A stretch of 64,000 bases of DNA from Streptomyces sp. AM 2-1-1 (lineage in GTDB: Bacteria; Actinomycetota; Actinomycetes; Streptomycetales; Streptomycetaceae), in assembly GCF_029167645.1 (NCBI RefSeq), contig NZ_CP119147.1, positions 5,660,501 through 5,724,500 on the forward strand. Reading direction: 5' to 3'. Of the stretch, positions 1 through 64,000 are shown in pieces (position 1 is the stretch's first letter; each line of letters begins with the position of its first letter). The notes beneath the pieces were generated by a model. It made no database searches. It was given only the letters and a program-made list of their open reading frames with translations, and was not told where the DNA came from. A program made the position numbers and the translations under genes.

Positions 1-1524
1 CTTGTCGGTGACCTTGCCGCTGACGGTGCCGGCGGTGTGCGGGGCCCTGTCGACGGAGGCGAGGATGTCGAGCTTGCCCTCGCCCCAGACGTTGTTCATG
101 CCGGCGGTGCCACCGCAGTGGGTGTCGTCGACGTCACGGGCGCCCTGGTCGAGCAGGTCCCGCGTGCCCTGGATGTCACCGATCAGCGAGGGTGCCGCCG
201 ACCAGAGCAGGGCGGCCGCCCCCGCGACGTGCGGAGTGGCCATCGAGGTGCCGTTCTCCGTGTTGTACGAGGAACCCGGCCACGTCGACTCGACGTTCAC
301 GCCCGGCGCCGAGATGTTCGGCTTCTGCGACCCGTCGACCAGCGACGGGCCGAAGCCGGAGAAGGACGCGATCCTGCCCTGAGCGTCGTAGGCGCCGACG
401 CCGTAGGAGGTCACCTGGGAACCGGGGGCGTGCGCGGTGGAGCAGGTGGTGCCGTCGCCGTCGTTGCCGGCCGCGAACGCCTCGAAGATGCCCGCGGAGT
501 TCCAGGCCTCGACGATGTCCTGGTAGAACGTCGTGTCGTCGCCGCCCCAGGAGTTGTTGACGATGTTCGGCGCCATGTCCGGGCGAGGGTTCTGCCCGTT
601 GTGGTCGGTCGGGGCGAGAATCCACTGACCGGCGGCGAGCAGGTACTCGTCCGAGCACTGGCTCGACTCGCACCCCTTGGCGGCGATCCACGTGGCGTCC
701 GGTGCGACGCCGATGCCGTTCTTGCCGACCATCGTGCCCATGGTGTGGGTGCCGTGGCCGTTGTTGTCGCACGGGGTGCCGTCGGCGGCGCACGTCCCGG
801 AGGGGTCGTAGAAGTTGTAGTCGTGCGTGAACGTGCCGTCGCCGTTGTTGCCCCGGTACTGGGCTACCAGGTCGGGGTGGTCGTACTGCACGCCCGAGTC
901 GACGCTGGCGATGACGATGCCCTCGCCCCGGTCGCCGTACTGGTTCCACACGTCGTCGGCGTTGATGTCGGCGACGCCCCACTCGGGCGCGGTGTCACCG
1001 TTCGCGGAGGAGTCCGTGGCGCCCTTGACCGAGGAGCCGGTGCGCGCCTCGGTGATCTTCGCGTCCGACGTCTCGGTGTCGTCCAGCCGGTAGTGCCGCT
1101 CCGGGACGATGCTCGCGACGTCCGAGCGCTCGGCCAGCTGATTGATCAGGTTCTGGTCACCGGTGACCTTGACGGTGTTCGCGATCCAGTAACCTTCGTG
1201 GCTCACCTTTTCCTCGTCGAGGAAAGAGCTGAGCGACTTCTGGCTGGACTTGGCGTGCGCGCGCAGCTTGCCGTAGGCGGCCTCGGCCCGAGCGGCGTGG
1301 GACTTCTGCTTCTTGGCGGAGGACAGGTCCGCCCGGTCCTTCAGCATGACGAAGAAGGTCGCCTCGCCACCACCGTCGACGGCGTTCAGCAGGGCGGAGT
1401 CGATCTTCGGGGACGGCGCGGCGTCGGCGGCGGCCGCCGGGGGGCCGATCAGCAGACCGGCGGTGGTGAGCGCGGCGGCCACCAGCGCGGCGGATCTGCG
1501 CCGGGACGATCGGGGCAGGTGCAT
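1..1524 (-). CDS. Secreted subtilisin-like S8 serine peptidase (C-terminus cut by window edge)
   Basis: Extracellular subtilase that hydrolyses proteins. It reads from ATG at 1524, preceded by a GGAGGA ribosome site, and is still open at base 1 (508 codons seen). Residues 1-35 form a signal peptide (Arg-rich start, Leu/Ala core, Ala-rich cleavage region). Residues about 50-150 look like an I9-type inhibitory propeptide. The S8 catalytic domain follows, with Asp near residue 209 (IASVDSGV), His in NNGHGTHTMGT, the oxyanion Asn in AAGNDGDG and Ser in NGTSMATPHVAG, so all catalytic residues are present. The last visible residues (TAGTVSGKVTDK) suggest the start of a carboxypeptidase-regulatory-like beta domain, which is inference. 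It is transcribed away from the next gene; whether it belongs to any system here is not visible. Confidence 0.93.
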   Translation of the reverse strand, partial: MHLPRSSRRRSAALVAAALTTAGLLIGPPAAAADAAPSPKIDSALLNAVDGGGEATFFVMLKDRADLSSAKKQKSHAARAEAAYGKLRAHAKSSQKSLSSFLDEEKVSHEGYWIANTVKVTGDQNLINQLAERSDVASIVPERHYRLDDTETSDAKITEARTGSSVKGATDSSANGDTAPEWGVADINADDVWNQYGDRGEGIVIASVDSGVQYDHPDLVAQYRGNNGDGTFTHDYNFYDPSGTCAADGTPCDNNGHGTHTMGTMVGKNGIGVAPDATWIAAKGCESSQCSDEYLLAAGQWILAPTDHNGQNPRPDMAPNIVNNSWGGDDTTFYQDIVEAWNSAGIFEAFAAGNDGDGTTCSTAHAPGSQVTSYGVGAYDAQGRIASFSGFGPSLVDGSQKPNISAPGVNVESTWPGSSYNTENGTSMATPHVAGAAALLWSAAPSLIGDIQGTRDLLDQGARDVDDTHCGGTAGMNNVWGEGKLDILASVDRAPHTAGTVSGKVTDK

Positions 1525-1958
1525 CGGGGGTGCTCCTCCAAGGACGGTACGGGGGAGCCCGGACGTTAGAGAGGCACCGTTACTCAGGCATTACAGCTCG
1601 CGGTGGCGTCCGGCCGGGCGTGACACCGGGCAGGGCGCGGCGCCCGGCCGGGTGGGCACCGCGCGAGGGGCGGCACGCCCGACCGGGTACGCGCGGCCGG
1701 GCGTTCTCGCGGGCCGCCGGCCGTCTGCCCGGACCCGGTGCCCCTGCCGCCGGCGATCCGCCGGACGCACCCGGGCGCGGGCGAACCGCCACACCTTCGG
1801 GTTCGTTTCGGGCCCGGTCTCCGGAGCCGCGGGGCGCTCGGAAGCGCGCCGCGGCGGCTACCGGCCCTGGTCGCGGCCGCATCACGAATGCGGCACTACT
1901 CGGCCGAGGGCGGGAACGGGCATGGCGCCGGGCGGCCGGGTGGCGCATACTCAAGGTA
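1525..1958. other. Divergent intergenic region, no gene seen
   Basis: This 434-nt GC-rich stretch separates the minus-strand protease from the plus-strand small gene. Open frames crossing it show no recognisable protein and no suitable ribosome sites. It must hold the protease promoter, and stretches near 1560-1600 (containing gttactc and cattac) are the least GC-rich part, but no convincing -35/-10 pair could be assigned. Confidence 0.5.
1946..1951 (+). promoter_or_regulatory. Possible -10 element of a leaderless transcript
   Basis: CATACT ends 7 nt before the ATG at 1959. That spacing would put the transcription start at or next to the start codon. No good -35 hexamer is seen upstream. Confidence 0.3.
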
Positions 1959-2189
1959 ATGAAACAGTCAGCCGGATCCCGGCGTCACCTGCCTTCCAGT
2001 CCCTTCAACCGCCCGGCCCAGGCGGCCCCACCGGTCGAATGCTTCGACGTGGGCGACCGGGTGTCACACGACCAGTTCGGCCTCGGACGGGTTCTCGCTG
2101 TCGAGGGCGACAACGACGCAGTCCTCATCGACTTCGCCGGGCGTCAGGGGAGGATCCTGAGCCCGTACTCCAAGCTGACCAAGCTCTGA
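1959..2189 (+). CDS. Small protein resembling the C-terminal tail of UvrD/PcrA helicases
   Basis: This is a 76-residue protein. Residues about 38-76 contain FDVGDRVSHDQFGLGRVLAV followed by a segment ending in SPYSKLTKL. The pattern resembles the Tudor-like tail at the C-terminus of PcrA/UvrD helicases (VGDRV-H-x-G-G-V), which binds RNA polymerase. That resemblance is from memory of the family; no helicase part is present. The ATG at 1959 is chosen because the conserved block begins soon after it. There is no well-spaced ribosome site (AAGG is only about 2 nt away), and a -10-like CATACT at 1946-1951 lies 7 nt upstream of the ATG, so a leaderless transcript is likely. Function is unknown; a role near transcription or repair is inference. 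Confidence 0.72.
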   Translation: MKQSAGSRRHLPSSPFNRPAQAAPPVECFDVGDRVSHDQFGLGRVLAVEGDNDAVLIDFAGRQGRILSPYSKLTKL

Positions 2190-2259
2190 GGGTGCCAGGG
2201 CGTGTCGGACGGACATGCCCTCGGGCACGAGCCGCCGTCCCGCCGGAGGGCATCCGGAA

Positions 2260-2290
2260 CCGGGGCACCTGAGAGTCTCAGGTGCCCCGG
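2260..2290. terminator. Bidirectional terminator hairpin
   Basis: Two perfect 15-nt arms, 2260-2274 and 2276-2290, are separated by a single base. The stem lies between the convergent small gene (+) and the TerD gene (-). There is no U-tract, as is usual for Streptomyces terminators. Confidence 0.75.
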
Positions 2291-2315
2291 AGCCGTGTCC
2301 GGGGCGGGACAGGGG

Positions 2316-3536
2316 TCAGAGAGCGGCGGAGGCCGGCTTCACCATGCCGCGCACGGTGCGTGACTTCACGTACTCGCCCATGGCGGTCATCTCCCACTCG
2401 CCGGAGAACTGCCGGATGAGCTTGGCCATCATCACGCCGGTCTGCGGCTCCGTGTTGCTGAGCTCGAACCGGACCAGCTCCTCGCCCGTCGCCGCGTCGA
2501 TGAGGCGGCAGTACGCCTTCGCCACCTCGGTGAACTTCTGGCCGGTGAAGCTGTTCACCGTGAAGACGAGTCCCGAGGCTTCGGCGGGGATACGGCCGAG
2601 GTCGACGACGATCACCTCGTCGTCCCCGGCGCCCTCACCGGTGAGGTTGTCCCCGGAGTGCTTGATCGCTCCGTTGAGGATGGAGAGCTTGCCGAAGTAG
2701 CAGCTGTCCAGGTGCTTGCGGTCGGGGCCGTAGGCGATCACCGAGGCGTCCAGGTCGATGTCCTTGCCCCGGAACGCGGGCTCCCAGCCGAGGCCCATCT
2801 TGACCTGGGAGAGCAGCGGGCGGCCGCCCTTGACCAGCGAGACCGTCTGGTTCTTCTGGAGGCTGACCCGGCCCTTGTCGAGGTTGATCTTGCCGGAGGA
2901 CGCCGCGGGCGCCGCTGCGGGCGGGGCGGGCGGCATCGGCGGGAGCGGAGGCGCGGTCCTCGGGTCCACCGCCGCCGGCTGCGGGTGGGCCCGCGGGGTC
3001 TGCCGGGCCGGCGGGGCGGCCCGGGCGGCGGGCTCCTCCTCCACCGTCACACCGAAGTCCGTGGCGATGCCCGCCAGGCCGTTGGCGTACCCCTGGCCGA
3101 CCGCACGGGCCTTCCAGGCGCCCTGCCGGCGGTAGACCTCGATGACCACGAGTGCCGTCTCGGAGCCGAGACGCGGCGGGGTGAAGGTCGCGAGGGGGCT
3201 GCCGGTGTCGGCGTCCCGCACGGTGGCGGTGGGCTCGATTCCCTGGAAGGACTGGCCCGCCGCGTCGGGGCTCGCGGTGACGACGATCTTCTCGATGCCC
3301 GGCGGTACCGCGGAGGTGTCCACCACGATCGCGTCCGGCGCCGTGCCGCCACCGGAGCGGTAGGTCACACCGGGGCCCGAGGGCTGGTTGTAGAAGATGA
3401 AGTCGTCGTCGGAACGGACCTTGCCGTCGGCGGAGAGCAGCAGGCCCGAGACGTCGAGCCGCACCGGGGCGGTGACGTCCACCGCCACGCGGACGGCGGA
3501 GAGAGGGATGTTCGAGCCGGGGGTCATTGCGGTCAT
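2316..3536 (-). CDS. TerD family protein with two TerD domains
   Basis: A 406-residue cytoplasmic protein of the tellurite-resistance/stress TerD family, whose members bind calcium and act in cell-surface stress responses. Domain 1 spans about residues 8-165 and keeps the calcium-site pattern SDDDFIFYNQ. A Pro/Ala-rich linker spans 168-213. Domain 2 spans about 215-395 and starts INLDKGRVSLQK. In domain 2 the acidic calcium loop is degenerate (DLDASVIAYGPDRKHLDS), so calcium binding there may be lost. Start choice is between ATG 3536 and the in-frame ATG at 3527; neither has a clear ribosome site. It is monocistronic, facing a shared terminator with the small gene. The exact role in this organism is not known. 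Confidence 0.9.
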   Translation of the reverse strand: MTAMTPGSNIPLSAVRVAVDVTAPVRLDVSGLLLSADGKVRSDDDFIFYNQPSGPGVTYRSGGGTAPDAIVVDTSAVPPGIEKIVVTASPDAAGQSFQGIEPTATVRDADTGSPLATFTPPRLGSETALVVIEVYRRQGAWKARAVGQGYANGLAGIATDFGVTVEEEPAARAAPPARQTPRAHPQPAAVDPRTAPPLPPMPPAPPAAAPAASSGKINLDKGRVSLQKNQTVSLVKGGRPLLSQVKMGLGWEPAFRGKDIDLDASVIAYGPDRKHLDSCYFGKLSILNGAIKHSGDNLTGEGAGDDEVIVVDLGRIPAEASGLVFTVNSFTGQKFTEVAKAYCRLIDAATGEELVRFELSNTEPQTGVMMAKLIRQFSGEWEMTAMGEYVKSRTVRGMVKPASAAL

Positions 3537-3679
3537 GACCGGGGTAACGAACGACCCCGCTTTGCCGTTCCCTTACCTTCCGCGGCCGTTCACCCGTCCG
3601 GGGGAGCGCATCGGGCAGGCCCTTCGCGTGCCCCTCCCCGGCGGAGGCCCACCGGGGAGGGGAGGGGGCCTGCGGGCCC

Positions 3680-4498
3680 TCAGTACGGCCAGATCGGCGG
3701 GTCGTTGACGAAGGGGCCGCCGACGTGCGTCTGGGCGGGGTCGTCCGGGTCCAGCTCGCCGAATTCGGCGATCAGCTTCTCCGCGAACCGTTCCGAATCG
3801 TCCCTGGGCTCGTATCCCAGCGCCCGCGCGCTCGACAGGTCCCACCAGAGGCGGGTGTTGGCGGAGGAGCCGTAGACCACGGTGTGGGCGACGTCGGGGG
3901 CGGTGAGGGCCGCGTGGAAGAGGCGGGCGCCGTCCTCGGGGCTCATCCAGACCGACAGCATCCGTACCGAGGTCGGCTCGCGGAAGCAGGAGCCGATGCG
4001 GACCGACACGGTCTCGATGCCGTGCTGGTCCTGGTAGAGCTGGGCCAGGTCCTCGCCGAAGGACTTGGAGAGGCCGTAGAAGGTGTCGGGGCGCCGGGGG
4101 GTGGAAACCGGGATGAGCGGCTCGCCGGCGGCCGGGGCGGGGGTCCAGCCGATCGCGTGGTTGGAGGAGGCGAACACGATCCGGCGCACCCCCTCCTCCC
4201 GGGCCGCCTCGTAGAGGTGGTGGGTCCCCTCGATGTTGGCGCGCAGGATCTTCTCGAAGGAGGACTCCAGCGAGATGCCCGCGAGGTGGATGATCGCGTC
4301 GACCCCGCGTACCGCTTCGCGCAGCGCCTCCCGGTCGGCGAGGTCGGCGACGATCGCGTCCGGCTCGCCCTCGATCGGGTGGAGGTCGAAGAGGCGCAGT
4401 TCGTAGCCGTACGCGGGGAGCAGTTCACGCATCAGGGTGCCGAGGCCGCCGGCGGCTCCGGTGAGCAGGACGGTGCGGGGAGCGGTCATACCGGACAT
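3680..4498 (-). CDS. udh: NAD-dependent uronate dehydrogenase
   Basis: A 272-residue short-chain dehydrogenase predicted to oxidise D-galacturonate and D-glucuronate to the aldarolactones, the first step of oxidative uronate catabolism. The Rossmann motif GAAGGLG is at about residues 14-20 and the catalytic YGLSK block follows. The stretches RIVFASSNHAIG, VRIGSC and RMLSVWMS match, as I recall it, the characterised Agrobacterium uronate dehydrogenase, which is unlike generic epimerases. Start ATG 4498 has AGGAG 5 nt upstream. The gene is divergent from kdgD, which acts later in the same pathway, and the region holds pectin-degrading enzymes that would supply galacturonate. Its promoter is marked separately. 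Confidence 0.88.
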   Translation of the reverse strand: MSGMTAPRTVLLTGAAGGLGTLMRELLPAYGYELRLFDLHPIEGEPDAIVADLADREALREAVRGVDAIIHLAGISLESSFEKILRANIEGTHHLYEAAREEGVRRIVFASSNHAIGWTPAPAAGEPLIPVSTPRRPDTFYGLSKSFGEDLAQLYQDQHGIETVSVRIGSCFREPTSVRMLSVWMSPEDGARLFHAALTAPDVAHTVVYGSSANTRLWWDLSSARALGYEPRDDSERFAEKLIAEFGELDPDDPAQTHVGGPFVNDPPIWPY

Positions 4499-4538
4499 AA
4501 GGTCTCCTCGGCGCGCGGGCTGAGCCACGAAACGCCAG

Positions 4539-4548
4539 GTCCATGGAC
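4539..4548. promoter_or_regulatory. Candidate operator palindrome near udh start site
   Basis: GTCCATGGAC is a perfect 10-bp palindrome, about 13-22 nt downstream of the predicted udh start. Related GTGGAC and ATGGAC words occur at 4562 and 4691. A repressor site is inference. Confidence 0.4.
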
Positions 4549-4567
4549 GACATTCACATGCGTGGAC

Positions 4568-4597
4568 AAGCTAGGGAAGGGGGGTGGTTCGCGTCAA
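4568..4597 (-). promoter_or_regulatory. Promoter of uronate dehydrogenase gene
   Basis: On the minus strand, TTGACG (4597-4592) and TAGCTT (4573-4568) are separated by 18 nt, close to the housekeeping sigma (HrdB-type) consensus. The predicted start lies near 4561. Confidence 0.65.
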
Positions 4598-4644
4598 GGG
4601 GAGTGGCGCGGGGCGAACTCCCGCGGGGCGACACGACCTTCGCC

Positions 4645-4674
4645 TTGACCCGCCCCGCCGGGCTGCCCTAGCGT
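4645..4674 (+). promoter_or_regulatory. Promoter of kdgD
   Basis: TTGACC (4645-4650) and TAGCGT (4669-4674) are separated by 18 nt. The predicted start is near 4681, which excludes any kdgD start codon upstream of that point and leaves an approximately 60-nt leader before the GTG at 4742. Confidence 0.65.
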
Positions 4675-4741
4675 GACCCCGTTCATGAATATGGACATCG
4701 ATCAGAATTGTGTACGCCTGGACCTCGCTCAGGGAGCGCCC

Positions 4742-5701
4742 GTGACCTCAGCCCCCCTCGCCGCCCGGCTCACCGAAGTCGCCGGGCCGCTCTTCTTCCC
4801 CGTCACCGCGTACGGCCCGGACGGCGACGTGGACCTCGTCGCGTTCCGCCGGCACGTCCGGACCGGCATCGACGCCGGTGCCGCCGCGGTCTTCGCCTGC
4901 TGCGGCACCGGCGAGTTCCACGCACTGACGCCCGCCGAATTCGGACGGGTCGTCGCGGCCGCGGTCGAGGAGACCGCCGGAGCGGTGCCGGTCGTCGCCG
5001 GGGCCGGTTACGGCACGGCGCTCGCGGTGGAGTACGCCCGGATCGCCGAGGAGGCGGGTGCGGACGGGCTCCTCGCCATGCCCCCGTACCTCGTCGTCGC
5101 CGACCAGCGGGGACTGCTGGCCCACTACACCGCGCTCGCCGCGGCGACCGGCCTGGAGACGATCGTCTACCAGCGCGACAACGCCGTCTTCACTCCCGAG
5201 ACCGTCGTCGCCCTGGCGCGGACGCCCGGCATCATCGGCCTCAAGGACGGCGTCGGCGACCTCGACCTGATGCAGCGCATCGTCAGCGCCGTCCGCACCG
5301 CGCAGCCCGGCAGCGACTTCCTCTACTTCAACGGACTGCCCACCGCCGAACTCACCGGGCTCGCCTACCGGGGCATCGGCATCACGCTCTACTCCTCCGC
5401 CGTCTTCGCCTTCGCCCCCGACATCGCGCTCGCCTTCTACCGGGCGCTCGCATCGGGGGACGACGCGCTGGCCGACGCCCTGCTGGACCGCTTCTACCGA
5501 CCGCTGGTCGAACTGCGCGCCAAGGGCCGCGGTTACGCCGTCTCCCTGGTCAAGGCCGCCGTACGGCTCCAGGGGCTCGACGTCGGCGAGGTCCGCACCC
5601 CGCTCACCGAGCCGCCCGCCGCGCACGTCGAGGAGCTGGCGCGGATCATCGACGACGGCCGGGCCCTGCTGGCCGAGCGCGCCGCGGGGGGTGGGGAGTG
5701 A
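4742..5701 (+). CDS. kdgD: 5-dehydro-4-deoxyglucarate dehydratase
   Basis: A 319-residue DHDPS/N-acetylneuraminate lyase family TIM barrel. It is predicted to decarboxylate and dehydrate 5-keto-4-deoxy-D-glucarate to 2,5-dioxopentanoate (alpha-ketoglutarate semialdehyde). The Schiff-base Lys is at about residue 168 in IIGLKDGVGD and the catalytic Tyr at about 143 in IVYQRDN; these contexts, and FFPVTAY near the N-terminus, are typical of KdgD rather than DapA. GTG 4742 is preferred over upstream ATGs because it has an AGGGAG site and lies after the predicted transcription start. The gene is divergent from udh and overlaps the next gene by 4 nt. The aldarate dehydratase that should precede it in the pathway was not found in the window. 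Confidence 0.88.
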   Translation: MTSAPLAARLTEVAGPLFFPVTAYGPDGDVDLVAFRRHVRTGIDAGAAAVFACCGTGEFHALTPAEFGRVVAAAVEETAGAVPVVAGAGYGTALAVEYARIAEEAGADGLLAMPPYLVVADQRGLLAHYTALAAATGLETIVYQRDNAVFTPETVVALARTPGIIGLKDGVGDLDLMQRIVSAVRTAQPGSDFLYFNGLPTAELTGLAYRGIGITLYSSAVFAFAPDIALAFYRALASGDDALADALLDRFYRPLVELRAKGRGYAVSLVKAAVRLQGLDVGEVRTPLTEPPAAHVEELARIIDDGRALLAERAAGGGE

Positions 5702-6879
5702 AGACCTCGGCCTTCCTCTACCCCTGGGACGTCGTCGGCGACCCGGACGCCGCCGGCCGGATCGCGGGACTCGGTGTCCAGCAGGTGACCCTCGCCTCGG
5801 CGTACCACTCCACCCGCGCACTCACCCCCCGCCACCCCACGACCCGGATCGTCACCGCCCCGTACGCGGCGGTGCTCTATCCGCCCGACGAGAAGCGCTG
5901 GTCCGGGCGGGAGAGGGCGCCCCGGGTGCAGAACTGGACGCCCGGGGCGGACCCTTGGGCGGTCGCCGCCGAAGCGCTGGCGGACGCCGGTCTCCAGGTG
6001 CACAGTTGGGTCGTCCTCGCCCACGACTCGCGTACGGGGGAGGAGTTCCCCGGCCTATCGGTGGTCAACGCCTACGGTGACCGCTATCCGTGGGCGCCGT
6101 GCATCGGACGGCCCGACGTCCGTGCCCACCTCGTGGAGCTGGCGGCCGAGGCGGCGACGCGTCCCGGGGCGGCCGGCACGGAGCTGGAGAGCTGCGGCTG
6201 GTACGGCTTCGCGCACCTGCACGGCCACGACAAGGTCCAGGGGGTACCCCTCGGCGAGGCGGCCCAGTACCTCATGTCGCTCTGCTTCTGCGCGGAGTGC
6301 GCCGAGGGGTACGCCCGGCACGGCCTTGACCCGGACGGACTGCGCGCGGCCGTGCGCCGCGCGCTGGAACCCGTGTGGGCGGGCGGCGGACCCGGCGCGG
6401 CCGGCTGGGCCGGGGTGGAGGAACTGCTCGGCGCGGAGCGGGCGGCGGCCACCCTGACATGGCGCCGTGAAGCCGCCCGCACTCTCCAGGAAGCGGTCGT
6501 CACGGCCGTGCGGGAAGAGGCCGCGGCCCCCGGCTTCCAGGTCCTGCTCCACGCGGACCCGGCGTTCCACCGCACCGGCGCCAACGTCGGCGTCGACCCC
6601 GGGCACATCCTCTCCGTCGCCGACGGGGTGGTGCTGCCGTGCACCGGCGGCGACACGGCGAGGGAGGCGGTCCTCGGGCCGTTCGGCGGCCGCGGGGGCG
6701 TGGTGGCCGCCAACTTCGGCGTGGTCTCCGGCATGGGTGGCAGCCCCACCACGCTGGAGCGCGACGCCGCCCACGCGGCGTCCCTGGGCGCCACCGAACT
6801 CCGGCTCTACCACGCGGGTCTGGCCTCGGACGCCGACCTGACCGCGGTCTCGGACGCGCTGGGCCGTATCGCGGGATGA
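5698..6879 (+). CDS. Conserved protein of unknown function coupled to kdgD
   Basis: A 393-residue protein with no signal peptide or membrane segment. GTG 5698 overlaps the kdgD stop (GTGA), implying translational coupling and a role with kdgD. Visible blocks include YPWDVVGDP at the N-terminus, then NAYGDRYPWAPCIGRPDVRAHL, ELESCGWYGFAHLHGHDK at about residues 160-180, and CFCAECAEGYARHG. The alternation of such blocks with predicted strands and helices suggests a TIM-barrel hydrolase-like fold, and the Cys/His-rich middle could bind a metal. I cannot name the family with confidence. Because the uronate pathway here lacks a visible lactonase and aldarate dehydratase, a role in handling a uronate or aldarate intermediate is a reasonable but untested guess. 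Confidence 0.8.
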   Translation: MKTSAFLYPWDVVGDPDAAGRIAGLGVQQVTLASAYHSTRALTPRHPTTRIVTAPYAAVLYPPDEKRWSGRERAPRVQNWTPGADPWAVAAEALADAGLQVHSWVVLAHDSRTGEEFPGLSVVNAYGDRYPWAPCIGRPDVRAHLVELAAEAATRPGAAGTELESCGWYGFAHLHGHDKVQGVPLGEAAQYLMSLCFCAECAEGYARHGLDPDGLRAAVRRALEPVWAGGGPGAAGWAGVEELLGAERAAATLTWRREAARTLQEAVVTAVREEAAAPGFQVLLHADPAFHRTGANVGVDPGHILSVADGVVLPCTGGDTAREAVLGPFGGRGGVVAANFGVVSGMGGSPTTLERDAAHAASLGATELRLYHAGLASDADLTAVSDALGRIAG

Positions 6880-6906
6880 GATGAGGCGTACCGGGACTTG
6901 AGACGA

Positions 6907-6929
6907 CCCGTACCGGACTCCGGTACGGG
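6907..6929 (+). terminator. Hairpin downstream of the kdgD operon
   Basis: Arms CCCGTACCGG (6907-6916) and CCGGTACGGG (6920-6929) enclose a 3-nt loop, 28 nt after the stop codon. A partial third copy of the arm lies at 6944-6953. Confidence 0.7.
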
Positions 6930-6977
6930 CAGCACCGCCCGGACTCCGGTACGGGCGGCACCGGCGACGGCCGGGGC

Positions 6978-7020
6978 GCGACGACCGGCGGGAGATCCCA
7001 CACCTCCCGCCGGTCGTCGC
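6978..7020 (+). terminator. Strong 17-bp terminator hairpin
   Basis: Perfect 17-nt arms at 6978-6994 and 7004-7020 enclose a 9-nt loop. Together with the hairpin at 6907 it should fully separate the kdgD operon from the GntR operon. Confidence 0.8.
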
Positions 7021-7344
7021 CGTGCCCGCCACCCAGGCCGTCCGCTCTCCTGCCTCCGCCCGCCGACAGCCCTTCCCGGCCCGCCGACGCCGCCGGTGCG
7101 GCCGGTGCGGCCCGCTGCCGGGGCCCCGGCCCGGAACCTGCCCGCCTCCGGTCCCTGCCCGGCCCGGGGTCCCGCGCCCCCTCCCCGGGCGGTCTCCGGG
7201 CGCACTCCGATGGATCAGGACGGGGCCGCGACGACCGGTCCCACCTGCGCCGCAGGGGTCGGCGGCTTCCCGCACCGCCCCCGCCCCCGCCCTCCGTGCG
7301 GCACGGCGCCGGGCAAGCCGAACGAACTTCTTCTGTCCGAAGCG
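7021..7344. other. Gene-free GC-rich spacer
   Basis: This roughly 320-nt stretch between the kdgD operon terminator and the GntR promoter is rich in CCG runs. Its open frames are low-complexity Pro/Arg strings with no ribosome sites. No gene or repeat is seen. Confidence 0.5.
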
Positions 7345-7373
7345 TTGACGAAACATCGCGCCCGCTCTAGCTT
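7345..7373 (+). promoter_or_regulatory. Promoter of the GntR-led operon
   Basis: TTGACG (7345-7350) and TAGCTT (7368-7373) are separated by 17 nt, the same hexamers as the udh promoter. The predicted start is near 7380. Confidence 0.7.
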
Positions 7374-7394
7374 CATCGCGTCGTACTTCGTACG

Positions 7395-7404
7395 TCATAT
7401 ATGA
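7395..7404. promoter_or_regulatory. Candidate GntR operator
   Basis: TCATATATGA is a perfect palindrome just downstream of the predicted start, in an AT-rich patch unusual for this genome. A second small inverted repeat, GTAC-TTC-GTAC, sits at 7383-7393. Autoregulation by the adjacent GntR protein is inferred. Confidence 0.5.
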
Positions 7405-7434
7405 GACGCGATACGCGAGATGCGAGAGCCCTTC

Positions 7435-8100
7435 ATGACGTTTGCGCCCACCCCGATCCCGTCCAGGACGCAGTTCGTGCTGGAAGCGGTCAAGCACGCC
7501 ATCCTGACGGGTCAGTTGCTGCCGGGGCAGGCGCTGGTGGAGACGGAACTCGCGGCACGGTTCGGGGTGTCGAAGACGCCGGTGCGCGAGGCGCTCAAGA
7601 CCCTCGCGGGCACCGGGCTGGTGGTCATGAGCCAGTACAAGGGCGCCGCCGTCCGGCTGGTGGACGCGGAGATGGCGCGCGAGGTCTACGACGTGCGCCT
7701 GCTGCTGGAGCCGGAGGCGCTGCGCCGCACGATCACCTGCGGGGCCTCCCTGGACGCGGCGCGGGAGGCGCTGGAGCGGGCGGACTCGTCCACCGACAAG
7801 GCCGACCGCTCGCTCGCCAACCGGGACTTCCACCGGGCCCTTTACCTGCCCTGCGGGAACCCGCTGCTGGGCCGGATGCTCGACGAGGTCCGCGACCAGG
7901 CGGCTCTCGTCTCCACCGTGGCCTGGGCGGCCGACCCGTCCTGGGAACGGGAGGCCGCCGAGCACCGGGAGATCCTGCGGCTCGCACTCGCCCCGGACCC
8001 GGCCGGCGCGGCGGCGGCCCTCCACGACCACATCGCGTCCTTCCTCCGCCGCGCCTTCCCTGACGGCTCCGCCGGCACCGCCGAGGGCGGTCAGGCGTGA
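7435..8100 (+). CDS. GntR/FadR family transcriptional regulator
   Basis: A 221-residue regulator of the FCD subgroup of GntR proteins, which usually sense organic or sugar acids. The winged helix occupies about residues 10-75 (LVETELAARFGVSKTPVREALKTL), and the FCD effector domain about 85-210, with metal-ligand-type Asp/His residues in NRDFHRAL and EHREIL. ATG 7435 is preferred over ATG 7420 because GAGAG lies 6 nt upstream of it. The stop overlaps or abuts the next gene, so it is the first cistron of a regulator, DHDPS-like enzyme and dehydratase unit. It probably controls that unit, and perhaps the wider pectin region, in response to a sugar acid. Confidence 0.9.
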   Translation: MTFAPTPIPSRTQFVLEAVKHAILTGQLLPGQALVETELAARFGVSKTPVREALKTLAGTGLVVMSQYKGAAVRLVDAEMAREVYDVRLLLEPEALRRTITCGASLDAAREALERADSSTDKADRSLANRDFHRALYLPCGNPLLGRMLDEVRDQAALVSTVAWAADPSWEREAAEHREILRLALAPDPAGAAAALHDHIASFLRRAFPDGSAGTAEGGQA

Positions 8101-8126
8101 ACCACATCGACGAAAGGCCAGTTGGC

Positions 8127-9029
8127 ATGGACCTCATCCCGCTCAAGGCGGCCCTCGCCGACGTCGTGGCGATCCCCGTGACGCCGTTCGCACCGGACGG
8201 GACGATCGACAAGGACACCCACCGGGCGCTGCTGCGGCGGCTCCTCGACGGCGGAGTCCGCATCGTCACCCCCAACGGCAACACCGGGGAGTTCTACGCG
8301 CTCACCCCCAAGGAGCGGCGCGCGGTCACCGAGCTGACCATCGACGAGGTGCGGGGCCGGGCCACCGTCCTGGTGGGCGTCGGACACGACGTGCCCACCG
8401 CCGTCGCCGCCGCCGAGCACGCCCGGGAGTCGGGCGCCGAGCTGGTGATGGTGCACCAGCCGGTCCACCCGTACGTCTCCCAGGACGGCTGGATCGACTA
8501 CCACCGGGCGATCGCCGAGGCCGTGCCGGAGCTCGGCGTCGTGCCCTACATCCGCAACCCGCTGCTCGCCGGTGAGAAGCTCGCCGAACTCGCCGATCTC
8601 TGCCCCAACGTCATCGGCGTCAAGTACGCCGTACCGGACGCCGCCCGTTTCGGCGCCTTCGCCCGGGACGCGGGACTCGACCGGTTCGTCTGGATCGCCG
8701 GCCTCGCCGAGCTGTACGCGCCCTCCTACTTCGCGACCGGCGCCACCGGGTTCACCTCCGGCCTGGTCAATGTCGCCCCCGCCGTCTCGCTCGCCATGCT
8801 GGAGGCGCTGCGGGCCGGTGACTACACCGCCGCCATGAAGGTCTGGGAGCGCATCCGCCGCTTCGAGGAGCTGCGCGCCGACCGGCAGTCCGCCAACAAC
8901 GTCACCGTGGTGAAGGAAGCCCTCGCGGTCCTCGGCCTCTGCCGCCGCGACGTCCGCGCGCCCAGCCGGGTGCTGCCGGAGGCGCAGCGCGCCGAGGTCG
9001 CCGACGAGATCGCCGGGTGGTCGGTGTGA
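8127..9029 (+). CDS. DHDPS-family lyase/dehydratase for a 2-keto-3-deoxy sugar acid
   Basis: A 300-residue (beta/alpha)8 barrel of the DHDPS family. The Schiff-base Lys is in VIGVKYAVPD, the Tyr is in VVPYIRNP, and the pyruvate-binding loop is NGNTGEFYALTP. Start ATG 8127 follows GAAAGG with 9-nt spacing; a GTG at 8097 overlapping the gntR stop is the alternative. Its neighbour is an IlvD/Edd sugar-acid dehydratase, which produces 2-keto-3-deoxy acids. This enzyme therefore likely acts on that product, either as a dehydratase (L-arabinonate route to alpha-ketoglutarate semialdehyde) or as an aldolase (as in galactonate or rhamnonate routes). Sequence alone does not decide. It is clearly distinct from kdgD 4 kb upstream. 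Confidence 0.85.
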   Translation: MDLIPLKAALADVVAIPVTPFAPDGTIDKDTHRALLRRLLDGGVRIVTPNGNTGEFYALTPKERRAVTELTIDEVRGRATVLVGVGHDVPTAVAAAEHARESGAELVMVHQPVHPYVSQDGWIDYHRAIAEAVPELGVVPYIRNPLLAGEKLAELADLCPNVIGVKYAVPDAARFGAFARDAGLDRFVWIAGLAELYAPSYFATGATGFTSGLVNVAPAVSLAMLEALRAGDYTAAMKVWERIRRFEELRADRQSANNVTVVKEALAVLGLCRRDVRAPSRVLPEAQRAEVADEIAGWSV

Positions 9030-10753
9030 ACGCCCGCATCGCCCCGGAGGAGCTCCGCAGCCACCAGTGGTACGGCACCGACGGACTCCGCTCCTTCAGC
9101 CACAAGGCGCGTACCCGGCAGCTCGGTTACCTCCCCGAGGAGCACCTCGGCAAGCCGGTGATCGCGATCCTCAACACCTGGTCCGACATCAACCCCTGCC
9201 ACGTCCACCTCCGGGACCGGGCGCAGGCCGTCAAGCGCGGGGTCTGGCAGGCGGGCGGCTTCCCGCTGGAGTTCCCCGTCTCCACCCTGTCGGAGACGTT
9301 CCAGAAGCCGACCCCGATGCTCTACCGCAACATGCTCGCCATGGAGACCGAGGAGCTGCTGCGCTCCTATCCGGTCGACGGGGCCGTGCTGATGGGCGGC
9401 TGCGACAAGTCGACGCCGGCCCTGCTGATGGGCGCCGCCTCCGTCGACCTGCCGGCCGTCTTCGTGCCGGCCGGGCCGATGCTGCCGGGCCACTGGCGCA
9501 ACGAGGTCCTCGGCTCCGGCACCGACATGTGGAAGTACTGGGACGACAAGCGGGCGGGACTCATCGGCGACTGCGAGATGGCCGAACTGGAGAATGGGCT
9601 CGCCCGCTCACCCGGCCACTGCATGACGATGGGCACCGCCTCCACCCTGACGGCCGCCGCCGAGGCGCTGGGCGTCACCGTCCCCGGTGCCTCCTCGATC
9701 CCGGCCGTCGACTCCGGCCACGACCGGATGGCCGCGCAGTCCGGTCTCCGTATCGTCGAACTGGTGTGGCAGCAACGAACGTTGTCGCAGATCCTCACCC
9801 CGGACGCGTACGAGGACGCCGTCGCCACCGTGCTCGCGCTCGGCGGCTCCACCAACGCGGTCATCCACCTCATCGCGATGGCCGGCCGCTCCGGCATCAA
9901 GCTCACCCTCGACGACTTCGACCGGATCGCCCGCACCGTGCCGGTGCTCGCCAACCTCCGCCCCGGCGGGAAGTACCTCATGGAGGACTTCCACTTCGCC
10001 GGCGGGCTCCCCGGGTTCCTCTCCCGGCTCACCGACGTCCTCCACCTGGACCGGCCCACCGTCGGCCACGACACCCTGCGCGAACAGCTCGACGGGGCGC
10101 TCGTGCACAACGACGACGTCATCCGCGACCGGGAGAAACCGCTTGCCGACGAGGGTGGCGTGGCGGTGCTGCGCGGCAACCTCTGCCCGGACGGCGCGGT
10201 CATCAAGCACATCGCGGCCGAACCCCGGCTGCTGCGCCACACCGGCCCCGCCGTCGTCTTCGACGACTACCGGGAGATGCAGCGCACCATCAACGACCCG
10301 GCCCTGGCCCTCACCCCGGACCACGTGCTGGTGCTCCGCAACGCCGGCCCCAAGGGCGGCCCCGGGATGCCCGAGTACGGCATGCTGCCGATCCCGGACT
10401 ACCTGCTCAAGCAGGGCGTCCGCGACATGGTCCGGATCTCCGACGCCCGGATGAGCGGCACGAGTTACGGGGCGTGCGTCCTGCACATCGCGCCCGAGTC
10501 GTTCGTCGGCGGCCCGCTCGCCCTCGTCCGCACCGGTGACACGATCACCCTGGACGTGGCGGCCCGCCGCCTCACCCTCGACGTGGACGACGAGGAACTG
10601 GAGCGGCGCCGGGCCGCCTGGACCCCGCCGCCGCCCCGGTACGGCCGCGGCTACGGGGCCCTCTACCAGGACCAGATCACGCAGGCCGACACCGGCTGCG
10701 ACTTCGCCTTCCTGGCCCGCGAGGGTGACGTGCCCGATCCGTACGCCGGCTGA
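9026..10753 (+). CDS. IlvD/Edd family sugar-acid dehydratase (L-arabinonate dehydratase type)
   Basis: A 575-residue Fe-S dehydratase. Cluster Cys residues are at about 58 (DINPCHV), 126 (GGCDKSTP) and 199 (GHCMTMGTAST). The active-site block DMVRISDARMSGTSYG is near the C-terminus, and the end TGCDFAFL resembles L-arabinonate and D-xylonate dehydratases more than true dihydroxy-acid dehydratase IlvD. GTG 9026 overlaps the upstream stop by 4 nt; GTG 9017 is also possible. With the adjacent DHDPS enzyme it should convert an aldonic acid derived from pectin side-chain sugars (arabinose, galactose or rhamnose). The substrate is inference. No matching sugar dehydrogenase is obvious except the Gfo/Idh protein downstream. 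Confidence 0.88.
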   Translation: MNARIAPEELRSHQWYGTDGLRSFSHKARTRQLGYLPEEHLGKPVIAILNTWSDINPCHVHLRDRAQAVKRGVWQAGGFPLEFPVSTLSETFQKPTPMLYRNMLAMETEELLRSYPVDGAVLMGGCDKSTPALLMGAASVDLPAVFVPAGPMLPGHWRNEVLGSGTDMWKYWDDKRAGLIGDCEMAELENGLARSPGHCMTMGTASTLTAAAEALGVTVPGASSIPAVDSGHDRMAAQSGLRIVELVWQQRTLSQILTPDAYEDAVATVLALGGSTNAVIHLIAMAGRSGIKLTLDDFDRIARTVPVLANLRPGGKYLMEDFHFAGGLPGFLSRLTDVLHLDRPTVGHDTLREQLDGALVHNDDVIRDREKPLADEGGVAVLRGNLCPDGAVIKHIAAEPRLLRHTGPAVVFDDYREMQRTINDPALALTPDHVLVLRNAGPKGGPGMPEYGMLPIPDYLLKQGVRDMVRISDARMSGTSYGACVLHIAPESFVGGPLALVRTGDTITLDVAARRLTLDVDDEELERRRAAWTPPPPRYGRGYGALYQDQITQADTGCDFAFLAREGDVPDPYAG

Positions 10754-10810
10754 CACCGGCACCCAGGCATTCCGGCGCACCCGCCTCGTCCGGCCTTGTC
10801 GAACGCCGCG

Positions 10811-10826
10811 GGGAAAGCGCTTGCAG
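10811..10826. promoter_or_regulatory. LacI/CcpA-type operator upstream of sugar permeases
   Basis: The word GGGAAAGCGCTTGCAG contains the core GAAAGCGCTTGC, a near-palindrome with the central CG typical of LacI-family operators. It lies 44 nt before the permease start. The cognate LacI protein is not adjacent. Confidence 0.55.
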
Positions 10827-10869
10827 TACACGCAACACGACCGGAAACACGAGAGAACGGAGAGGTGTC

Positions 10870-11799
10870 ATGGCCCAAGCCGCCGCCGTGGCCAAACCGC
10901 CCAAGGTGCCCAGGCGCCGTTCGGCGACCCCCCGCAAGCTGCCGTATCTGCTGATCGCGCCCGCCGGTCTGCTGATGGTGGGGTTCATCGCCTATCCGGT
11001 CATCAGCGTCTTCTACTACAGCCTGCAGAACTACAACGTCACCAAGCCCTGGCGGAACGGCTTCGCCGGCTTCGACAACTACACCAAGATCTTCACCGAC
11101 GACGACCAGTTCTGGTCGACCCTCGGTTTCAGCGCCCAGTGGGTCGTCACCCAGGTCAGCCTCCAGCTCGTGCTGGGCCTCGCCCTGGCGCTGATCGTCA
11201 ACCAGTCCTTCATCGGCCGCGGCATCTCCCGCGCCATGGTCTTCTCGCCCTGGGCCGTCTCGGGTGTGCTGACCAGCACCATCTGGATCCTGCTCTACAA
11301 CTCCTCGACCGGATTCAGCCGCTACCTCGCGGACGCGGGGATCGGCGACTACGGCACCTCGGTCCTTTCCGACACCGGCACCGTCTTCTGGGCCGCCACC
11401 GTCTCCGAACTCTGGCGCGGCGTCCCCTTCTTCGCCATCCTCATCCTCGCCGACCTCCAGTCCGTCTCCAAGGAGCTCTACGAGGCGGCCTCGGTGGACG
11501 GCGCCGGACGGATGCGGCAGTTCTTCCACATCACCCTGCCCCACCTGCGGGACGCGATCATCCTCTCCACGCTGCTCCGCGCGGTCTGGGAGTTCAACAA
11601 CGTGGACCTGCTCTACACCCTCACGGGCGGCGGTCCGGCGGGCGTGACCACCACACTCCCGCTCTACGTCGCCAACACCGGCATCGAGGGCCACGACTTC
11701 GGGTACGCGTCCGCGCTCACCACCGTCGCCTTCGCGATCCTGCTCTTCTGCTCGATCGTCTATCTGCGCCTGAGCAAGTTCGGAGGCGACCACAAGTGA
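10870..11799 (+). CDS. Sugar ABC transporter permease (MalF type)
   Basis: A 309-residue inner-membrane permease with about six transmembrane segments, the first at residues 25-47 after a basic cytoplasmic N-terminus. The cytoplasmic EAA loop reads EAASVDGAG followed by RQFFHITLP, which docks the transporter ATPase. ATG 10870 has a GGAGAGG ribosome site. It is followed by the partner permease with a 4-nt overlap. No ATPase gene is present; in Streptomyces such carbohydrate importers commonly share the MsiK ATPase encoded elsewhere. Given the flanking pectin enzymes, the substrate is probably a pectin or rhamnogalacturonan oligosaccharide. Confidence 0.92.
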   Translation: MAQAAAVAKPPKVPRRRSATPRKLPYLLIAPAGLLMVGFIAYPVISVFYYSLQNYNVTKPWRNGFAGFDNYTKIFTDDDQFWSTLGFSAQWVVTQVSLQLVLGLALALIVNQSFIGRGISRAMVFSPWAVSGVLTSTIWILLYNSSTGFSRYLADAGIGDYGTSVLSDTGTVFWAATVSELWRGVPFFAILILADLQSVSKELYEAASVDGAGRMRQFFHITLPHLRDAIILSTLLRAVWEFNNVDLLYTLTGGGPAGVTTTLPLYVANTGIEGHDFGYASALTTVAFAILLFCSIVYLRLSKFGGDHK

Positions 11800-12704
11800 C
11801 TGCCGCACTCGCCGAGAAGACCCCCGCCACCCCGCCTCCGGCCGCGGACGTCAGGCCCCCGGCCCGCAACCGCCGGCCCGGACGCGAGCGTTCGTTCGAC
11901 GACGTACCGCGCTGGCAGATCTACCTGCCGCTCGGCGTCTACCTCCTCTTCACCCTCATCCCGTTCTACTGGATGTTCCTCTTCGCCGTCCGCCCCGCGG
12001 GCTCCACCTCGCTGGTGCCCTGGCCGATGACCGGTGAGCACTTCGACAAGGTGTGGACGGAACGCAGCTTCGCCGTCTTCTTCCAGAACAGCATGATCGT
12101 CGGCGTCGGCACCCTGATCGCCACGACCACCGTCGCCCTGGCCGGCGGCTACGCCCTGGCCCGCTTCGACTTCAAGATCAAGGGCGCCTTCATGCTGGCG
12201 CTGCTCTGCTCGCAGTTCATCCCGGGCGCGCTGATGCTCGTACCGCTCTTCGAGATCTTCAAGAACCTCCAGATGATCAACTCGCTGGGCAGCGTGGTCA
12301 TCGCGGAGACCGTCTTCCAGCTCCCCCTGTCGATCATCCTCATCAGCGGGTTCATCAAGAATGTGCCCGTCACGCTGGAGGAAGCCGCCTGGGTGGACGG
12401 ATGCTCGCGCTTCCGCGCCTTCTGCGCCGTCGTCCTCCCGCTCCTGCGGCCCGGGCTGATCGCCGTCGGTTCCTTCGCCTTCGTGCACAGCTGGAACCAC
12501 TTCCTCTTCGCCCTGATGTTCCTCAGCGAGCAGGACAAGCAGACGATCCCGGTCGGCCTGAACACCCTCATCGGCGCGGACAGCGTCGACCTGGGCGCAC
12601 TGGCCGCGGGCGGAGTCATCGCCGCGGTCCCCGTGGTGATCGTCTTCGCCTTCATCCAGAAGTGGCTGATCACCGGCTTCAGCGCCGGTGCGGTGAAGGG
12701 CTGA
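11796..12704 (+). CDS. Sugar ABC transporter permease (MalG type)
   Basis: A 302-residue partner permease. It has a long Pro/Ala-rich cytoplasmic N-terminus (about 45 residues) and then six predicted transmembrane segments starting at IYLPLGVYLLFTLIPFYW. The EAA loop reads LEEAAWVDGCSRFRAF. GTG 11796 overlaps the upstream permease stop, with CGGAGG upstream, so the two are translationally coupled and form the heterodimeric channel. The solute-binding protein of the set is most likely the lipoprotein at 18146, six genes downstream. Confidence 0.92.
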   Translation: MTAALAEKTPATPPPAADVRPPARNRRPGRERSFDDVPRWQIYLPLGVYLLFTLIPFYWMFLFAVRPAGSTSLVPWPMTGEHFDKVWTERSFAVFFQNSMIVGVGTLIATTTVALAGGYALARFDFKIKGAFMLALLCSQFIPGALMLVPLFEIFKNLQMINSLGSVVIAETVFQLPLSIILISGFIKNVPVTLEEAAWVDGCSRFRAFCAVVLPLLRPGLIAVGSFAFVHSWNHFLFALMFLSEQDKQTIPVGLNTLIGADSVDLGALAAGGVIAAVPVVIVFAFIQKWLITGFSAGAVKG

Positions 12705-12710
12705 CCCGCG

Positions 12711-13871
12711 ATGACCACCCCCCTCCCGATCGTCCTGGCCGGTGCCCGGGGCCACGGCCGCTGGCACCTCGCCAACATCGAACGTCTCCAGCGCAAGGGG
12801 ATCGTCCGGCTCGCCGGGATCTGCGAACTGACCCCGCTCGACCAGAGCGAACTCGCCCCCTTCACCGGTGAACTCCCCGAGCAGTCGTCCGACTTCGGCG
12901 CGCTGCTCGACTCCACCGGCGCCCGTGCGGCCGTCGTCTGCACCCCGATCCCGACCCACACCGATCTCGCCCTGACCGCCGCCCGGCGCGGCGTCCACCT
13001 CCTCCTGGAGAAGCCCCCGGCGGCCACCTTCGCCGACTTCACCCGGATGAGCGACGGCGTACGGGAAGCGGGCACCGCCTGCCAGATCGGCTTCCAGTCC
13101 TTCGGCTCGCACGCCGTGCCCGCCATCCGCGAGCTCGTCGCGGACGGTGCCGTCGGCGCGCTCCGCGGGATCGGCGCGGCCGGCGCCTGGGTGCGCGAGG
13201 AGGCCTACTTCCGGCGCGCACCCTGGGCCGGGCGCCGCAGGCTCGGCGGCACCGACGTGGTCGACGGGGTGCTCACCAACCCGCTCGCCCACGCCGTGGC
13301 CACCTCCCTCGAACTCGCCGGCAGCGGTACCGCCGAGGACGTCGCCCGCATCGAGACCGAGCTCTTCCGGGCCCACGACATCGAGGCCGACGACACCAGC
13401 AGCCTCCGGGTGACCACCACCGACGGCCTCCCCGTCGCGGTCTGCGTCACCCTCTGCGCCGAGCGGGCCGCCGAACCCTACGTCGTCGTGCACGGCGACC
13501 GGGGGCGCATCACCTTCTGGTACAAGCAGGACCGCGTCCTGCTCCAGCGCGCCGGACACGGCCCCGAGGAGACCGTGCACGGCCGTACCGACCTGCTGGA
13601 GAACCTCGCCGACCACCTCACCGACGGCACCCCCCTACTGGTGCCCCCGCACCGCACCGGCGCCTTCATGCGCGTGGTCGAAGCGGTACGCACCGGAGCC
13701 GAGCCCACCGCGCTGCCCGCCGACGCCTGGTACAGCGAGGCCGCCACCCAGGGGTCCCGGCGGGTGGTCAAGGGGATCGACGCCGTGGTCGACGCGGGAG
13801 CCGAATCCCTCGCCCTCTTCTCCGAACTCGGCGCCCCCTGGGCCCGCTCCCGCGAGGTGAGCGCCTCGTGA
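12711..13871 (+). CDS. Gfo/Idh/MocA family oxidoreductase
   Basis: A 386-residue NAD(P)-dependent oxidoreductase. The N-terminal Rossmann domain has GARGHGRWHL at about residues 11-20 and the family motif EKPPA near residue 102, followed by the alpha/beta substrate domain (about 125-350). It probably oxidises a free sugar or a glycosidase product in the cytoplasm, possibly supplying the aldonate used by the upstream dehydratase; this is inference. It lies 6 nt after the permease stop and overlaps the next gene. The pairing of a MocA-type dehydrogenase with a PmoA-like protein is a recurring gene arrangement. Confidence 0.88.
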   Translation: MTTPLPIVLAGARGHGRWHLANIERLQRKGIVRLAGICELTPLDQSELAPFTGELPEQSSDFGALLDSTGARAAVVCTPIPTHTDLALTAARRGVHLLLEKPPAATFADFTRMSDGVREAGTACQIGFQSFGSHAVPAIRELVADGAVGALRGIGAAGAWVREEAYFRRAPWAGRRRLGGTDVVDGVLTNPLAHAVATSLELAGSGTAEDVARIETELFRAHDIEADDTSSLRVTTTDGLPVAVCVTLCAERAAEPYVVVHGDRGRITFWYKQDRVLLQRAGHGPEETVHGRTDLLENLADHLTDGTPLLVPPHRTGAFMRVVEAVRTGAEPTALPADAWYSEAATQGSRRVVKGIDAVVDAGAESLALFSELGAPWARSREVSAS

Positions 13872-14695
13872 ACGAGCTCCGCCTCAGCTGCGCGGGCCGC
13901 CCCGTCGGCCGCTACGGCTACCTCCCCGACGACCGGGCGGGCCGCCCGTGCCTGCATCCCCTCACCACCCTCGCCGGCACCCCCGTCACCGAGCTGCGCC
14001 CCGCCGACCACCCGCACCACCTCGGCGCCGCCGTGGCCGTGCCCGACGTCGCCGGGTACAACTTCTGGGGCGGGCGCACCTTCGTCCGCGGTCAGGGGCC
14101 CACCGCGCTCGACAACCACGGAGTCCAGCGCCACCTCGGCTGGAAGCTCCGCGACCCCGACGGCTTCGTGGAGGAGCTCGCCTGGGAGGCGGGCGGAACC
14201 GAACTGCTCCGCGAGCACCGCACGGTGGCCGTCATCCCGCTGACGGGTACCGCCTGGGCCCTCGACTTCTCCTTCTCGCTGACCAACCGGGCCACCACCG
14301 GCCTGTCCATCGGCAGCCCGGCCACCAACGGGCGGCCGGGGGCCGGGTACGGCGGCTTCTTCTGGCGGGCACCCAAGGAGGACCGGGCGCCCGAGGTGTT
14401 CAGCGCCGGCGGCGAGGGTGAGCGGGCCGTACACGGAGACCGGGCCGACTGGCTGGCGATGGCCGGCGACGGCTGGACCCTGGTCTTCGCCGGGGCCACC
14501 GGGGACACCCGGCAGGACCCCTGGTTCGTCCGCGCCGAGGAGTACCCGGGCGTCGGCTCGTCCCTCGCGGCCGAGGAACGGCTCCCGGTGCCGGCCGGTG
14601 CCACCGTCGTCCGGCGGGTCGTCACCATCGTCGCGGACGGACGGCTGGACCGCGACGAGGCCGCCGCCCTGGTCCGCAAGGTGGTGACCGCGTGA
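13868..14695 (+). CDS. PmoA-like (DUF6807) protein
   Basis: A 275-residue cytoplasmic protein starting at GTG 13868, overlapping the upstream stop by 4 nt. Signature blocks are RPADHPHHLGAAVAV, the histidine-rich element of the PmoA-like family, NFWGGRTF, and SPATNGRPGAGYGGFFWRAP. Despite the historic name it is not a methane monooxygenase subunit. Family members sit in carbohydrate-utilisation loci next to Gfo/Idh dehydrogenases, as here, and their activity is undefined to my knowledge. The fold looks like an aldose-epimerase-type beta-sandwich, so a mutarotase-like or sugar-binding role is possible. Confidence 0.78.
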   Translation: MNELRLSCAGRPVGRYGYLPDDRAGRPCLHPLTTLAGTPVTELRPADHPHHLGAAVAVPDVAGYNFWGGRTFVRGQGPTALDNHGVQRHLGWKLRDPDGFVEELAWEAGGTELLREHRTVAVIPLTGTAWALDFSFSLTNRATTGLSIGSPATNGRPGAGYGGFFWRAPKEDRAPEVFSAGGEGERAVHGDRADWLAMAGDGWTLVFAGATGDTRQDPWFVRAEEYPGVGSSLAAEERLPVPAGATVVRRVVTIVADGRLDRDEAAALVRKVVTA

Positions 14696-16233
14696 ACAGG
14701 CCCTGGACCGCCGACCTCGGCGACGGCACCTACCGCAACCCGGTGCTGAACGCCGACTGGTCCGACCCCGACGTCGTACGTGTCGGCGGCGACGACTACT
14801 ACCTCACCGCGTCCAGCTTCGGCCGCGCCCCCGGGCTGCCGCTGCTGCACTCCCGGGACCTGGTCAACTGGTCGCTGATCGGCCACGCCCTCGACACCCT
14901 GGAACCCGCCGCCGACTTCGCGGTCCCACGCCACGACCGGGGCGTCTGGGCACCCTCGATCCGCCACCACGCGGGCCGGTTCTGGATCTTCTGGGGCGAC
15001 CCCGACCACGGCATCCAGCAGGTCAACGCCGAGGACGTACGCGGTCCGTGGAGCGCACCGCACCTGGTGAAGGGCGGCCAGGGCCTGATCGACGCCTGTC
15101 CGCTGTGGGACGAGCAGACCGGCGAGGCCTATCTCGTCCACGCCTGGGCGAAGTCCCGCTCCGGGATCAAGAACCGGCTCACCGGCCACCGGATGAGCGC
15201 GGACGGCCGCGAACTGCTCGACGAGGGAACGACCCTGGTCGACGGGGACCTGATCCCCGGCTGGTTCACCCTCGAAGGGCCCAAGGTCTACCGGCACGAG
15301 GGCGAGTTCTGGATCTTCGCCCCGGCGGGCGGGGTGACCACGGGCTGGCAGGGCGCGTTCCGGGCGAAGGAGTTCACCGGCCCGTACGAGGAGCGCGTGG
15401 TCCTGGCCCAGGGCCGCACCGGGGTCAACGGCCCCCACCAGGGCGGCTGGGTGCGCACCCCGGCGGGCGAGGACTGGTTCCTGCACTTCCAGGAGCGGGG
15501 CGCGTACGGGAGGGTGGTCCACCTCCAGCCGATGCGCTGGGACGAGGAGGGGTGGCCCGTCCTCGGTGACCGGGGCGAACCCGTCGCGGTGCACGCCAAG
15601 CCCGTCGCGCCCGAACAGCCGGTGGACGCGCCGGCGTTCGCGGACGGCTTCGCCGGCGGCCGGTACGGCAGGCAGTGGCAGTGGACCGCCAACCCGCGCC
15701 CGGGATGGACCGTCGAGCACGCCGGGGACGGGCTGCGGCTCGCCTGCGTCCGCACCTCGCACGCGCACGACCTGCGGACCCTGCCGAACGTGCTGGTCCA
15801 GCGGCTGCCGGCCGAGGAGTTCACCGTGGAGGTGTCACTCGCCCTCGGCAGCGACGTACCCGGGGCGAAGGCCGGACTGGCCGTGCTCGGCGACGCGTTC
15901 AGCTGGATCGGCCTCGAACGGGGCGAGGACGGGGGCGTGTCGCTCGTGCACCGGTACGCGGAAGGCGTCGCCGAGCACGAACGGGACGCGGCACCGGGGC
16001 GTCCCGCCCCCGACGCGTCGGCCACGCTCCGCATCGAGGTGAGCGCGGGCGCCCGGTGCCGCTTCCACGCCGACACCGGGGACGGATTCCGTCCCTCGGG
16101 CCAGGTCTTCGCCGCGGAACCGTGGCGCTGGGTCGGCGCGCTGCTCGGCCTCTTCGCCACGGCACCCGCCGGGACGGGGCCGGCGGGCACCGCCGGGTTC
16201 ACCGCCTTCCACTCCCCGCCGGGGCCCGGGTAA
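14692..16233 (+). CDS. Intracellular glycoside hydrolase family 43
   Basis: A 513-residue enzyme with no signal peptide. The five-bladed propeller domain spans about residues 12-310, with the general-base Asp at about 25 (WSDPDV), a second Asp at about 134 (GLIDACPLWD) and the proton-donor Glu at about 195 (FTLEGPKVY). A C-terminal concanavalin-like domain follows from about 318, as in beta-xylosidases and alpha-L-arabinofuranosidases of GH43. GTG 14692 overlaps the upstream stop, making oxidoreductase, PmoA-like protein and GH43 a coupled trio. It likely trims imported arabino-, xylo- or galacturonan-linked oligosaccharides. The exact linkage cannot be told from sequence. Confidence 0.9.
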   Translation: MNRPWTADLGDGTYRNPVLNADWSDPDVVRVGGDDYYLTASSFGRAPGLPLLHSRDLVNWSLIGHALDTLEPAADFAVPRHDRGVWAPSIRHHAGRFWIFWGDPDHGIQQVNAEDVRGPWSAPHLVKGGQGLIDACPLWDEQTGEAYLVHAWAKSRSGIKNRLTGHRMSADGRELLDEGTTLVDGDLIPGWFTLEGPKVYRHEGEFWIFAPAGGVTTGWQGAFRAKEFTGPYEERVVLAQGRTGVNGPHQGGWVRTPAGEDWFLHFQERGAYGRVVHLQPMRWDEEGWPVLGDRGEPVAVHAKPVAPEQPVDAPAFADGFAGGRYGRQWQWTANPRPGWTVEHAGDGLRLACVRTSHAHDLRTLPNVLVQRLPAEEFTVEVSLALGSDVPGAKAGLAVLGDAFSWIGLERGEDGGVSLVHRYAEGVAEHERDAAPGRPAPDASATLRIEVSAGARCRFHADTGDGFRPSGQVFAAEPWRWVGALLGLFATAPAGTGPAGTAGFTAFHSPPGPG

Positions 16234-16394
16234 CCGCCCGCACCACCGCCCCGCCCGCCCCGTACGCGCACCGCCGCCCGTACGGACACCCGCCCCGCAC
16301 GTCACGCACCGCCCGCACGGCCACACCTGTACCGCACGCACGGCACGTCGCACCGCAGCACGGACACATCTGTACCGCTCGTATGGGAGCCGCA

Positions 16395-18077
16395 ATGACG
16401 CACCTCCGTACCCCGCGCACCCGGAGAAGCACGCCGGTCGCGGCACTCGCCCTGGCCGGGGCCTTCCTCCTGCCCACGGGCCCCGCCGCCGGCGCGGCCG
16501 GGCCCTTCGACCCGCCCACCGCCACGGTGGTGGAGTCCGGCTCGCACGCCACCCGGTCCGACACCCCGTACGGCGCCGCCGCCCTGGCCGGCGGGACCAC
16601 CGGGGGCGCCGGCGGCCGTGTCGTCACCGTCACCACCCGGGCCGGCCTGGCCGCGTACGCCGGCGCCGAGGGGCCCTGGATCATCCGGGTCGCCGGAGTC
16701 CTGGCGGCGGACCCCGTCGCCGGCGCCGTCACCGTGACCTCCGACAAGACCGTCGTCGGCGTCGGCGACACCGCCGGCATCGCCGGGGGCGGCCTCCGCC
16801 TGGACCCGGGCACCCACAACGTGATCGTCCGCAACCTGACCCTCCGGGGCACGGATGCGGCCGCCCTCCGGGCGGACGCCGCCGACCACGTCTGGATTGA
16901 CCACAACCGCTTCACGGGTACGGGCACCGGGCTCGACCTCGGTGGCGGCAGCCGGTACGTCACCGTCTCCCACAACCTGCTCGGGTACCGCGACGGGGCG
17001 TCGGGCCCCCGCGGGACGGCAGGCACCTTTGACCGGATCACCTACGACCACAACCGGTCCGCCGGTGACCGGCCCGGACCGGCCGGCGGCCTCGCCGGTC
17101 CGCGGAAGGAGATCGGCACCGACACCGTGCTGCGGGTCCCCGCCGAGTACCCCACCGTGCAGGCGGCCGTCGACGCGGTGCCCCAGGGCAACGACGGCCG
17201 GATCACCGTGCGCCTGGCGCCCGGCACGTACCGCGAACACGTGCGCATCGGCAAGAGCCAGCCGTACGTCTCCCTCGTCGGCACCGGCCGGCGGCGCTCG
17301 GACACCCTGATCGTCTTCAACACCCCGCAGGGCGAGCCCAAGCCCGACGGCACGGGGACGCAGGGGTCCACCGGCAGCGCCACCGTCCTCGTGGAGGGCC
17401 ACGACTTCACGGCCCGTAACCTCACCTTCTCCAACGACTTCGACGAGGCCGCCGTGGAGATCAGCGGTGAGCAGGCGCTCGCCGTGAAGACCACCGGCGA
17501 CCGGCTGACCTTCGAGAACACCGGATTCCTCGGCAACCAGGACACCCTGATGACCGACACCCCGGCCCTCACCCAGAAGGCCCGCGTCTACGTCACCGGC
17601 TCCTACATCGAAGGTGACGTCGACTTCCTCTACGGCCGCGCCACCACCGTCGTCGAAAAGTCCGTGATCAAGGCGCTCAGCCGCGGCTCGGACACCAACA
17701 ACGGCTACATCACGGCCGCTTCGACCTGGAAGGAGAACCCGTACGGCATCCTGATCACCCGCAGCCGGATCATCAGCGACGCTCCCGCGGACACCTTCCA
17801 CCTCGGCCGCCCCTGGCACCCGAGCGGCAACCCCGACGCCATCGGCCAGGTCCTGGTCCGCGAGACGTCGCTGCCCGCCGCCGTCAAGGCGAGCCCCTGG
17901 TCCGACATGAGCGGCTTCCCCTGGCGGGAAGCCCGGTTCAGCGAGTACCGGACCTACGGTCCCGGCGCCGCGGCCACTGCGGACCGCCCCCAGATGTCCC
18001 CGGCCGACGCCGCGCTCCACGAGGTGGGCGACTACCTCGCGGGCGAGGACGGCTGGGCACCGCACCGCCGGCACTGA
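16395..18077 (+). CDS. Secreted pectinesterase with degenerate N-terminal pectate-lyase-like domain
   Basis: A 560-residue secreted protein. The signal peptide spans about residues 1-36. Residues about 40-235 resemble a shortened PL1 pectate lyase (VWIDHNRFTG, RYVTVSHNLLG, ITYDHNRS) but lack the canonical RxPRxRxG segment with the catalytic Arg, so this part is probably not a lyase. Residues about 243-555 form a complete CE8 pectin methylesterase, with TVQAAVDAVP, GNQDTL (catalytic Asp about 383), GDVDFLYG (nucleophile Asp about 410) and LGRPW (Arg about 472). Start ATG 16395 has GGGAG 5 nt upstream and is preferred over ATG 16383. It demethylates pectin outside the cell, making it a substrate for the PL1 lyase downstream. 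Confidence 0.9.
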   Translation: MTHLRTPRTRRSTPVAALALAGAFLLPTGPAAGAAGPFDPPTATVVESGSHATRSDTPYGAAALAGGTTGGAGGRVVTVTTRAGLAAYAGAEGPWIIRVAGVLAADPVAGAVTVTSDKTVVGVGDTAGIAGGGLRLDPGTHNVIVRNLTLRGTDAAALRADAADHVWIDHNRFTGTGTGLDLGGGSRYVTVSHNLLGYRDGASGPRGTAGTFDRITYDHNRSAGDRPGPAGGLAGPRKEIGTDTVLRVPAEYPTVQAAVDAVPQGNDGRITVRLAPGTYREHVRIGKSQPYVSLVGTGRRRSDTLIVFNTPQGEPKPDGTGTQGSTGSATVLVEGHDFTARNLTFSNDFDEAAVEISGEQALAVKTTGDRLTFENTGFLGNQDTLMTDTPALTQKARVYVTGSYIEGDVDFLYGRATTVVEKSVIKALSRGSDTNNGYITAASTWKENPYGILITRSRIISDAPADTFHLGRPWHPSGNPDAIGQVLVRETSLPAAVKASPWSDMSGFPWREARFSEYRTYGPGAAATADRPQMSPADAALHEVGDYLAGEDGWAPHRRH

Positions 18078-18145
18078 CGCCCCCCACATACACGGCGTAC
18101 ACGGCACATCCACACCCCTCTCCATCCACAGAGAAGAGCCGAACC

Positions 18146-19480
18146 ATGACCATCTCCAAGAAGTCCCGGGGGCGTACCGCCGCGGCGGTCTCGCTGACCG
18201 CGATGCTCGCCCTGACCGCCACCGCCTGCGGCGACGACGGCAGCGGCTCCGGCACCGAGGGCAGCGGCAAGGGCGAGATCACCTTCTGGGACAACAACGG
18301 TGGCCCGCGCACCGAGGTCTGGACCGAGATCATCAAGGATTTCGAGAAGGAGAACCCGAACATCAAGGTCAAGTACGTCCCGATCCCGATCGCCGACGTG
18401 CAGTCCAAGTACGACACCGCCATCGCGGGCGGCGGCCTGCCGGACGTCGGGGGTGTCGGCACCGCGTACCTCGCCAACATCGTCTCCCAGGAGGCGCTGG
18501 AGCCGGTCCAGGACCGGATCGAGAAGTCCTCGCTGAAGGGCAAGCTCGTCGAGGGCATGGTCGCGAGCGTCAAGGACGCCGGCGGCCGGGGCGACGACAT
18601 GTACTCCGTCCCGACCTCCGCGAACAACGGAACGCTCTGGTACCGCACCGACCTGTTCAAGGCCGCGGGCCTCCAGGCGCCCTCGACCTGGGCGCAGTTC
18701 TACGAGGCGGCCGAGAAGCTGACCGACTCCAAGCACAACGAGTTCGGCTACACCATCAGGGGCGGCGCGGGCTCCATAGCCCAGGCGCTGGACGCCTCCT
18801 ACGGGCAGTCGGGCATCACGGAGTTCTGGAACGGCGACACCACCACGGTCAACGACCCGAAGAACGTGGCCGCGCTGGAGAAGTACGTCGGCCTCTTCAA
18901 GAAGGCGACACCCTCCGCCGACGTCAACAACGACTTCACCAAGATGGTCGCGCAGTGGGACACCGGCACGATCGGGATGCTGAGCCACAACCTCGGCTCC
19001 TACCAGGACCACGTGAAGGCGCTCGGCGACGACAAGTTCGCCGGCATCCCGAACCCGATCGGTGACAGCGGCACCCGCGTCCAGGTCTCCAACCCGGTCG
19101 ACGGACTCGGGCTCTTCCGCAGCAGCAAGAACAAGACCGCCGCCTGGAAGTTCATCGAGTTCGCCGCCTCGCACGCCTCGAACAGCAAGTGGAACGAGTC
19201 GGCCGGCGCCATCCCCGCCAACACCGAGGCGGCCGCGGACCCGTGGATCACCGCGTCCGAGCCGACCGCGCTCGCGGCCAAGGCCCTCACCGACGGCTCC
19301 ACCAAGATCGTGAACCTGCCCTACTACCTGCCCGACTGGAACAACATCAGCAAGGCCGACAACGAGCCGGAGTTCCAGAAGCTGCTGCTCGGCAAGGTCT
19401 CCGCGAAGGACTTCCTGGACAAGATCGCCGGCGAGCTGAACGCCGCCCAGAAGGAGTGGAAGGAGCTGGGCAACGGCTGA
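18146..19480 (+). CDS. Sugar ABC transporter solute-binding lipoprotein
   Basis: A 444-residue extracytoplasmic binding protein of family 1. The lipoprotein signal ends in LTATAC with lipidated Cys at about residue 28, followed by a Gly/Ser-rich tether. The mature domain starts EITFWDNNGG and contains the usual TWAQFYEAAEKL and W-K-F-I-E-F-A elements. It is the probable partner of the permeases at 10870 and 11796, although five enzyme genes intervene. Its position between a pectinesterase and a rhamnogalacturonan acetylesterase supports a pectic oligosaccharide as ligand. A 15-bp hairpin follows the stop and could shield or terminate the transcript. Confidence 0.92.
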   Translation: MTISKKSRGRTAAAVSLTAMLALTATACGDDGSGSGTEGSGKGEITFWDNNGGPRTEVWTEIIKDFEKENPNIKVKYVPIPIADVQSKYDTAIAGGGLPDVGGVGTAYLANIVSQEALEPVQDRIEKSSLKGKLVEGMVASVKDAGGRGDDMYSVPTSANNGTLWYRTDLFKAAGLQAPSTWAQFYEAAEKLTDSKHNEFGYTIRGGAGSIAQALDASYGQSGITEFWNGDTTTVNDPKNVAALEKYVGLFKKATPSADVNNDFTKMVAQWDTGTIGMLSHNLGSYQDHVKALGDDKFAGIPNPIGDSGTRVQVSNPVDGLGLFRSSKNKTAAWKFIEFAASHASNSKWNESAGAIPANTEAAADPWITASEPTALAAKALTDGSTKIVNLPYYLPDWNNISKADNEPEFQKLLLGKVSAKDFLDKIAGELNAAQKEWKELGNG

Positions 19481-19524
19481 CCGGCCGGACACCAGCCACT
19501 CCACCCGCACCACCGGCGACGACC

Positions 19525-19567
19525 GGGAGCCGGCGGCGGCACGGAACGCGCCCCGCCGCCGGCTCCC
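19525..19567 (+). terminator. Hairpin after the binding-protein gene
   Basis: Perfect 15-nt arms (19525-19539 and 19553-19567) enclose a 13-nt loop, 44 nt after the stop. It may terminate, or stabilise the 3' end of the abundant binding-protein mRNA while allowing read-through to the esterase. Confidence 0.7.
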
Positions 19568-19601
19568 CTCCACCCCGTACGACCTGGGAGGCAGGTACCT
19601 C

Positions 19602-20426
19602 GTGTCACTCACCCGCAGACGAACCGTGGCCGCGCTCGCGGCCCTGCCCCTCGCCCTCGCCGCCACCCCGGCGGTGGCGAAGGACGGGGGGCGGCGGCCC
19701 CGTCCTCGCACCGTGCACATCGCGGGCGACTCGACGGCCGCCCAGAAGTACGCCGACGCGGCACCCGAAACGGGGTGGGGGACGGCCCTGCCCTTCTTCC
19801 TCGGCCGAGGGCTGCGGGTCGCCAACCACGCGATGAACGGGCGCAGTTCGAAGAGCTTCATCGACGAAGGACTCCTCGCCGCCCTGCTCCCCGACGTCCG
19901 CGCCGGCGACCTCCTGCTCATCCAGTTCGGGCACAACGACGAGAAGACGGCCGATCCGCTCCGCGGCACCGACCCCTGGACGACCTACCAGGACCACCTG
20001 CGCCGTTACGTCACGGCGGCCCGCGCACGCCACGCCCGGCCCGTCCTGCTCACCCCCGTCGAGCGCCGCCGCTTCGCCGAGGACGGCACCGCCCGACCGA
20101 GCCACGGTGAGTACCCGGCCGCGATGCGCGCCCTGGCGGCCGAGGAGCGCGTACCGCTGATCGACACCCAGGCGCTCACCCTCGCCCGCTGGCAGCAGCT
20201 GGGACCGGTCGCCACCCAGGGGTACTTCAACTGGCTGCCGCCGGGGGAGTCCCCCAACTACCCGGACGGAGTGCAGGACAACACGCACTTCCAGCCGCGC
20301 GGCGCGATCGACGTCGCCCGGACGACCGCCCGCGCCCTGGTGGACGCCCGCGTGCTCGCCCCGGGCGAGACGCGCCGGCTCACCACCCCCGTTCCGGCCG
20401 AGTGGATCACCTGGCCGCGGGCCTGA
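19602..20426 (+). CDS. Secreted rhamnogalacturonan acetylesterase (SGNH, CE12 type)
   Basis: A 274-residue esterase removing acetyl groups from the rhamnogalacturonan I backbone. A Tat-like or Sec signal (RRRTVAALAALPLALAATPAVA) covers about residues 5-26. SGNH blocks are complete: GDSTA with nucleophile Ser about 44, Gly about 80 in NGRSS, Asn about 112 in FGHND, and Asp/His in DNTHF at about 226 and 229. The GTG at 19602 follows a GGGAGG site. It is spaced from the binding protein by a hairpin and from the PL1 lyase by 77 nt. The enzyme fits the depolymerisation set with the pectinesterase and pectate lyase. Confidence 0.9.
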   Translation: MSLTRRRTVAALAALPLALAATPAVAKDGGRRPRPRTVHIAGDSTAAQKYADAAPETGWGTALPFFLGRGLRVANHAMNGRSSKSFIDEGLLAALLPDVRAGDLLLIQFGHNDEKTADPLRGTDPWTTYQDHLRRYVTAARARHARPVLLTPVERRRFAEDGTARPSHGEYPAAMRALAAEERVPLIDTQALTLARWQQLGPVATQGYFNWLPPGESPNYPDGVQDNTHFQPRGAIDVARTTARALVDARVLAPGETRRLTTPVPAEWITWPRA

Positions 20427-20503
20427 GGCCGGCCCGGAACCAGCCCGCCCGAACCCCCGCGCCCCCGCTCTCCCCTTCCGACGCAACGAACCGAAGGAAC
20501 CCC

Positions 20504-21829
20504 ATGTCCGCACGCATGCGCCACCTCCGTGCCATCACCGTGGTGATGGGCTGCGCCTCCGTCGCCCTCGCCGTGTCGCTGCCCGCCCAGGCGGCCCCCC
20601 GGCCGCACGCCAAGCCGATCGAGCGCGCCGTGCTGCCCGCCCACGACGGCTGGGCCTCCGCGGACGGCTCGACCACCGGCGGCGCCGCGGCCACCCGCGA
20701 CCACGTCTACACGGTCACCAACCGCGCCGAGCTGATCGCCGCCTTCGAGGACGCCGGCGACGCTCCCAAGATCGTCCGGATCGTGGGGACCGTCCACGGC
20801 AACTCCGACGTCAACGGCACCCCCATCGGCTGCGAGGACTACTACACCGGCGGCTACACCCTCGAGAAGTACCTCGCCGCCTACGACCCGGCGGTCTGGG
20901 GCACCGACGCGGTGCCCAGCGGCCCGCTGGAGGACGCCCGCGCCGCCTCCGCCGCCCTCCAGGCGGCGGCCGTCAACGTGCCGGTCCCCTCGAACACCAC
21001 CCTGATCGGTGTCGGCGACGACGCCACCGTCATCGGTGCCAGCCTCCAGGTCAAGAACGTCTCGAACGTCATCGTCCGCAACCTGAGCTTCGAGGACACC
21101 TACGACTGCTTCCCGCAGTGGGACCCGACCGACACCGCGACCGGGGCCTGGAACTCCGAGTACGACAACCTCGTGGTCACCAACTCCACCCACGTCTGGG
21201 TCGACCACAACACCTTCAGCGACGGGGACCGCCCCGACGCCGCCCAGCCGCACTACTTCGGCACGGTCTACCAGCAGCACGACGGGCTCTTCGACATCGT
21301 GCGCGGCGCCGACCTGGTCACCGTCTCGTGGAACGTCCTCAAGGACCACGACAAGACGATGCTCATCGGCAACAGCGACAGCGCGGGCGCGACCGACCGC
21401 GGCAAGCTCCGGGTGACCCTGCACCACAACCTCTTCCAGGACGTTAAGGAGCGTGCCCCGCGCGTCCGCTTCGGCCAGGTCGACTCGTACAACAACCACT
21501 TCGTGGTGAAGGCCGGCAGCGCGTACGGGTACACCTACGGCATCGGCATCGAGTCCCGGCTCGTCGCCGAGCACAACGCGTTCACGCTCCCGGCGGGGTA
21601 CGACCCGGCGCTCATCCTGAAGAAGTGGAAGGAGTCCCCGCTGACGGCCGCCGACAACTACGTCAACGGCAAGAAGACCGACCTGATCGCCGTGCACAAC
21701 GCCGGCGTCCCCGCCGAGCAGCTCACGTCGGGCGCCGGCTGGACCCCGGTGCTGCGGACCAAGGTCGACTCCCCGCGTGCCGTTCCGGCGCTCGTGGACC
21801 GCCGGGCCGGAGCCGGCGGCCACTGCTGA
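20504..21829 (+). CDS. Secreted pectate lyase, polysaccharide lyase family 1
   Basis: A 441-residue secreted lyase that cleaves polygalacturonate by calcium-dependent beta-elimination. The signal peptide ends near AQAAP (about residue 31). PL1 signatures are intact: HVWVDHNTFSDGD, LFDIVRGADLVTVSWN, LKDHDKTMLIGNSDS, LRVTLHHNLF and RAPRVRFGQVDSYNN, the last holding the catalytic Arg. This contrasts with the decayed PL1 part of the pectinesterase 4 kb upstream. ATG 20504 follows GAAGGA. It is the last gene of the pectin cluster and is followed by a hairpin terminator. Confidence 0.94.
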   Translation: MSARMRHLRAITVVMGCASVALAVSLPAQAAPRPHAKPIERAVLPAHDGWASADGSTTGGAAATRDHVYTVTNRAELIAAFEDAGDAPKIVRIVGTVHGNSDVNGTPIGCEDYYTGGYTLEKYLAAYDPAVWGTDAVPSGPLEDARAASAALQAAAVNVPVPSNTTLIGVGDDATVIGASLQVKNVSNVIVRNLSFEDTYDCFPQWDPTDTATGAWNSEYDNLVVTNSTHVWVDHNTFSDGDRPDAAQPHYFGTVYQQHDGLFDIVRGADLVTVSWNVLKDHDKTMLIGNSDSAGATDRGKLRVTLHHNLFQDVKERAPRVRFGQVDSYNNHFVVKAGSAYGYTYGIGIESRLVAEHNAFTLPAGYDPALILKKWKESPLTAADNYVNGKKTDLIAVHNAGVPAEQLTSGAGWTPVLRTKVDSPRAVPALVDRRAGAGGHC

Positions 21830-21833
21830 CCCC

Positions 21834-21857
21834 GTCCGCCCTCCCGCGGGGGCGGAC
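21834..21857. terminator. Terminator after pectate lyase
   Basis: GTCCGCCC (21834-21841) pairs with GGGCGGAC (21850-21857) across an 8-nt loop. It lies between the convergent pectate lyase (+) and the membrane protein (-). Confidence 0.65.
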
Positions 21858-21938
21858 CTCCACGGGCGGGAGAGGGTGCGGACTGTGCGGGTCCGCGCCC
21901 TCTCCCGCTCCCTTTCCGTCCCGTGCCACCGCGCCGGC

Positions 21939-22655
21939 TCAGCCGGCGGACGAGAAGTCGCCGCCGCTCGCGGACACACCGCCCTCGAAGGCGCTGCGCA
22001 CGGTGAAGTCGTCGCCGCTCACGTCCCGCTCGCCCTCCGCGTGGTTGTACTGCCCCGCGAAGGTGAGGGTGGCCGCCGGAACGGTGCGGCCCGGCAGCAG
22101 CGTCCACCGGAACACGAGGAAACCGCCCTCCTCGCGCACGGCGACCGCGTAGTCCTCCGTGTGGCCGGACGTCCACGAACCGGTCTGGCTCACCCCGTCG
22201 GTCCGGGCGATCCGCAGCTCCACCGTGAGGGCGGAGAGCGGCCGCGCCGCGGTCACCAGCACCTGGCTCTGCGCCCAGAAGGCGTTGCCGCCCGGGTCCA
22301 CCACACCGTCCGTGGAGACCGGGCCGTTCGAGGCGGGCAGCCGGCTGCCGCGCTCCCCGGAGAGAGCGGGCACCGTCGGGGTACGACTCGGCGAGGCCGC
22401 GACCGGATCGCCGGTGCCACCGCCTCGGCCCGTCATCGCGACGCCGAGCGAGACGGCCACGAGCACCCCGCAGACCGCCACCGTCGCCGCCGCGATCCGC
22501 AGCCTCGGCATCGGCGCGCGCGGCGGGCGTGCCGCACGTGGGGGCGGCGTGTCCCGCGCCATCCCGCGCTCGACCCGGGCCCACATCCGTTCGCGGTCCG
22601 GGCGGTGCTCCAGCGCCGCACCGCGAAGGCGCTCCCGCAGCTCTTCGTCCATCAT
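21939..22655 (-). CDS. Membrane-anchored partner of a SigE-type sigma factor
   Basis: A 238-residue protein with one transmembrane segment at about residues 52-75, a short acidic/basic cytoplasmic N-terminus and an extracytoplasmic C-terminal domain of about 150 residues. The start ATGATGA at 22655 overlaps the sigma-factor stop, so the two are co-translated. Position and topology suggest an anti-sigma factor or membrane sensor, but the zinc anti-sigma motif (HxxxCxxC) is absent and the N-terminal region is only about 50 residues. The C-terminal domain resembles the uncharacterised secreted domains found beside such sigma factors. Function is therefore inference from position. Confidence 0.85.
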   Translation of the reverse strand: MMDEELRERLRGAALEHRPDRERMWARVERGMARDTPPPRAARPPRAPMPRLRIAAATVAVCGVLVAVSLGVAMTGRGGGTGDPVAASPSRTPTVPALSGERGSRLPASNGPVSTDGVVDPGGNAFWAQSQVLVTAARPLSALTVELRIARTDGVSQTGSWTSGHTEDYAVAVREEGGFLVFRWTLLPGRTVPAATLTFAGQYNHAEGERDVSGDDFTVRSAFEGGVSASGGDFSSAG

Positions 22656-23224
22656 TGCCTTCCTCCGCCGGGCTGCCCCGCCACGGCCACCCGTGCCGGA
22701 GCCGGGCCCGCCCCGGGACCGAGCAGCCGCTGCAACTCCGCCAAGCCCCGGGAAGTCTGGCTCTTGACCGTGCCGACCGATATCCCGAGGACCAGCGACG
22801 TGTCCCGCTCGGACAGATCGAACGCGTGCCGCAGCACCACGCAGGCCCGTTTCCTGAACGGCAGCTTACGCAGGGCCTCTTGCACGTCCACCACGGTCGG
22901 TACGTCGGGATCGTCGACGGCGAACCCGTCGCCGCCGGAACGTGGAGCCCAGAAGAGCGCGACCCTGCGGCGCTCGCGCACCGCACCGCGGATCCGGGTG
23001 CGCGCCAGGTTGGCGACGACCCCGCGCGCGTACGCGACGGGATGATCGGCCTCCCTCATCCGGTCCCAGCGGTGCCACAGAGCCATCAGAGCGTCGGCGG
23101 CCAGATCATCGGCCGCATCCGCCTCGCCCGTCAACAGGTAGGCGAGGCGCGCCAGTTCGGCGTAGTGCGCTTCGAAGAACTGATGGAACTCGGCGGCAGC
23201 GGCAGCGTCGACCACAGTGCCCAC
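22652..23224 (-). CDS. SigE-family RNA polymerase sigma factor
   Basis: A 190-residue ECF-like sigma factor of the SigE actinobacterial subgroup. Region 2 occupies about residues 12-85 (HYAELARLAYLLTG, ALWHRWDRM), and region 4 about 113-165 with the helix-turn-helix SERDTSLVLGISVGTVKSQTSRG. A Gly/Pro-rich tail follows. It directs core RNA polymerase to a dedicated promoter set, probably under control of the coupled membrane protein. The upstream 230 nt separate it from the divergent purine permease, with no clear autoregulatory promoter recognised by eye. Confidence 0.92.
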   Translation of the reverse strand: MGTVVDAAAAAEFHQFFEAHYAELARLAYLLTGEADAADDLAADALMALWHRWDRMREADHPVAYARGVVANLARTRIRGAVRERRRVALFWAPRSGGDGFAVDDPDVPTVVDVQEALRKLPFRKRACVVLRHAFDLSERDTSLVLGISVGTVKSQTSRGLAELQRLLGPGAGPAPARVAVAGQPGGGRQ

Positions 23225-23457
23225 GGGTACCTCTCCCTGCTCTCGAATCCCTGTACGCGAACCGCGGCGGCTGTGTACGTTCCCTCAGCGGCACCCAGGG
23301 GTGCGAGCGGTGCGAGAGCGTACCAGCGCACCGCGGCAGCGCCGCGAATCGGGTGTCACCCCAAGTAAGGCGTAACACGGCGAAAACCTGAACCCCCCTT
23401 CCACGGGGGAACATGCAGTCACCCGCCCCGCAGATCACACACTTCCCCAGGAGCGTC

Positions 23458-24951
23458 ATGCCCGACACACCGGAAGCACCGGAAGCACCAGAGACGGCGA
23501 AGGCCGCGCCGGACGCCGTACCGGATACCGCCCCGGCCGCGGCCCACCGGAACGCGCTGGACCGCTACTTCGCCATCAGCGCCCGCGGATCGAACCTCGG
23601 CCGCGAGATACGCGGCGGCTTCGCGACCTTCTTCACGATGGCGTACATCCTGGTCCTCAACCCCATCATCCTGGGCTCGGCCGAGGACAAGTTCGGCGCC
23701 CACCTCTCCACCCCCCAACTCGTCACCGTCACCGCGCTGGTGGCCGCCGTGATGACAGCGATCATGGGACTGGGCGGCAACCTCCCGCTCGCCATCGCGG
23801 CCGGCCTCGGCCTCAACGCGGTCGTCGCCTTCCAGATCGCGCCGCTGATGAGCTGGCCCGACGCGATGGGCCTGGTCGTCCTCGAAGGGCTCATCATCTG
23901 CGTCCTGGTCGTCACCGGACTGCGCGAGGCGGTGATGCGCGCGATCCCGCCCGCCCTCAAGCAGGCCATCAGTGTCGGCATCGGGCTCTTCATCGCGTTC
24001 ATCGGCTTCGTCGACGCCGGTTTCGTCACCCGCATCCCCGGTGAGACCGGCTCGACGCCCGTACAGCTCGGCTCGACGGGCCACCTCACCGGCTGGCCGG
24101 TGCTGGTCTTCTGCGTCGGCGTGCTGCTCACCGTCGCCCTGATGGTCCGCAAGGTGAAGGGCGCCATCCTCATCAGCATCGTGGTCAGCACCGTGCTGGC
24201 GATCGTCGTCAACGAGATCGCCGACATCGCGCCGGCCGCCTGGGGCCTGACCGTCCCGTCCGTCCCCGACGACATCGTCGCCGCCCCCGACTTCGGGCTC
24301 GTCGGCTCCTTCAGCCTCTTCGGCGCCTTCCAGCAGGTCGGCGTGGTGACCATCGTCCTGCTGATCTTCACCCTGATCCTCAGCGACTTCTTCGACACCA
24401 TGGGCACGGTCGTCGGTGTCTCCCAGGAGGCCGGACTCCTCGACGAGAAGGGCGACGTGCCGAACATCGGGCGTGTCCTCCTCATCGACGGAGCGGCCGC
24501 CGCCGTGGGCGGAGCCGCCTCGGCCAGCTCCAACACCGCCTACATCGAGTCGGCGGCAGGCGTCGGCGAGGGCGCCCGCACCGGCTTCGCCTCCCTGGTC
24601 ACCGGCGCCCTCTTCGCCGTCGCGCTCTTCCTCACCCCGCTGGCCACCGTCGTCCCGGCCCAGGCCGCCGCGCCCGCGCTCATCGCGGTCGGCTTCCTGC
24701 TCATGTCCCAGGTCCGCCACATCGAGTGGGAGAGCTGGGAGATCGCCATCCCGGCGTTCCTGACGATCGCCGTCATGCCGTTCACGTACTCGATCACCAA
24801 CGGCATCGGCGCGGGGTTCCTCGCCTACGTCGTGATCAAGGCCGCCCTCGGCAAGGCACGGGAGGTGCACTGGCTGCTCTGGGGCACCTCGGCCCTCTTC
24901 GCCGTCTACTTCGCGATCGACCCGATCGAGCAGGTGCTCGGCGTGAAGTGA
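23458..24951 (+). CDS. Purine permease of the NCS2/AzgA family
   Basis: A 497-residue membrane transporter for hypoxanthine, guanine or related purines by proton symport. A 55-residue acidic Pro/Ala/Glu-rich N-terminus precedes about 12-14 transmembrane segments. AzgA-type blocks include RGSNLGREIRGGFATFFTMAYILVLNP, GLGLNAVVAF, SDFFDTMGTVVGV and SSNTAYIESAAGVGEGARTG. Start ATG 23458 has AGGAG 5 nt upstream; an ATG at 23413 lacks such a site. It is a single-gene unit flanked by its own terminator. No purine riboswitch was recognised in the short leader. Confidence 0.92.
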   Translation: MPDTPEAPEAPETAKAAPDAVPDTAPAAAHRNALDRYFAISARGSNLGREIRGGFATFFTMAYILVLNPIILGSAEDKFGAHLSTPQLVTVTALVAAVMTAIMGLGGNLPLAIAAGLGLNAVVAFQIAPLMSWPDAMGLVVLEGLIICVLVVTGLREAVMRAIPPALKQAISVGIGLFIAFIGFVDAGFVTRIPGETGSTPVQLGSTGHLTGWPVLVFCVGVLLTVALMVRKVKGAILISIVVSTVLAIVVNEIADIAPAAWGLTVPSVPDDIVAAPDFGLVGSFSLFGAFQQVGVVTIVLLIFTLILSDFFDTMGTVVGVSQEAGLLDEKGDVPNIGRVLLIDGAAAAVGGAASASSNTAYIESAAGVGEGARTGFASLVTGALFAVALFLTPLATVVPAQAAAPALIAVGFLLMSQVRHIEWESWEIAIPAFLTIAVMPFTYSITNGIGAGFLAYVVIKAALGKAREVHWLLWGTSALFAVYFAIDPIEQVLGVK

Positions 24952-24954
24952 GGA

Positions 24955-24973
24955 CCGCCCGCTGACCGGGCGG
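24955..24973 (+). terminator. Terminator of the purine permease gene
   Basis: CCGCCCG (24955-24961) and CGGGCGG (24967-24973) form a 7-bp GC stem with a 5-nt loop, 4 nt after the stop codon. Confidence 0.65.
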
Positions 24974-25142
24974 GTGTACGGGCACCGCCCCGGGCACCCG
25001 CCCGCCGCAGGAGCCGGCGGAGTCGGATAGGGTGCCACCCGCTCCGGACGCCCGTCCACGGGCGCCGTCCTCCGTGCCACCGCCGCGCTCCGACCGAGCC
25101 GGGCACGGCAGCGGCCGGAGGCAAGATCCGAACGGGGTGGGG

Positions 25143-25973
25143 ATGTCCAGACACCGGTTGTCCAAGAAGGGCCGCTACATCGCGTGGGGGACGGCGGCCG
25201 CGGTCGCCGTCGTGAGTTCGGGGGTGGTGGCCCAGACGTCGATGGCGGCCACCACCTGGCCCGCGCAGAAGACCTTCACCGGGCAGGCGTTCGACACCTG
25301 CACCGCGCCGTCGCTCGCCGCGATGAAGGCGTGGAAGTCCGACGCGTTCTACGGCGGCGCCGCCGTCTACATCGGGGGCAAGAACCGGGGCTGCGCCCAG
25401 CCCAACCTGACCTCGTCCTGGGTGAAGTCGGTCAACTCCGCCGGCTGGAAGCTCATTCCGCTCTACGTCGGTGCCCAGCCGCCGTGCCAGAAGAGCGCGA
25501 ACCCCGAGAAGCTGACCGCCTCCACGGCGGCCTCCCTCGGCGTCAAGGACGGCAACGACGCGGTGGCCAGGGCCGCGGCGCTGGGCATGAAGGCCGGCAG
25601 CCCGGTCTACCTCGACATCGAGCCGTACACGATCACGGACAAGGCGTGCAACGACGCGGTCCTGAGTTACGTCCGCTCGTTCACCAGGACGTTGCGCGCC
25701 AAGACCTACCGGGCCGGGTTCTACGGCTTCAGCAGCTCCAGCGCCAAGGCCGTCGCCACGGCGGTGAACAGGACCGACCTGCCGGGCAACCTCTGGTACG
25801 CGCTCTGGGACGGCAAGCCCACCACCACGACCGACTGGCCGTGGAGCAAGACGCTCTACACCGACCACAGCCGGGCCCACCAGTACAAGGTCAACAGCAA
25901 GGAGACGCGCGGGGGACACACCCTCACCGTCGACCGCGACGCCTGGGACGCCCCCGTCGCCCTCGTCGGCTGA
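25143..25973 (+). CDS. Secreted DUF1906 (glycoside-hydrolase-like) protein
   Basis: A 276-residue secreted protein. The signal peptide spans about residues 1-36 (basic start, AVAVVSSGVVAQTSMAA). The rest is a DUF1906/Rv2525c-like TIM-barrel domain: GQAFDTCTAPSLAAMKAW, GAAVYIGGKNRGCAQ, KLIPLYVGAQ, YLDIEPY near residue 160 and GFYGFSSSSAK. The DIEPY acidic pair sits where GH25-like lysozymes carry their catalytic acids. The family is related to GH25 muramidases, and the Mycobacterium member Rv2525c is Tat-exported and affects the cell wall. Activity on peptidoglycan is plausible but unproven. ATG 25143 follows a GGGG run. Confidence 0.88.
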   Translation: MSRHRLSKKGRYIAWGTAAAVAVVSSGVVAQTSMAATTWPAQKTFTGQAFDTCTAPSLAAMKAWKSDAFYGGAAVYIGGKNRGCAQPNLTSSWVKSVNSAGWKLIPLYVGAQPPCQKSANPEKLTASTAASLGVKDGNDAVARAAALGMKAGSPVYLDIEPYTITDKACNDAVLSYVRSFTRTLRAKTYRAGFYGFSSSSAKAVATAVNRTDLPGNLWYALWDGKPTTTTDWPWSKTLYTDHSRAHQYKVNSKETRGGHTLTVDRDAWDAPVALVG

Positions 25974-25994
25974 CCCGCGCGCAGTCGCGGGCAC

Positions 25995-26025
25995 GGGCCG
26001 GCTTCCCCTTCCCGGGAGCCGGCCC
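25995..26025. terminator. Terminator hairpin
   Basis: GGGCCGGCT (25995-26003) pairs with AGCCGGCCC (26017-26025) across a 13-nt loop, between the DUF1906 gene (+) and the minus-strand remnant and IclR gene. Confidence 0.7.
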
Positions 26026-26032
26026 TCTCGCA

Positions 26033-26149
26033 TTACGCGAGCGCCGCCTCCATCATCTTCCGCGCGACCGGCGCTGCCGGGCCGTTGCCGCCGACCTCGG
26101 AGCGGGCCGCGCCGGAGTCCTCCACGACCTCGCGGCCGCCCGGCACGCG
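26033..26149 (-). pseudogene. C-terminal remnant of a class B penicillin-binding protein
   Basis: Reading the minus strand in frame with the TAA at 26033-26035 gives VVEDSGAARSEVGGNGPAAP followed by VARKMMEAALA and the stop. This matches the extreme C-terminus of actinobacterial PbpA/PBP2-type transpeptidases (VVE-x-G ... GNG-AAPVA-K-MEAAL). Only about 30-37 codons remain. They have no start codon, transpeptidase core or KTG motif, and lie directly after the IclR stop. I infer an old deletion or recombination that left the end of a pbp gene here. The match is from recognition of the family tail and needs a database check. Confidence 0.6.
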
Positions 26150-26150
26150 G

Positions 26151-26921
26151 TCAGAGGCGGCGGGTCGCCAGCGTCAGCCGGTCGCGGGCGTCGAAGAGGG
26201 CGTCCTTCACCGTCTGCTCGTGGGCGGGGGTGAGCCGGGCGACCGGCACCGAGCAGCTGATGGCGTCGCGCGAGGGCGTGCGGTACGGGATCGCCACGCC
26301 GAAACAGCGCAGCCCCAGGGTGTTCTCCTCGCGGTCCACCGCGTACCCCTGCTCGCGGATGGTGTGCAGCTCCTCGATGAGCTGCTCGCGGTCGGTCAGG
26401 GTGTGCTCGGTCAGCGCCGGAAGCGTCTCGGGCAGCAACTTGCGCACCTGCTCGTCGCTGCAGGTCGCCAGCAGCGCCTTGCCGAGCGAGGTCGAGTGGG
26501 CGGGCAGGCGGCGGCCGACCCGGGTGAAGGGGCGCAGGTAGTGCTGGGACTGCCGGGTCGCGAGGTAGACCACGTTGGTGCCGTCGAGCCGGGCCAGGTG
26601 GATGGTCTCCGTGGTGTCGTCGGAGAGCCGGTCGAGGGTGGGGCGGGCGGCGGCCACCACCTCGTCGCCGTCGATGTACGAGGTGCCGACCAGCAGGGCG
26701 CGCACCCCGATGCCGTACCGCGTGCCGGTGGCGTCGGTCTCCACCCAGCCGAGCTCGACGAGGGTGCGCAGCAGCATGTAGAGGCTGGACTTGGGGTACC
26801 CCACCGCCTCCTGCACCGCCGCGAGGGAGTGCATCCCGGGGCGCCCCGCGAAGTATTCGAGGAGCTCCACCGTCCGCACCGCGGACTTGACCTGTGCCCC
26901 ACCAGACTCGGCAGCCGACAT
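26151..26921 (-). CDS. IclR family transcriptional regulator
   Basis: A 256-residue regulator. The N-terminal winged helix spans about residues 10-70 (SAVRTVELLEYFAGRPGMHS), and the IclR effector domain about 85-250, with the GKALLA and AIPYR motifs. Start ATG 26921 follows GGAAGGGG. A longer reading to 27032 would translate the repeats and part of the operator, so it is rejected. It is divergent from the alpha-ketoglutarate semialdehyde dehydrogenase, with an inverted repeat between them, and so likely controls that gene in response to a sugar-acid intermediate. IclR proteins commonly regulate aldarate, pectin and aromatic catabolism. Confidence 0.9.
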   Translation of the reverse strand: MSAAESGGAQVKSAVRTVELLEYFAGRPGMHSLAAVQEAVGYPKSSLYMLLRTLVELGWVETDATGTRYGIGVRALLVGTSYIDGDEVVAAARPTLDRLSDDTTETIHLARLDGTNVVYLATRQSQHYLRPFTRVGRRLPAHSTSLGKALLATCSDEQVRKLLPETLPALTEHTLTDREQLIEELHTIREQGYAVDREENTLGLRCFGVAIPYRTPSRDAISCSVPVARLTPAHEQTVKDALFDARDRLTLATRRL

Positions 26922-26955
26922 CGCCCTCGCCCCTTCCAACCTTCTCCGGAAACCC

Positions 26956-26994
26956 GTGACTTCGCTGTGACTTCTTGCCAGTGACTTCTTGCCA
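26956..26994. repeat. Short tandem repeats in the IclR leader
   Basis: GTGACTTCTTGCCA occurs twice in exact tandem (26967-26980 and 26981-26994), and the first 8 nt (GTGACTTC) also occur at 26956-26963. They lie in the 5' untranslated region of the IclR gene. Confidence 0.8.
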
Positions 26995-27040
26995 ACGCGG
27001 AACGCCCGGAAATAGAGTTCCAGGACATTCACGATGAGGA

Positions 27041-27066
27041 ACGTTGTTCAGAATACCGAACAACGT
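27041..27066. promoter_or_regulatory. Candidate IclR operator
   Basis: ACGTTGTTC (27041-27049) and GAACAACGT (27058-27066) form a perfect 9-bp inverted repeat with an AT-rich 8-nt spacer. It sits between the divergent IclR regulator and the aldehyde dehydrogenase, 36 nt before the latter's start. Confidence 0.68.
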
Positions 27067-27101
27067 CCTGACGTGTGGCAGAGAGTACGGAAGGGAAAAC
27101 G

Positions 27102-28613
27102 GTGGCAGCAGCACCAGTCTGGAGCGTCGACCCCCGCACCGGGAACCCGCGCGAGCAGGTTGCGGTGGAGGCTACAGCGCAGGACGTCGACCGTGTGGTC
27201 CGGGCGGCGCACGCCGTCCGCGACGCACTCGCCGACCGCACCGTGCGCGCCGCCTTCCTGCGCACCGCGGCCGACCTGCTCGCCGGGGCCGAGGAATCCG
27301 TCGTGGCGACCGCCGATGCCGAGACCGCGCTCGGTACAGCCCGCCTGACCGGCGAACTCGCCCGCACGGCGGCCCAGTTGCGGGCCTTCGCGGAGGTCGT
27401 CGAGGAGGGTGCCTTCCTCGACATCCACATCGACCACGAGGACGGCAGCCGCACCCCCCCGTGGCCGGACCTGCGCCGCTGGAAGATCCCGCTCGGCGTC
27501 GTCGCCGTCTACGCAGCCAGCAACTTCCCGCTCGCCTTCTCCGTACCCGGCGGCGACACCGCGAGCGCGCTGGCCGCGGGCTGCCCGGTCGTCGTCAAGT
27601 CGCACCCCGCCCACCCGGCCACCTCCGAGCTGAGCGCCTCCCTGCTCCGCCGGGCCGCCGCCGAGCACGGACTGCCCGAGGAGATCATCGGCCTGGTGCA
27701 CGGCTTCGAGGCCGGCGTGGAACTGGTCCGCCACCCGCTGATCTCCGCCGCGGGCTTCACCGGCTCGATCCGCGGCGGCCGCGCCCTCTTCGACGCGGCC
27801 GCGGCCCGTCCCGCCCCCATCCCGTTCCACGGCGAGCTGGGCTCCCTCAACCCCGTCGTCGTCACCGAGGCCGCCGCCGCCGAGCGCGGCGAACAGATCG
27901 GCGCCGGACTCGGCGCCTCCATGACGATGGGCGCCGGACAGTTCTGCACCAAGCCCGGACTGGTCCTGGTCCCGGCGGGCGAGCCCGGTGACGGACTGGT
28001 CAAGACCCTCACCGCGACCGTCGGCGACACCACGCCCGCCGTCATGCTCGACCACCGGATGCGGGACGCCTTCGTCGCCGGCGTACGCGAGCGCGCCGCC
28101 CTCCCCGACGTGGAAGCGCCCGTCACCCCCGGCGACGGCGGCGAACACGCCGTCGCCCCCGGCTTCCTCACCGTCCCCGCCTCCCGCCTCGCCGAGGACG
28201 GCCCGCACGAGGCGCTCCTGGAGGAGTGCTTCGGCCCGGTCACCGTCGTCGCCCGGTACGGCTCCCCGGACGAGGTCGCCGCCGTGCTCGGCCGCCTCCC
28301 CGGCAACCTCACCGCCGCCCTGCACATCTCGGGCGAGGAAGCGGCGGGCGGTGCCGCCGGGCTCCTCGCCTCCCTCATCCCGCTCGCCGGGCGCGTACTC
28401 GTCAACGGCTGGCCGACCGGTGTCGCCGTCGCCCCCGCCCAGCACCACGGCGGCCCGTACCCGTCGACCACGTCCACCTCGACCTCGGTCGGCGCCACCG
28501 CCATCGAACGCTGGCTGCGCCCGGTGACGTACCAGTCGACCCCCGAAGGCCTCCTCCCTCCCGAACTGCGCGACGACAACCCGCTGGGCCTGCCCCGCCG
28601 GGTGAACGGATGA
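27102..28613 (+). CDS. Alpha-ketoglutarate semialdehyde (2,5-dioxovalerate) dehydrogenase
   Basis: A 503-residue aldehyde dehydrogenase predicted to oxidise 2,5-dioxopentanoate to 2-oxoglutarate, the last step of the uronate/glucarate and non-phosphorylated pentose pathways. The block VYAASNFPLAFSVPGGDTAS is typical of the KGSADH branch; the general-base Glu is at about 245 (HGELGSLNP) and the catalytic Cys at about 282 (GQFCTKPG). Start GTG 27102 has GGAAGGGA 5 nt upstream; GTG 27075 is an alternative. It is divergent from an IclR regulator and followed 4 nt later by a DUF1349 gene. It completes the pathway begun by udh and kdgD 22 kb away, which is inference from known biochemistry. Confidence 0.88.
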   Translation: MAAAPVWSVDPRTGNPREQVAVEATAQDVDRVVRAAHAVRDALADRTVRAAFLRTAADLLAGAEESVVATADAETALGTARLTGELARTAAQLRAFAEVVEEGAFLDIHIDHEDGSRTPPWPDLRRWKIPLGVVAVYAASNFPLAFSVPGGDTASALAAGCPVVVKSHPAHPATSELSASLLRRAAAEHGLPEEIIGLVHGFEAGVELVRHPLISAAGFTGSIRGGRALFDAAAARPAPIPFHGELGSLNPVVVTEAAAAERGEQIGAGLGASMTMGAGQFCTKPGLVLVPAGEPGDGLVKTLTATVGDTTPAVMLDHRMRDAFVAGVRERAALPDVEAPVTPGDGGEHAVAPGFLTVPASRLAEDGPHEALLEECFGPVTVVARYGSPDEVAAVLGRLPGNLTAALHISGEEAAGGAAGLLASLIPLAGRVLVNGWPTGVAVAPAQHHGGPYPSTTSTSTSVGATAIERWLRPVTYQSTPEGLLPPELRDDNPLGLPRRVNG

Positions 28614-28617
28614 CGAC

Positions 28618-29229
28618 ATGACCGTGCGACTTCCCGAACTCCCCTTCGAGCTGGAGCCGTTCGGCCCCGAAGGCAAGTGGACCTACGAGGGCGGTGTTCT
28701 GACCGGCCGCGCCGGGGCCCGGCAGGACCGCTTCGTGCCCCCGGGCGGCGACTCCCTCGAACCGGCGAGCGACGCCCCCCGCCTGCTGGGCACCCCGCCC
28801 CCCGGCGACTTCCAGCTCCTCGCCCGGGTGAAGGTCGGCTTCGCGGGCGCTTACGACGCCGGCGTCCTCTACCTCCACGTCGGGGAGCGCGACTGGGCGA
28901 AGGTCTGCCTGGAGCTCTCACCGGCCGTGCCCACCGTCTGCACGGTGGTCACCCGGGGCGTCTCCGACGACGTCAACTCCTTCACCGTGGACGGCGACAC
29001 CTTCTGGCTGCGGCTCAGCCGCACCGGGGGCGCCTTCGCCTTCCATGCCTCGCCGGACGGCGTCACCTGGACCTTCGTCCGGGTCTTCGCCCTCGGTGAC
29101 GCGGAGGCCGCGGCGTCGGCCTCGGCCGGCTTCCTCGTCCAGGCACCCGTCGGCGACGGCTGCGAGGCCGCCTTCGACCGGATCGCCTTCCGCCAGGAAG
29201 GCGTTGCCGACCTGCGCGACGGCAGCTGA
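28618..29229 (+). CDS. DUF1349 domain protein
   Basis: A 203-residue cytoplasmic protein of the DUF1349 family, a concanavalin A-like beta-sandwich (FQLLARVKVGF, AGVLYLHVGERDWAKVCLELS, SDDVNSFTV, FWLRLSRTGGAFAFHASPDG, FGFL-like end). It begins 4 nt after the aldehyde dehydrogenase stop, so it is almost certainly co-transcribed. The family resembles the C-terminal domain of some GH43 enzymes and is often found near carbohydrate genes. A sugar-binding or mutarotase-like role is conceivable, but no function is established from the sequence. Confidence 0.85.
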   Translation: MTVRLPELPFELEPFGPEGKWTYEGGVLTGRAGARQDRFVPPGGDSLEPASDAPRLLGTPPPGDFQLLARVKVGFAGAYDAGVLYLHVGERDWAKVCLELSPAVPTVCTVVTRGVSDDVNSFTVDGDTFWLRLSRTGGAFAFHASPDGVTWTFVRVFALGDAEAAASASAGFLVQAPVGDGCEAAFDRIAFRQEGVADLRDGS

Positions 29230-29248
29230 GGACCGCGCCCCGCGCCTG

Positions 29249-29280
29249 CCCCGCCCGCCATCTCCGTCCGGCGGGCGGGG
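29249..29280 (+). terminator. Terminator after the ALDH-DUF1349 operon
   Basis: CCCCGCCCGCC (29249-29259) pairs with GGCGGGCGGGG (29270-29280) over a 10-nt loop, 20 nt after the stop. Confidence 0.7.
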
Positions 29281-29371
29281 TGGGCCCGGTCCAACGACGT
29301 ACCGGCCCGGTGCCGCGCACTCCGTGAGAAAGCCGTTGCGCGTCGGGGCCGCTTCTCCGATCATGCGGTCC

Positions 29372-29932
29372 ATGAGCGACGAACCCGAGCGATGGACCCA
29401 GGCCACCGTCTACCCCGACATGTGGACCGACCCGGACAAGGACCCCCGCGAGAACGAGGGAGCGAGCCCGGAGGGCGAGCTCGCCACGCTGGTCGACTAC
29501 CTGACGAACTACCGCCTCACCCTCACCATGAAGTGCGAGGGTCTGGGACCGGAGCAGCTCGCCCGCCGCGCCGTCCCGCCGTCGACGATGTCGCTGCTCG
29601 GCCTGGTCCGCCACCTCGCCGAGGTCGAGCGCGACTGGCGCAATTGGATCAGCGACGGCGAACCGCTGCCGAAGCTCTACGGCGTGCGGGACGGCGACTT
29701 CGACGGAGCCCTCGCCGAACAGGCCGCGGTGGACGGTGCGTACCAGGACCTCGCCCGCGAACAGGCGGCCACCGACGCCGCGTTGGCACGCCACACCGAC
29801 CTCGGCGAGCGCCTCGGAAAGGACGGCATCGCGGTCCGGGAGCTGCTGGTGCACCGGATCGAGGAGTACGCCCGCCACTGCGGCCACGCCGACCTGCTGC
29901 GCGAGTGCGTCGACGGCCGGGTGGGACAGTGA
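29372..29932 (+). CDS. DinB/DUF664-like protein
   Basis: A 186-residue protein of the DinB (DUF664) four-helix-bundle superfamily, which includes mycothiol- and bacillithiol-dependent S-transferases. The conserved first His is in LGLVRHLAEVERDW and the second His pair in ELLVHRIEEYARHCGHADLL, matching the three-His metal site. Function is likely a thiol transferase or metalloenzyme; the substrate is unknown. No convincing ribosome site precedes ATG 29372 or the in-frame ATG 29363, so the exact start is uncertain and the mRNA may be leaderless. Confidence 0.85.
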   Translation: MSDEPERWTQATVYPDMWTDPDKDPRENEGASPEGELATLVDYLTNYRLTLTMKCEGLGPEQLARRAVPPSTMSLLGLVRHLAEVERDWRNWISDGEPLPKLYGVRDGDFDGALAEQAAVDGAYQDLAREQAATDAALARHTDLGERLGKDGIAVRELLVHRIEEYARHCGHADLLRECVDGRVGQ

Positions 29933-29956
29933 GGCGCGCCTGAGGACCCCCGCCCC

Positions 29957-29976
29957 CACGGGGGAGCCCCCCCGTG
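29957..29976. terminator. Bidirectional terminator hairpin
   Basis: CACGGGGG (29957-29964) pairs with CCCCCGTG (29969-29976) across a 4-nt loop, between the convergent DinB-like gene (+) and the P-loop gene (-). Confidence 0.65.
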
Positions 29977-29983
29977 CGGCCGG

Positions 29984-30520
29984 TCAGCGGTCCATGGCCG
30001 GGAGCCGGTCCAGGCCCGTCTCCCGCAGGACCCGCGCGACGGTGTCGGCGAGGGCGCTGTCCGCCCCGATCACGGTCTCGGTGCCGCCGGGCAGCAGATC
30101 GAGAGGGCGGTACCAGGAGCGCAGGTCGTCCTCCCCGACCACCTCGGCGATCGGCTTGGTCGCGTGCCGCAGCAGCGTCTCTTCGAACGGCACGTCCAGG
30201 TAGTAGCCGTACGTCGGACCGCGGTGGTCCGCGCGGAGCCGGGCCAGCATGTCGCCGTAGTGGTCGGCGTACAGGATGCCTTCCAGCACGACGTGGAAGC
30301 CGGCGTCGAGGGAGTAGCGGGCGACGGTGTCGATCAGACCGATGTTCGCCGCCCCCGGGCGGTCCCGGTCGCGCAACACGGTCCGCCGCAGGTTGTCCTG
30401 CCCCACCAATGCCACCCCGCGGCCGAAGCCGTCCCGCACCCCGGACGCGACGGCCGACTTGCCGGAAGCGGAGTTGCCGCGCACCACGACGAGACGGGTC
30501 TGGGCGGTGCCGGTTCTCAT
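29984..30520 (-). CDS. P-loop kinase/AAA-type ATP-binding protein
   Basis: A 178-residue cytoplasmic NTPase. The Walker A motif is GNSASGKS at about residues 15-22, followed by a kinase-like arrangement: a lid-type region around VGQDNLRRTVLRDRD and the strand GFHVVLEGILY. The layout is close to small-molecule kinases such as the chloramphenicol phosphotransferase-like and zeta-toxin-like groups. No antitoxin gene is visible beside it, so a toxin role is unsupported. ATG 30520 is the chosen start, without a strong ribosome site. It ends 8 nt from a shared terminator with the DinB-like gene. Confidence 0.82.
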   Translation of the reverse strand: MRTGTAQTRLVVVRGNSASGKSAVASGVRDGFGRGVALVGQDNLRRTVLRDRDRPGAANIGLIDTVARYSLDAGFHVVLEGILYADHYGDMLARLRADHRGPTYGYYLDVPFEETLLRHATKPIAEVVGEDDLRSWYRPLDLLPGGTETVIGADSALADTVARVLRETGLDRLPAMDR

Positions 30521-30641
30521 CCCGGGAGCCTACGGGGCGCGGCACCCCGACGCGCGGTGGTACCGCGAGGCGTACGGCGGCCCGGCGCGCCGGCGTCCGG
30601 CGCCGGTGCGCGCCCGCGCGGAACCGGACCCCCGCGTCCCC

Positions 30642-30759
30642 GCGTCCCCTCCGTCACGTCCCTCCGTTCTACGCCCACCACGGCTGGACCGCCGACCCGG
30701 ACACCCCGCGCCGCGCCACCCGCCTGGTGCTGTGCCTCGTGGTCAGCGACGACGACTGA
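30642..30759 (+). pseudogene. Possible 3' remnant of a decayed gene
   Basis: The final open stretch before TGA 30757-30759 reads PPFYAHHGWTADPDTPRRAT and continues [12 protein letters not shown]. It has protein-like composition and codon bias but lacks a start or upstream domain in the same frame. The shape is compatible with the end of a GNAT-like or similar small enzyme, but I cannot identify it. It could equally be chance coding potential in GC-rich DNA. Confidence 0.25.
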
Positions 30760-31453
30760 GGTCCGTCGGAGGCACGGTGCGCGGACGCAGGACCATGAGC
30801 GAGCCCTCCGGGGCCGCCACCATCGCGAACGGGAACCGGTCGAGTTCGAGGCAGAGCGCCACGTCGTCGGGGTGCACGCCTTCGCGCACCCCTTCCCTCA
30901 GCTCGGTGGCGGCGAGCGACTCGTCTCCCCGGCGCAGGAACTCGGCAGCGTCCGTCCCGGAGCCCGCCGCCCGCTGGGCGATGTACTGCGCGCACGCCAG
31001 GTCCTCGTCGGCCTTGCCGTCCTCGCCGGTGACCACGAAGGTGACGCTGCCGCTCCCACCGGCCCGCAGCACGTCGGCCGTCGCCTGCGCCACCACGAAG
31101 CTCGCGCACAGCACCAGCGGCGCGTCCTTCACGGCGAGGGCGCCGACGGTGCCCGCCGTGGTCTTCTGCACCACGGTCCGCCCGCCGAGGTCGACCGAGC
31201 GCAGCAGGCCCGGCGAGTTGACGGCGTCGAACCCGGGAGCGGGCGGACCGTCCTTCAGCGTCACCCACTCGGGGTGCCGGGCCTTGAGCGCCAGGGACTC
31301 GTCCAGCGACCCGGAGAGCACGATCTTCTCCGCCCCGCGGGCGAAGGCCCACGCGGCCACGGTGAAGGCGCGCATCACGTCGACCACGACCGCCACCTGC
31401 GGGGTCCGGGTCACGTCATCGATACCGAGAAATGAGGCGTCCATGGCGGTCAT
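30743..31453 (-). CDS. 2-phosphosulfolactate phosphatase family protein (ComB-like)
   Basis: A 236-residue protein of the ComB family. In archaea and Bacillus these proteins hydrolyse 2-phosphosulfolactate in coenzyme M or sulfolactate synthesis; in Streptomyces the role is unclear. Characteristic blocks are [48 protein letters not shown] and the acidic [16 protein letters not shown], including the Mg-binding Asp and Cys residues. Start is ATG 31453, or possibly ATG 31444; neither has a good ribosome site. It is divergent from the DsbA-family gene. No other coenzyme M genes are present. Confidence 0.85.
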
Positions 31454-31658
31454 GATCGTGCATGCCCGTACCGCGGCGCCCGAGGAGTGGCGTGGATCAC
31501 GCGCACCGACGGAGCGCGACCGCCGACGGGCCGGGGCCGGTCGCCCCGGCGGGAATCCGCGCGGGCCCTCCCGTGTTGTCCCGCTCGGGTGCGGAGGGTC
31601 CTCCGCGCGACTCACCGAGCCCGTGCCCGTCACGGGAAGAGCTGGAGAGAAGCAAGAC

Positions 31659-32390
31659 ATGCGCGTCGAGATCTGGTCGGACATCGCTTGTCCCTGGTGC
31701 TACATAGGGAAGGCCCGCTTCGAGAAGGGGCTGGCGGGGTTCGCCCACCGTGATCAGGTCGAGGTGGTTCACCGCTCCTTCGAGCTGGATCCGGGGCGCG
31801 CCAAGGGCGACACCGACCTGGTCGTGGACATGCTCGCGCAGAAGTACGGCCGCACCCGCGAGGAGGCCGTCGCGATGGAGGGCAACGTCGCCGCGAACGC
31901 GCAGGCCGAAGGGCTCGGCTACCGAAGTGAGGGCCGCGACCACGGCAGCACCTTCGACATCCACCGGCTGCTCCACCTCGCCAAGGCCCGCGGCCGCCAG
32001 GACGAGCTGCTGACCCTCGCCTACCGGGCCAACTTCGCCGAGGAGCGCTCCGTCTACGACGACGCGGTGCTCGTCGAGCTGGCGGTCGAGGCCGGTCTCG
32101 ACGAGGCGGAGGCCCGCTCGGTGCTCGCCGACCCGGCCGCCTACGCCGACGACGTACGCGCCGACGAGCGCGAGGCGTCCGAACTCGGCGCCAACGCCGT
32201 CCCGTTCTTCGTCCTCGACCGGCGGTACGGCATCTCCGGCGGCCAGCCCTCCGAGGTCTTCGCGCAGGCGCTGGAGCAGGCGTGGAAGGACCGCGAGGTC
32301 ACCGCCCTCACCCCGATCGGCGACGACGCGGCGGCGTGCGACGCCGACGGCGCCTGCGAGGTCCCGCAGCCGGGCGCCGCGACCGCCTGA
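31659..32390 (+). CDS. DsbA family (FrnE-like) thiol oxidoreductase
   Basis: A 243-residue cytoplasmic protein without a signal peptide. The thioredoxin-fold active site is CPWC at residues 11-14, followed by the helical insertion typical of FrnE/2-hydroxychromene-2-carboxylate isomerase-like DsbA members ([25 protein letters not shown]). The cis-Pro loop is [21 protein letters not shown] short C-terminal extension carries two further Cys residues ([11 protein letters not shown]). FrnE proteins act in oxidative stress and in some polyketide pathways. It is a single-gene unit followed by two strong hairpins. Confidence 0.9.
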
Positions 32391-32408
32391 CCTCCGTAGG
32401 GCGCCGAC

Positions 32409-32453
32409 CGTACGGCCCGGAGCCCTCGGGCTTCCTCCCACCCGGGCCGTACG
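32409..32453 (+). terminator. Terminator after the DsbA-family gene
   Basis: CGTACGGCCCGG (32409-32420) pairs with CCGGGCCGTACG (32442-32453). The loop holds a nested AGCCC/GGGCT stem. Confidence 0.75.
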
Positions 32454-32459
32454 AGGGAC

Positions 32460-32509
32460 ACGCCCCGCACCCCCGACGCCGACGTATGGCGTCGGAAGGT
32501 GCGGGGCGT
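32460..32509. terminator. Two-tier hairpin
   Basis: Outer arms ACGCCCCGCACC (32460-32471) and GGTGCGGGGCGT (32498-32509) enclose inner arms CCGACGCC (32473-32480) and GGCGTCGG (32488-32495). It probably serves as a backup terminator for both convergent genes. The 32510-32724 remainder holds nothing recognisable. Confidence 0.75.
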
Positions 32510-32724
32510 GTCCGGTCTCCCCGTCCGGGAGGGGGAGCGGTCTTCGACCTCCCGCGCCCCGGCTCCCTCCCCGCTCCGGCCCTCTGTACGGACGCGACGA
32601 CGGCGGAGAGTGCGAACGGCCCCGACACCGCGCCTCCTGAGGCCGTTCCGCGTGTTGCCCGCACCGTCCCCGTGGCGTCCGTGGCCGTTCGTCCCCGAGG
32701 CGGTGTCCGATCTGCCGGCGTCAT

Positions 32725-33837
32725 TCAGTTGATGCGTTTGCCCACGATGGAGTTGTCGGGGAAGGCTCCGCTCCGTGTTCCGTCCCATCTGATGTTGATG
32801 GTGAAGGAGTTGGCCGTGGCGTTGACGGCCGGCGTCACCTGGGAGGGTGCCGGGGAGCCCGCCGGACGTGTCCACGCGCCGAAGTGGAGGCCGCCGTCGG
32901 TGGAGAGGCTCTCCCAGACGTATCCGTCACTTCCGATGCAGGAAATCAACACGCGTTGCTGACCGGCGTACCCGGACTGACCCGGAGAGACGACGGTGTT
33001 GGGGTTGCCCTGCCGGGCGGCACCGACGCCGCTGTCGCAGACGGCGGCTCCGTCCACCTGTGTCACGGTGGTATTGCCGCCGCTCGCGTCACTCGTGATC
33101 ATCCACACGTGATGGTCGGTTCCCGTGATGAAGGAGCGCATCACGGTGTTGTACCGCTCCGTGCCGTAGACGGCGATCTGACTGTCGCCCTCGATGTCCC
33201 GCGCGTTCGTGGAAAGTACGGCATGGCTGCTCACCCTCCAGCCGCCGACAGGCGTCACCACGCCGTTCGCCATGTACAGCGACAGGACGCTGATCTGCCG
33301 GTACTGGTTCGGTGTGTCGATGAAGAGACCCCCCGCGACGACAGTCGGCAGCGGAGCGCCGATGGCGGCGGCGCCGGCCGGGAGACGTACCCAGGGTGCC
33401 CAGAAGTTGGCGGACCCGCTGTTGACCTGGCTGTACCAGATCTCGCCGTCAAGCCCCCTGACGAGCACCATGGCACGTCCTGCGGGCCATTCGATGATGC
33501 GCGGTGGGGACGTGGTCCTGCTCGACTGGTCGCCACCGAGGGGATTCCAGTTTCCGCCGTTGTAGCGGAACCACACGTTGTTGTCGGTGCCCCTGGTGAC
33601 CTCGTACGTAGCGCCATTGATGGTCACCGAGTAAATGCCGGAATAGGCTCTGGCGCTGCCGCCGACGTTCGACCAGTCCGTTTCGGCGGCCGCCGCAGGA
33701 CTGGCCGTTCCCGCCAGGAGGACGAGGCTTCCGATGATGGCGGCGAGGGTCGCACCCCAGCCGCGGGCAAGTCGCCCGATGGTGAATAGCAAGGTGACTC
33801 TTTCTCTCACGCGAGCGGTGTGCGGAAGGAGCCGCAT
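32725..33837 (-). CDS. Secreted protein of unknown function, beta-propeller-like
   Basis: About 370 residues. A signal peptide with a long N-region ends in ASPAAAA (about residue 51). The mature part has repeated short units ending in bulky aromatic patterns (NNVWFRYNGGNW, GEIWYSQVNSGSANFWAPWVRLP, HHVWMITSDA, GYVWESLSTDGGLHFGAWTRP). They resemble the blades of tachylectin- or PLL-type lectin propellers. A carbohydrate-binding role is inference. Start is uncertain: ATG 33837 has no ribosome site, and a TTG at about 33795 (shorter signal) follows GAGAGAAAGAG. It is divergent from the DUF4394 gene, and both encode secreted proteins. Confidence 0.75.
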   Translation of the reverse strand: MRLLPHTARVRERVTLLFTIGRLARGWGATLAAIIGSLVLLAGTASPAAAAETDWSNVGGSARAYSGIYSVTINGATYEVTRGTDNNVWFRYNGGNWNPLGGDQSSRTTSPPRIIEWPAGRAMVLVRGLDGEIWYSQVNSGSANFWAPWVRLPAGAAAIGAPLPTVVAGGLFIDTPNQYRQISVLSLYMANGVVTPVGGWRVSSHAVLSTNARDIEGDSQIAVYGTERYNTVMRSFITGTDHHVWMITSDASGGNTTVTQVDGAAVCDSGVGAARQGNPNTVVSPGQSGYAGQQRVLISCIGSDGYVWESLSTDGGLHFGAWTRPAGSPAPSQVTPAVNATANSFTINIRWDGTRSGAFPDNSIVGKRIN

Positions 33838-34238
33838 CGACAAAGTGCGAAGATCCCGCGCTCCGGTGCTTCCGTGACAGCTCGCAGGCCTCTGTCGGAG
33901 AAGAATTCGATCTCTGCGTACGCGGGTCAACGTATCGACCACGCGGCAGGCCCTCTTGACTCAGCGTGCACGGCCCCTGGCCCGTGCGTGCTCATCCCTC
34001 TCCGCCCGGGCCGGGGCCCCGCTCCGGCTCCCGGCTTCGGGTGGGGCGGCCGGGCAGGTGCGGCCGAGGGCCTCACCCGATGCCCCACATTCGCAGCTGC
34101 CGCGCCTCGGCGGGCCACGGGGCAGAAACGCCGGCTGCTCCAATGGCTTCCGCGACGTGCTGTGGCAGGGGTGCCGTGTTTGGGTCACAGGGTGACGCCC
34201 TGGCGTTCGGTCCGGGCGTGTCCCTCTGGGAGAATCGT
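33838..34238. other. Divergent intergenic region
   Basis: This 400-nt stretch lies between two divergent secreted-protein genes. It has lower GC than average near 33900-33960, the likely promoter zone, but no clear hexamer pair. No protein-like frame is convincing. Confidence 0.45.
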
Positions 34239-35147
34239 ATGCGTACAGCCATGCTCGTCCCCGCCCTCGCGCTCACGCTGACCGGAGTCTGCGGGTCCGC
34301 CGCTGCGGCGGACGAGAAGTACTCCGACGGCCTGCGGGCCGTCGGTCTCACGATCGACCAGCAGCTCGTCAGCTTCTCCGTGGACGCGCCGTCATCGACG
34401 CGCTCGGCCGCCCGGGTGCGGGGTCTCGACGGTGACCGTGCGCTGGTCGGGATCGACTTCCGGGTCCAGAACGGCACGTTGTACGGCGTCGGCGACAAGG
34501 GGGGCATCTACGCCCTCGGCGGTGACGCGAAGGCGAGCAAGGTCTCCCAGCTGACGGTGGCGCTGCAGGGCGAGAACTTCGGGGTCGACTTCAACCCTGC
34601 CGCCAACCGGCTCCGCGTCATCAGCGACACCGGTCAGAACCTGCGCCACAACATCGACGACCCCGCGGCCCCGCGCACCACCACCGTCGACGGCACGCTG
34701 ACCAACCCCGCCGTCCCGCCGGCCACCACGCCCACCACCGCCCTGGGCGTCACCGGCGCCGCGTACACCAACAACGACCTCGACACGACGACCGCGACGA
34801 CGCTGTTCGACATCGACACCACCAACGACCGTGTCTCCCTGCAGTCTCCCGCCAACGCCGGCACCCTCGCCCCCACCGGCGCCCTCGGTGTCAACGCCGG
34901 CCCGTCCGCCGGCTTCGACATCTACTACTCGCCCAAGGCGGGAACCAACCAGGGCTTTGCCGCCCTCAGGACCAACAGCGCTTACGGCCTGTACCGCGTC
35001 AACGTCCTGAACGGAGCAACCGAGCGCCTGGGCGCCTTCCCCGGCAGCCGGCAGGTCTTCGACATCGCCCTTCCCCTCGACCAGGGCGGTACCGCCCCGC
35101 GCGGCGGCATGGACACCGGCGGCGGCACGACCGGCAGCCGCAAGTAG
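34239..35147 (+). CDS. Secreted DUF4394 domain protein
   Basis: A 302-residue protein with a signal peptide (about residues 1-24, SAAAA). It consists of a DUF4394 beta-propeller-like domain: GLRAVGLTIDQQLVSF, RVRGLDGDRALVGIDFRVQNG, LYGVGDKGGIY, FGVDFNPAANRLRVISDTGQNLRHN and YTNNDLDTTTATTLFDIDT. ATG 34239 follows GGGAGAA. The family is secreted in many bacteria and its function is not established. A Gly/Thr-rich tail ends the protein. It is followed by two hairpins shared with the convergent chaplin gene. Confidence 0.88.
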   Translation: MRTAMLVPALALTLTGVCGSAAAADEKYSDGLRAVGLTIDQQLVSFSVDAPSSTRSAARVRGLDGDRALVGIDFRVQNGTLYGVGDKGGIYALGGDAKASKVSQLTVALQGENFGVDFNPAANRLRVISDTGQNLRHNIDDPAAPRTTTVDGTLTNPAVPPATTPTTALGVTGAAYTNNDLDTTTATTLFDIDTTNDRVSLQSPANAGTLAPTGALGVNAGPSAGFDIYYSPKAGTNQGFAALRTNSAYGLYRVNVLNGATERLGAFPGSRQVFDIALPLDQGGTAPRGGMDTGGGTTGSRK

Positions 35148-35155
35148 GTCAGGCG

Positions 35156-35179
35156 CGGTCCGACGGCCTCGTCGGACCG
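35156..35179 (+). terminator. Terminator after the DUF4394 gene
   Basis: CGGTCCGACG (35156-35165) pairs with CGTCGGACCG (35170-35179) over a 4-nt loop, 8 nt after the stop. Confidence 0.75.
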
Positions 35180-35339
35180 AAACCGGGGGAGTCCTCGCGC
35201 ACGTGAGGGCAGGGACGCACGGGGACGGGCGGTGGTGCCCGTGGTCACCACCGCCCCGCCCACCAGCATCGTCCTCGCTCGCCGACTCGTTCACGGTCTG
35301 CCGCCAGGTCGTCGACGTCGCACTGCGGCAGAACGGCAA

Positions 35340-35401
35340 CCGAGCCCGACTGCGCCGGGGCCGACAGGAAAACCTGTCGGCACCGGCGCAGTCGGGCTCG
35401 G
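35340..35401. terminator. Very long near-perfect stem-loop
   Basis: Arms 35340-35368 and 35373-35401 pair over 29 positions with one mismatch and a tetraloop AAAA. It lies between the convergent DUF4394 (+) and chaplin (-) genes. It works as a bidirectional terminator in principle, but it is much longer than the others in this window. Confidence 0.8.
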
Positions 35402-35517
35402 CCACGGACGGATCCTCGGGGCCGAGGATGCGGATCACCGCTGCCCCGGCCAGGCGCGTGCGGTCGGCACCACCTGACCGGGGCCCCCGAGCACCTCGGC
35501 CCGTCAAAGCCGGGGAC

Positions 35518-35835
35518 CTACTTGCCGTAGTCGCCCATGTGGCCCTCGTGGCCGTTCTGCTTCTCGTCGTGGCCGCCGTAACCGCGGTCGTAGCCGCCGC
35601 CGTTGACGCAGGTGTTCCCGAAGCTCGGGTTCAGCAGGCCGACGATGTTGAGGGAGTTCCCGCACGCGTTGACGGGGATGTGGATCGGGATCTGGACGAC
35701 GTTGCCTGACAGCACCCCCGGCGAGCCGAAGGCGGCGCCCTGCGCTCCGGCGTCCGCGCCGGCCGTGCCCGCACCGGCGAACATCAGCGCGCCCGCGGCC
35801 GCTGCCAGAACCACCGTGCTTCTCAGCTTCAACAT
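35518..35835 (-). CDS. Short chaplin with an extended Gly/His-rich tail
   Basis: A 105-residue secreted hydrophobic protein of the chaplin family, which forms amyloid-like films on aerial hyphae and spores. The signal peptide is about residues 1-28. The chaplin domain runs from SPGVLSGNVVQIPIHIPVNA to GLLNPSFGNTCVN, with the two conserved Cys at about 58 and 76, giving one disulfide. After the usual end it continues with about 27 residues rich in Gly, Asp, His and Tyr (GYDRGYGGHDEKQNG and on), which typical short chaplins lack. ATG 35835 follows GGAGAG. It is divergent, across 550 nt, from a cell-wall-anchored protein, consistent with a developmental surface locus. Confidence 0.92.
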   Translation of the reverse strand: MLKLRSTVVLAAAAGALMFAGAGTAGADAGAQGAAFGSPGVLSGNVVQIPIHIPVNACGNSLNIVGLLNPSFGNTCVNGGGYDRGYGGHDEKQNGHEGHMGDYGK

Positions 35836-36388
35836 TGAGCTCTCCGCACTTCCAGTGCCGCCGCTCGGTCGCGACAGCTCCTTCCACGATGCGGGCCCGC
35901 CGGCCGCCTGCCCGCCGACACGCCTGGCCACCGCTCGGAGCCCCCCGTACGGCCGCCCTCCCGTGCGCCGTCGGACTCGGCCGGCTACCCCGCGGCACTT
36001 CCGCCCGGCGCTGTGCGAAGCCCTCGACGGCATGACGACCCCCAGGAGCGCCATCCGGCCCTCACCCTCGAACGTGCTGCGGACGCGGAGCGGCGGGGTG
36101 GACACCGGCGGCCGACCACCTGACGACGTGGACGGCCCGTCGGACGCGACGGGGCCCCGGTGACGGGCCGCGCGCGGGACCACGGCGCGACGCCCGGTGC
36201 ACGAGGCTCACCGGCGCGATGCTGGTGCCGCCCGCACGGGGCGCTCGGCCCCCTCGACCCGTGCGCCCACCGGCAGGACCGGTGGCCATGGCACGAATGT
36301 GCGGCGCGGGCACAACCTTCTGTCGGACCGGCTCGTCACACCAGGCAACCGGAGCCACAACTCCGGCTGACGAAAGGGAAAACCACCG
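35836..36388. other. Divergent intergenic region between surface-protein genes
   Basis: A 553-nt gap between the chaplin (-) and the surface protein (+). Long frames cross it but lack ribosome sites and any family likeness. It presumably holds developmental promoters; none could be assigned by eye. Confidence 0.45.
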
Positions 36389-38017
36389 ATGTCATCCGCC
36401 TTCCGGCGTTCCTGGCCGGCGGCTCTCACCGCCGCGCTCACCGTGGTGCTCGGCACCGTCGTGGTGAGTCCGTCCGCCCACGCCGAGGACGCGCCCACGC
36501 TGAAGCTGTCGGTCGCCCGCAGCGAGGTCGGGTTGCCGCTGCCCCCCTATCCCGAGGACTCCCAGCAGATCAGCTGGGGAGTGGAGAACACGGCGGCCGA
36601 CGTCGCGGCCGAGGACGTCGTCGTCAGCTTCGACATCTCCGGTGTCAGTGCGTTCGCCGACTTCGACTCCACCTGCGTCGACGACCTGTGCGCCTGGGAT
36701 CCCAAGGAGATCGTCCCCGGTGACGAGGCCCGCGGGCTCCTCGACCTGGACGCCAAGCCGGACGCCGCGCTCGGCGCCACGGGCACCGTCCGCTTCTTCG
36801 TCACCTCGTCGAACGCCGCTCCGGCGGAGATGACCGTCAAGGTCACCGTCGGAGCGCTGGGGCTGGGCGTCACCAGGATTCCGGACTTGAAGGGAGCCGA
36901 ACCCGGCTCGACGCTGGACGCGCCGATCGCGGTGTACAACGCCGGTTCGCTCACCGCGGACGGCGTCGACCTGACCCTTGCCGCCACTCCCGGCCTGGAT
37001 TTCGCCCAGCAGTTCGCCAACTGCACCTATGAACAAACGACCGGCGTTCCCTCGTCGGGCGGCCAGCCGCTGGCCGGCGCGGTCTGCCACCTCGCCACTC
37101 CGGTCGCACCGGGCAAGCGCTACCGGCTCTCCACCCCCGTGGGCGTGACCGTGAAGTCCACGGCTCTCTACGAGTTCGTCGACTACAGGGTCGCGGCGGC
37201 CACCGCCTCCGCACCCGCGGACCCCTCCGGCGGACAGGTACTGGGACTCGTCGAGGACGGAAGCGCGCCGAAGCCGGCGAACGATCACGCGGCGTGGCAG
37301 ATCGAGGCGGACAACACCGCCGACACCGTGCTCACCGGCGCCACCGCGGACGCCACCCCCGGTCATGAGGCCGTGCTGGCCGCGAAGGTGCGCAACGACG
37401 GGCCCGCCGTCTTCAATCTGCTGAACTCGGACGCGCAGGTCGGCGTCCTGGTCGAGATCCCCGAGGGCACCACGGCGGTGAAGATCCCCCCGAAGTGCGG
37501 GGTGTGGACGGGCGGCGGTACGAACGGCTCCGAACCCGGCGCACCGGCGTACATGTGCGCGGTGGAGTCGCCGTTCACCGTCGGGGAGACGGTGACGTTC
37601 CCGTTCACCGTGAAGGTCGAGCAGGGCGCTCCCGCCACCACCTCGGGCGAGCTCACCGTGGGCACGGTGTGGGGAAGTGAGCTGGACGCCGACGCCCACC
37701 GGGCGAACAACACCGCACGGTTCACGGTGCGGACGACCTCCTCGGCCGACGGTGCCGCACCGACACCGACACCGACGGCGACGGCATCGGACGCGGACCC
37801 GGACGCGGGTAAGGCCGGGGGACGGGCCACGTCCGTACAGACCGGAACCGGAGCCCCGGCCGCGGGGCCGACCACCTCGGGAACCATGGCCGCGACGGGG
37901 AGCGGCGCCACACCGGCCATCGCCGCGGCCGGCGCCCTGGCCCTGGTGGCCGGCGGAGGGGTCGCGTTCCTGGCCCGCAGGCGGCGTACCCGTACCGGCA
38001 CCGGCGGCACGGCCTGA
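36389..38017 (+). CDS. Cell-surface protein with probable class E sortase signal
   Basis: A 542-residue secreted protein. The signal peptide spans about residues 1-32 (SAHAED). The middle consists of several immunoglobulin-like/DUF11-type beta domains (AADVAAEDVVVSFDISG, YNAGSLTADGVDLTL, RNDGPAVFNLLNS). A Thr/Pro/Ala-rich stalk spans about 455-500. The C-terminus has MAATG at residues 500-504, then a hydrophobic segment and RRRR, the layout of a sortase substrate. LAxTG is the usual class E motif, and the Met variant is unusual. It probably ends up linked to the wall peptidoglycan. No sortase gene is in the window. ATG 36389 follows GAAAGGG with about 9-nt spacing. Confidence 0.88.
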   Translation: MSSAFRRSWPAALTAALTVVLGTVVVSPSAHAEDAPTLKLSVARSEVGLPLPPYPEDSQQISWGVENTAADVAAEDVVVSFDISGVSAFADFDSTCVDDLCAWDPKEIVPGDEARGLLDLDAKPDAALGATGTVRFFVTSSNAAPAEMTVKVTVGALGLGVTRIPDLKGAEPGSTLDAPIAVYNAGSLTADGVDLTLAATPGLDFAQQFANCTYEQTTGVPSSGGQPLAGAVCHLATPVAPGKRYRLSTPVGVTVKSTALYEFVDYRVAAATASAPADPSGGQVLGLVEDGSAPKPANDHAAWQIEADNTADTVLTGATADATPGHEAVLAAKVRNDGPAVFNLLNSDAQVGVLVEIPEGTTAVKIPPKCGVWTGGGTNGSEPGAPAYMCAVESPFTVGETVTFPFTVKVEQGAPATTSGELTVGTVWGSELDADAHRANNTARFTVRTTSSADGAAPTPTPTATASDADPDAGKAGGRATSVQTGTGAPAAGPTTSGTMAATGSGATPAIAAAGALALVAGGGVAFLARRRRTRTGTGGTA

Positions 38018-38020
38018 TCC

Positions 38021-38046
38021 GCCGGTCCGATGCGCCGGTCCGATGC
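38021..38046. repeat. 13-bp tandem duplication
   Basis: GCCGGTCCGATGC occurs twice in exact tandem (38021-38033 and 38034-38046), just after the surface-protein stop codon. Confidence 0.8.
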
Positions 38047-38105
38047 GCGCGCCGTGACCCGTCGGCCGTGATTCGCGAGCAGTGATCGGCCCGCCCGGGC
38101 GGCCC

Positions 38106-38166
38106 CCGGGCGGGCCCTGGCGCACCCCGGGCGCACGCCGGGCGGGCCCTGGCGCACCCCGGGCGC
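38106..38166. repeat. 32-bp tandem repeat in intergenic DNA
   Basis: Two copies of a 29-nt identical block (38106-38134 and 38138-38166) are arranged with a 32-nt period. They contain internal CCCGGG/GGGCCC palindromes and could fold into stem-loops. They lie between the surface-protein gene and the aminotransferase gene. Confidence 0.8.
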
Positions 38167-38218
38167 GCGCTGGCCCCGCCTCATTGACGCGGCGGGGCGG
38201 GCGGCCGAGGGTGGACGT

Positions 38219-39313
38219 ATGGAGACCACGCCGCTGATCCCGACCGCTCCCGTGACCGACTTCGCCACGCTGCGCCGCGCGGCCGCCGACGAGTTCGCGC
38301 CGTCCACCACCTACCTGAACACCGCCTTCGCGGGTCTGCTGCCCCGCCGCACCGTCGACGCGGTCACCGGACTGGCCCGGGCCAACGCCGAGGGCGGACC
38401 GCTCGGCGCCGGTGACTTGGAGGTGGTGGACTCCGCGCGGGCCGGGTACGCCCGGCTCGTCGGCGTCGGCGCCGACCGGGTCGCCGTCGGGAGCGCGGTC
38501 GCGGTGCACGTGGGGCTGATCGCCGCCTCGCTGCCCGCCGGTTCCGAAGTGCTCTGCCCGGAGGGCGATTTCAGCTCGGTCGTCGCGCCCTTCGCGCACC
38601 GGGGGGATCTGCGGGTGCGGTACGCCCCGCTCACCGGGCTGCCCGACGCGGTGCGGCCCACCACGGCGCTCGTCGCGCTCTCCGCCGTGCAGTCCTCGGA
38701 CGGCCGGGTCGCCGACCTCGCGGCCGTACGGGCCGCCGCCACCGCGCACGGGGCCCGGGTGCTGCTCGACACCACGCAGGCGGCGGGATGGCTGCCGCTG
38801 GACGCGGGGGAGTGCGACTACACGGTGGCCGGCGGGTTCAAGTTCCTGCTCTGTCCGCGTGGTGCCTCGTTCCTCACGGTGACCGAGGAAGCGCAGGACT
38901 CGCTGACGCCGGTCTTCGCCGGCTGGGTCGCCGGCGCGGACACGGAGAACAGCACCTACGGTCCCGTCGAGCGGCTCGCCTCCTCGGCACGCAGGTTCGA
39001 CACGCCGCCGGCCTTCCTCTCCTACTACGGGGCGGAGCGGTCGCTGGCCCTGCTCGCGGAGATCGGCCCCGACGCGCTGTACGCGCACGCCACCGGACTC
39101 GCCGCCCGCTTCCGGGCGGGGCTGGCGCGCCTCGGTCACGACACGGTCCCCGGCGATTCGGCGATCGTCGCCGCCCCCGGACTGGGCGGGCGCCGGGCGG
39201 AGTTGGACCGGGCCGGCATCAGCGTGTCCGACCGCGCGGGCAACCTGCGGGCCGCCTTCCACCTCTACAACACCGAGGCGGACGTGGACCGGGCGCTCGA
39301 CGTGATCGGCTGA
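38219..39313 (+). CDS. Class V aminotransferase (PLP-dependent)
   Basis: A 364-residue cytoplasmic PLP enzyme of the class V (cysteine desulfurase/isopenicillin epimerase-like) fold. Core motifs are TTYLNTAFAGLLPRRT at the N-terminus, LLDTTQAAGWLPLD with the PLP-pyridine Asp, and YTVAGGFKFLLCPRGASFL with the Schiff-base Lys at about residue 213. The C-terminal domain carries RLASSARRFDTPPAFLSYYGA. The exact reaction is unclear: no Fe-S scaffold or penicillin genes accompany it. GAGGGTGG upstream may act as the ribosome site. It is convergent with the LacI regulator and not visibly part of an operon. Confidence 0.88.
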   Translation: METTPLIPTAPVTDFATLRRAAADEFAPSTTYLNTAFAGLLPRRTVDAVTGLARANAEGGPLGAGDLEVVDSARAGYARLVGVGADRVAVGSAVAVHVGLIAASLPAGSEVLCPEGDFSSVVAPFAHRGDLRVRYAPLTGLPDAVRPTTALVALSAVQSSDGRVADLAAVRAAATAHGARVLLDTTQAAGWLPLDAGECDYTVAGGFKFLLCPRGASFLTVTEEAQDSLTPVFAGWVAGADTENSTYGPVERLASSARRFDTPPAFLSYYGAERSLALLAEIGPDALYAHATGLAARFRAGLARLGHDTVPGDSAIVAAPGLGGRRAELDRAGISVSDRAGNLRAAFHLYNTEADVDRALDVIG

Positions 39314-39372
39314 GACCTCCGGCGTCCGGCTCTCCCGGCGTACCGCGCCGACGTCATGGCGCCGAGGTACTG

Positions 39373-40425
39373 CTACGCCGATTCCCGCCGCACCAGTTCG
39401 GTGGGGAGGATCACCGCGGCCGGGTCCTCGCCGCCGATCTGGGCCAGCAGCACCCGCACCATCTCGGCGCTGATGCGGTCCCAGGGCTGGCGGATCGTGG
39501 TCAGTGCGGGCCGGGAGTCGAGCGCCGCCGGGGAGTCGTCGAAGCCGCCGACCGCGATGTCCTCGGGCACCCGCCGCCCGGCCCGCTCCAGCGAGGTCAG
39601 CACGCCCTGTGCCATCAGGTCCGAGGCGACGAAGACGGCGTCCAGGTCGGGGGCGCGGTCCAGCAGCAGCGTCCCGGCGGCCTCGCCCCCGGCCCGGCTG
39701 TAGTCGCCCGCGACGACCAGGTCGTCGTCGTAGGGGAGCCCGCACTCGGCCAGCATCTCCCGGTAGCCGGCCAGCCGCTCCACGCCGCCCGGGGTGTCCA
39801 GGGGACCGCTGACCGTACCGATCCGGCGGCGCCCCGACGCGTGGAGGTAGCGCACCATGTCCCGGGCGCCGTCCCGGTCGTCGGCCGCCACGTAGCTGAC
39901 CTTCGAGCCCTGCCCGAGCGGCTTCCCGCAGGTCACGACCGGTACTCCGGCGTCGTGGAGCTGGGCGACCACCGGATCGCCGGAGTGGCTGGAGACCAGC
40001 AGGACGCCGTCCACGTGGCCGGCGATGTAGCGCATGTTCCGGCGCCGCTCGGCCTCCGTGCCCGCGATCATCAGCAGCAGCGGTACGTCGTGGGCGGCGA
40101 GGGCGCTCGTACAACCCCGCAGCAGCACGTTGAAGTTGGGGTCTTCGAAAAACCGTTCCTGAGGCTCCGTCAGCAGGAAAGCCACCGAGTCGGAGCGGCC
40201 GGTGATCAGTGACCTGGCATGCCGGTTGACCGTGTAACCGGTCTTGCGGATAGCCGAGTTGACCGCTTCGAGGGCGGACGGACTGACGTTGTGGCCACCG
40301 TTCAGCACCCGGGACACGGTCCCGCGCGACACCCCCGCCTCGCGGGCCACGTCGTGGATCGTCGGCGGCCGGCGGCGTCCCCTTCCCGGCTGCCCGGAGG
40401 ACGGGGGCGGTTCGGTGCGGCTCAT
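39373..40425 (-). CDS. LacI family repressor of the galactan cluster
   Basis: A 350-residue repressor. The helix-turn-helix and hinge are at about residues 22-68 (TIHDVAREAGVSRGTVSRVL, SPSALEAVNSAIRKTGY), followed by the periplasmic-binding-like effector domain. It is the last gene of a minus-strand set of binding protein, two permeases and regulator, facing a GH42 enzyme and a GH53 galactanase. It most likely represses both sides until galactose or galacto-oligosaccharide is present. The 14-bp near-palindrome TGTGAGCGTTCACA at 43681 is the obvious operator. ATG 40425 is the start, with only a weak GAAAG ribosome site. Confidence 0.92.
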   Translation of the reverse strand: MSRTEPPPSSGQPGRGRRRPPTIHDVAREAGVSRGTVSRVLNGGHNVSPSALEAVNSAIRKTGYTVNRHARSLITGRSDSVAFLLTEPQERFFEDPNFNVLLRGCTSALAAHDVPLLLMIAGTEAERRRNMRYIAGHVDGVLLVSSHSGDPVVAQLHDAGVPVVTCGKPLGQGSKVSYVAADDRDGARDMVRYLHASGRRRIGTVSGPLDTPGGVERLAGYREMLAECGLPYDDDLVVAGDYSRAGGEAAGTLLLDRAPDLDAVFVASDLMAQGVLTSLERAGRRVPEDIAVGGFDDSPAALDSRPALTTIRQPWDRISAEMVRVLLAQIGGEDPAAVILPTELVRRESA

Positions 40426-40493
40426 GGTGCGTGTTCTTTCGTTTTCGGGGCCCCCGGGAGAAGGACGGTTCCGGTGGGCCCCGGAGGGGATGG

Positions 40494-41396
40494 TCAGGAC
40501 TTTACGGCGCCGCTGAGCAGGTCGAGGCTCCAGAACCGCTGGACGACCAGGAAGAGCGCGATCAGCGGAACGATCGCCAGCAGCGCGCCGGTGATCACCA
40601 GGGTATAGAGGGCCGGCGTGTTCGCGCCCTGCTGGAGGAGGGTGAAGAGCCCCAGGGTGACCGGGAACTTCTCGTCGTCGCTCAGCATGATGTAGGGCAG
40701 CAGGAAGTTGTTCCAGATCGCGACGAACTGGAAGAGGAAGACCGTCACCAGCCCCGGCAGCATCATCGGCAGCGCGATCGCGCGGAAGATCCGCCACTCT
40801 CCCGTGCCGTCCATCCGGCCGGCCTCGATGACGTCCGGCGGTACGGCGGCCGCCGCGTAGATCCGGGCGAGATAGACGCCGTACGGGGAGAGGAGGACGG
40901 GCAGCAGCACCGAGAGGTACGAGTCCGTGAGGTCGGCCTCGGCCAGCAGCAGGTACTGCGGGACCGCGAGGATCACCGGCGGCATGAGCACCCCGGCGAG
41001 CAGGATGTTGAAGATCGTCTCCCGGCCCCGGAAGCGGTACACGGCCAGCGCGTACCCGGAGACCGCCGACACCGCCGTGGAGAGCAGGGCGCCCACCCCG
41101 GCGTAGAAGGCGGAGTTCCCCATCCACTTCCAGTAGACGCCGTCCCGGTAGGCCGAGAGGTCCGAGACGTTGTCGGTGAACCCGGAGCCGGGCAGGAAGG
41201 TGAAGGTGGAGAAGAGCTCGCTGCCGGACTTGGTCGACGCCACGACGACCCAGAGCACCGGCAGCAGGCAGTAGACGGCACCGAGCAGGAGCGCGGCCGT
41301 CGGTATCGCCGCGAAGCGGCGCGGCGGGCGGCCGGCGCGGGGGGTGCGGGCGGATCGGGAGGTTCCGGTGTCGGCCGGGAGGGTCTGCGTGCTCAT
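40494..41396 (-). CDS. Galacto-oligosaccharide ABC permease (MalG type)
   Basis: A 300-residue inner-membrane permease with six predicted transmembrane segments, the first at about 30-52. The EAA loop reads IEAGRMDGTGEWRIFRAIALP, the ATPase contact. ATG 41396 overlaps the upstream permease stop by 4 nt (ATGA). It ends 69 nt before the LacI gene. As with the other transporter in this window, no ATPase gene is present, and a shared MsiK-type ATPase is expected. The substrate is inferred from the GH42/GH53 neighbours. Confidence 0.92.
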   Translation of the reverse strand: MSTQTLPADTGTSRSARTPRAGRPPRRFAAIPTAALLLGAVYCLLPVLWVVVASTKSGSELFSTFTFLPGSGFTDNVSDLSAYRDGVYWKWMGNSAFYAGVGALLSTAVSAVSGYALAVYRFRGRETIFNILLAGVLMPPVILAVPQYLLLAEADLTDSYLSVLLPVLLSPYGVYLARIYAAAAVPPDVIEAGRMDGTGEWRIFRAIALPMMLPGLVTVFLFQFVAIWNNFLLPYIMLSDDEKFPVTLGLFTLLQQGANTPALYTLVITGALLAIVPLIALFLVVQRFWSLDLLSGAVKS

Positions 41397-42319
41397 CGTG
41401 CGTCACCCTGCTTGCTGCGGGAGTTGGCCGCCCGGAGGAAGCCGAAGGACAGGGCCAGGGTGGCGACGGCGATGATGACCGCCTGGGCCGCCGCCGCATA
41501 GATGTCGTTGTTGACGAAGGCGTCCTGGTACACCTTCATCAGCGGACTCCACGTGCTGGAGAGGGAGTTGGTGAGCGGCTTGAGCGTGGTGGGCTCGCTG
41601 AACACCTGGAGCGTGGCGATGATGGAGAAGAAGAACGTCAGCACCAGCGAGGGCGCCACCATCGGGATCTTGATCCGCAGGGCGGTCTGCCACGGTGAGC
41701 AACCGTCCAGCCGGGCCGCCTCGAAGACCTCGGCGGGGATCGCCCGGAGCGAGGTGTAGATGACGATCATGTTGAAGCCGGTGCCGCCCCAGACGGCGAT
41801 GTTGGCGAGGGCGCCGTAGAGCGGTCCGCCGTCCAGCAGATCCGGCTGCGGCAGCCCGAGGCGGTCCAGCGCGTAGAAGAACGGGCTGACGTCGGGCAGG
41901 TAGAGGAAGCCCCACATCAGCGCGGCCACCACACCCGGGATGGCGTACGGCAGGAAGATCGCCAGCCGGGTGAAGCCGCGCAGCCGGACCCGCTCGGTGT
42001 CCAGGAGCAGGGCGAAGACGAGTGCGAGGCCGAGCATCACGGGCACGACGATCAGTCCGTACCCCAGGATGCGCAGCGCGCCGTGCAGCAGTTCGGAGTC
42101 GGAGAGGGCGTCGGTGTAGTTGGCGAGGCCGGCCCAGACCTCGTCGCGGGCACCCTTTCCGAGGCCCAGGCCCGTGACCTCGGTACGGCGGAAGCTGAGG
42201 AAGAGGGCGTAGCCGATGGGCAGGGCGAAGAAGAGCAGGAAGAGCAGGGCGGCGGGGGCCAGGAAGCCGTACGGGGCGCTCTTGACCCCGTACGACCCCC
42301 TGCGGCGTGCGGGTGTCAC
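41393..42319 (-). CDS. Galacto-oligosaccharide ABC permease (MalF type)
   Basis: A 308-residue permease with about six transmembrane segments starting at residue 20 (FLAPAALLFLLFFALPIGYALFL). The EAA loop reads FEAARLDGCSPWQTALRIKIP. GTG 42319 overlaps the binding-protein stop (GTGA), and a longer in-frame reading upstream lies inside the binding-protein gene and is rejected. It pairs with the permease at 40494. The segment after the third helix contains a long extracellular loop (SPFFYALDRLGLPQPDLLDGG) facing the binding protein. Confidence 0.9.
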   Translation of the reverse strand: MTPARRRGSYGVKSAPYGFLAPAALLFLLFFALPIGYALFLSFRRTEVTGLGLGKGARDEVWAGLANYTDALSDSELLHGALRILGYGLIVVPVMLGLALVFALLLDTERVRLRGFTRLAIFLPYAIPGVVAALMWGFLYLPDVSPFFYALDRLGLPQPDLLDGGPLYGALANIAVWGGTGFNMIVIYTSLRAIPAEVFEAARLDGCSPWQTALRIKIPMVAPSLVLTFFFSIIATLQVFSEPTTLKPLTNSLSSTWSPLMKVYQDAFVNNDIYAAAAQAVIIAVATLALSFGFLRAANSRSKQGDAR

Positions 42320-43635
42320 TCGGAGACTCCGAAACCCTGCTTCTCGAGGTCCGCGACGGTGGCGTCCTGCATCGCGGTCAGCGCCGCGCCGAAGTCGGAC
42401 CTGTCCTTCGCGGCCCTGGCGAAGTTGTCCTTGAAGGCGGTGTACGCCACGTTGACGTTCGGGCCCCAGGCGGCGGGGGCGGTGCCCTTCGCGATCTCGG
42501 AGGCCTTGGTGTAGAAGTCGGGCTGGTTGGAGAAGTACGCCGGCGGCTCGGCGAGCGCGCCCCCGGTCTGTGCGGCGGTCGCGGCGGGGTAGATGCCGGA
42601 CTCCTTCACCAGCGCGGCGAGGGCCGCGGGGTCGGTGTTGAGCCACTTGGCGAACGTCGCCGCCGCGCCCTTGTTCTTCGAGTCGTTGGTGACGGCGGTG
42701 GAGGAGCCGCCCCAGCTGCCGGTGACGTTCGCGCCCGCCGTCCACTGGGGGAGCGGGGCCATCGCCCACTTGCCCGCGGTGTCCGGGGCCGCCGTGGTGA
42801 GAGTGCCGGGGGCCCAGACCGCGCTGACCCAGGCGATCTGCTTGCCGGTGTTCAGCGCCTTGTTCCAGGCGGGGGTGTACATCGGCTGGTTGTCGATCGC
42901 CCCCTCCTTCACCAGGCCGCCCCAGAAGTCGGCGACCTTGCGCGTCGCCGGGTCGTCGACGGCGACCTTCCACGTGTCGTCACCGGTGGTCCACCACTGG
43001 GCGCCGGCCTGCTGGGCGAGGCCCGCGAAGAGCCCGGAGTCGTTGGAGGAGAAGGTCGTCAGGTCGGTGCCGGGTGACTTCTTCTTCAGCGCGCGGGCCG
43101 TCTCGGCGAACTCGTCCCAGGTGGTCGGGACGGTCAGGCCGTACTTCTCGAACAGGTCCTGGCGGTAGTAGAACATCAGCGGACCGGAGTCCTGCGGCAG
43201 CGCGTAGAGGGCGTCCGTCCCCAGCGTCGCCTGCTGCCAGATCCCGTCCGCGAAGGCACCCTTGGCGTCGCCCGCCTCCTTCGAGATGTCCGCGAGGACG
43301 TCGTTGGAGACGAGCGTGGGCAGCGCCTGGTACTCCGCCTGCACCAGGTCGGGGGCCTTGTGCGCCTTGGCCGCGGTGATGATCTTGGTGACCAGGTCGT
43401 CGCCCGACGCCTGCTTCTTCACCGTGACCGTGATGCCGGTCCTCTTGCCCTCGCCCCTGTTCCAGATGTCCGCGACCTTGTCGAGGCCGGGCGCCCAGGA
43501 CCAGTACGTGAGGTGGGCCGGGCTCGCGGCGGCGGGCGCGTCGTCGGCGCCGTCGTCCGACGAGCCGCAGCCGGTGAGGAGGGCCGAGGCGGCGAGGACG
43601 ACGGCCGTGGACAACGCGACGTTGCGGTGCTTCAT
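42316..43635 (-). CDS. Galacto-oligosaccharide-binding lipoprotein
   Basis: A 439-residue family 1 solute-binding protein. The lipoprotein signal ends in ALLTGC with lipidated Cys at residue 23, then a short Ser/Asp/Ala tether. The mature domain starts LTYWSWAPGLDKVADIW and includes TWDEFAETARALK and a Trp-rich WWTTGDDTWKV ligand region. It is the first gene of the minus-strand transporter operon and has a good promoter with an overlapping LacI-type operator. It is expected to capture galactan breakdown products made by the GH53 enzyme encoded on the other side. Confidence 0.93.
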   Translation of the reverse strand: MKHRNVALSTAVVLAASALLTGCGSSDDGADDAPAAASPAHLTYWSWAPGLDKVADIWNRGEGKRTGITVTVKKQASGDDLVTKIITAAKAHKAPDLVQAEYQALPTLVSNDVLADISKEAGDAKGAFADGIWQQATLGTDALYALPQDSGPLMFYYRQDLFEKYGLTVPTTWDEFAETARALKKKSPGTDLTTFSSNDSGLFAGLAQQAGAQWWTTGDDTWKVAVDDPATRKVADFWGGLVKEGAIDNQPMYTPAWNKALNTGKQIAWVSAVWAPGTLTTAAPDTAGKWAMAPLPQWTAGANVTGSWGGSSTAVTNDSKNKGAAATFAKWLNTDPAALAALVKESGIYPAATAAQTGGALAEPPAYFSNQPDFYTKASEIAKGTAPAAWGPNVNVAYTAFKDNFARAAKDRSDFGAALTAMQDATVADLEKQGFGVSE

Positions 43636-43680
43636 GGTTTTCCCCTGACGAGAACCGAGGGTTCAGCGCGATTGGTGCGC

Positions 43681-43694
43681 TGTGAGCGTTCACA
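43681..43694. promoter_or_regulatory. LacI-type operator at the transporter start site
   Basis: TGTGAGCGTTCACA has perfect TGTGA/TCACA arms around GCGT and covers the predicted transcription start. Binding there would block the promoter. The LacI gene at 39373 is the likely ligand. Confidence 0.72.
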
Positions 43695-43722
43695 GTAGAG
43701 AAACGGAACCGCCTCTTGTCAA
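43694..43722 (-). promoter_or_regulatory. Promoter of the galactan transporter operon
   Basis: On the minus strand, TTGACA (43722-43717) and TCTACT (43699-43694) are separated by 17 nt. The start is predicted near 43687, giving a leader of about 52 nt. Confidence 0.75.
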
Positions 43723-43746
43723 TGGTTGTAACTCTGCGGTTATCTT
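43716..43746 (+). promoter_or_regulatory. Possible promoter of the GH42 gene
   Basis: TTGTCA (43716-43721) is followed after 17 nt by GTTATC (43739-43744). It is divergent from and overlaps the transporter -35 box, which would let one repressor control both. Weaker than the opposite promoter. Confidence 0.4.
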
Positions 43747-43867
43747 GGCTTCACACCGCCGACCGGCTCTGTGCACGTTCCCAGAATGGTGCACAGAGAG
43801 GATCCACGGGCCCCGTCACGGAGTGGCGGTGCCACCGCAGGACCGACCGGTCGGGGTAATCCGTACC

Positions 43868-43892
43868 GTCCGGCGGCGCGCCGCCGCCGGAC
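43868..43892 (+). other. Strong hairpin in the GH42 5' leader
   Basis: GTCCGGCGGC (43868-43877) pairs with GCCGCCGGAC (43883-43892) across a 5-nt loop, about 50 nt before the GH42 start codon. It lies within the predicted 190-nt leader and could attenuate or protect the transcript. Confidence 0.55.
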
Positions 43893-43940
43893 ACGGCGAC
43901 GGGCGACCACCGTCACCGCTGAGAACGCCAGGAGACCCCC

Positions 43941-45962
43941 ATGTCCCACACCGCTCCTCGAGGTCTGGACCGGCTCGCCTTCGGCGGCGACTACAACCCG
44001 GAGCAGTGGCCGCAAGAGGTCTGGCCCGAGGACGTCGGACTCATGCGCGAGGCCGGCGTGACCATGGTCAGCGTCGGGATCTTCTCCTGGGCGCTCCTGG
44101 AACCCGAGCCCGGCGTTCACGACTTCGGCTGGCTCGACCGCGTACTCGACCTGCTCCACGAGGGCGGCATCCGCGTCGACCTCGGTACCCCGACCGTCGC
44201 CCCGCCCGCCTGGTTCTACCGCGCGCACCCCGAAGCGCTTCCGGTGAACCGCGACGGCGTGCGGTACGCCTTCGGCTCACGCGGCGCCATCTGCCACAGC
44301 AACCCCGACTACCGCGCCGCCGCCGCCCGCATCACCGAGGAGATCGGCCGCCGCTACGCCGGCCACCCCGCACTCGCCCTCTGGCACGTCCACAACGAGT
44401 ACGGCGTCCCCGTCTCCGCCTGCTACTGCGACACCTGCGCCGCCCACTTCCGCCGCTGGCTCACCGCCCGTCACGGATCGGTCGAAGCGGTCAACAAGGC
44501 CTGGGGCACCGCCTTCTGGGGCCAGCGCTACCGCACCCTCGACGAGATCGACCCGCCGCGCACCACCCCCACCGCCGGCAACCCCTCCCAGCAGCTCGAC
44601 TACCGCCGCTTCGCCGACGCCACCCTGCGCGAGAACTTCACCGCCGAACGCGACATCCTGCACCGGCTCGCCCCGGGCATCCCCGTCACCACCAACTTCA
44701 TGACCGCGCTCAGCCAGTGCGACTCCATCGACTACTGGGCGTGGGGCCGCGAGGTGGACCTCGTCACCAACGACCACTACCTGATCACCGACGGCCGCCG
44801 CACCCACGTCAACCTCGCCATGGCCGCCGACCTCACCCGCTCCGTCGCAGGCGGCGCCCCCTGGCTGCTCCTCGAACACTCCACCGGCGGCGTCAACTGG
44901 CAACCCCGCAACCCCGCCAAGCGCCCCGGAGAGATGGCCCGCAACAGCCTCGCGCACGTGGCCCGCGGCTCGGACGGGGCGATGTTCTTCCAGTGGCGGC
45001 AGTCCCTCTCCGGCGCCGAGAAGTTCCACTCGGCGATGCTCCCGCACGCCGGCACCGACAGCCGGATCTGGCGCGAGGTCAGCCGGCTCGGCGCCGACCT
45101 CGGCCTCCTCGACGGCATCCGGGGCACCCGCACCGTCGCCGACGCCGCGATGGTCTGGGACTGGCAGTCCTGGTGGGCGCAGTCCCTGGAATGGCGCCCC
45201 AGCCAGGACCACGACGCCCGCGAGCGCGCGGACACCTACTACCTCTCGCTCTACGACCGCCACCTCACCGTGGACTTCGCCCACCCCGAGGCCGACCTCT
45301 CGGTCTACCCGCTGGTCGTCGTACCCGCCCTCTACCTCGCCACCGAGCAGGCCGGCGAGAACCTGCGCCGGTACGTCGAAGGGGGCGGCACCCTCGTCGT
45401 CTCGTACTTCTCCGGCATCGTGGACTCCGACGACAACGTCCACCCCGGCGCCTACCCCGGTGTCCTGCGGGACGTACTCGGCCTGACCGTCGAGGAGTTC
45501 TCCCCGCTCGGCGAGGGCGACACCGTCCGCCTCGTCACCCCCGAGGGCCCTTCGCTCACCGGCGACCTCTGGTCGGACGTGGTGGTTCCGCGCGGCGCCG
45601 AGACCGTCTGGTCGTACGCCGACGGGATCGCCGGAGGCCGCCCCGCCGTCACCCGCAACCGCCTCGGCGCCGGCACCGCCTGGTACGTCTCCACCCGGCT
45701 CTCCGGCCCCGACCTCGACGCCGTGCTCGACCGCGCCTGCGCCGACGCCCGGATCGCCCCGCGCACCTCGCTCCCGCACGACGTGGAGGTGGTCCTGCGC
45801 ACCGGGGAGCGGGACAGCTACCTCTTCGTCATCAACCACACCGACGGCGACACGAAGATCCCCCTCGACGCCCCCGGCACCGAACTCCTCACCGGCGAGC
45901 CCGCCACCGGACACCTCGCCGTCCCGGCGGGCGCGGTCCGGGTCGTACGGCTCGACGCCTGA
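43941..45962 (+). CDS. Intracellular beta-galactosidase, glycoside hydrolase family 42
   Basis: A 673-residue enzyme with no signal peptide. The TIM barrel contains the acid/base Glu at about 153 (HVHNEYG) and the nucleophile Glu at about 312 (LLLEHSTGGVNW). Cys at about 118, 161, 163 and 166 (ICHS, ACYCDTC) match the GH42 zinc site. A trimerisation domain and a small beta-domain follow from about 400. It hydrolyses imported galacto-oligosaccharides to galactose. ATG 43941 has AGGAGA upstream. It is followed 75 nt later by the secreted galactanase, so the two form a degrade-import-hydrolyse set with the divergent transporter. Confidence 0.94.
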   Translation: MSHTAPRGLDRLAFGGDYNPEQWPQEVWPEDVGLMREAGVTMVSVGIFSWALLEPEPGVHDFGWLDRVLDLLHEGGIRVDLGTPTVAPPAWFYRAHPEALPVNRDGVRYAFGSRGAICHSNPDYRAAAARITEEIGRRYAGHPALALWHVHNEYGVPVSACYCDTCAAHFRRWLTARHGSVEAVNKAWGTAFWGQRYRTLDEIDPPRTTPTAGNPSQQLDYRRFADATLRENFTAERDILHRLAPGIPVTTNFMTALSQCDSIDYWAWGREVDLVTNDHYLITDGRRTHVNLAMAADLTRSVAGGAPWLLLEHSTGGVNWQPRNPAKRPGEMARNSLAHVARGSDGAMFFQWRQSLSGAEKFHSAMLPHAGTDSRIWREVSRLGADLGLLDGIRGTRTVADAAMVWDWQSWWAQSLEWRPSQDHDARERADTYYLSLYDRHLTVDFAHPEADLSVYPLVVVPALYLATEQAGENLRRYVEGGGTLVVSYFSGIVDSDDNVHPGAYPGVLRDVLGLTVEEFSPLGEGDTVRLVTPEGPSLTGDLWSDVVVPRGAETVWSYADGIAGGRPAVTRNRLGAGTAWYVSTRLSGPDLDAVLDRACADARIAPRTSLPHDVEVVLRTGERDSYLFVINHTDGDTKIPLDAPGTELLTGEPATGHLAVPAGAVRVVRLDA

Positions 45963-46037
45963 GGCGCGCCACCGCTCCAGCCGCACCACCGGTAAGCCCC
46001 CGTATCCCGCACCACGGTCGAAGGGACATCGACGACG

Positions 46038-47651
46038 ATGCACGGTAAGACGCTGTTCGACAGGACCACCACACACGGACGGGGCGCGGGCGGCCGCCGC
46101 ACCCCGCGCGGCCGACGCCGGGCCGCCGCCGCGCTGACCGCCCTCGGCGGGCTGCTGCTCGCGGCGCTCCCCGCCCAGGCGGCCCACGCGGCGGCCACCG
46201 TCACCGACCCGGGCTTCGAATCGGGGGCCACCGGGTGGAGCACCTACTCCGCCGGCGGCCAGAACGCCGCCTCCTTCACCGAGGCCGGCGGCCGCACGGG
46301 CACCACCCGGCTCAGCCACTGGTCGGCCTCCGCCTACAAGGTGGAGACCTACCAGTACCTCTCCGGGCTGACCAACGGCACGTACACCCTCAGCGCGTGG
46401 GTCCGCTCCAGCGGCGGCCAGAACTCCGCGTACCTCGCGCTGCGCAACTGCGGCTCCGCCGAACAGCGCACCGACCTGCCCCCCACCGCCAACGGCGCCT
46501 GGATCCGCCTGGTGACCTCCGTCAAGGTCACCGGGGGCGCCTGCACCATCAGTCTCCACTCCGACGCCCACGCGGGGGAGTGGGCCAACTTCGACGACAT
46601 CTCCTTCACCTCGGGCACCACCGGTCTCAGCGTCAAGGGCGGCGACCTCTCCACCCTCCCGAAGAACGAGGCCCACGGCGCCGTCTACCGCAACGCGAGC
46701 GGCACCGCCGGCGACGGCATGGCCCTGCTGCACTCCGCCGGAATGAACTACGTACGCCTCAAGGTGTGGGTGAACCCCGCGGACGGCTACAACGACAAGG
46801 CGCACGTCCTCGCCATGGCCAAGCGCGCCAAGGCCCTCGGCATGAAGGTCCTCGTCGACTTCCACTACTCCGACGCCTGGGCCGACCCCGGCAAGCAGAA
46901 CAAGCCCGCCGCCTGGGCCGGCCACGGGTACAGCCAGTTGAGGACCGACGTCTACACCCACACGTACGACGTACTGAACGCCCTCAAGGCCCAGGGCACC
47001 ACGGCCGACATGGTGCAGATCGGCAACGAGACCAACGCCGGGATGCTCTGGCCCGAGGGCTCCACCGACAACTGGTCCCAGCTCGCCGGCCTCCTCACCT
47101 CCGGCGCCAACGCCGCCAAGGCCGTCTCCTCCACCACGAAGGTCGCCCTCCACCTCGCCAAGGGCGGCGACAACGCCGGTACCCGCTGGTGGTTCGACAA
47201 CGCCGTCGCCCGCGGCGTGCCCTTCGACGTCGTCGCCCTCTCCTACTACGGCTACTGGCACGGAGCCCTCTCCGACCTCCAGACCAACCTCGACGACGCC
47301 GCCTCCCGCTACGGCAAACCGGTCCTCGTCGCCGAGACCGCGTACGCCCACACCCTCGCCGACGAGGACGGCCTGGAGAACAACATCGCCACCGCCGACC
47401 AGCTCGTCACCGGCTACCCCGCCACCCCGGCGGGCCAGGCCGCCAACTTCCGCGACGTACTGAACGTCGTCGAAGCCGTCCCGAACGGCCGCGGCCTCGG
47501 CGCCGTCTACTGGGAGCCCGGCTGGACCGCCGTCACCGGCAGCGGCTGGGACCCGGCCGACCCCTCCTCCGGCAACGCGTGGGAGAACCAGGCCCTCTTC
47601 GACTACGCCGACAAGCTGCTCCCGGCCGCCGGCTGGTACGCGCACCGGTAG
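46038..47651 (+). CDS. Secreted arabinogalactan endo-beta-1,4-galactanase, GH53
   Basis: A 537-residue secreted enzyme. A long Arg-rich N-region and hydrophobic core form the signal (about residues 1-52). Residues about 54-192 form a jelly-roll carbohydrate-binding module, probably the galactan-binding CBM61 type found with GH53. The GH53 barrel spans about 197-535, with the acid/base Glu at about 331 (QIGNETNAG) and the nucleophile Glu at about 433 (LVAETAY). It cleaves pectic type I galactan outside the cell. ATG 46038 follows GAAGGGA at longer-than-usual spacing. It fits the pectin theme, as galactan is a side chain of rhamnogalacturonan I. Confidence 0.94.
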   Translation: MHGKTLFDRTTTHGRGAGGRRTPRGRRRAAAALTALGGLLLAALPAQAAHAAATVTDPGFESGATGWSTYSAGGQNAASFTEAGGRTGTTRLSHWSASAYKVETYQYLSGLTNGTYTLSAWVRSSGGQNSAYLALRNCGSAEQRTDLPPTANGAWIRLVTSVKVTGGACTISLHSDAHAGEWANFDDISFTSGTTGLSVKGGDLSTLPKNEAHGAVYRNASGTAGDGMALLHSAGMNYVRLKVWVNPADGYNDKAHVLAMAKRAKALGMKVLVDFHYSDAWADPGKQNKPAAWAGHGYSQLRTDVYTHTYDVLNALKAQGTTADMVQIGNETNAGMLWPEGSTDNWSQLAGLLTSGANAAKAVSSTTKVALHLAKGGDNAGTRWWFDNAVARGVPFDVVALSYYGYWHGALSDLQTNLDDAASRYGKPVLVAETAYAHTLADEDGLENNIATADQLVTGYPATPAGQAANFRDVLNVVEAVPNGRGLGAVYWEPGWTAVTGSGWDPADPSSGNAWENQALFDYADKLLPAAGWYAHR

Positions 47652-47673
47652 GCGGCGCCCCGCACGTGACGCA

Positions 47674-47714
47674 CCCCCTGCCGTTCCTCCCGGTCCTGGA
47701 GGCACGGCAGGGGG
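47674..47714 (+). terminator. Terminator after the galactanase gene
   Basis: CCCCCTGCCGT (47674-47684) pairs with ACGGCAGGGGG (47704-47714), and the loop contains a nested CCTCC/GGAGG stem. Confidence 0.8.
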
Positions 47715-47735
47715 CCCGCCGGATATCCTCCGCAG

Positions 47736-48719
47736 ATGTCGAATCAGTCGGTGGCGGCGGGGATCGGACTCGCCCGCGTCATGGCGCACTGCGGGGGAGA
47801 CCCGGTCCGTGCGGTGGAGTCGCTGGTGGGAGCGGTAGCCTCGGCACCGTCCGCCCCGGAGCCGTACGCGGCCCTCGCCGAGCTGTGGCACGACCGGCGC
47901 CCGGAGCTGGAGAAGGGCCTGGAGGGGGCCGGGTCCCTGAGCGCCGTGCTGGCACAGTCGTACTTCTTCTTCCTGCGGGGGGAGATGGACGACGCGGTGA
48001 TGTCCCTGGGTTCGGTCACGGGCGCGCGGCCCGACGTCGCCTGGGGCGGCGCACCCTGGTTCGGCGATCCCGGCTTCCTCGGTGCGGTGAGCGCCGAGGC
48101 GCTGGCCGAGGCGTGCCTGCGCACCCTGGACCACGGCCCGGACCTGGACGGCGACGAGGCGCGGGAGCGGTTCGCGCCCTGGTTCCACGCCCTCGAGGTG
48201 GTGTCCACCCGCAGCCCCGTCCCGGAGTCGCTGGCCGCCATGGCCCGGCTGCCCCGTGCCTGCGGCCGCTACGATCTGGCCTTCGCCCTGTGCGACCGCG
48301 CCGACGCCGTCGAGCGGGTCATGTGGACAGCGGTGGCGCGAGCGGTGACCTGGCGCGCCACCGGCGACCTGGACCGGGCCGCGGCGGCCTTCGAGGACGC
48401 CCTGATCCTCGACCCCGCCAACTGGTCCCTCCACCTGGACCTGGCGGACCTACGAGCCGAGCAGGGCGACTTCGCCGCCGCCGTGAGCCTCGTCGGACAG
48501 GGCCTGGACCACGAACCCCACGAGCCCTCCCTGCGCGCGGCGTCCGCCGCGTACCGCGCACGTCTGACCGGTTCGTCCGACGAGCTGACGGCCCTGATCA
48601 CCCTGGCACCCCAACTCGTGGACACCACCTACCGGAACCTGCTGATCGACCACGCGTGCGCGGGGCCCGGTCTTCCGCCGGACCTCGTGGCCGGGGCCCG
48701 TCGTGTCCGCGCGGGCTGA
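47736..48719 (+). CDS. TPR-like protein of unknown function
   Basis: A 327-residue alpha-helical cytoplasmic protein. Helical pairs resembling tetratricopeptide repeats are visible, for example DLDRAAAAFEDALILDPANWSLHLDLADLRAEQGDFAAAVSLV near residues 215-255, and DPVRAVESLVGAVASAPSAPEPYAALAELW near 22-50. It has no catalytic motif. It lies just before the type VII secretion locus but points toward the mycosin gene, so membership is uncertain. ATG 47736 lacks an obvious ribosome site but is preceded by a GGATAT promoter-like patch. Confidence 0.8.
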   Translation: MSNQSVAAGIGLARVMAHCGGDPVRAVESLVGAVASAPSAPEPYAALAELWHDRRPELEKGLEGAGSLSAVLAQSYFFFLRGEMDDAVMSLGSVTGARPDVAWGGAPWFGDPGFLGAVSAEALAEACLRTLDHGPDLDGDEARERFAPWFHALEVVSTRSPVPESLAAMARLPRACGRYDLAFALCDRADAVERVMWTAVARAVTWRATGDLDRAAAAFEDALILDPANWSLHLDLADLRAEQGDFAAAVSLVGQGLDHEPHEPSLRAASAAYRARLTGSSDELTALITLAPQLVDTTYRNLLIDHACAGPGLPPDLVAGARRVRAG

Positions 48720-48736
48720 ACGCGCCGGACCCGGTG

Positions 48737-48755
48737 GGCCCCCGGGGCGGGGGCC
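48737..48755. terminator. Bidirectional terminator hairpin
   Basis: GGCCCCCG (48737-48744) pairs with CGGGGGCC (48748-48755) with a 3-nt loop, between the convergent TPR-like (+) and mycosin-like (-) genes. Confidence 0.65.
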
Positions 48756-48813
48756 GGGAGGACGGCCCGTGTACCCGCAGGGCTGAGAACCCGCCGTTCC
48801 CGGCCTCTCCGGC

Positions 48814-50040
48814 TCACTGCCCCGTGCCGGAACGCCATCCCCGCCGACGGGCCCGGGTCACCGTGAAGAGGGTGTACCCCAGGGCCGCCAGAGCCACCAC
48901 CACGCCGGCGGCCACGGCGACCGCGGTGTCGTGCGCACGGCTCGCCGGGGTCGGTGGCAGCACCACGGGCCGGACCGGTGCCACGGGGGCGGCGGGCGAC
49001 CAGGGGGCGGTGACCGCGGCCACCGGATCGACCGTGCCCGCGCCGACGAGCCCCGTTTCCACCGCCGGCATCCGGTAGGCGGACGCGACGATCCTGGCCG
49101 TGATCTCGGGCGCCTTCGCGTCGGGACGGGCGGCGGCCACGAGCGCCGCCGTCCCGGCCACGAAGCCCGTGGCCAGGTCCGCCCCGCTGCCGGTGACATG
49201 GCCGCCGCCGGGTCCCACGCTCATCACCGAACCGCCCGGCGCCGCGATGCCGGGGGCGGTGCGTGGGAGGACCGTCAGGTCGGGCGAGCCGCCCGGTACG
49301 ACCGCCGCGACGGCGAGCACCCCCGGCAGCGCGGCCGGGAAGGCGGCGGGCGCGGCCTTCTCCTCGGTCCCCGGGCTCGCCGGGGCCGCGTAGGCGGGTG
49401 CGACGACGACGCTGCCGGCCTTCCGGGCCGCCGCGACGGCCGAGGTCAGCGCGCCGCTGCCGCGCGGCAGGGCGAGGGGCACGGCGACGACCCGGGCGCC
49501 GCCTGCCACGGCGGCCCGGATTCCGGCCGCCAGCCGGTCCGCCGGTACCACGCCGTCGTCGCCGGTGACCCGGATGGCCAGGACCCGCGCCCCGGGCGCC
49601 ACCCCGACGAAGCCCGTCCCCGCGCGGGGGGCTGCGGCGATCAGGCCCGCGACGAACGTCCCGTGCCCGGCGCAGTCCTCGCCGCCGCCCCGGTCCGTCC
49701 CGCCGTCCAGATCCGGGCCCGCCTGGACCCGGCCCGCGAGGGCGGGGGAACGGGTGGCGTCCACCCCGGTGTCCACCACGGCGACCAGGACTCCCTCGCC
49801 CCGGGTGTGGGCCCAGGCACGGGGGTAGCCGAGGTAACCCTGCGGCCAGGGGGTGCTCTCCACCTTCCGGCGGGACGGCTGCACGCAGCCGCCGCCCTCG
49901 GGCGTCAGCGAACTCACCACGGGCAGGGGCTCGTCGCCCGCGCCGTCCGCGAGGGCGGGGGCCGCCCCCGCCGCGGCAAGGAGGAGGCCGGCGCCGAGGA
50001 GGACCGCGTGTGCCGTCAGGCGGAGTCGCAGGCTCAGCAC
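48814..50040 (-). CDS. mycP: Mycosin-like S8 protein, predicted catalytically dead
   Basis: A 408-residue type VII secretion mycosin homologue: signal peptide about 1-31, subtilase-like domain about 55-345, Pro-rich linker, C-terminal transmembrane helix about 366-388 and basic tail. Asp90 (VVDTGVD) and His126 (AGHGTFVAG) of the triad are present. At the nucleophile position, where the family has GTSFAAP, this protein reads [11 protein letters not shown], so the Ser is Asp288. The oxyanion Asn region (usually AAGN) reads [10 protein letters not shown]. It is therefore probably a pseudoprotease keeping a structural role, as mycosins also stabilise the secretion complex. GTG 50040 overlaps the upstream stop (GTGCTGA), indicating coupling to the EccA-like gene. 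Confidence 0.88.
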
Positions 50041-53000
50041 ACGAGGTCCTCGGGGAGCAGGGTGGTGAGGTCTTCCACCGACGCCTCCGGCATCGCGCTG
50101 AGGCGTCCCGCCTGACGTGTCATCATGCGCTCCAGCACGGTGCGCGCGTACCGTGCGTTGCCGAAGGCGGGCCCGCGCTCCACCGTGCCGAAGTGGTCGC
50201 GCAGCCGCTCCAGCGTCCCCGGTGGGCAGGTGTACTTCTCCCGTGCGCACATGCCCACGACGATGTCGACGAGTTCTCCGGCGTCGTACGAGGTGAAGGG
50301 CACCGTCCGGCCGAAGCGCGAGGCCAGGCCGGGGTTGGAGGACAGGAAGCGGTCCATCTCCGGGCCGTAGCCGGCGACCACCACCGCCGTGTCCTTGCGG
50401 TGGTCCTCCATGAGTTTCAGCAGGGTGTCCACCGCCTCCCGGCCGAAGTCCGAGCCACCGGCCCCCTCGGGCGTCAGGGTGTACGCCTCGTCGACGAACA
50501 GCACCCCGCCGCGCGCCCGTCCGAAAGCCTCCGCGGTGAGCCGCGCGGTGTGGCCGACGTACCGTCCGACCAGGTCGGCGCGGGCGACCTCCACCAACTG
50601 CCCCCGCGGCAGTACGTCGAGCGCGCCGAGCAGTTCCCCGTACAGGCGGGCCACCGAGGTCTTGCCCGTGCCGGGAGGCCCGGTGAACACCAGGTGGTGG
50701 CCGATCGCCGGGGCGGGCAGTCCGTTCTCCCGGCGCCTGCGGGCAGTGGTCAGAAGGTTCACCAGGTCCTGGACCTCACTCTTCACGCCGGCCAGCCCGG
50801 TCAGTGCGGACAGCCGGCCCAGGGCGGCCTCCAGGCGTCCGGCGTCGCCGCCGGGCCCACCGCAGCCCCCGGCGGCGGCCGTCGCCGCCTCCCCGACGTC
50901 CGAGGGCAGCAACAGCGACAGCTCCTCCTCCGAGACCGTCTCGTTCCCCGCGAGCCGGAGTGCTTGCCGGTCCACCATCTCCTCGAAGGTCCGCCTCGCC
51001 TCCCGGGCGTTGCCGAAGGACTCGTCACGCGTCATCCGGGCGAAGTGCGGCACGAGGGCGCGCCGGGTGTCCTCCGCGAGCGTCAGCCGGCTGCGCGCAC
51101 AGAGCGCTTCGACGATCGTCACCAACTCGTCCACCTCGTAGTTCTCGAACTCCACGGTCCGCCCGAACCGGGAGCCGAGGCCCGGGTTGGACTCCAGGAA
51201 CGACCGCATCCGGCCCGAGTAGCCCGCGACGATCACCACCACGTCGTCGCGGTGGTCCTCCATGAGTTTCACCAGGGTGTCGATGGCCTCCTGGCCGAAG
51301 TCGGCCCCGCCCGAGCCGGCCTCGGCGGACAGGGTGTATGCCTCGTCGATGAACAGGACCCCGCCCAGGGCCCGTTCGAACAGCTTCGTCGTCCGCTGCG
51401 CCGTGCTGCCCACGTACTCGCCCACCAGGTCCGCGCGGGCGGCCTCCACCAGATGGCCCGAGCGCAGCACGCCGAGCCCTGCGAGGATCGAGGCGTACAG
51501 CCGGGCGACAGTCGTCTTGCCCGTACCGGGGGGGCCCGCGAAGACCAGGTGGCGGACGGTGGCGGGGACGGGGAGTCCCATCTCGCGCCGTCGCCGTGCC
51601 AGCTTGCTCAGGTTCACCAGGGTCGCGACCTGCTCCTTGACCTGCCGGAGCCCCACGAGCTCGTCGAGCACGGCGAGGGACCTGGCGGCAGCGTCCTGCG
51701 AAGGCGCCTCGTCCCGGCCGGCACCGTCGCCGCGTGCGCCGAGCACGTCGGGCTCGCCGTTCTCCCTGCTGTCCAGGTCGTCGGCGGACACCCGCCCGTC
51801 GGCGGCGGTCTGCCGCACACCGGCGGCACGGTTGCCCGTGATCGCGCACCGGGTGACGCGGACGGGCCTCTCGCTCGCCACCCGCAGGCCGTCGCCTCCG
51901 GAGCCGCCGAGGTCGCAGTCGGTCAGTTGAGCGGCCGCCCCCGGGCCGATCAGCACGCCGTGGGTCCGGCTTCCGCTCACCCGGCTGCCGACGGCGACCA
52001 GTTCGGCGGGACCTTCCACCGAGATGCCCTCCGACCCGGCGTTGTCGACCGTCACCCCGGTCAGCGTGACGGCCGCCTCGCCGGTCACCCGCAGACCCGG
52101 CGCGGAGCTGTCGCGGAGCACCGTGCCCTGGAGCGTCGGGCGGGACGCCTCAACCACCGCTCCGCAGCCGCCCGCCCCGGTGACGGTGCCGTCCTCGACG
52201 GTGCCCCGCGCGCCGTCGCGGAAGAACAGTCCGTGGCCGCCGCTGAGGACGACGTCCACCCCGCGCAGTGAGGGGTCGGCGCCGGCGACCACGACGCCGT
52301 GCCCGGCGGGCCGCTCCACGGTGACGGCTTCCAGCCGGGGTGCGGCCCCGCCCTCGACGACGGCGCCCTCGGACCGCCCTCCGGCGATCGTGGTACGGAC
52401 CAGAGCGGGCGCGGAGTCGTCCCGTACGAGCAGCCCTGCGGCGGTCGAGCCGGTGACCCGGCAGTCGGTGAACGTACCGCGCGAGCGGTCGGTGGCGGCG
52501 ATGCCGTGGCCCCCCGAGCCGGCCGCCAGGAACCGGTCCACCCGGGGGTCGGCGGCACCGGAGAGCAGCATGCCGTGGGTGGTGCTGCGCTGCGCGACGC
52601 AGTCGTCGAGCACGGGGCCCGCGCCGGAGGAGAGGTGGAAGCCGATGACGCACTCCTCGGTGCGGACCTCGCTCAGCCGGGTCGAGCACCGCTCCTCCAG
52701 GGCGACGCCCGGTTTGAGGGTACGGACGACGGTGAGCCGTTCGACCGAGCCGGCGGCCCGGTCGCCGGCCAGCAGGCCGTTGCCGCGCGCGTCGCGCACG
52801 GTGCAGCCGCGCACGGTGGTCACCGCGCTCTCGCCCAGCACCAGCCCGGAGCTTCCCAGGTGTTCGAAGAGGCAGTCCTCGACGACGCTGCGACGGGGCG
52901 AGAGATCCACGAGTCCGGCACCGCGGCCGTTGGTGACCACGCAGTCCCGCATCGCGAGGGAACCGGTGTCGCGGGCGAGCAGCGCGGTCCAGCCGTTGCC

Positions 53001-53312
53001 GTGGACGGTGCAGTTCTCCAGTTCGGCCTGGCCACGCGGCACGTCGACGACGGGGGCGTCCTCGTCCGCGCCGCGCAGCACCAGCCCGGACAGTTTCACC
53101 GCTTCCGCGAGGACCTGGACCGCGCTGCCGTCCCGGGGGGCTATCTCGGGGGGCGAGGCCGGATCGTCGGCGATCAGGGTGAGCATCTTGGTGATGGAGA
53201 GGCTTTCGTCGTAGCGGCCGGGCCGCACCCGCACCACGCTGCCGGGGCGGGCGGCGCCGAGGGCCGCCGCCAGGGTGGTCCCGGGCGTGGCGACGAGGGT
53301 CTGGCGGGCCAT
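50034..53312 (-). CDS. Beta-helix/double AAA fusion at the EccA position
   Basis: A 1092-residue cytoplasmic protein. Residues about 1-510 form a long right-handed parallel beta-helix of roughly 22-residue turns (repeats such as [41 protein letters not shown]). An acidic linker follows (510-545), then two CbxX/CfxQ-type AAA modules. Walker A GPPGTGKT is at about 593-600 and 878-885; Walker B LFIDEAY and LFVDEAY at about 653 and 938. The AAA modules are the EccA/SpoVK type that escorts WXG100 substrates in type VII secretion. Only 65 nt separate it from eccC, and it overlaps mycP. The helix could bind substrate or wall polymers; that is inference. Confidence 0.9.
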
Positions 53313-53377
53313 GGAGTTCCTTCCGCGGTACGTGGTCGTGGGCCGGTCCGGACCGGGCGGTGGGCGGCGCGGCGGGG

Positions 53378-56300
53378 TCAGTCGCGCAGCGCGGTCTGGA
53401 TCTGGGTGGTACGCCGTCGGGTGATGTAGAGCCCGCGGCCCGGCGGCAGCGCACGGGGCCGCGTCCCGGGCACCACCTGTCCTTCGGAGGGCGGGCAGGA
53501 GAGCATCAGGACGGGGGTGTTGGCCTCCACCAGGCGGCGGAGCAGAGGGTCGGAGCCAACCGCGCGGCCCGCGCCGTTGGCGCCGCGCGCCACGATCAGG
53601 TGGAATCCGGTCTCGGTTCCCTGGGTGAGGAGGTCGTGGAGCGGGGCGAAGGGGTCGTTGGCGCCGAAGCCGCCGCCGGAGACGAGCTCATGGTCGTCGA
53701 CCACCACGAAGAGACGTGGCCCCGTCCACCAGTCCCGCAGGGCCAGACGCCCGGGAGCGATGTCCGCGCCGGGCACCCTCTCGCGCAGGGCGCGGGCCGC
53801 TCCGTCGACCATCCTGCGCAGCGGGTCGGGTCCCACGGCGTAGCCCAGCCGGTGCGCGTCGGGGACGGTCCCGGCCATGCCACGCCGGAAGTCGACGAGG
53901 AGCACCCGGGCCTCGTCGGGCGTGTAGCGGGCGGTGACCGCCTCGGCGACGTGGGCCAGCAGGTTCGTCTTGCCCGACTCCACGTCTCCGATCACCACGA
54001 GGTGCGGGTGCGCCTCGAAGTCGTGCCGGAACACCCCGAGGCCCAGGTCCTCCAGGCCCAGCGGAACGCGCAGGTCGCCGTCGGCCGCCGGGAGCCGCGA
54101 CGCGGCGAGGGTGGCCGGCAGCATCCGTACGGCCGGGGCGGGTTCGCCGTCCCAGCCGGCCGCCACCTGGCGTACCAGCGCGGCGACCCCGGTGGGGAGC
54201 GTGTCCGCCGACGGGTCGCCGTCGGTCCGGGGCAGCGCGGTGAGGAAGTGGCTGCGGTCCGCGTCGAGTCCCCGCCCGGGGACCGCCGGGACGGTTCCCG
54301 CGGCGCGCATGTTGACCATGGAGTCCACCGGGTCGCCGAGCCGGAGTTCGAACCGGGTGCCGAGCTGGTCGCGGAGCGCGGCTCCGATCTCCGACCAGCG
54401 GCCGGAGGCGACGATCAGGTGGACTCCGAAGTTGAGGCCGCGTGAGGCGATCATCCCGAAGGTCGGAACCAGGTCCATGAAGTCCTGGCGCACCGTGTTC
54501 CAGCCGTCGACCACGAGGAACACGTCGCCGTGCCGTTCCGCCGGGAACTCGCCCGCCGCACGCCGGGCACGGAAGTCCGCCATCGACTCGACGCCGTGGG
54601 CGGCGAAGAGCCGCTCGCGGTGGGCCACGACGGCGGTGACCTCGGCGACGGTACGGGTCATCCGTTCGGGGTCCAGTCTGCCGGTGACGCCCCCCACGTG
54701 CGGGAGCCCGGCCAGTGCGCCGAGCGTGCCCCCGCCGAAGTCGAGGCAGTAGAACTGCACGTCCTTCGGGGTGTGAGTGAGTGCCAGCGCGCAGATCAGG
54801 GTGCGTACCAGCGTCGACTTGCCCGACTGCGGGCCCCCCGCGATGCCGATGTGGCCGCCCGCGCCGGAGAGGTCGGCGGTCAGCTCCTCGCGCCGCTGGT
54901 CGAACGGCCGGTCCACGACGCCCACGGGCACGCGCAGGTACGGGGTGGTCTCGCCGGGCGGCGGCAACAGGAGGTCCAGGGTGGGAGGGTCACCCAGGGG
55001 CGGCAGCCAGACCTGGTGGGCGGGTGGTCCGCAACCCTCCAGTTTCTCCACGGCGACGTCCAGCAGGCTGCGCGCGGGGACCTCCTCCTCGTCGGGCTCC
55101 GTCACGGGCCCGGGGTCCTCGGAGGATCCCGACAGGGCGCGCGGCGGGACCCAGCCCGCCTCGAAGGGGACGACCTGCCCGGCCACGACCGCGCGGCGCA
55201 TGGCGCCGGGACGGGCGGGTCGGTAGTCCCCGGAGACGTACGCCGCCTTGAAGCGGGTGAGGGTGCCGACGTCGTTCTTGAGAAGCCCGCTGCCGGGGAG
55301 CGGGGGGAGTTCGTACGCGTCGGGTACTCCGAGGACGCCGCGGCTCTCCATCGCGGAGAACGTCCGCAGGCCGATCCGGTACGAGAGGTGCGACTCCAAC
55401 TGCTGGCTGCGGCCCTCGTCGAGTCGCTGGGAGGCCAGCAGCAGGTGGACGGAGAGCGACCGGCCCAGGCGGCCGATCATGACGAAGAGGTCGAGGAACT
55501 CCCGGTGGGCGGCGAGCAGTTCGCTGAACTCGTCCACCACCACCAGCAGGGTCGGCAGCGGGTCGAGCGGAGCACCGCCCGCCCTGGCCTCCTCATAGGC
55601 GCGTACGGACGTGAAGTTGCCCGCTCTGCGCAGGAGTTCCTGGCGGCGGACGAGCTCTCCGTGCAGGGCGTCCTGCATCCGTTCGACGAGCGCGGCCTCG
55701 TCGGCCAGGTTGGTGATGACCGCCGAGGTGTGCGGCAGCCGGTCCAGCCCGAGGAAGGTGGCCCCGCCCTTGAAGTCGGTCAGGACGAAGTTCAGCGTCT
55801 CGCTGCTGTGCGTGAGGGCCAGCGCGAGCACGAGGGTGCGCAACAGCTCGGACTTGCCGGAACCGGTGGCGCCCACCAGCATGCCGTGCGGGCCCATGCC
55901 GCCCTGGGCCGACTCCTTGAGGTCCAGCATCAGATGGGAGCCGTCCGCGGCGATGCCGAGTGGCACCCGCAGCCGTTCTCCCTCGGTGCGCGGTCGGTGC
56001 AGCTGCTCCGGCCGCGCCGCGGCGAGGTCGCGGATGCCCAGCAGGTCGGTGAGTTCGCGGTCCTCCTGGAGCGGTTGCTCGGATCGGGCGGCCGCGCCGA
56101 GCCGGAAGCGGGCCAGGCGCATGGCGAGTGCGCGGGCCGCGCCGGCGCCGAGCGTGTCCGGCCGGCCGATCCTGGTCTCGGCCGGTCCGCCTCCGGGGCC
56201 GGGGCCGAGCAGCACGAGATCCTCGGGGGTGACGCGCAGCCGCAGGGTCCCCCGGTCGTCGGCGGTCGCCGCGAGGGTGCCCCGTACGTCGACGACGGTC

Positions 56301-57346
56301 GTGTTGCGGTACCCGTCCCCGGCCAGCCGGGCGCCGGGCGGCACCGTGGAGAGGTCCAGCACGACCACGGTGAACGGCTCGTCGCGGTCGGGCGCCGCAC
56401 CGGCCAGGAACGGCCCCCGCGCCGTGAACTCCTCGCCGAGCAGCGGTTCCAGTTCGGAGACGGACTGGGCGGCCAGCCGGGCCGGTCCCACCCCGTCGGT
56501 GTCCGTCGGGTGCTGGGTGTGCGGGAGCCACTTGGTCCACGCCCAGGCGTCCCAGCCCTCCCCGTCCGCGAGGACCACGATGTTCAGCTCGTCCGGCGCG
56601 TGGAGGGCAGCCAGTTGCGCCACCACCGCCCGTGCCGTCGCCCGTGCCGAGCCGACCGCGACGGACCCGGCGCCGGGCTCGCCCGCCGGGGCGAGCAGCA
56701 CCCGCGCGAAGGAACGGAGCCGTACGGAGACGGGCTGCCCGTCCACCGTCGCGTACGTGTGGATGAAACGCCTCAGCGCATGGGCGCACAGCGGTTCGAG
56801 GTCCTCGACCGGGCGCGTCGCCAGCGGCGTCAGGGTGAGGGCGAGAGGCTGCTCGCCGGTGGCGAACCGCACCTCGGCGAAGTCCTCGTGCGACGCCCGG
56901 CGCTCCCACAGACGGCCGCTGCGGGTCACCGACCACAGCGCGTCCGGCTCCGGATGGTGCCATGCCTGGGCCCGGCGCTGCTGGTCGACGACGGAGCGGA
57001 TGCGGCGCCGACTGGTCGCGAGGTACCGGAGGTAGTCGCGGCGTTCGCCGCGCAGGGCCCGCTTGCGTTCCCCCGCCGCGCGGAAGAACTGGGCGACGAG
57101 CATGACGACCGCGGACAGCGTCATCATGCCGACGGCCACCCACATGAGCACGCCGTTGCCCTCGCCCGGCCGGAGAAAGACCAGCACCATGCCCAGGGAA
57201 CTCAGGGCCATCGGCAGGTAGGTGACCACGCCGCCCATGGCGCTCTGTGGCTCGGGCAGCGCCGGCGGCTCCTGGAGGGCCAGTTCGCCCTGCGGCATCT
57301 GCGGACCCACCCGGCGCGGAGGGCGACGGAACGTGACGGTGGTCAA
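53378..57346 (-). CDS. eccC: Type VII secretion FtsK/SpoIIIE ATPase EccC
   Basis: A 1322-residue motor of the ESX/type VII translocon. Two transmembrane helices lie at about 38-58 and 65-88. Three P-loop domains follow: Walker A GATGSGKS at about 492 with Walker [12 protein letters not shown] near 600; GGPQSGKS at about 837 with FLVVDGWN near 943; and GDVESGKT at about 1120 with [10 protein letters not shown] near 1212. Only the first has the full acidic Walker B (DE); the second and third have DG and DD, as is common when only domain 1 is the active motor. Single-chain EccC suggests an actinobacterial rather than split EccCa/Cb layout. It is divergent from eccD. Confidence 0.94.
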
Positions 57347-57526
57347 ACCGGCTCCCGGTTGGTGCGGCGGCCATTCCCCGTCACGAGGACGTCAGCAGCC
57401 CTCCAAGGGCGGCGAAGAAGGCTGTTTGACGGGTGATCATACTGTTGGCCGGGAGTCACGATAGTGTGCCCCCGTTTCCCGAGTCGGACCGCCGCCGAAT
57501 TCACGGCGGGAGTGAATCGAGCTGCC
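57347..57526. promoter_or_regulatory. Divergent promoter region of the type VII locus
   Basis: This 180-nt gap between eccC and eccD is AT-richer around 57430-57470. On the minus strand TATGAT (57441-57436) is a strong -10-like hexamer for eccC, though no good -35 was found at 16-18 nt. No plus-strand pair was assigned. Confidence 0.35.
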
Positions 57527-58915
57527 GTGAGCGACAAGACAGGCGAACTCTGTCGAATATCCGTCAGAGCTCCTTCCCGGGCCTTCGAATTGGGGATACC
57601 GTCCGATGTTCCGCTCGCCGATCTGCTTCCCGTGCTCGTCGAGTACGCGGGAGCCGAACCTCACGAGCAGGAACCCGGCCCCGGAGGCTGGTCCGTCCAG
57701 CGGCTGGGGGGCGCGCCTCTCGACGAGGAGGGCACCGCCGCGTCCTTCGGCCTCGTGGACGGGGAGACGCTGTACCTGAGGCCACGCGGTGAGACCCTTC
57801 CCGAGGTGGCGTTCGACGACCTCGTCGAAGGGATCGGCGAGACCCTGCGCGCCCGCGACGACACCTGGCGGCCCGCGCTGACCCGGCGGCTCCTGCTGGG
57901 CTTGAGCACCGCAGCCCTGCTGGCCGCCCTGGTGGTCCTCGTCCTGCCCGGCGCCGACGCCTGGCGGGCGGGCACGGCCGGCGCACTGGCCGTGCTCCTG
58001 ATCGCCGGCTCCCTCACGGCTTCCCGGGCAGTCGGCGACTCCGGCGCGGGGGCGGTCCTGGGCATGCTGGCCGTACCGCATCTCGCCCTGGCCGGAGCGC
58101 TGCTCCCGCAGGCGGGGGCGGGCGAGGACGGTCTGGGACCCCGCCTCCTGGCGGGCGGGGCCGCCGCGGCGGGTGCCGCCGTCGTCGCGCTGGCCGCCGT
58201 GGGAGCGTTCGTCCCGCTGTTCCTCGGGGCGTTCACCGTCGCGCTGTTCGCGGCGCTCGCCGGCGGCGTCACCGCCGCCGGCCTTCCCCCCGCCCAGGCC
58301 GCCGGCTGGCTGGCGGTCCTGACGGTCGTTTCCGCCGTGTTCGTGCCCGGCCTGGCCTTCCGCTTCGCCGGAATGCGGCTGCCTCCGCTGCCCACGGGGG
58401 CGGACGACCTCCAGGAAGGCATCGACCCCTTCCCCGCGGAGCGGGTCCGGGCGCGCGCCGCGCTCGCCGACACGTACCTCACCAGCATCTACGCCGCGCT
58501 TGGGGTGGTGGCGATGGGCAGCCAGACGGCACTGCTGACGGCCGCGGGGTCGGACGAGCGGACGGGACCCGCCCTCACCGTCGCCCTCAGCCTGCTGCTG
58601 CTCCTGCACGTGCGGCTCGTCGGCGCGCTCTGGCACCGGCTGGCGCTCGCCGTTCCCGGCGCGTACGGCCTGACCGCCACGGCGGTCGTCATCGCCGCGG
58701 GCGCGCCCCTGCCGGGTCGGCTGGAGGCGGTGGCGGTCCTGCTGGTGGCGGGCGCGGCGGCGGCCGTCGCCGCGTGGACGGTACCCGGTCGCCGGCTCGT
58801 CCCGTACTGGGGCAGGGCCGCGGACGTCCTCCACCTGGTGACGGCCCTGGCTCTGCTGCCGCTGGCCGCGCTGCTGTCCGGGGTCTTCGGGGCGCTGCGC
58901 GGGATCAGGGGCTGA
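57527..58915 (+). CDS. eccD: Type VII secretion integral membrane protein EccD
   Basis: A 462-residue channel component. Residues about 1-85 form the cytoplasmic ubiquitin-like YukD domain (LCRISVRAPSRAFELGIPSD, PLADLLPVLVEYAG). About 11 transmembrane helices follow from residue 118 to the end, with an extended cytoplasmic loop around PAERVRARAALADTYL. GTG 57527 is chosen because it matches the usual EccD start just before the CRxxVRAP block; GTG 57512 and an ATG at 57464 are less likely. It is the first gene of the plus-strand type VII operon and is followed 7 nt later by eccB. Confidence 0.93.
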   Translation: MSDKTGELCRISVRAPSRAFELGIPSDVPLADLLPVLVEYAGAEPHEQEPGPGGWSVQRLGGAPLDEEGTAASFGLVDGETLYLRPRGETLPEVAFDDLVEGIGETLRARDDTWRPALTRRLLLGLSTAALLAALVVLVLPGADAWRAGTAGALAVLLIAGSLTASRAVGDSGAGAVLGMLAVPHLALAGALLPQAGAGEDGLGPRLLAGGAAAAGAAVVALAAVGAFVPLFLGAFTVALFAALAGGVTAAGLPPAQAAGWLAVLTVVSAVFVPGLAFRFAGMRLPPLPTGADDLQEGIDPFPAERVRARAALADTYLTSIYAALGVVAMGSQTALLTAAGSDERTGPALTVALSLLLLLHVRLVGALWHRLALAVPGAYGLTATAVVIAAGAPLPGRLEAVAVLLVAGAAAAVAAWTVPGRRLVPYWGRAADVLHLVTALALLPLAALLSGVFGALRGIRG

Positions 58916-58922
58916 GCGGCGG

Positions 58923-60422
58923 ATGAGCACCCAGAACCGCAAGGACCAGGTCCAGGCCCACCTGTTCGTCATGGGGCGGCTCTCCGGAGGTCTGCTGCGC
59001 GCCGACCCCGACGCCGCCGAGACCCCTTCCACCCGCACCTGGCGCGGGCTGGTGTGGGGCGTTCTGCTGGTGGTCCTGGCCTGCCTGGTCACCACCTTGT
59101 ACGGACTGATCCGCCCCGGCGGCGCCACCTCCTGGAAGGAGCCGGGGACCTTGGTCCTCGTCCGGGAGACCGGCGCCCGGTATCTGTTCGTCGACGGCGC
59201 TCTGCACCCGGTCCTCAACGAGGCGTCGGCGCGGCTGATCGCCGGTGACCGGCTGCGTGTGACCGACGTGGCCGAGAACTCCCTCGCCGGTACGGAGCGT
59301 GGCCCGGCGCTGGGAATCGTGGGCGCCCCCGACGGCCTGCCCGCCGCCGGTCTGCCGCGCGAGACGTGGTCGGTGTGCGCCCTCCCCGGCTCTTCCTCAC
59401 CGGACGGTCCGCCGCTGACCAGCATCGCCGTCGGAGTGGCCGGTACGGTCACCGGACTGGACGAGAGTCGCGGGGTGCTGGTCTCCGCACCCGATGAGGG
59501 TCTTCAACTGGTCTGGAACGGACGCCGGTTCGCCGTCGACGGCGAGCACGGCACCAAGGCCGCACTCGGCTGGGCGGGCGTCGTGGCGACGCGGGTCGCA
59601 CCCTCCTTCCTCCAGTCGCTGGACGCCGGCCCGCCGCTGGCTCCGCCGGAGGTCGCCCGGCGGGGCGCCGCCGGGCCCCGGCTGTCCGGCGCGGCCACCC
59701 GGATCGGGCAGCTGTTCACGGCCTCCGGCCAGCACTACCTGCTCACCGAGGAGGGCCTGGTGCCTCTCGGGGTACTGGACCGTCTCCTCCTGAGCGGCGA
59801 CCCGCGTACCCAACGGGACGCCTACAAGGGCGCGGAGGTGCGCGAACTCTCCCTGGGGCCCGCGGACTTGGCGGCGCACACGGCGCCCGCCTCGGTGACC
59901 GTGGGCAACCCGGCGCTGCCGCGCACGGCGCCCGGGGTGTCGTCGGTCGATCCGGACGAGTCCGTGGTGTGCGTCCGTACGGCCCCGACGGACGACGGCT
60001 GGTTGACGACGGTGGCGCTGGCCGCCCGGGGGTCCGTGCCGGGCACCGTGCCCGCCGTCCAGGTGTCCGTCTCGGCCTCCTGTACCCCGGCGGACCGCGT
60101 CTGGGTGCGGCCGGGATCCGGCGCGCTGGTCCGCGCCCGATCCGGCGCGGGGACCGGCTCCTCCGAGTACCTGGTGACGGATGCCGGGGTGTCCTACCCG
60201 CTGGCACCGCGGGCCGCGCAGCAACTGGGGTACCAGGCGTCGTCGGCCGTGCGCCTCCCGTACCGCCTGCTGCGGCTCTTTCCGCAAGGCCCGCTCCTCG
60301 ATCCGGCGGCGGCGAATCGGGCCGGCCCGGAAACGGCCGGCGGCCCGAATGCCGGCGGCGCCGAGCGCCCGCGGCCGGATCGTTCGTATACGGCCGCACG
60401 GAAATGCGGGACGGAGGATTGA
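58923..60422 (+). CDS. eccB: Type VII secretion protein EccB
   Basis: A 499-residue single-pass membrane protein. A cytoplasmic N-terminus with the family start STQNRKDQVQAHLFVMGRL precedes one transmembrane helix at about 42-62. The large extracytoplasmic domain contains the repeated EccB fold: RYLFVDGALHPVLNEASARLI near residue 80 and HYLLTEEGLVPLGVLD near 270. Two Cys pairs (WSVCALP; VVCVRT and SASCTP) could form disulfides outside the membrane. It forms the outer face of the translocon with EccC and EccD. ATG 58923 lies 7 nt after the eccD stop. Confidence 0.93.
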   Translation: MSTQNRKDQVQAHLFVMGRLSGGLLRADPDAAETPSTRTWRGLVWGVLLVVLACLVTTLYGLIRPGGATSWKEPGTLVLVRETGARYLFVDGALHPVLNEASARLIAGDRLRVTDVAENSLAGTERGPALGIVGAPDGLPAAGLPRETWSVCALPGSSSPDGPPLTSIAVGVAGTVTGLDESRGVLVSAPDEGLQLVWNGRRFAVDGEHGTKAALGWAGVVATRVAPSFLQSLDAGPPLAPPEVARRGAAGPRLSGAATRIGQLFTASGQHYLLTEEGLVPLGVLDRLLLSGDPRTQRDAYKGAEVRELSLGPADLAAHTAPASVTVGNPALPRTAPGVSSVDPDESVVCVRTAPTDDGWLTTVALAARGSVPGTVPAVQVSVSASCTPADRVWVRPGSGALVRARSGAGTGSSEYLVTDAGVSYPLAPRAAQQLGYQASSAVRLPYRLLRLFPQGPLLDPAAANRAGPETAGGPNAGGAERPRPDRSYTAARKCGTED

Positions 60423-60536
60423 GGACCGGGAATTCTCTGAGCTTTATTTGAGGTTGTTTCCCTCCACAACTATCAGTTCGCGCGGCTAGGGTGACGTTCC
60501 ATCAGGTGCGGTCCGCCCGGCGAAGGAGAACGTGAC

Positions 60537-60923
60537 ATGAGTGACTCCACGGACACCGTGGGTGGTTCGGACCACTACAACAGGGAACAGGCGGCGATCG
60601 ACCTCGCCCGCCAGGCGCTGGAGGACAACGTCGCCGCCATGGCGAAAGCCGCCAACACCGTGCGGCAGATCCACGACAACGTGCGCGTCTCGTACGTCGC
60701 CGCCTCCGCCACCACGTTCACCAACAAGCTCGACGAGTGGCTGGAGATCTACAACACCGTGAAGCAGCGCGTGGACAGCCTGCACCAGGCCCTCACCGCG
60801 GCCGACCGCACCCACAACGCCGGTGAGATGGACGCCCAGCAGTTCTCCGCCGCGTGGAGCCCGTCCGGAGGAACCTTCTCCGACGAGGGCGAGAGCGCGT
60901 ACGCGGCGCTCAGCGGCAAGTAA
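60537..60923 (+). CDS. WXG100-like small protein, first of pair
   Basis: A 128-residue helical protein in the position of an Esx substrate, directly downstream of eccB. Two long amphipathic helices flank a turn near residue 58. The canonical WxG turn is replaced by SYVAAS, so this is a divergent member. At 128 residues it is longer than typical (about 100), the extra being a disordered C-terminus rich in Ser/Gly/Glu (FSAAWSPSGGTFSDEGES). ATG 60537 follows GGAGAA. It likely dimerises with the protein encoded 86 nt downstream and is exported by the EccC complex, by analogy with EsxA/EsxB. Confidence 0.82.
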   Translation: MSDSTDTVGGSDHYNREQAAIDLARQALEDNVAAMAKAANTVRQIHDNVRVSYVAASATTFTNKLDEWLEIYNTVKQRVDSLHQALTAADRTHNAGEMDAQQFSAAWSPSGGTFSDEGESAYAALSGK

Positions 60924-61009
60924 CCGTCCCAGTCAGCCCGTCACGGCGGGAACGTACGGCCCGGAGCCCGACAGGGACCGGGACACATCAGCGGATCGAG
61001 GAGAGCGAC

Positions 61010-61303
61010 ATGGCGGACGTCGAACTGAAGAAGGCCGCGGCCAACGCCGTGATCGACGACATGGGGCAGGCCAACGCCGCCATGACGGCGGCGCTCCAGG
61101 ACATGCTGGACCGCATCCGTCCGCTCCAGCAGTCGTTCTCCGGTGACTCCGCGCAGGCGTGGGCCGAGTTCCAGGGCACGGTGAACGCGGCGATCAACAA
61201 GATGAACACGACCTTCACCCAGGGCACGCAGGCCCTCACCACCATGGTGGACCTCCAGATCCAGGCCGACCTGGCCGGCGGCCGCCAGTTGTCGGCGCAG
61301 TGA
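61010..61303 (+). CDS. WXG100-like small protein, second of pair
   Basis: A 97-residue helix-turn-helix protein of ESAT-6/WXG100 size. The turn reads QQSFSGDSAQAW, with Phe replacing the usual Trp of WxG but the following Gly and Ala/Ser pattern kept. The C-terminal tail QADLAGGRQLSAQ lacks an obvious YxxxD/E export signal. ATG 61010 has GAGGAGAG upstream, an excellent ribosome site. It pairs with the 60537 gene and overlaps the next gene by 4 nt (GTGA). Confidence 0.88.
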   Translation: MADVELKKAAANAVIDDMGQANAAMTAALQDMLDRIRPLQQSFSGDSAQAWAEFQGTVNAAINKMNTTFTQGTQALTTMVDLQIQADLAGGRQLSAQ

Positions 61304-61755
61304 CGGCCGACGAGAAGACCGGCGACGGCACGGGTACGTACAAGGTCGACCAGGCGGCGATCGACCGGACGGTCGCCCAGCTCGGCGGCGTCATCGAGGC
61401 GCTGATGAAGGAGCCTTCGCGGCTGACCCTGCAGACCTTCGCCGGTAAGGGCGGCAACGGCGTCTACCCGCACATCTTCACCGGTTCGGGCAAGGGCGCG
61501 GTGAGCGCCACGGCCCTGCGGGACACGTTCGAGGAGTTCGCGGTCGCCATGGAGACACAGCTGACGTCGATGGAGACCAAGCTCGGCGGCCTCGTCAAGG
61601 ACCTCAAGCTCGCCCACCAGTTCCAGCGGGAAGGCGAGGAAGGTGCGGCGCTGACCGCAGCCGAGATGATGGCCGATCTCCGGGACGCCCTGGCGGCTTT
61701 CGGCGGATCGACGAGCACGACGGCAACCACCCCGGCCGGGGCCACTACCGCCTAG
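61300..61755 (+). CDS. Helical type VII-associated protein
   Basis: A 151-residue mostly helical protein starting at GTG 61300, overlapping the WXG100 stop, so translationally coupled. Two helical regions (AAIDRTVAQLGGVIEALMKE and LRDTFEEFAVAMETQLTSME with LGGLVKDLKLAHQF) flank a Gly-rich segment containing GKGGNGVYPHIFTGSGKG. There is no membrane segment. It is not a family I can name. Its coupling suggests a chaperone or third WXG-like partner specific to this secretion locus. Confidence 0.8.
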   Translation: MTADEKTGDGTGTYKVDQAAIDRTVAQLGGVIEALMKEPSRLTLQTFAGKGGNGVYPHIFTGSGKGAVSATALRDTFEEFAVAMETQLTSMETKLGGLVKDLKLAHQFQREGEEGAALTAAEMMADLRDALAAFGGSTSTTATTPAGATTA

Positions 61756-61802
61756 CGGCGGGTACCACGAAGAACACGGCCCCCGCGAGAGGAGCACGAC
61801 GG

Positions 61803-63758
61803 ATGGCGGACGGGTCCTGGGAGGACGCGCTCTCCTTGTACACCGGGCAGGAACCCACCACCAGGGAGCAGGTGGCGGGCAGCGGGGAGGGCCACGCGAG
61901 CTGGTTCGCCGAACACCTGGTGGAACCGGCGAGCCGGCAGAGCGGTCCGCCGGACGGCTGGGACCTGGCCGTCTCGATCCCGTGGGTCCTCACCGACGCG
62001 CTCTTCCCCCCGGCGGTGTACTACTACCGCGTCGGCCTCCGTCTCTCGCCCGACATCGGTTCCAACGAGGGGGACACCCCCCTCCACCGGTTCATGAGCG
62101 AGCCGATCGACCGGCTGTACGGGGGCGCTTCCGACGCGGGCACCGACATGGTGAAACTCCTCAGCTTCGACTCGGCGGTGATGGCGGCCCGCGGCGTCCA
62201 CGACCACCTCATGGCCACCCACGAGCTGATCACGGGCATGGCCCGCGACATCGACGTGCCCGAAGCGGAACTCCAGGGCAGTGCGGCCGGTGCGCTCAAG
62301 GACGCACTCACCGGTATCGCCAACGAGTTCGAGGACCTCGCGGTGCAGATGACGACACCCCGGGAGTTCACCGGAGAGATCGACCGGGCCCGCAGTCAGC
62401 TGCGCGATTCCACCATGGCACTCAGCCGCGCCTACGAGACCTGGCGGAACAGTCCCGGCGCGTGGCCCGCCCAGCGGGTCATCCATCTGTTCCACCAGAC
62501 CTTCGATCCCTTCGTCGGGCGGGCCGCCCAGACGGTGAGCGGGGCGGCGGGGCCCGTCATCCAGACCCCCCTCGGCGCGCCCGCCGACCAGGGCTTCTGG
62601 GACCGTATGGAGGACCGCGCCAAGCAGGACTGGAAGACCGGCGTAGTGGACAACCTGGACGCCGCCGCGCGCACCCAACTGCCCGCCATCGACGGGGCGT
62701 ACAGCACGGCCGCCGCTCTCATCCCGGGCGTGACCGCACCGAGCTGGCGCACACCGGACAACGCCGGGACCGCCGGCGCGAGTCCTTACGCCACCGGGGC
62801 GGACGGCACCCCCACCGGCGCGGCCGCGCGAGCCGCCGAGGCAGCGCGGGCCCGGGCCGAGGAGGCCCTCACCGACGGCGGCGCCGCGACGGGCGACAGC
62901 GGCCTCGCGGCCCGGTCCTTCGCCGCGACCCCGGGATCCGCACAGGCCGACGACGGCACGGCGGCGTACTCCGACGACCTCGCGGACACCGCCGCCCTGC
63001 GCGAGCAGGCCCTCCGGAACGCGGTCGAGCAGGCGGGCTCCGGAGCGCTCAGCACCGACGGCGTCGGCACGGGCGGTCTCACCGCCACGGACGGCGGGAC
63101 CGGATACGACGGCGGAGCGTACCCGAGTGGCTCGCTCGTCAACGCCGACGGTACGGTGACCGCTCCGGGCGGTGGCCTCCTGAGGAACGCCAACGGGAGC
63201 CCGGTCAAGGCCCCGGCGGGCGCCTACCAGACCCAGCAGGCGCGGATCCGCCGGTCCCAGGCCCTGGAGGACGCCGCCAAGGCGCAGGACAAGGCGTATC
63301 AGGAGCAGCTGAGACGGCAGCAGCAGTCCTCCGCGCAGAGCGCCGCGCAGCAGCGCTCACTCGAACAGTCCCTCCAGCGTGCCCGGTCCTCCGCGCGCAC
63401 CACCGGCCTCGACGCCCATGCCCTCGAAACCGCCCGCAGCGCCGGGGCGACCCTGCGCGTGAAGCAGCCGGACGGCAGCTACACCGACTACACCAAGGCC
63501 GCCGGGGAGACCGCGGCGCCCCGGGCGACCCGGGTGCGCACGTCCTCCGTCGAGCCGGTCACCGGTGCGGCCGAGGAGGCGGCGCTCAGCGGCCGGCGTT
63601 CCACCGCGTCCAGCGGTCCCGCGACTCCCCCCATGGGCGGCGGTATGTCGCCGGGCGGGGCCGGACAGGGGCAGGACAGGGAACGCAAGAGCTACCTCGA
63701 CGAGGACGAGGACACCTGGGGAACACGGCGTACCGGCGGCACAGGAGTGATCGGCTGA
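61803..63758 (+). CDS. Large candidate type VII substrate
   Basis: A 651-residue protein without a signal peptide. Residues about 1-330 are helical and include a segment shaped like a WXG/PPE module (MATHELITGMARDIDVPEAE, IANEFEDLAVQMTT, YETWRNSPGAWPA). The C-terminal half is low-complexity: Ala/Gly/Thr/Asp-rich, then a Gln/Arg coiled-coil-like stretch (about 480-540) and a terminal segment with DEDEDTWGTRRTGGTGVIG. That W-containing GV(I/L)G ending recurs, as I recall, in actinobacterial proteins of this kind and is the reason for calling it a substrate. ATG 61803 follows GAGAGGAG. It overlaps the YbaB-like gene by a few bases. Confidence 0.8.
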   Translation: MADGSWEDALSLYTGQEPTTREQVAGSGEGHASWFAEHLVEPASRQSGPPDGWDLAVSIPWVLTDALFPPAVYYYRVGLRLSPDIGSNEGDTPLHRFMSEPIDRLYGGASDAGTDMVKLLSFDSAVMAARGVHDHLMATHELITGMARDIDVPEAELQGSAAGALKDALTGIANEFEDLAVQMTTPREFTGEIDRARSQLRDSTMALSRAYETWRNSPGAWPAQRVIHLFHQTFDPFVGRAAQTVSGAAGPVIQTPLGAPADQGFWDRMEDRAKQDWKTGVVDNLDAAARTQLPAIDGAYSTAAALIPGVTAPSWRTPDNAGTAGASPYATGADGTPTGAAARAAEAARARAEEALTDGGAATGDSGLAARSFAATPGSAQADDGTAAYSDDLADTAALREQALRNAVEQAGSGALSTDGVGTGGLTATDGGTGYDGGAYPSGSLVNADGTVTAPGGGLLRNANGSPVKAPAGAYQTQQARIRRSQALEDAAKAQDKAYQEQLRRQQQSSAQSAAQQRSLEQSLQRARSSARTTGLDAHALETARSAGATLRVKQPDGSYTDYTKAAGETAAPRATRVRTSSVEPVTGAAEEAALSGRRSTASSGPATPPMGGGMSPGGAGQGQDRERKSYLDEDEDTWGTRRTGGTGVIG

Positions 63759-64000
63759 TGGACGAACGACGGTCACGGGGTCCGGCTCCGGCCATCGCCT
63801 CCGTGCTCCAGGAGCAGATCGGGGAGATGACCGAAAGCCTGCGCGCCCAGCGGGACAGGCTCCTGGAGACCCAGCGGGAACTGGAGGCGCGGACCATCAC
63901 CGTACGGTCGAAGGACCGTTCCGTCAGCGTGACCGTCGGGGCGCGCGGGGACGTCCGTGAGATCAGGTTCCACACCGAGGACCACCGCCGGCTGGACGCG
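63758..64000 (+). CDS. YbaB/EbfC-like protein, truncated by window end
   Basis: The first 81 codons of a small protein; it is still open at 64000. An N-terminal helix (EQIGEMTESLRAQRDRLLETQREL) is followed by strands VRSKDRSVSVTVGARGDVREIRF, the layout of the YbaB/EbfC nucleoid-associated family. In type VII loci such proteins occur near WXG100 genes, as here. ATG 63758 overlaps the stop of the upstream gene (TGATG), so it is coupled to the candidate substrate. Whether it binds DNA or has been adapted to secretion is open. Confidence 0.82.
   Translation, partial: MDERRSRGPAPAIASVLQEQIGEMTESLRAQRDRLLETQRELEARTITVRSKDRSVSVTVGARGDVREIRFHTEDHRRLDA

What the first reader, a model, noticed from the sequence alone, without database searches (positions are those of the whole stretch)
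50034..53312. Type VII locus ATPase fused to a 500-residue beta-helix
The protein at the EccA position carries an N-terminal right-handed parallel beta-helix of roughly 20 turns and two CbxX-type AAA modules, instead of the usual TPR-like N-domain plus a single AAA module. This is seen directly from the repeats and two complete Walker A/B sets. The beta-helix may be a substrate or scaffold binding arm, so this secretion system could recognise cargo differently from mycobacterial ESX. I cannot tell how widespread the fusion already is among Streptomyces annotations.
Basis: partly seen in the sequence, partly recalled or inferred. Interest (0 to 1): 0.75.

Follow-up and report, generated by a model that had tools for sequence, protein, structure and literature searches.

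The report
Beta-helix-armed tandem ATPase of type VII secretion
A soil bacterium's protein-export gene cluster carries, where mycobacteria have the helper ATPase EccA, a common but apparently undescribed ATPase with two motor modules and a long beta-helix arm, and the arm is probably how this branch of the export machinery handles its cargo.

Summary
ORF 50034-53312(-), 1092 aa, has a right-handed beta-helix at residues ~5-516 (23-residue period; AlphaFold pLDDT mostly 95-98), then two intact CbxX-type AAA+ modules. It lies between EccC and mycosin in a type VII locus without EccE.

The fusion is not rare: nearly all of the 120 listed homologs share it, mostly named 'right-handed parallel beta-helix repeat-containing protein' or 'AAA family ATPase'. 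New here is a tight link. In 121 genomes of the genus, the same 34 hold the fusion and an EccC at least 59% identical to this one; 32 of 36 fusions lie within 8 kb of it. These EccC genes form one clade. In a sister clade the second AAA has lost its Walker motifs (3 of 3 held). Beta-helix and EccC distances correlate (r = 0.92, 65 loci).

It is not shown to be EccA by descent: no EccA N-domain, under the EccA cut-off, AAA relationship unresolved. Best reading: the dedicated cytosolic remodelling ATPase of a second actinobacterial T7SS lineage. The beta-helix as docking arm and D2 as puller are inferences. One held paper reports an eccE-less second copy; ten searches found no description of this protein.

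The parts
50034..53312 (-). beta-helix / tandem AAA+ protein, 1092 aa (the finding)
51765..53300 (-). right-handed parallel beta-helix, residues 5-516, about 22 turns of 23 residues
   Evidence: Pfam PF13229, period 23, AF2 model
50871..51698 (-). first AAA+ module D1 (residues 539-814) with AAA_lid_6
   Evidence: pore-loop aromatic in only 5 of 77 rows, present here
50037..50849 (-). second AAA+ module D2 (residues 822-1092) with AAA_lid_6
   Evidence: pore-loop aromatic in 77 of 77 rows
53378..57346 (-). EccC (FtsK/SpoIIIE-type T7SS ATPase); start may lie at 57298
   Evidence: TIGR03924 and TIGR03925 well over cut-off
48814..50040 (-). MycP mycosin (subtilase), overlaps the fusion's stop by 7 nt if the GTG at 50040 is its start; a longer ORF starts at 50250
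   Evidence: PF00082 over cut-off; TIGR03921 212 bits, under its cut-off of 278.75
57464..58915 (+). EccD (YukD ubiquitin-like plus membrane domain)
   Evidence: PF19053, PF08817; TIGR03920
58923..60422 (+). EccB
   Evidence: PF05108, TIGR03919
60537..60923 (+). small protein of the T7SS cluster, WXG100-like position, no family match of weight
   Evidence: homologs at the same place in L030, L031, L036, L043
61010..61303 (+). WXG100-type protein (weak, under the Pfam and NCBIfam cut-offs)
   Evidence: PF06013 23.6 bits against cut-off 27.3; TIGR03930 28.4 against 44.85
61300..61755 (+). 151-aa protein of the cluster
   Evidence: no family; homolog in L030
61803..63758 (+). 651-aa protein, faint AAWKG-family resemblance (under cut-off)
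   Evidence: NF038047 26.3 bits against cut-off 70

Best explanation
It is the dedicated cytosolic AAA+ remodelling ATPase of a second, EccE-less type VII secretion lineage found in Streptomyces and other actinobacteria, doing the job that EccA is thought to do in mycobacteria. SHOWN here by sequence or model: beta-helix plus two intact AAA+ modules, no hydrophobic stretch, near one-to-one linkage and co-variation with one EccC clade, D2 with an aromatic pore loop in all aligned rows while D1 usually has none. INFERRED: the protein forms a two-tier hexamer; the beta-helices stand out as arms of about 10 nm (from a recalled rise of about 0.48 nm a turn) that dock WXG100-type or large substrates, or the EccC/EccD base; D2 pulls or unfolds the bound partner to hand it to EccC and free any chaperone; D1 assembles and regulates the ring.
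For: Linkage: the same 34 of 121 genomes of the genus hold the fusion and an EccC of at least 59% identity; 36 fusions, 36 such EccC, 32 of 36 fusions within 8 kb. EccC of the tandem-fusion loci is one clade (18 rows, 98*), and with the dead-D2 sister type (5 rows) another (100*). Distances: beta-helix r = 0.924, D1 0.933, D2 0.835 against EccC, with EccB as yardstick 0.969, 65 of 96 loci (those with all three genes complete), permutation maximum 0.185. Beta-helix period and model. Catalytic residues 77 of 77, pore-loop aromatic 5 of 77 in D1 against 77 of 77 in D2. Closest solved sequences are EccA1 and CbbX; the best VIA structure match of each AAA module is CbbX. Loci carry EccB, EccC, EccD, MycP and WXG100 genes. 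EccA is hypothesised to strip EspG from PPE proteins (PMC10597459, passages read).
Against: No experiment. Beta-helix plus single-AAA relatives also occur with no T7SS gene recognised nearby (L027, L165, L166), so the architecture is not exclusive to T7SS; and the EccC beside one single-AAA relative (L161) lies outside the fusion EccC clade. The r values are confounded by species phylogeny. In G000 the second fusion copy is far from its EccC, and L102's genome has a fusion but no EccC above 47% at E 1e-150. pTM is 0.54, so the domains' mutual placement, and any hexamer, is not predicted. Mycobacterial EccA5 is only partly needed for secretion.
Confidence: 0.62

Rival explanations
1. It is simply EccA whose TPR N-domain was replaced by a beta-helix and whose AAA module was duplicated; same function, ordinary domain swap.
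For: Same kind of locus; AAA modules 43-51% identical to EccA-type AAA at L139/L141; EccA1 AAA is the top solved-sequence match. In a reduced tree the beta-helix modules and EccA fall on one side, though at 58/0.
Against: A fuller tree puts CbbX and Bacillota modules nearer the beta-helix clade than EccA is, 85/78. TIGR03922 stays under its cut-off even with two modules counted. A separate PF21545-AAA protein exists elsewhere in this genome (C1:6204707).
Confidence: 0.25
2. A general-purpose SpoVK/CbbX-like chaperone or scaffold that merely travels with this locus and serves another pathway.
For: The one NCBIfam model over its cut-off among the 25 shown is stage V sporulation protein K; single-AAA beta-helix relatives lie away from T7SS; some fusions are tens of kb from EccC or on other contigs.
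Against: Co-occurrence 34 of 34 with one EccC lineage, 32 of 36 within 8 kb, and shared branching; in G367 each of two fusions sits within 9 kb of its own EccC.
Confidence: 0.15
3. The beta-helix is not a cargo arm but a spacer, oligomerisation or envelope-anchoring element, or a carbohydrate-binding module.
Against: The N-terminal 200 residues are the most conserved part of the helix (entropy 1.1-1.3 bits against 1.5-1.9 further on), and W108, P201 and E206 are invariant in the 77 aligned rows and kept in 3 of 3 dead-D2 proteins, though the tandem protein of G325 lacks W108: compatible with a specific partner site in these two lineages. No hydrophobic stretch for anchoring (maximum 19-residue hydropathy 1.17).
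Confidence: 0.3

Closest known systems
EccA of mycobacterial ESX (TIGR03922; N-domain PF21545)
   Same: cytosolic CbxX-type AAA+ encoded in a T7SSa locus
   Different: beta-helix in place of the TPR-type N-domain, two AAA modules, score under the EccA cut-off
CbbX, red-type Rubisco activase (PDB 3syl, 3syk, 3zuh)
   Different: CbbX (307-328 aa in the three plasmid copies fetched) has no N-terminal solenoid, one module, and lies beside Rubisco genes
SpoVK (TIGR02881)
   Same: highest family score, over cut-off
   Different: score adds two modules; sporulation role not testable; different locus
p97/Cdc48 tandem AAA ATPases
   Same: N-domain followed by two AAA modules, aligned over about 545-1092
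   Different: AAA_lid_6 lid, beta-helix N-domain, rmsd 6.7-12 across both modules
Second Streptomyces T7SS copy without eccE (PMC8401907, passages read)
   Same: same kind of locus, eccE missing
   Different: neither EccA nor a beta-helix is mentioned there (0 occurrences of both terms in the main text); that it is the same lineage is my inference

Membership tests
EccA (type VII secretion AAA-ATPase) | TPR-type EccA N-terminal domain (PF21545) | tested here: not met
   not among Pfam matches at E <= 0.01; beta-helix instead
EccA (type VII secretion AAA-ATPase) | score over TIGR03922 cut-off | tested here: not met
   461.2 bits against 466.65, with two modules counted
EccA (type VII secretion AAA-ATPase) | single CbxX-type AAA module | tested here: not met
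   two complete modules
EccA (type VII secretion AAA-ATPase) | AAA module descends from the EccA clade | tested here: inconclusive
   85/78 against, 58/0 for
EccA (type VII secretion AAA-ATPase) | encoded in a T7SSa locus | tested here: met
   EccB, EccC, EccD, MycP neighbours
EccA (type VII secretion AAA-ATPase) | needed for or helps T7SS secretion | not testable with these tools
   no experiment
T7SSa (ESX-like) locus | EccB, EccC, EccD, MycP and WXG100 proteins | tested here: met
   in the window the mycosin and WXG100 models stay under their cut-offs (PF00082 is over its own), while a WXG100 of a sister locus is over it (L034:18114-18422)
T7SSa (ESX-like) locus | EccE | tested here: not met
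   only EccE over cut-off in the genome is at C1:1793134, by another EccC; some ESX-4 also lack it (PMC11217815 passage)
T7SSa (ESX-like) locus | PE/PPE substrates and EspG chaperone (ESX-1,2,3,5 type) | tested here: inconclusive
   no such Pfam match in the 10 proteins scanned; no genome-wide search
SpoVK (TIGR02881) | score over cut-off | tested here: met
   504.8 against 422.95 bits, two stretches
CbbX (TIGR02880) | score over cut-off | tested here: not met
   425.6 against 459.25 bits
Right-handed parallel beta-helix | repeat family match and stacked short strands | tested here: met
   PF13229 171 bits; AF2 model

The most novel reading that the evidence does not exclude
Beta-helix-armed AAA+ proteins are a separately recruited class of T7SS motor, used by several actinobacterial T7SS lineages: tandem active modules in one, active plus dead module in its sister, single module beside more divergent EccC types. 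In the tandem lineage and its sister the beta-helix is the substrate receptor that takes the place of both the EccA TPR domain and the EspG-type chaperone, so they select large WXG100-linked cargo by a mechanism not known from mycobacteria.
Probability: 0.3. Interest if true: 0.72.

Novelty: new variant of a known kind. Interest (0 to 1): 0.52.

Why it matters
What EccA does is still unsettled; a 2024 survey of T7SS variants calls its function unknown (PMC11217815 passage). A lineage that uses a differently built ATPase, in a locus without EccE and beside a sister lineage whose second module is naturally dead, gives a natural contrast for asking what the N-domain binds and whether ATP hydrolysis in each ring matters. 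It also gives a sequence handle (beta-helix-AAA plus an EccC about 55% or more identical to this one) for annotating a likely T7SS component that databases now name mostly by its repeat.

Tried and rejected
Rejected: that the fusion is rare or specific to this genome. That it replaced a TPR-type EccA missing from the genome: a PF21545-AAA protein sits at C1:6204707, away from every EccC found. That the beta-helix circulates alone or on other partners: a search with residues 1-520 gave 9 proteins, all fragments or beta-helix plus CbxX-type AAA except one kinase fusion (P0128); it could see only proteins of roughly 290-910 aa among 8000 scored candidates. Placing the AAA modules inside or outside EccA: two trees disagree weakly. 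Phylum-wide sampling (396 genomes) found the fusion in 4, all of the genus; at most two candidates a genome were scored, so it says little about other families, where the fusion does occur. G325, of another family, was missed at E 1e-200 and found at a laxer limit, 39 kb from its EccC. Foldseek search of the model could not be run; VIA-align's list was filled by AAA chains, so beta-helix neighbours beyond 8egr were barely tested. The second structure job was not used. The 59% EccC limit was set after seeing the gap between 59% and 53%; I gave all 36 listed EccC of 59% or more and four lower ones; matches past the end's list were not seen.
Full report

The locus. Beside it on the same strand are EccC (53378-57346) and mycosin (48814-50040); on the other strand run EccD, EccB, two small WXG100-position proteins, and further cluster genes. 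A YbaB-like gene runs across the window's end, and past it lies a 2789-aa protein with an N-terminal WXG100_2 domain (L023). The only EccE over cut-off in the genome lies by another EccC at C1:1.78-1.79 Mb. A plasmid locus annotated in the public record has the same gene set in another order; there the gene is called 'right-handed parallel beta-helix repeat-containing protein', among genes named eccCa, eccD, eccB and WXG100 (L182).

How common it is. A protein search returned 3890 matches at E <= 0.001 among 8000 scored candidates. Of the 120 listed, 118 are 1,091-1,152 aa with the same domains; P0004 is partial and P0028 (1502 aa) has no beta-helix listed. Named sources include Streptomyces, Kitasatospora, Amycolatopsis, Lentzea and Actinomadura. 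(That this genome is a Streptomyces is inferred from these names; the tools give it no name.)

The link with one T7SS lineage. In 121 genomes of the genus the fusion (E <= 1e-200) is in 34 and an EccC of at least 59% identity to the window's is in the same 34, with 36 of each; 32 of the 36 fusions are within 8 kb of such an EccC, one is 34 kb away, two are on other contigs than their EccC, and one, in this genome, is displaced. Inspected loci of other EccC lineages in the genus (L029, L125, L136) show no match to the beta-helix or AAA modules. The two commonest orders are fusion-mycP-eccC-eccD-eccB (28) and a form with divergent mycP (32); the window's order, with eccC upstream of the fusion on the same strand and mycP after it, occurs with all five genes in 2. 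Of 8 long-flank loci without EccC, 7 genomes have an EccC of 60% or more elsewhere; one (L102) does not. With the two repeats dropped and the window added, 92 loci gave mycP in 86, EccC 71, EccD 69, EccB 67, limited by stretch and contig ends.

Trees. The EccC tree (42 rows, quick method, SH-aLRT only) puts the 18 loci of tandem fusions in one clade (98*), five loci of a second type in another (100*), and the two together (100*); in three of these 23 (L026, L137, L152) the ATPase gene lies elsewhere in the genome or on another contig. The two TPR-EccA loci, the loci without a recognised AAA and one locus with a single-AAA beta-helix protein (L161) fall outside. In the second type the protein is beta-helix, D1, and a D2 remnant without a Walker A or B match in 3 of 3 proteins whose D2 region is held (G104, G023, G112, the last cut at its end by the contig). 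The AAA tree shows D1 and D2 as two lineages, with the second type's module inside the D1 lineage; I read this as one tandem duplication, then loss of activity in the sister type's D2. All beta-helix AAA modules form one group (100/99 without CbbX, 91/96, 93/94.9). Whether that group is sister to EccA is unresolved. Over 65 of 96 loci (those with complete fusion, EccC and EccB), pairwise distances of beta-helix, D1 and D2 follow EccC at r 0.924, 0.933 and 0.835, against 0.969 for EccB with EccC; the best of 500 permutations was 0.185 or lower in each case. Species descent contributes to these values. In G367 the two fusions each lie within 9 kb of their own EccC (62% with 73%, 51% with 60%), which is harder to explain by species descent.

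Other beta-helix AAA proteins. Single-AAA versions sit near divergent EccC genes in L161 and L167, and near an EccC-like gene with a 2878-aa neighbour in this genome (L024, L123). Another single-AAA type of 811-829 aa (L027, L165, L166) has no T7SS gene recognised in the stretch held. So the architecture is older than, or wider than, the T7SS use.

Mechanism. Mycobacterial EccA is hypothesised to separate EspG from PPE substrates, and deleting eccA5 lowers but does not stop secretion (PMC10597459, passages). By analogy this protein would be a ring-forming remodeller whose beta-helix arms bind partner proteins. A weak hint of a partner site is the higher conservation of the first 200 residues of the helix and of W108, P201 and E206, kept in the tandem and dead-D2 types examined except W108 in G325. 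Against making it a mark of T7SS use, the single-AAA types lack these residues whether or not a T7SS is near. Ring form, partner and direction of pulling are inference.

What is in print. Ten searches of the held open-access library were used. No paper listed describes, by its title and the start of its abstract, a beta-helix EccA-like ATPase in T7SS; four returned nothing, and the four papers holding both 'parallel beta-helix' and 'type VII secretion' are by title on other subjects. I looked inside four: the 2024 survey of T7SS variants (PMC11217815; abstract and passages), which has no occurrence of Streptomyces in its main text, says EccA goes with all ESX except ESX-4 and calls its function unknown; a Streptomyces genome paper (PMC8401907; passages), which reports a second T7SS copy lacking eccE in several strains and mentions neither EccA nor a beta-helix; the ESX-5 reconstitution paper (PMC10597459; passages); and a survey of polymorphic toxins (PMC3482391; passages), with no occurrence of EccA or beta-helix in the part held. 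Subscription papers, supplements and preprints were not searched.

Verdict. Observation confirmed; interpretation partly supported. A widespread, poorly named protein is tied here to one T7SS lineage: a new variant of a known kind, of moderate to good interest.

Noticed in passing
G000:C1:163977-167219 (L028) and C1:6970268-6974200 (L026): The genome's second fusion and the T7SS it would belong to are at opposite ends of the chromosome contig, each about 160-170 kb from an end; a rearrangement seems to have separated fusion and mycP.
   Followed up: partly
L024:3302-20000 and L123 (G000:C1:4.158-4.176 Mb): A divergent EccC-like 1530-aa ATPase, two WXG100-size genes, a 2878-aa protein without family match and a beta-helix plus single AAA protein in one cluster: a possible further T7SS type.
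   Followed up: partly
L168 (G000:C1:6204707-6205375): A TPR-type EccA-like protein (PF21545 plus AAA, 708 aa), not near any EccC found in this genome; its AAA groups with those of four other genomes (L170-L173), of which L173 was also shown to carry PF21545.
   Followed up: partly
L157, L158, L164 (G104, G023, G112): Sister T7SS type whose beta-helix ATPase has a dead second AAA module. In L158 it adjoins a 1035-aa protein without Pfam match; L163 has a 1089-aa gene at the same place (similarity not tested).
   Followed up: partly
L023:1085-9454, just past the window: 2789-aa protein with an N-terminal WXG100_2 domain, a likely large substrate of this T7SS; the rest has no family match.
   Followed up: partly
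L034:3141-4337 and L044:167-3100: A family with a ricin-B-lectin domain lies by the fusion in 27 of 92 loci; families of an NB-ARC/TPR regulator and a sigma-70-type factor in 20 of 92 each (one member of each scanned).
   Followed up: no
L037 and L132 (G005, G054): The fusion gene is split into two frames within the beta-helix; real decay or sequencing error not decided.
   Followed up: no
window 47736-48719: TPR protein next to mycP; not a best match of any gene in the 19 loci printed, so probably not part of the conserved cluster.
   Followed up: partly
P0128: A 694-aa protein with a kinase domain and a related beta-helix.
   Followed up: no
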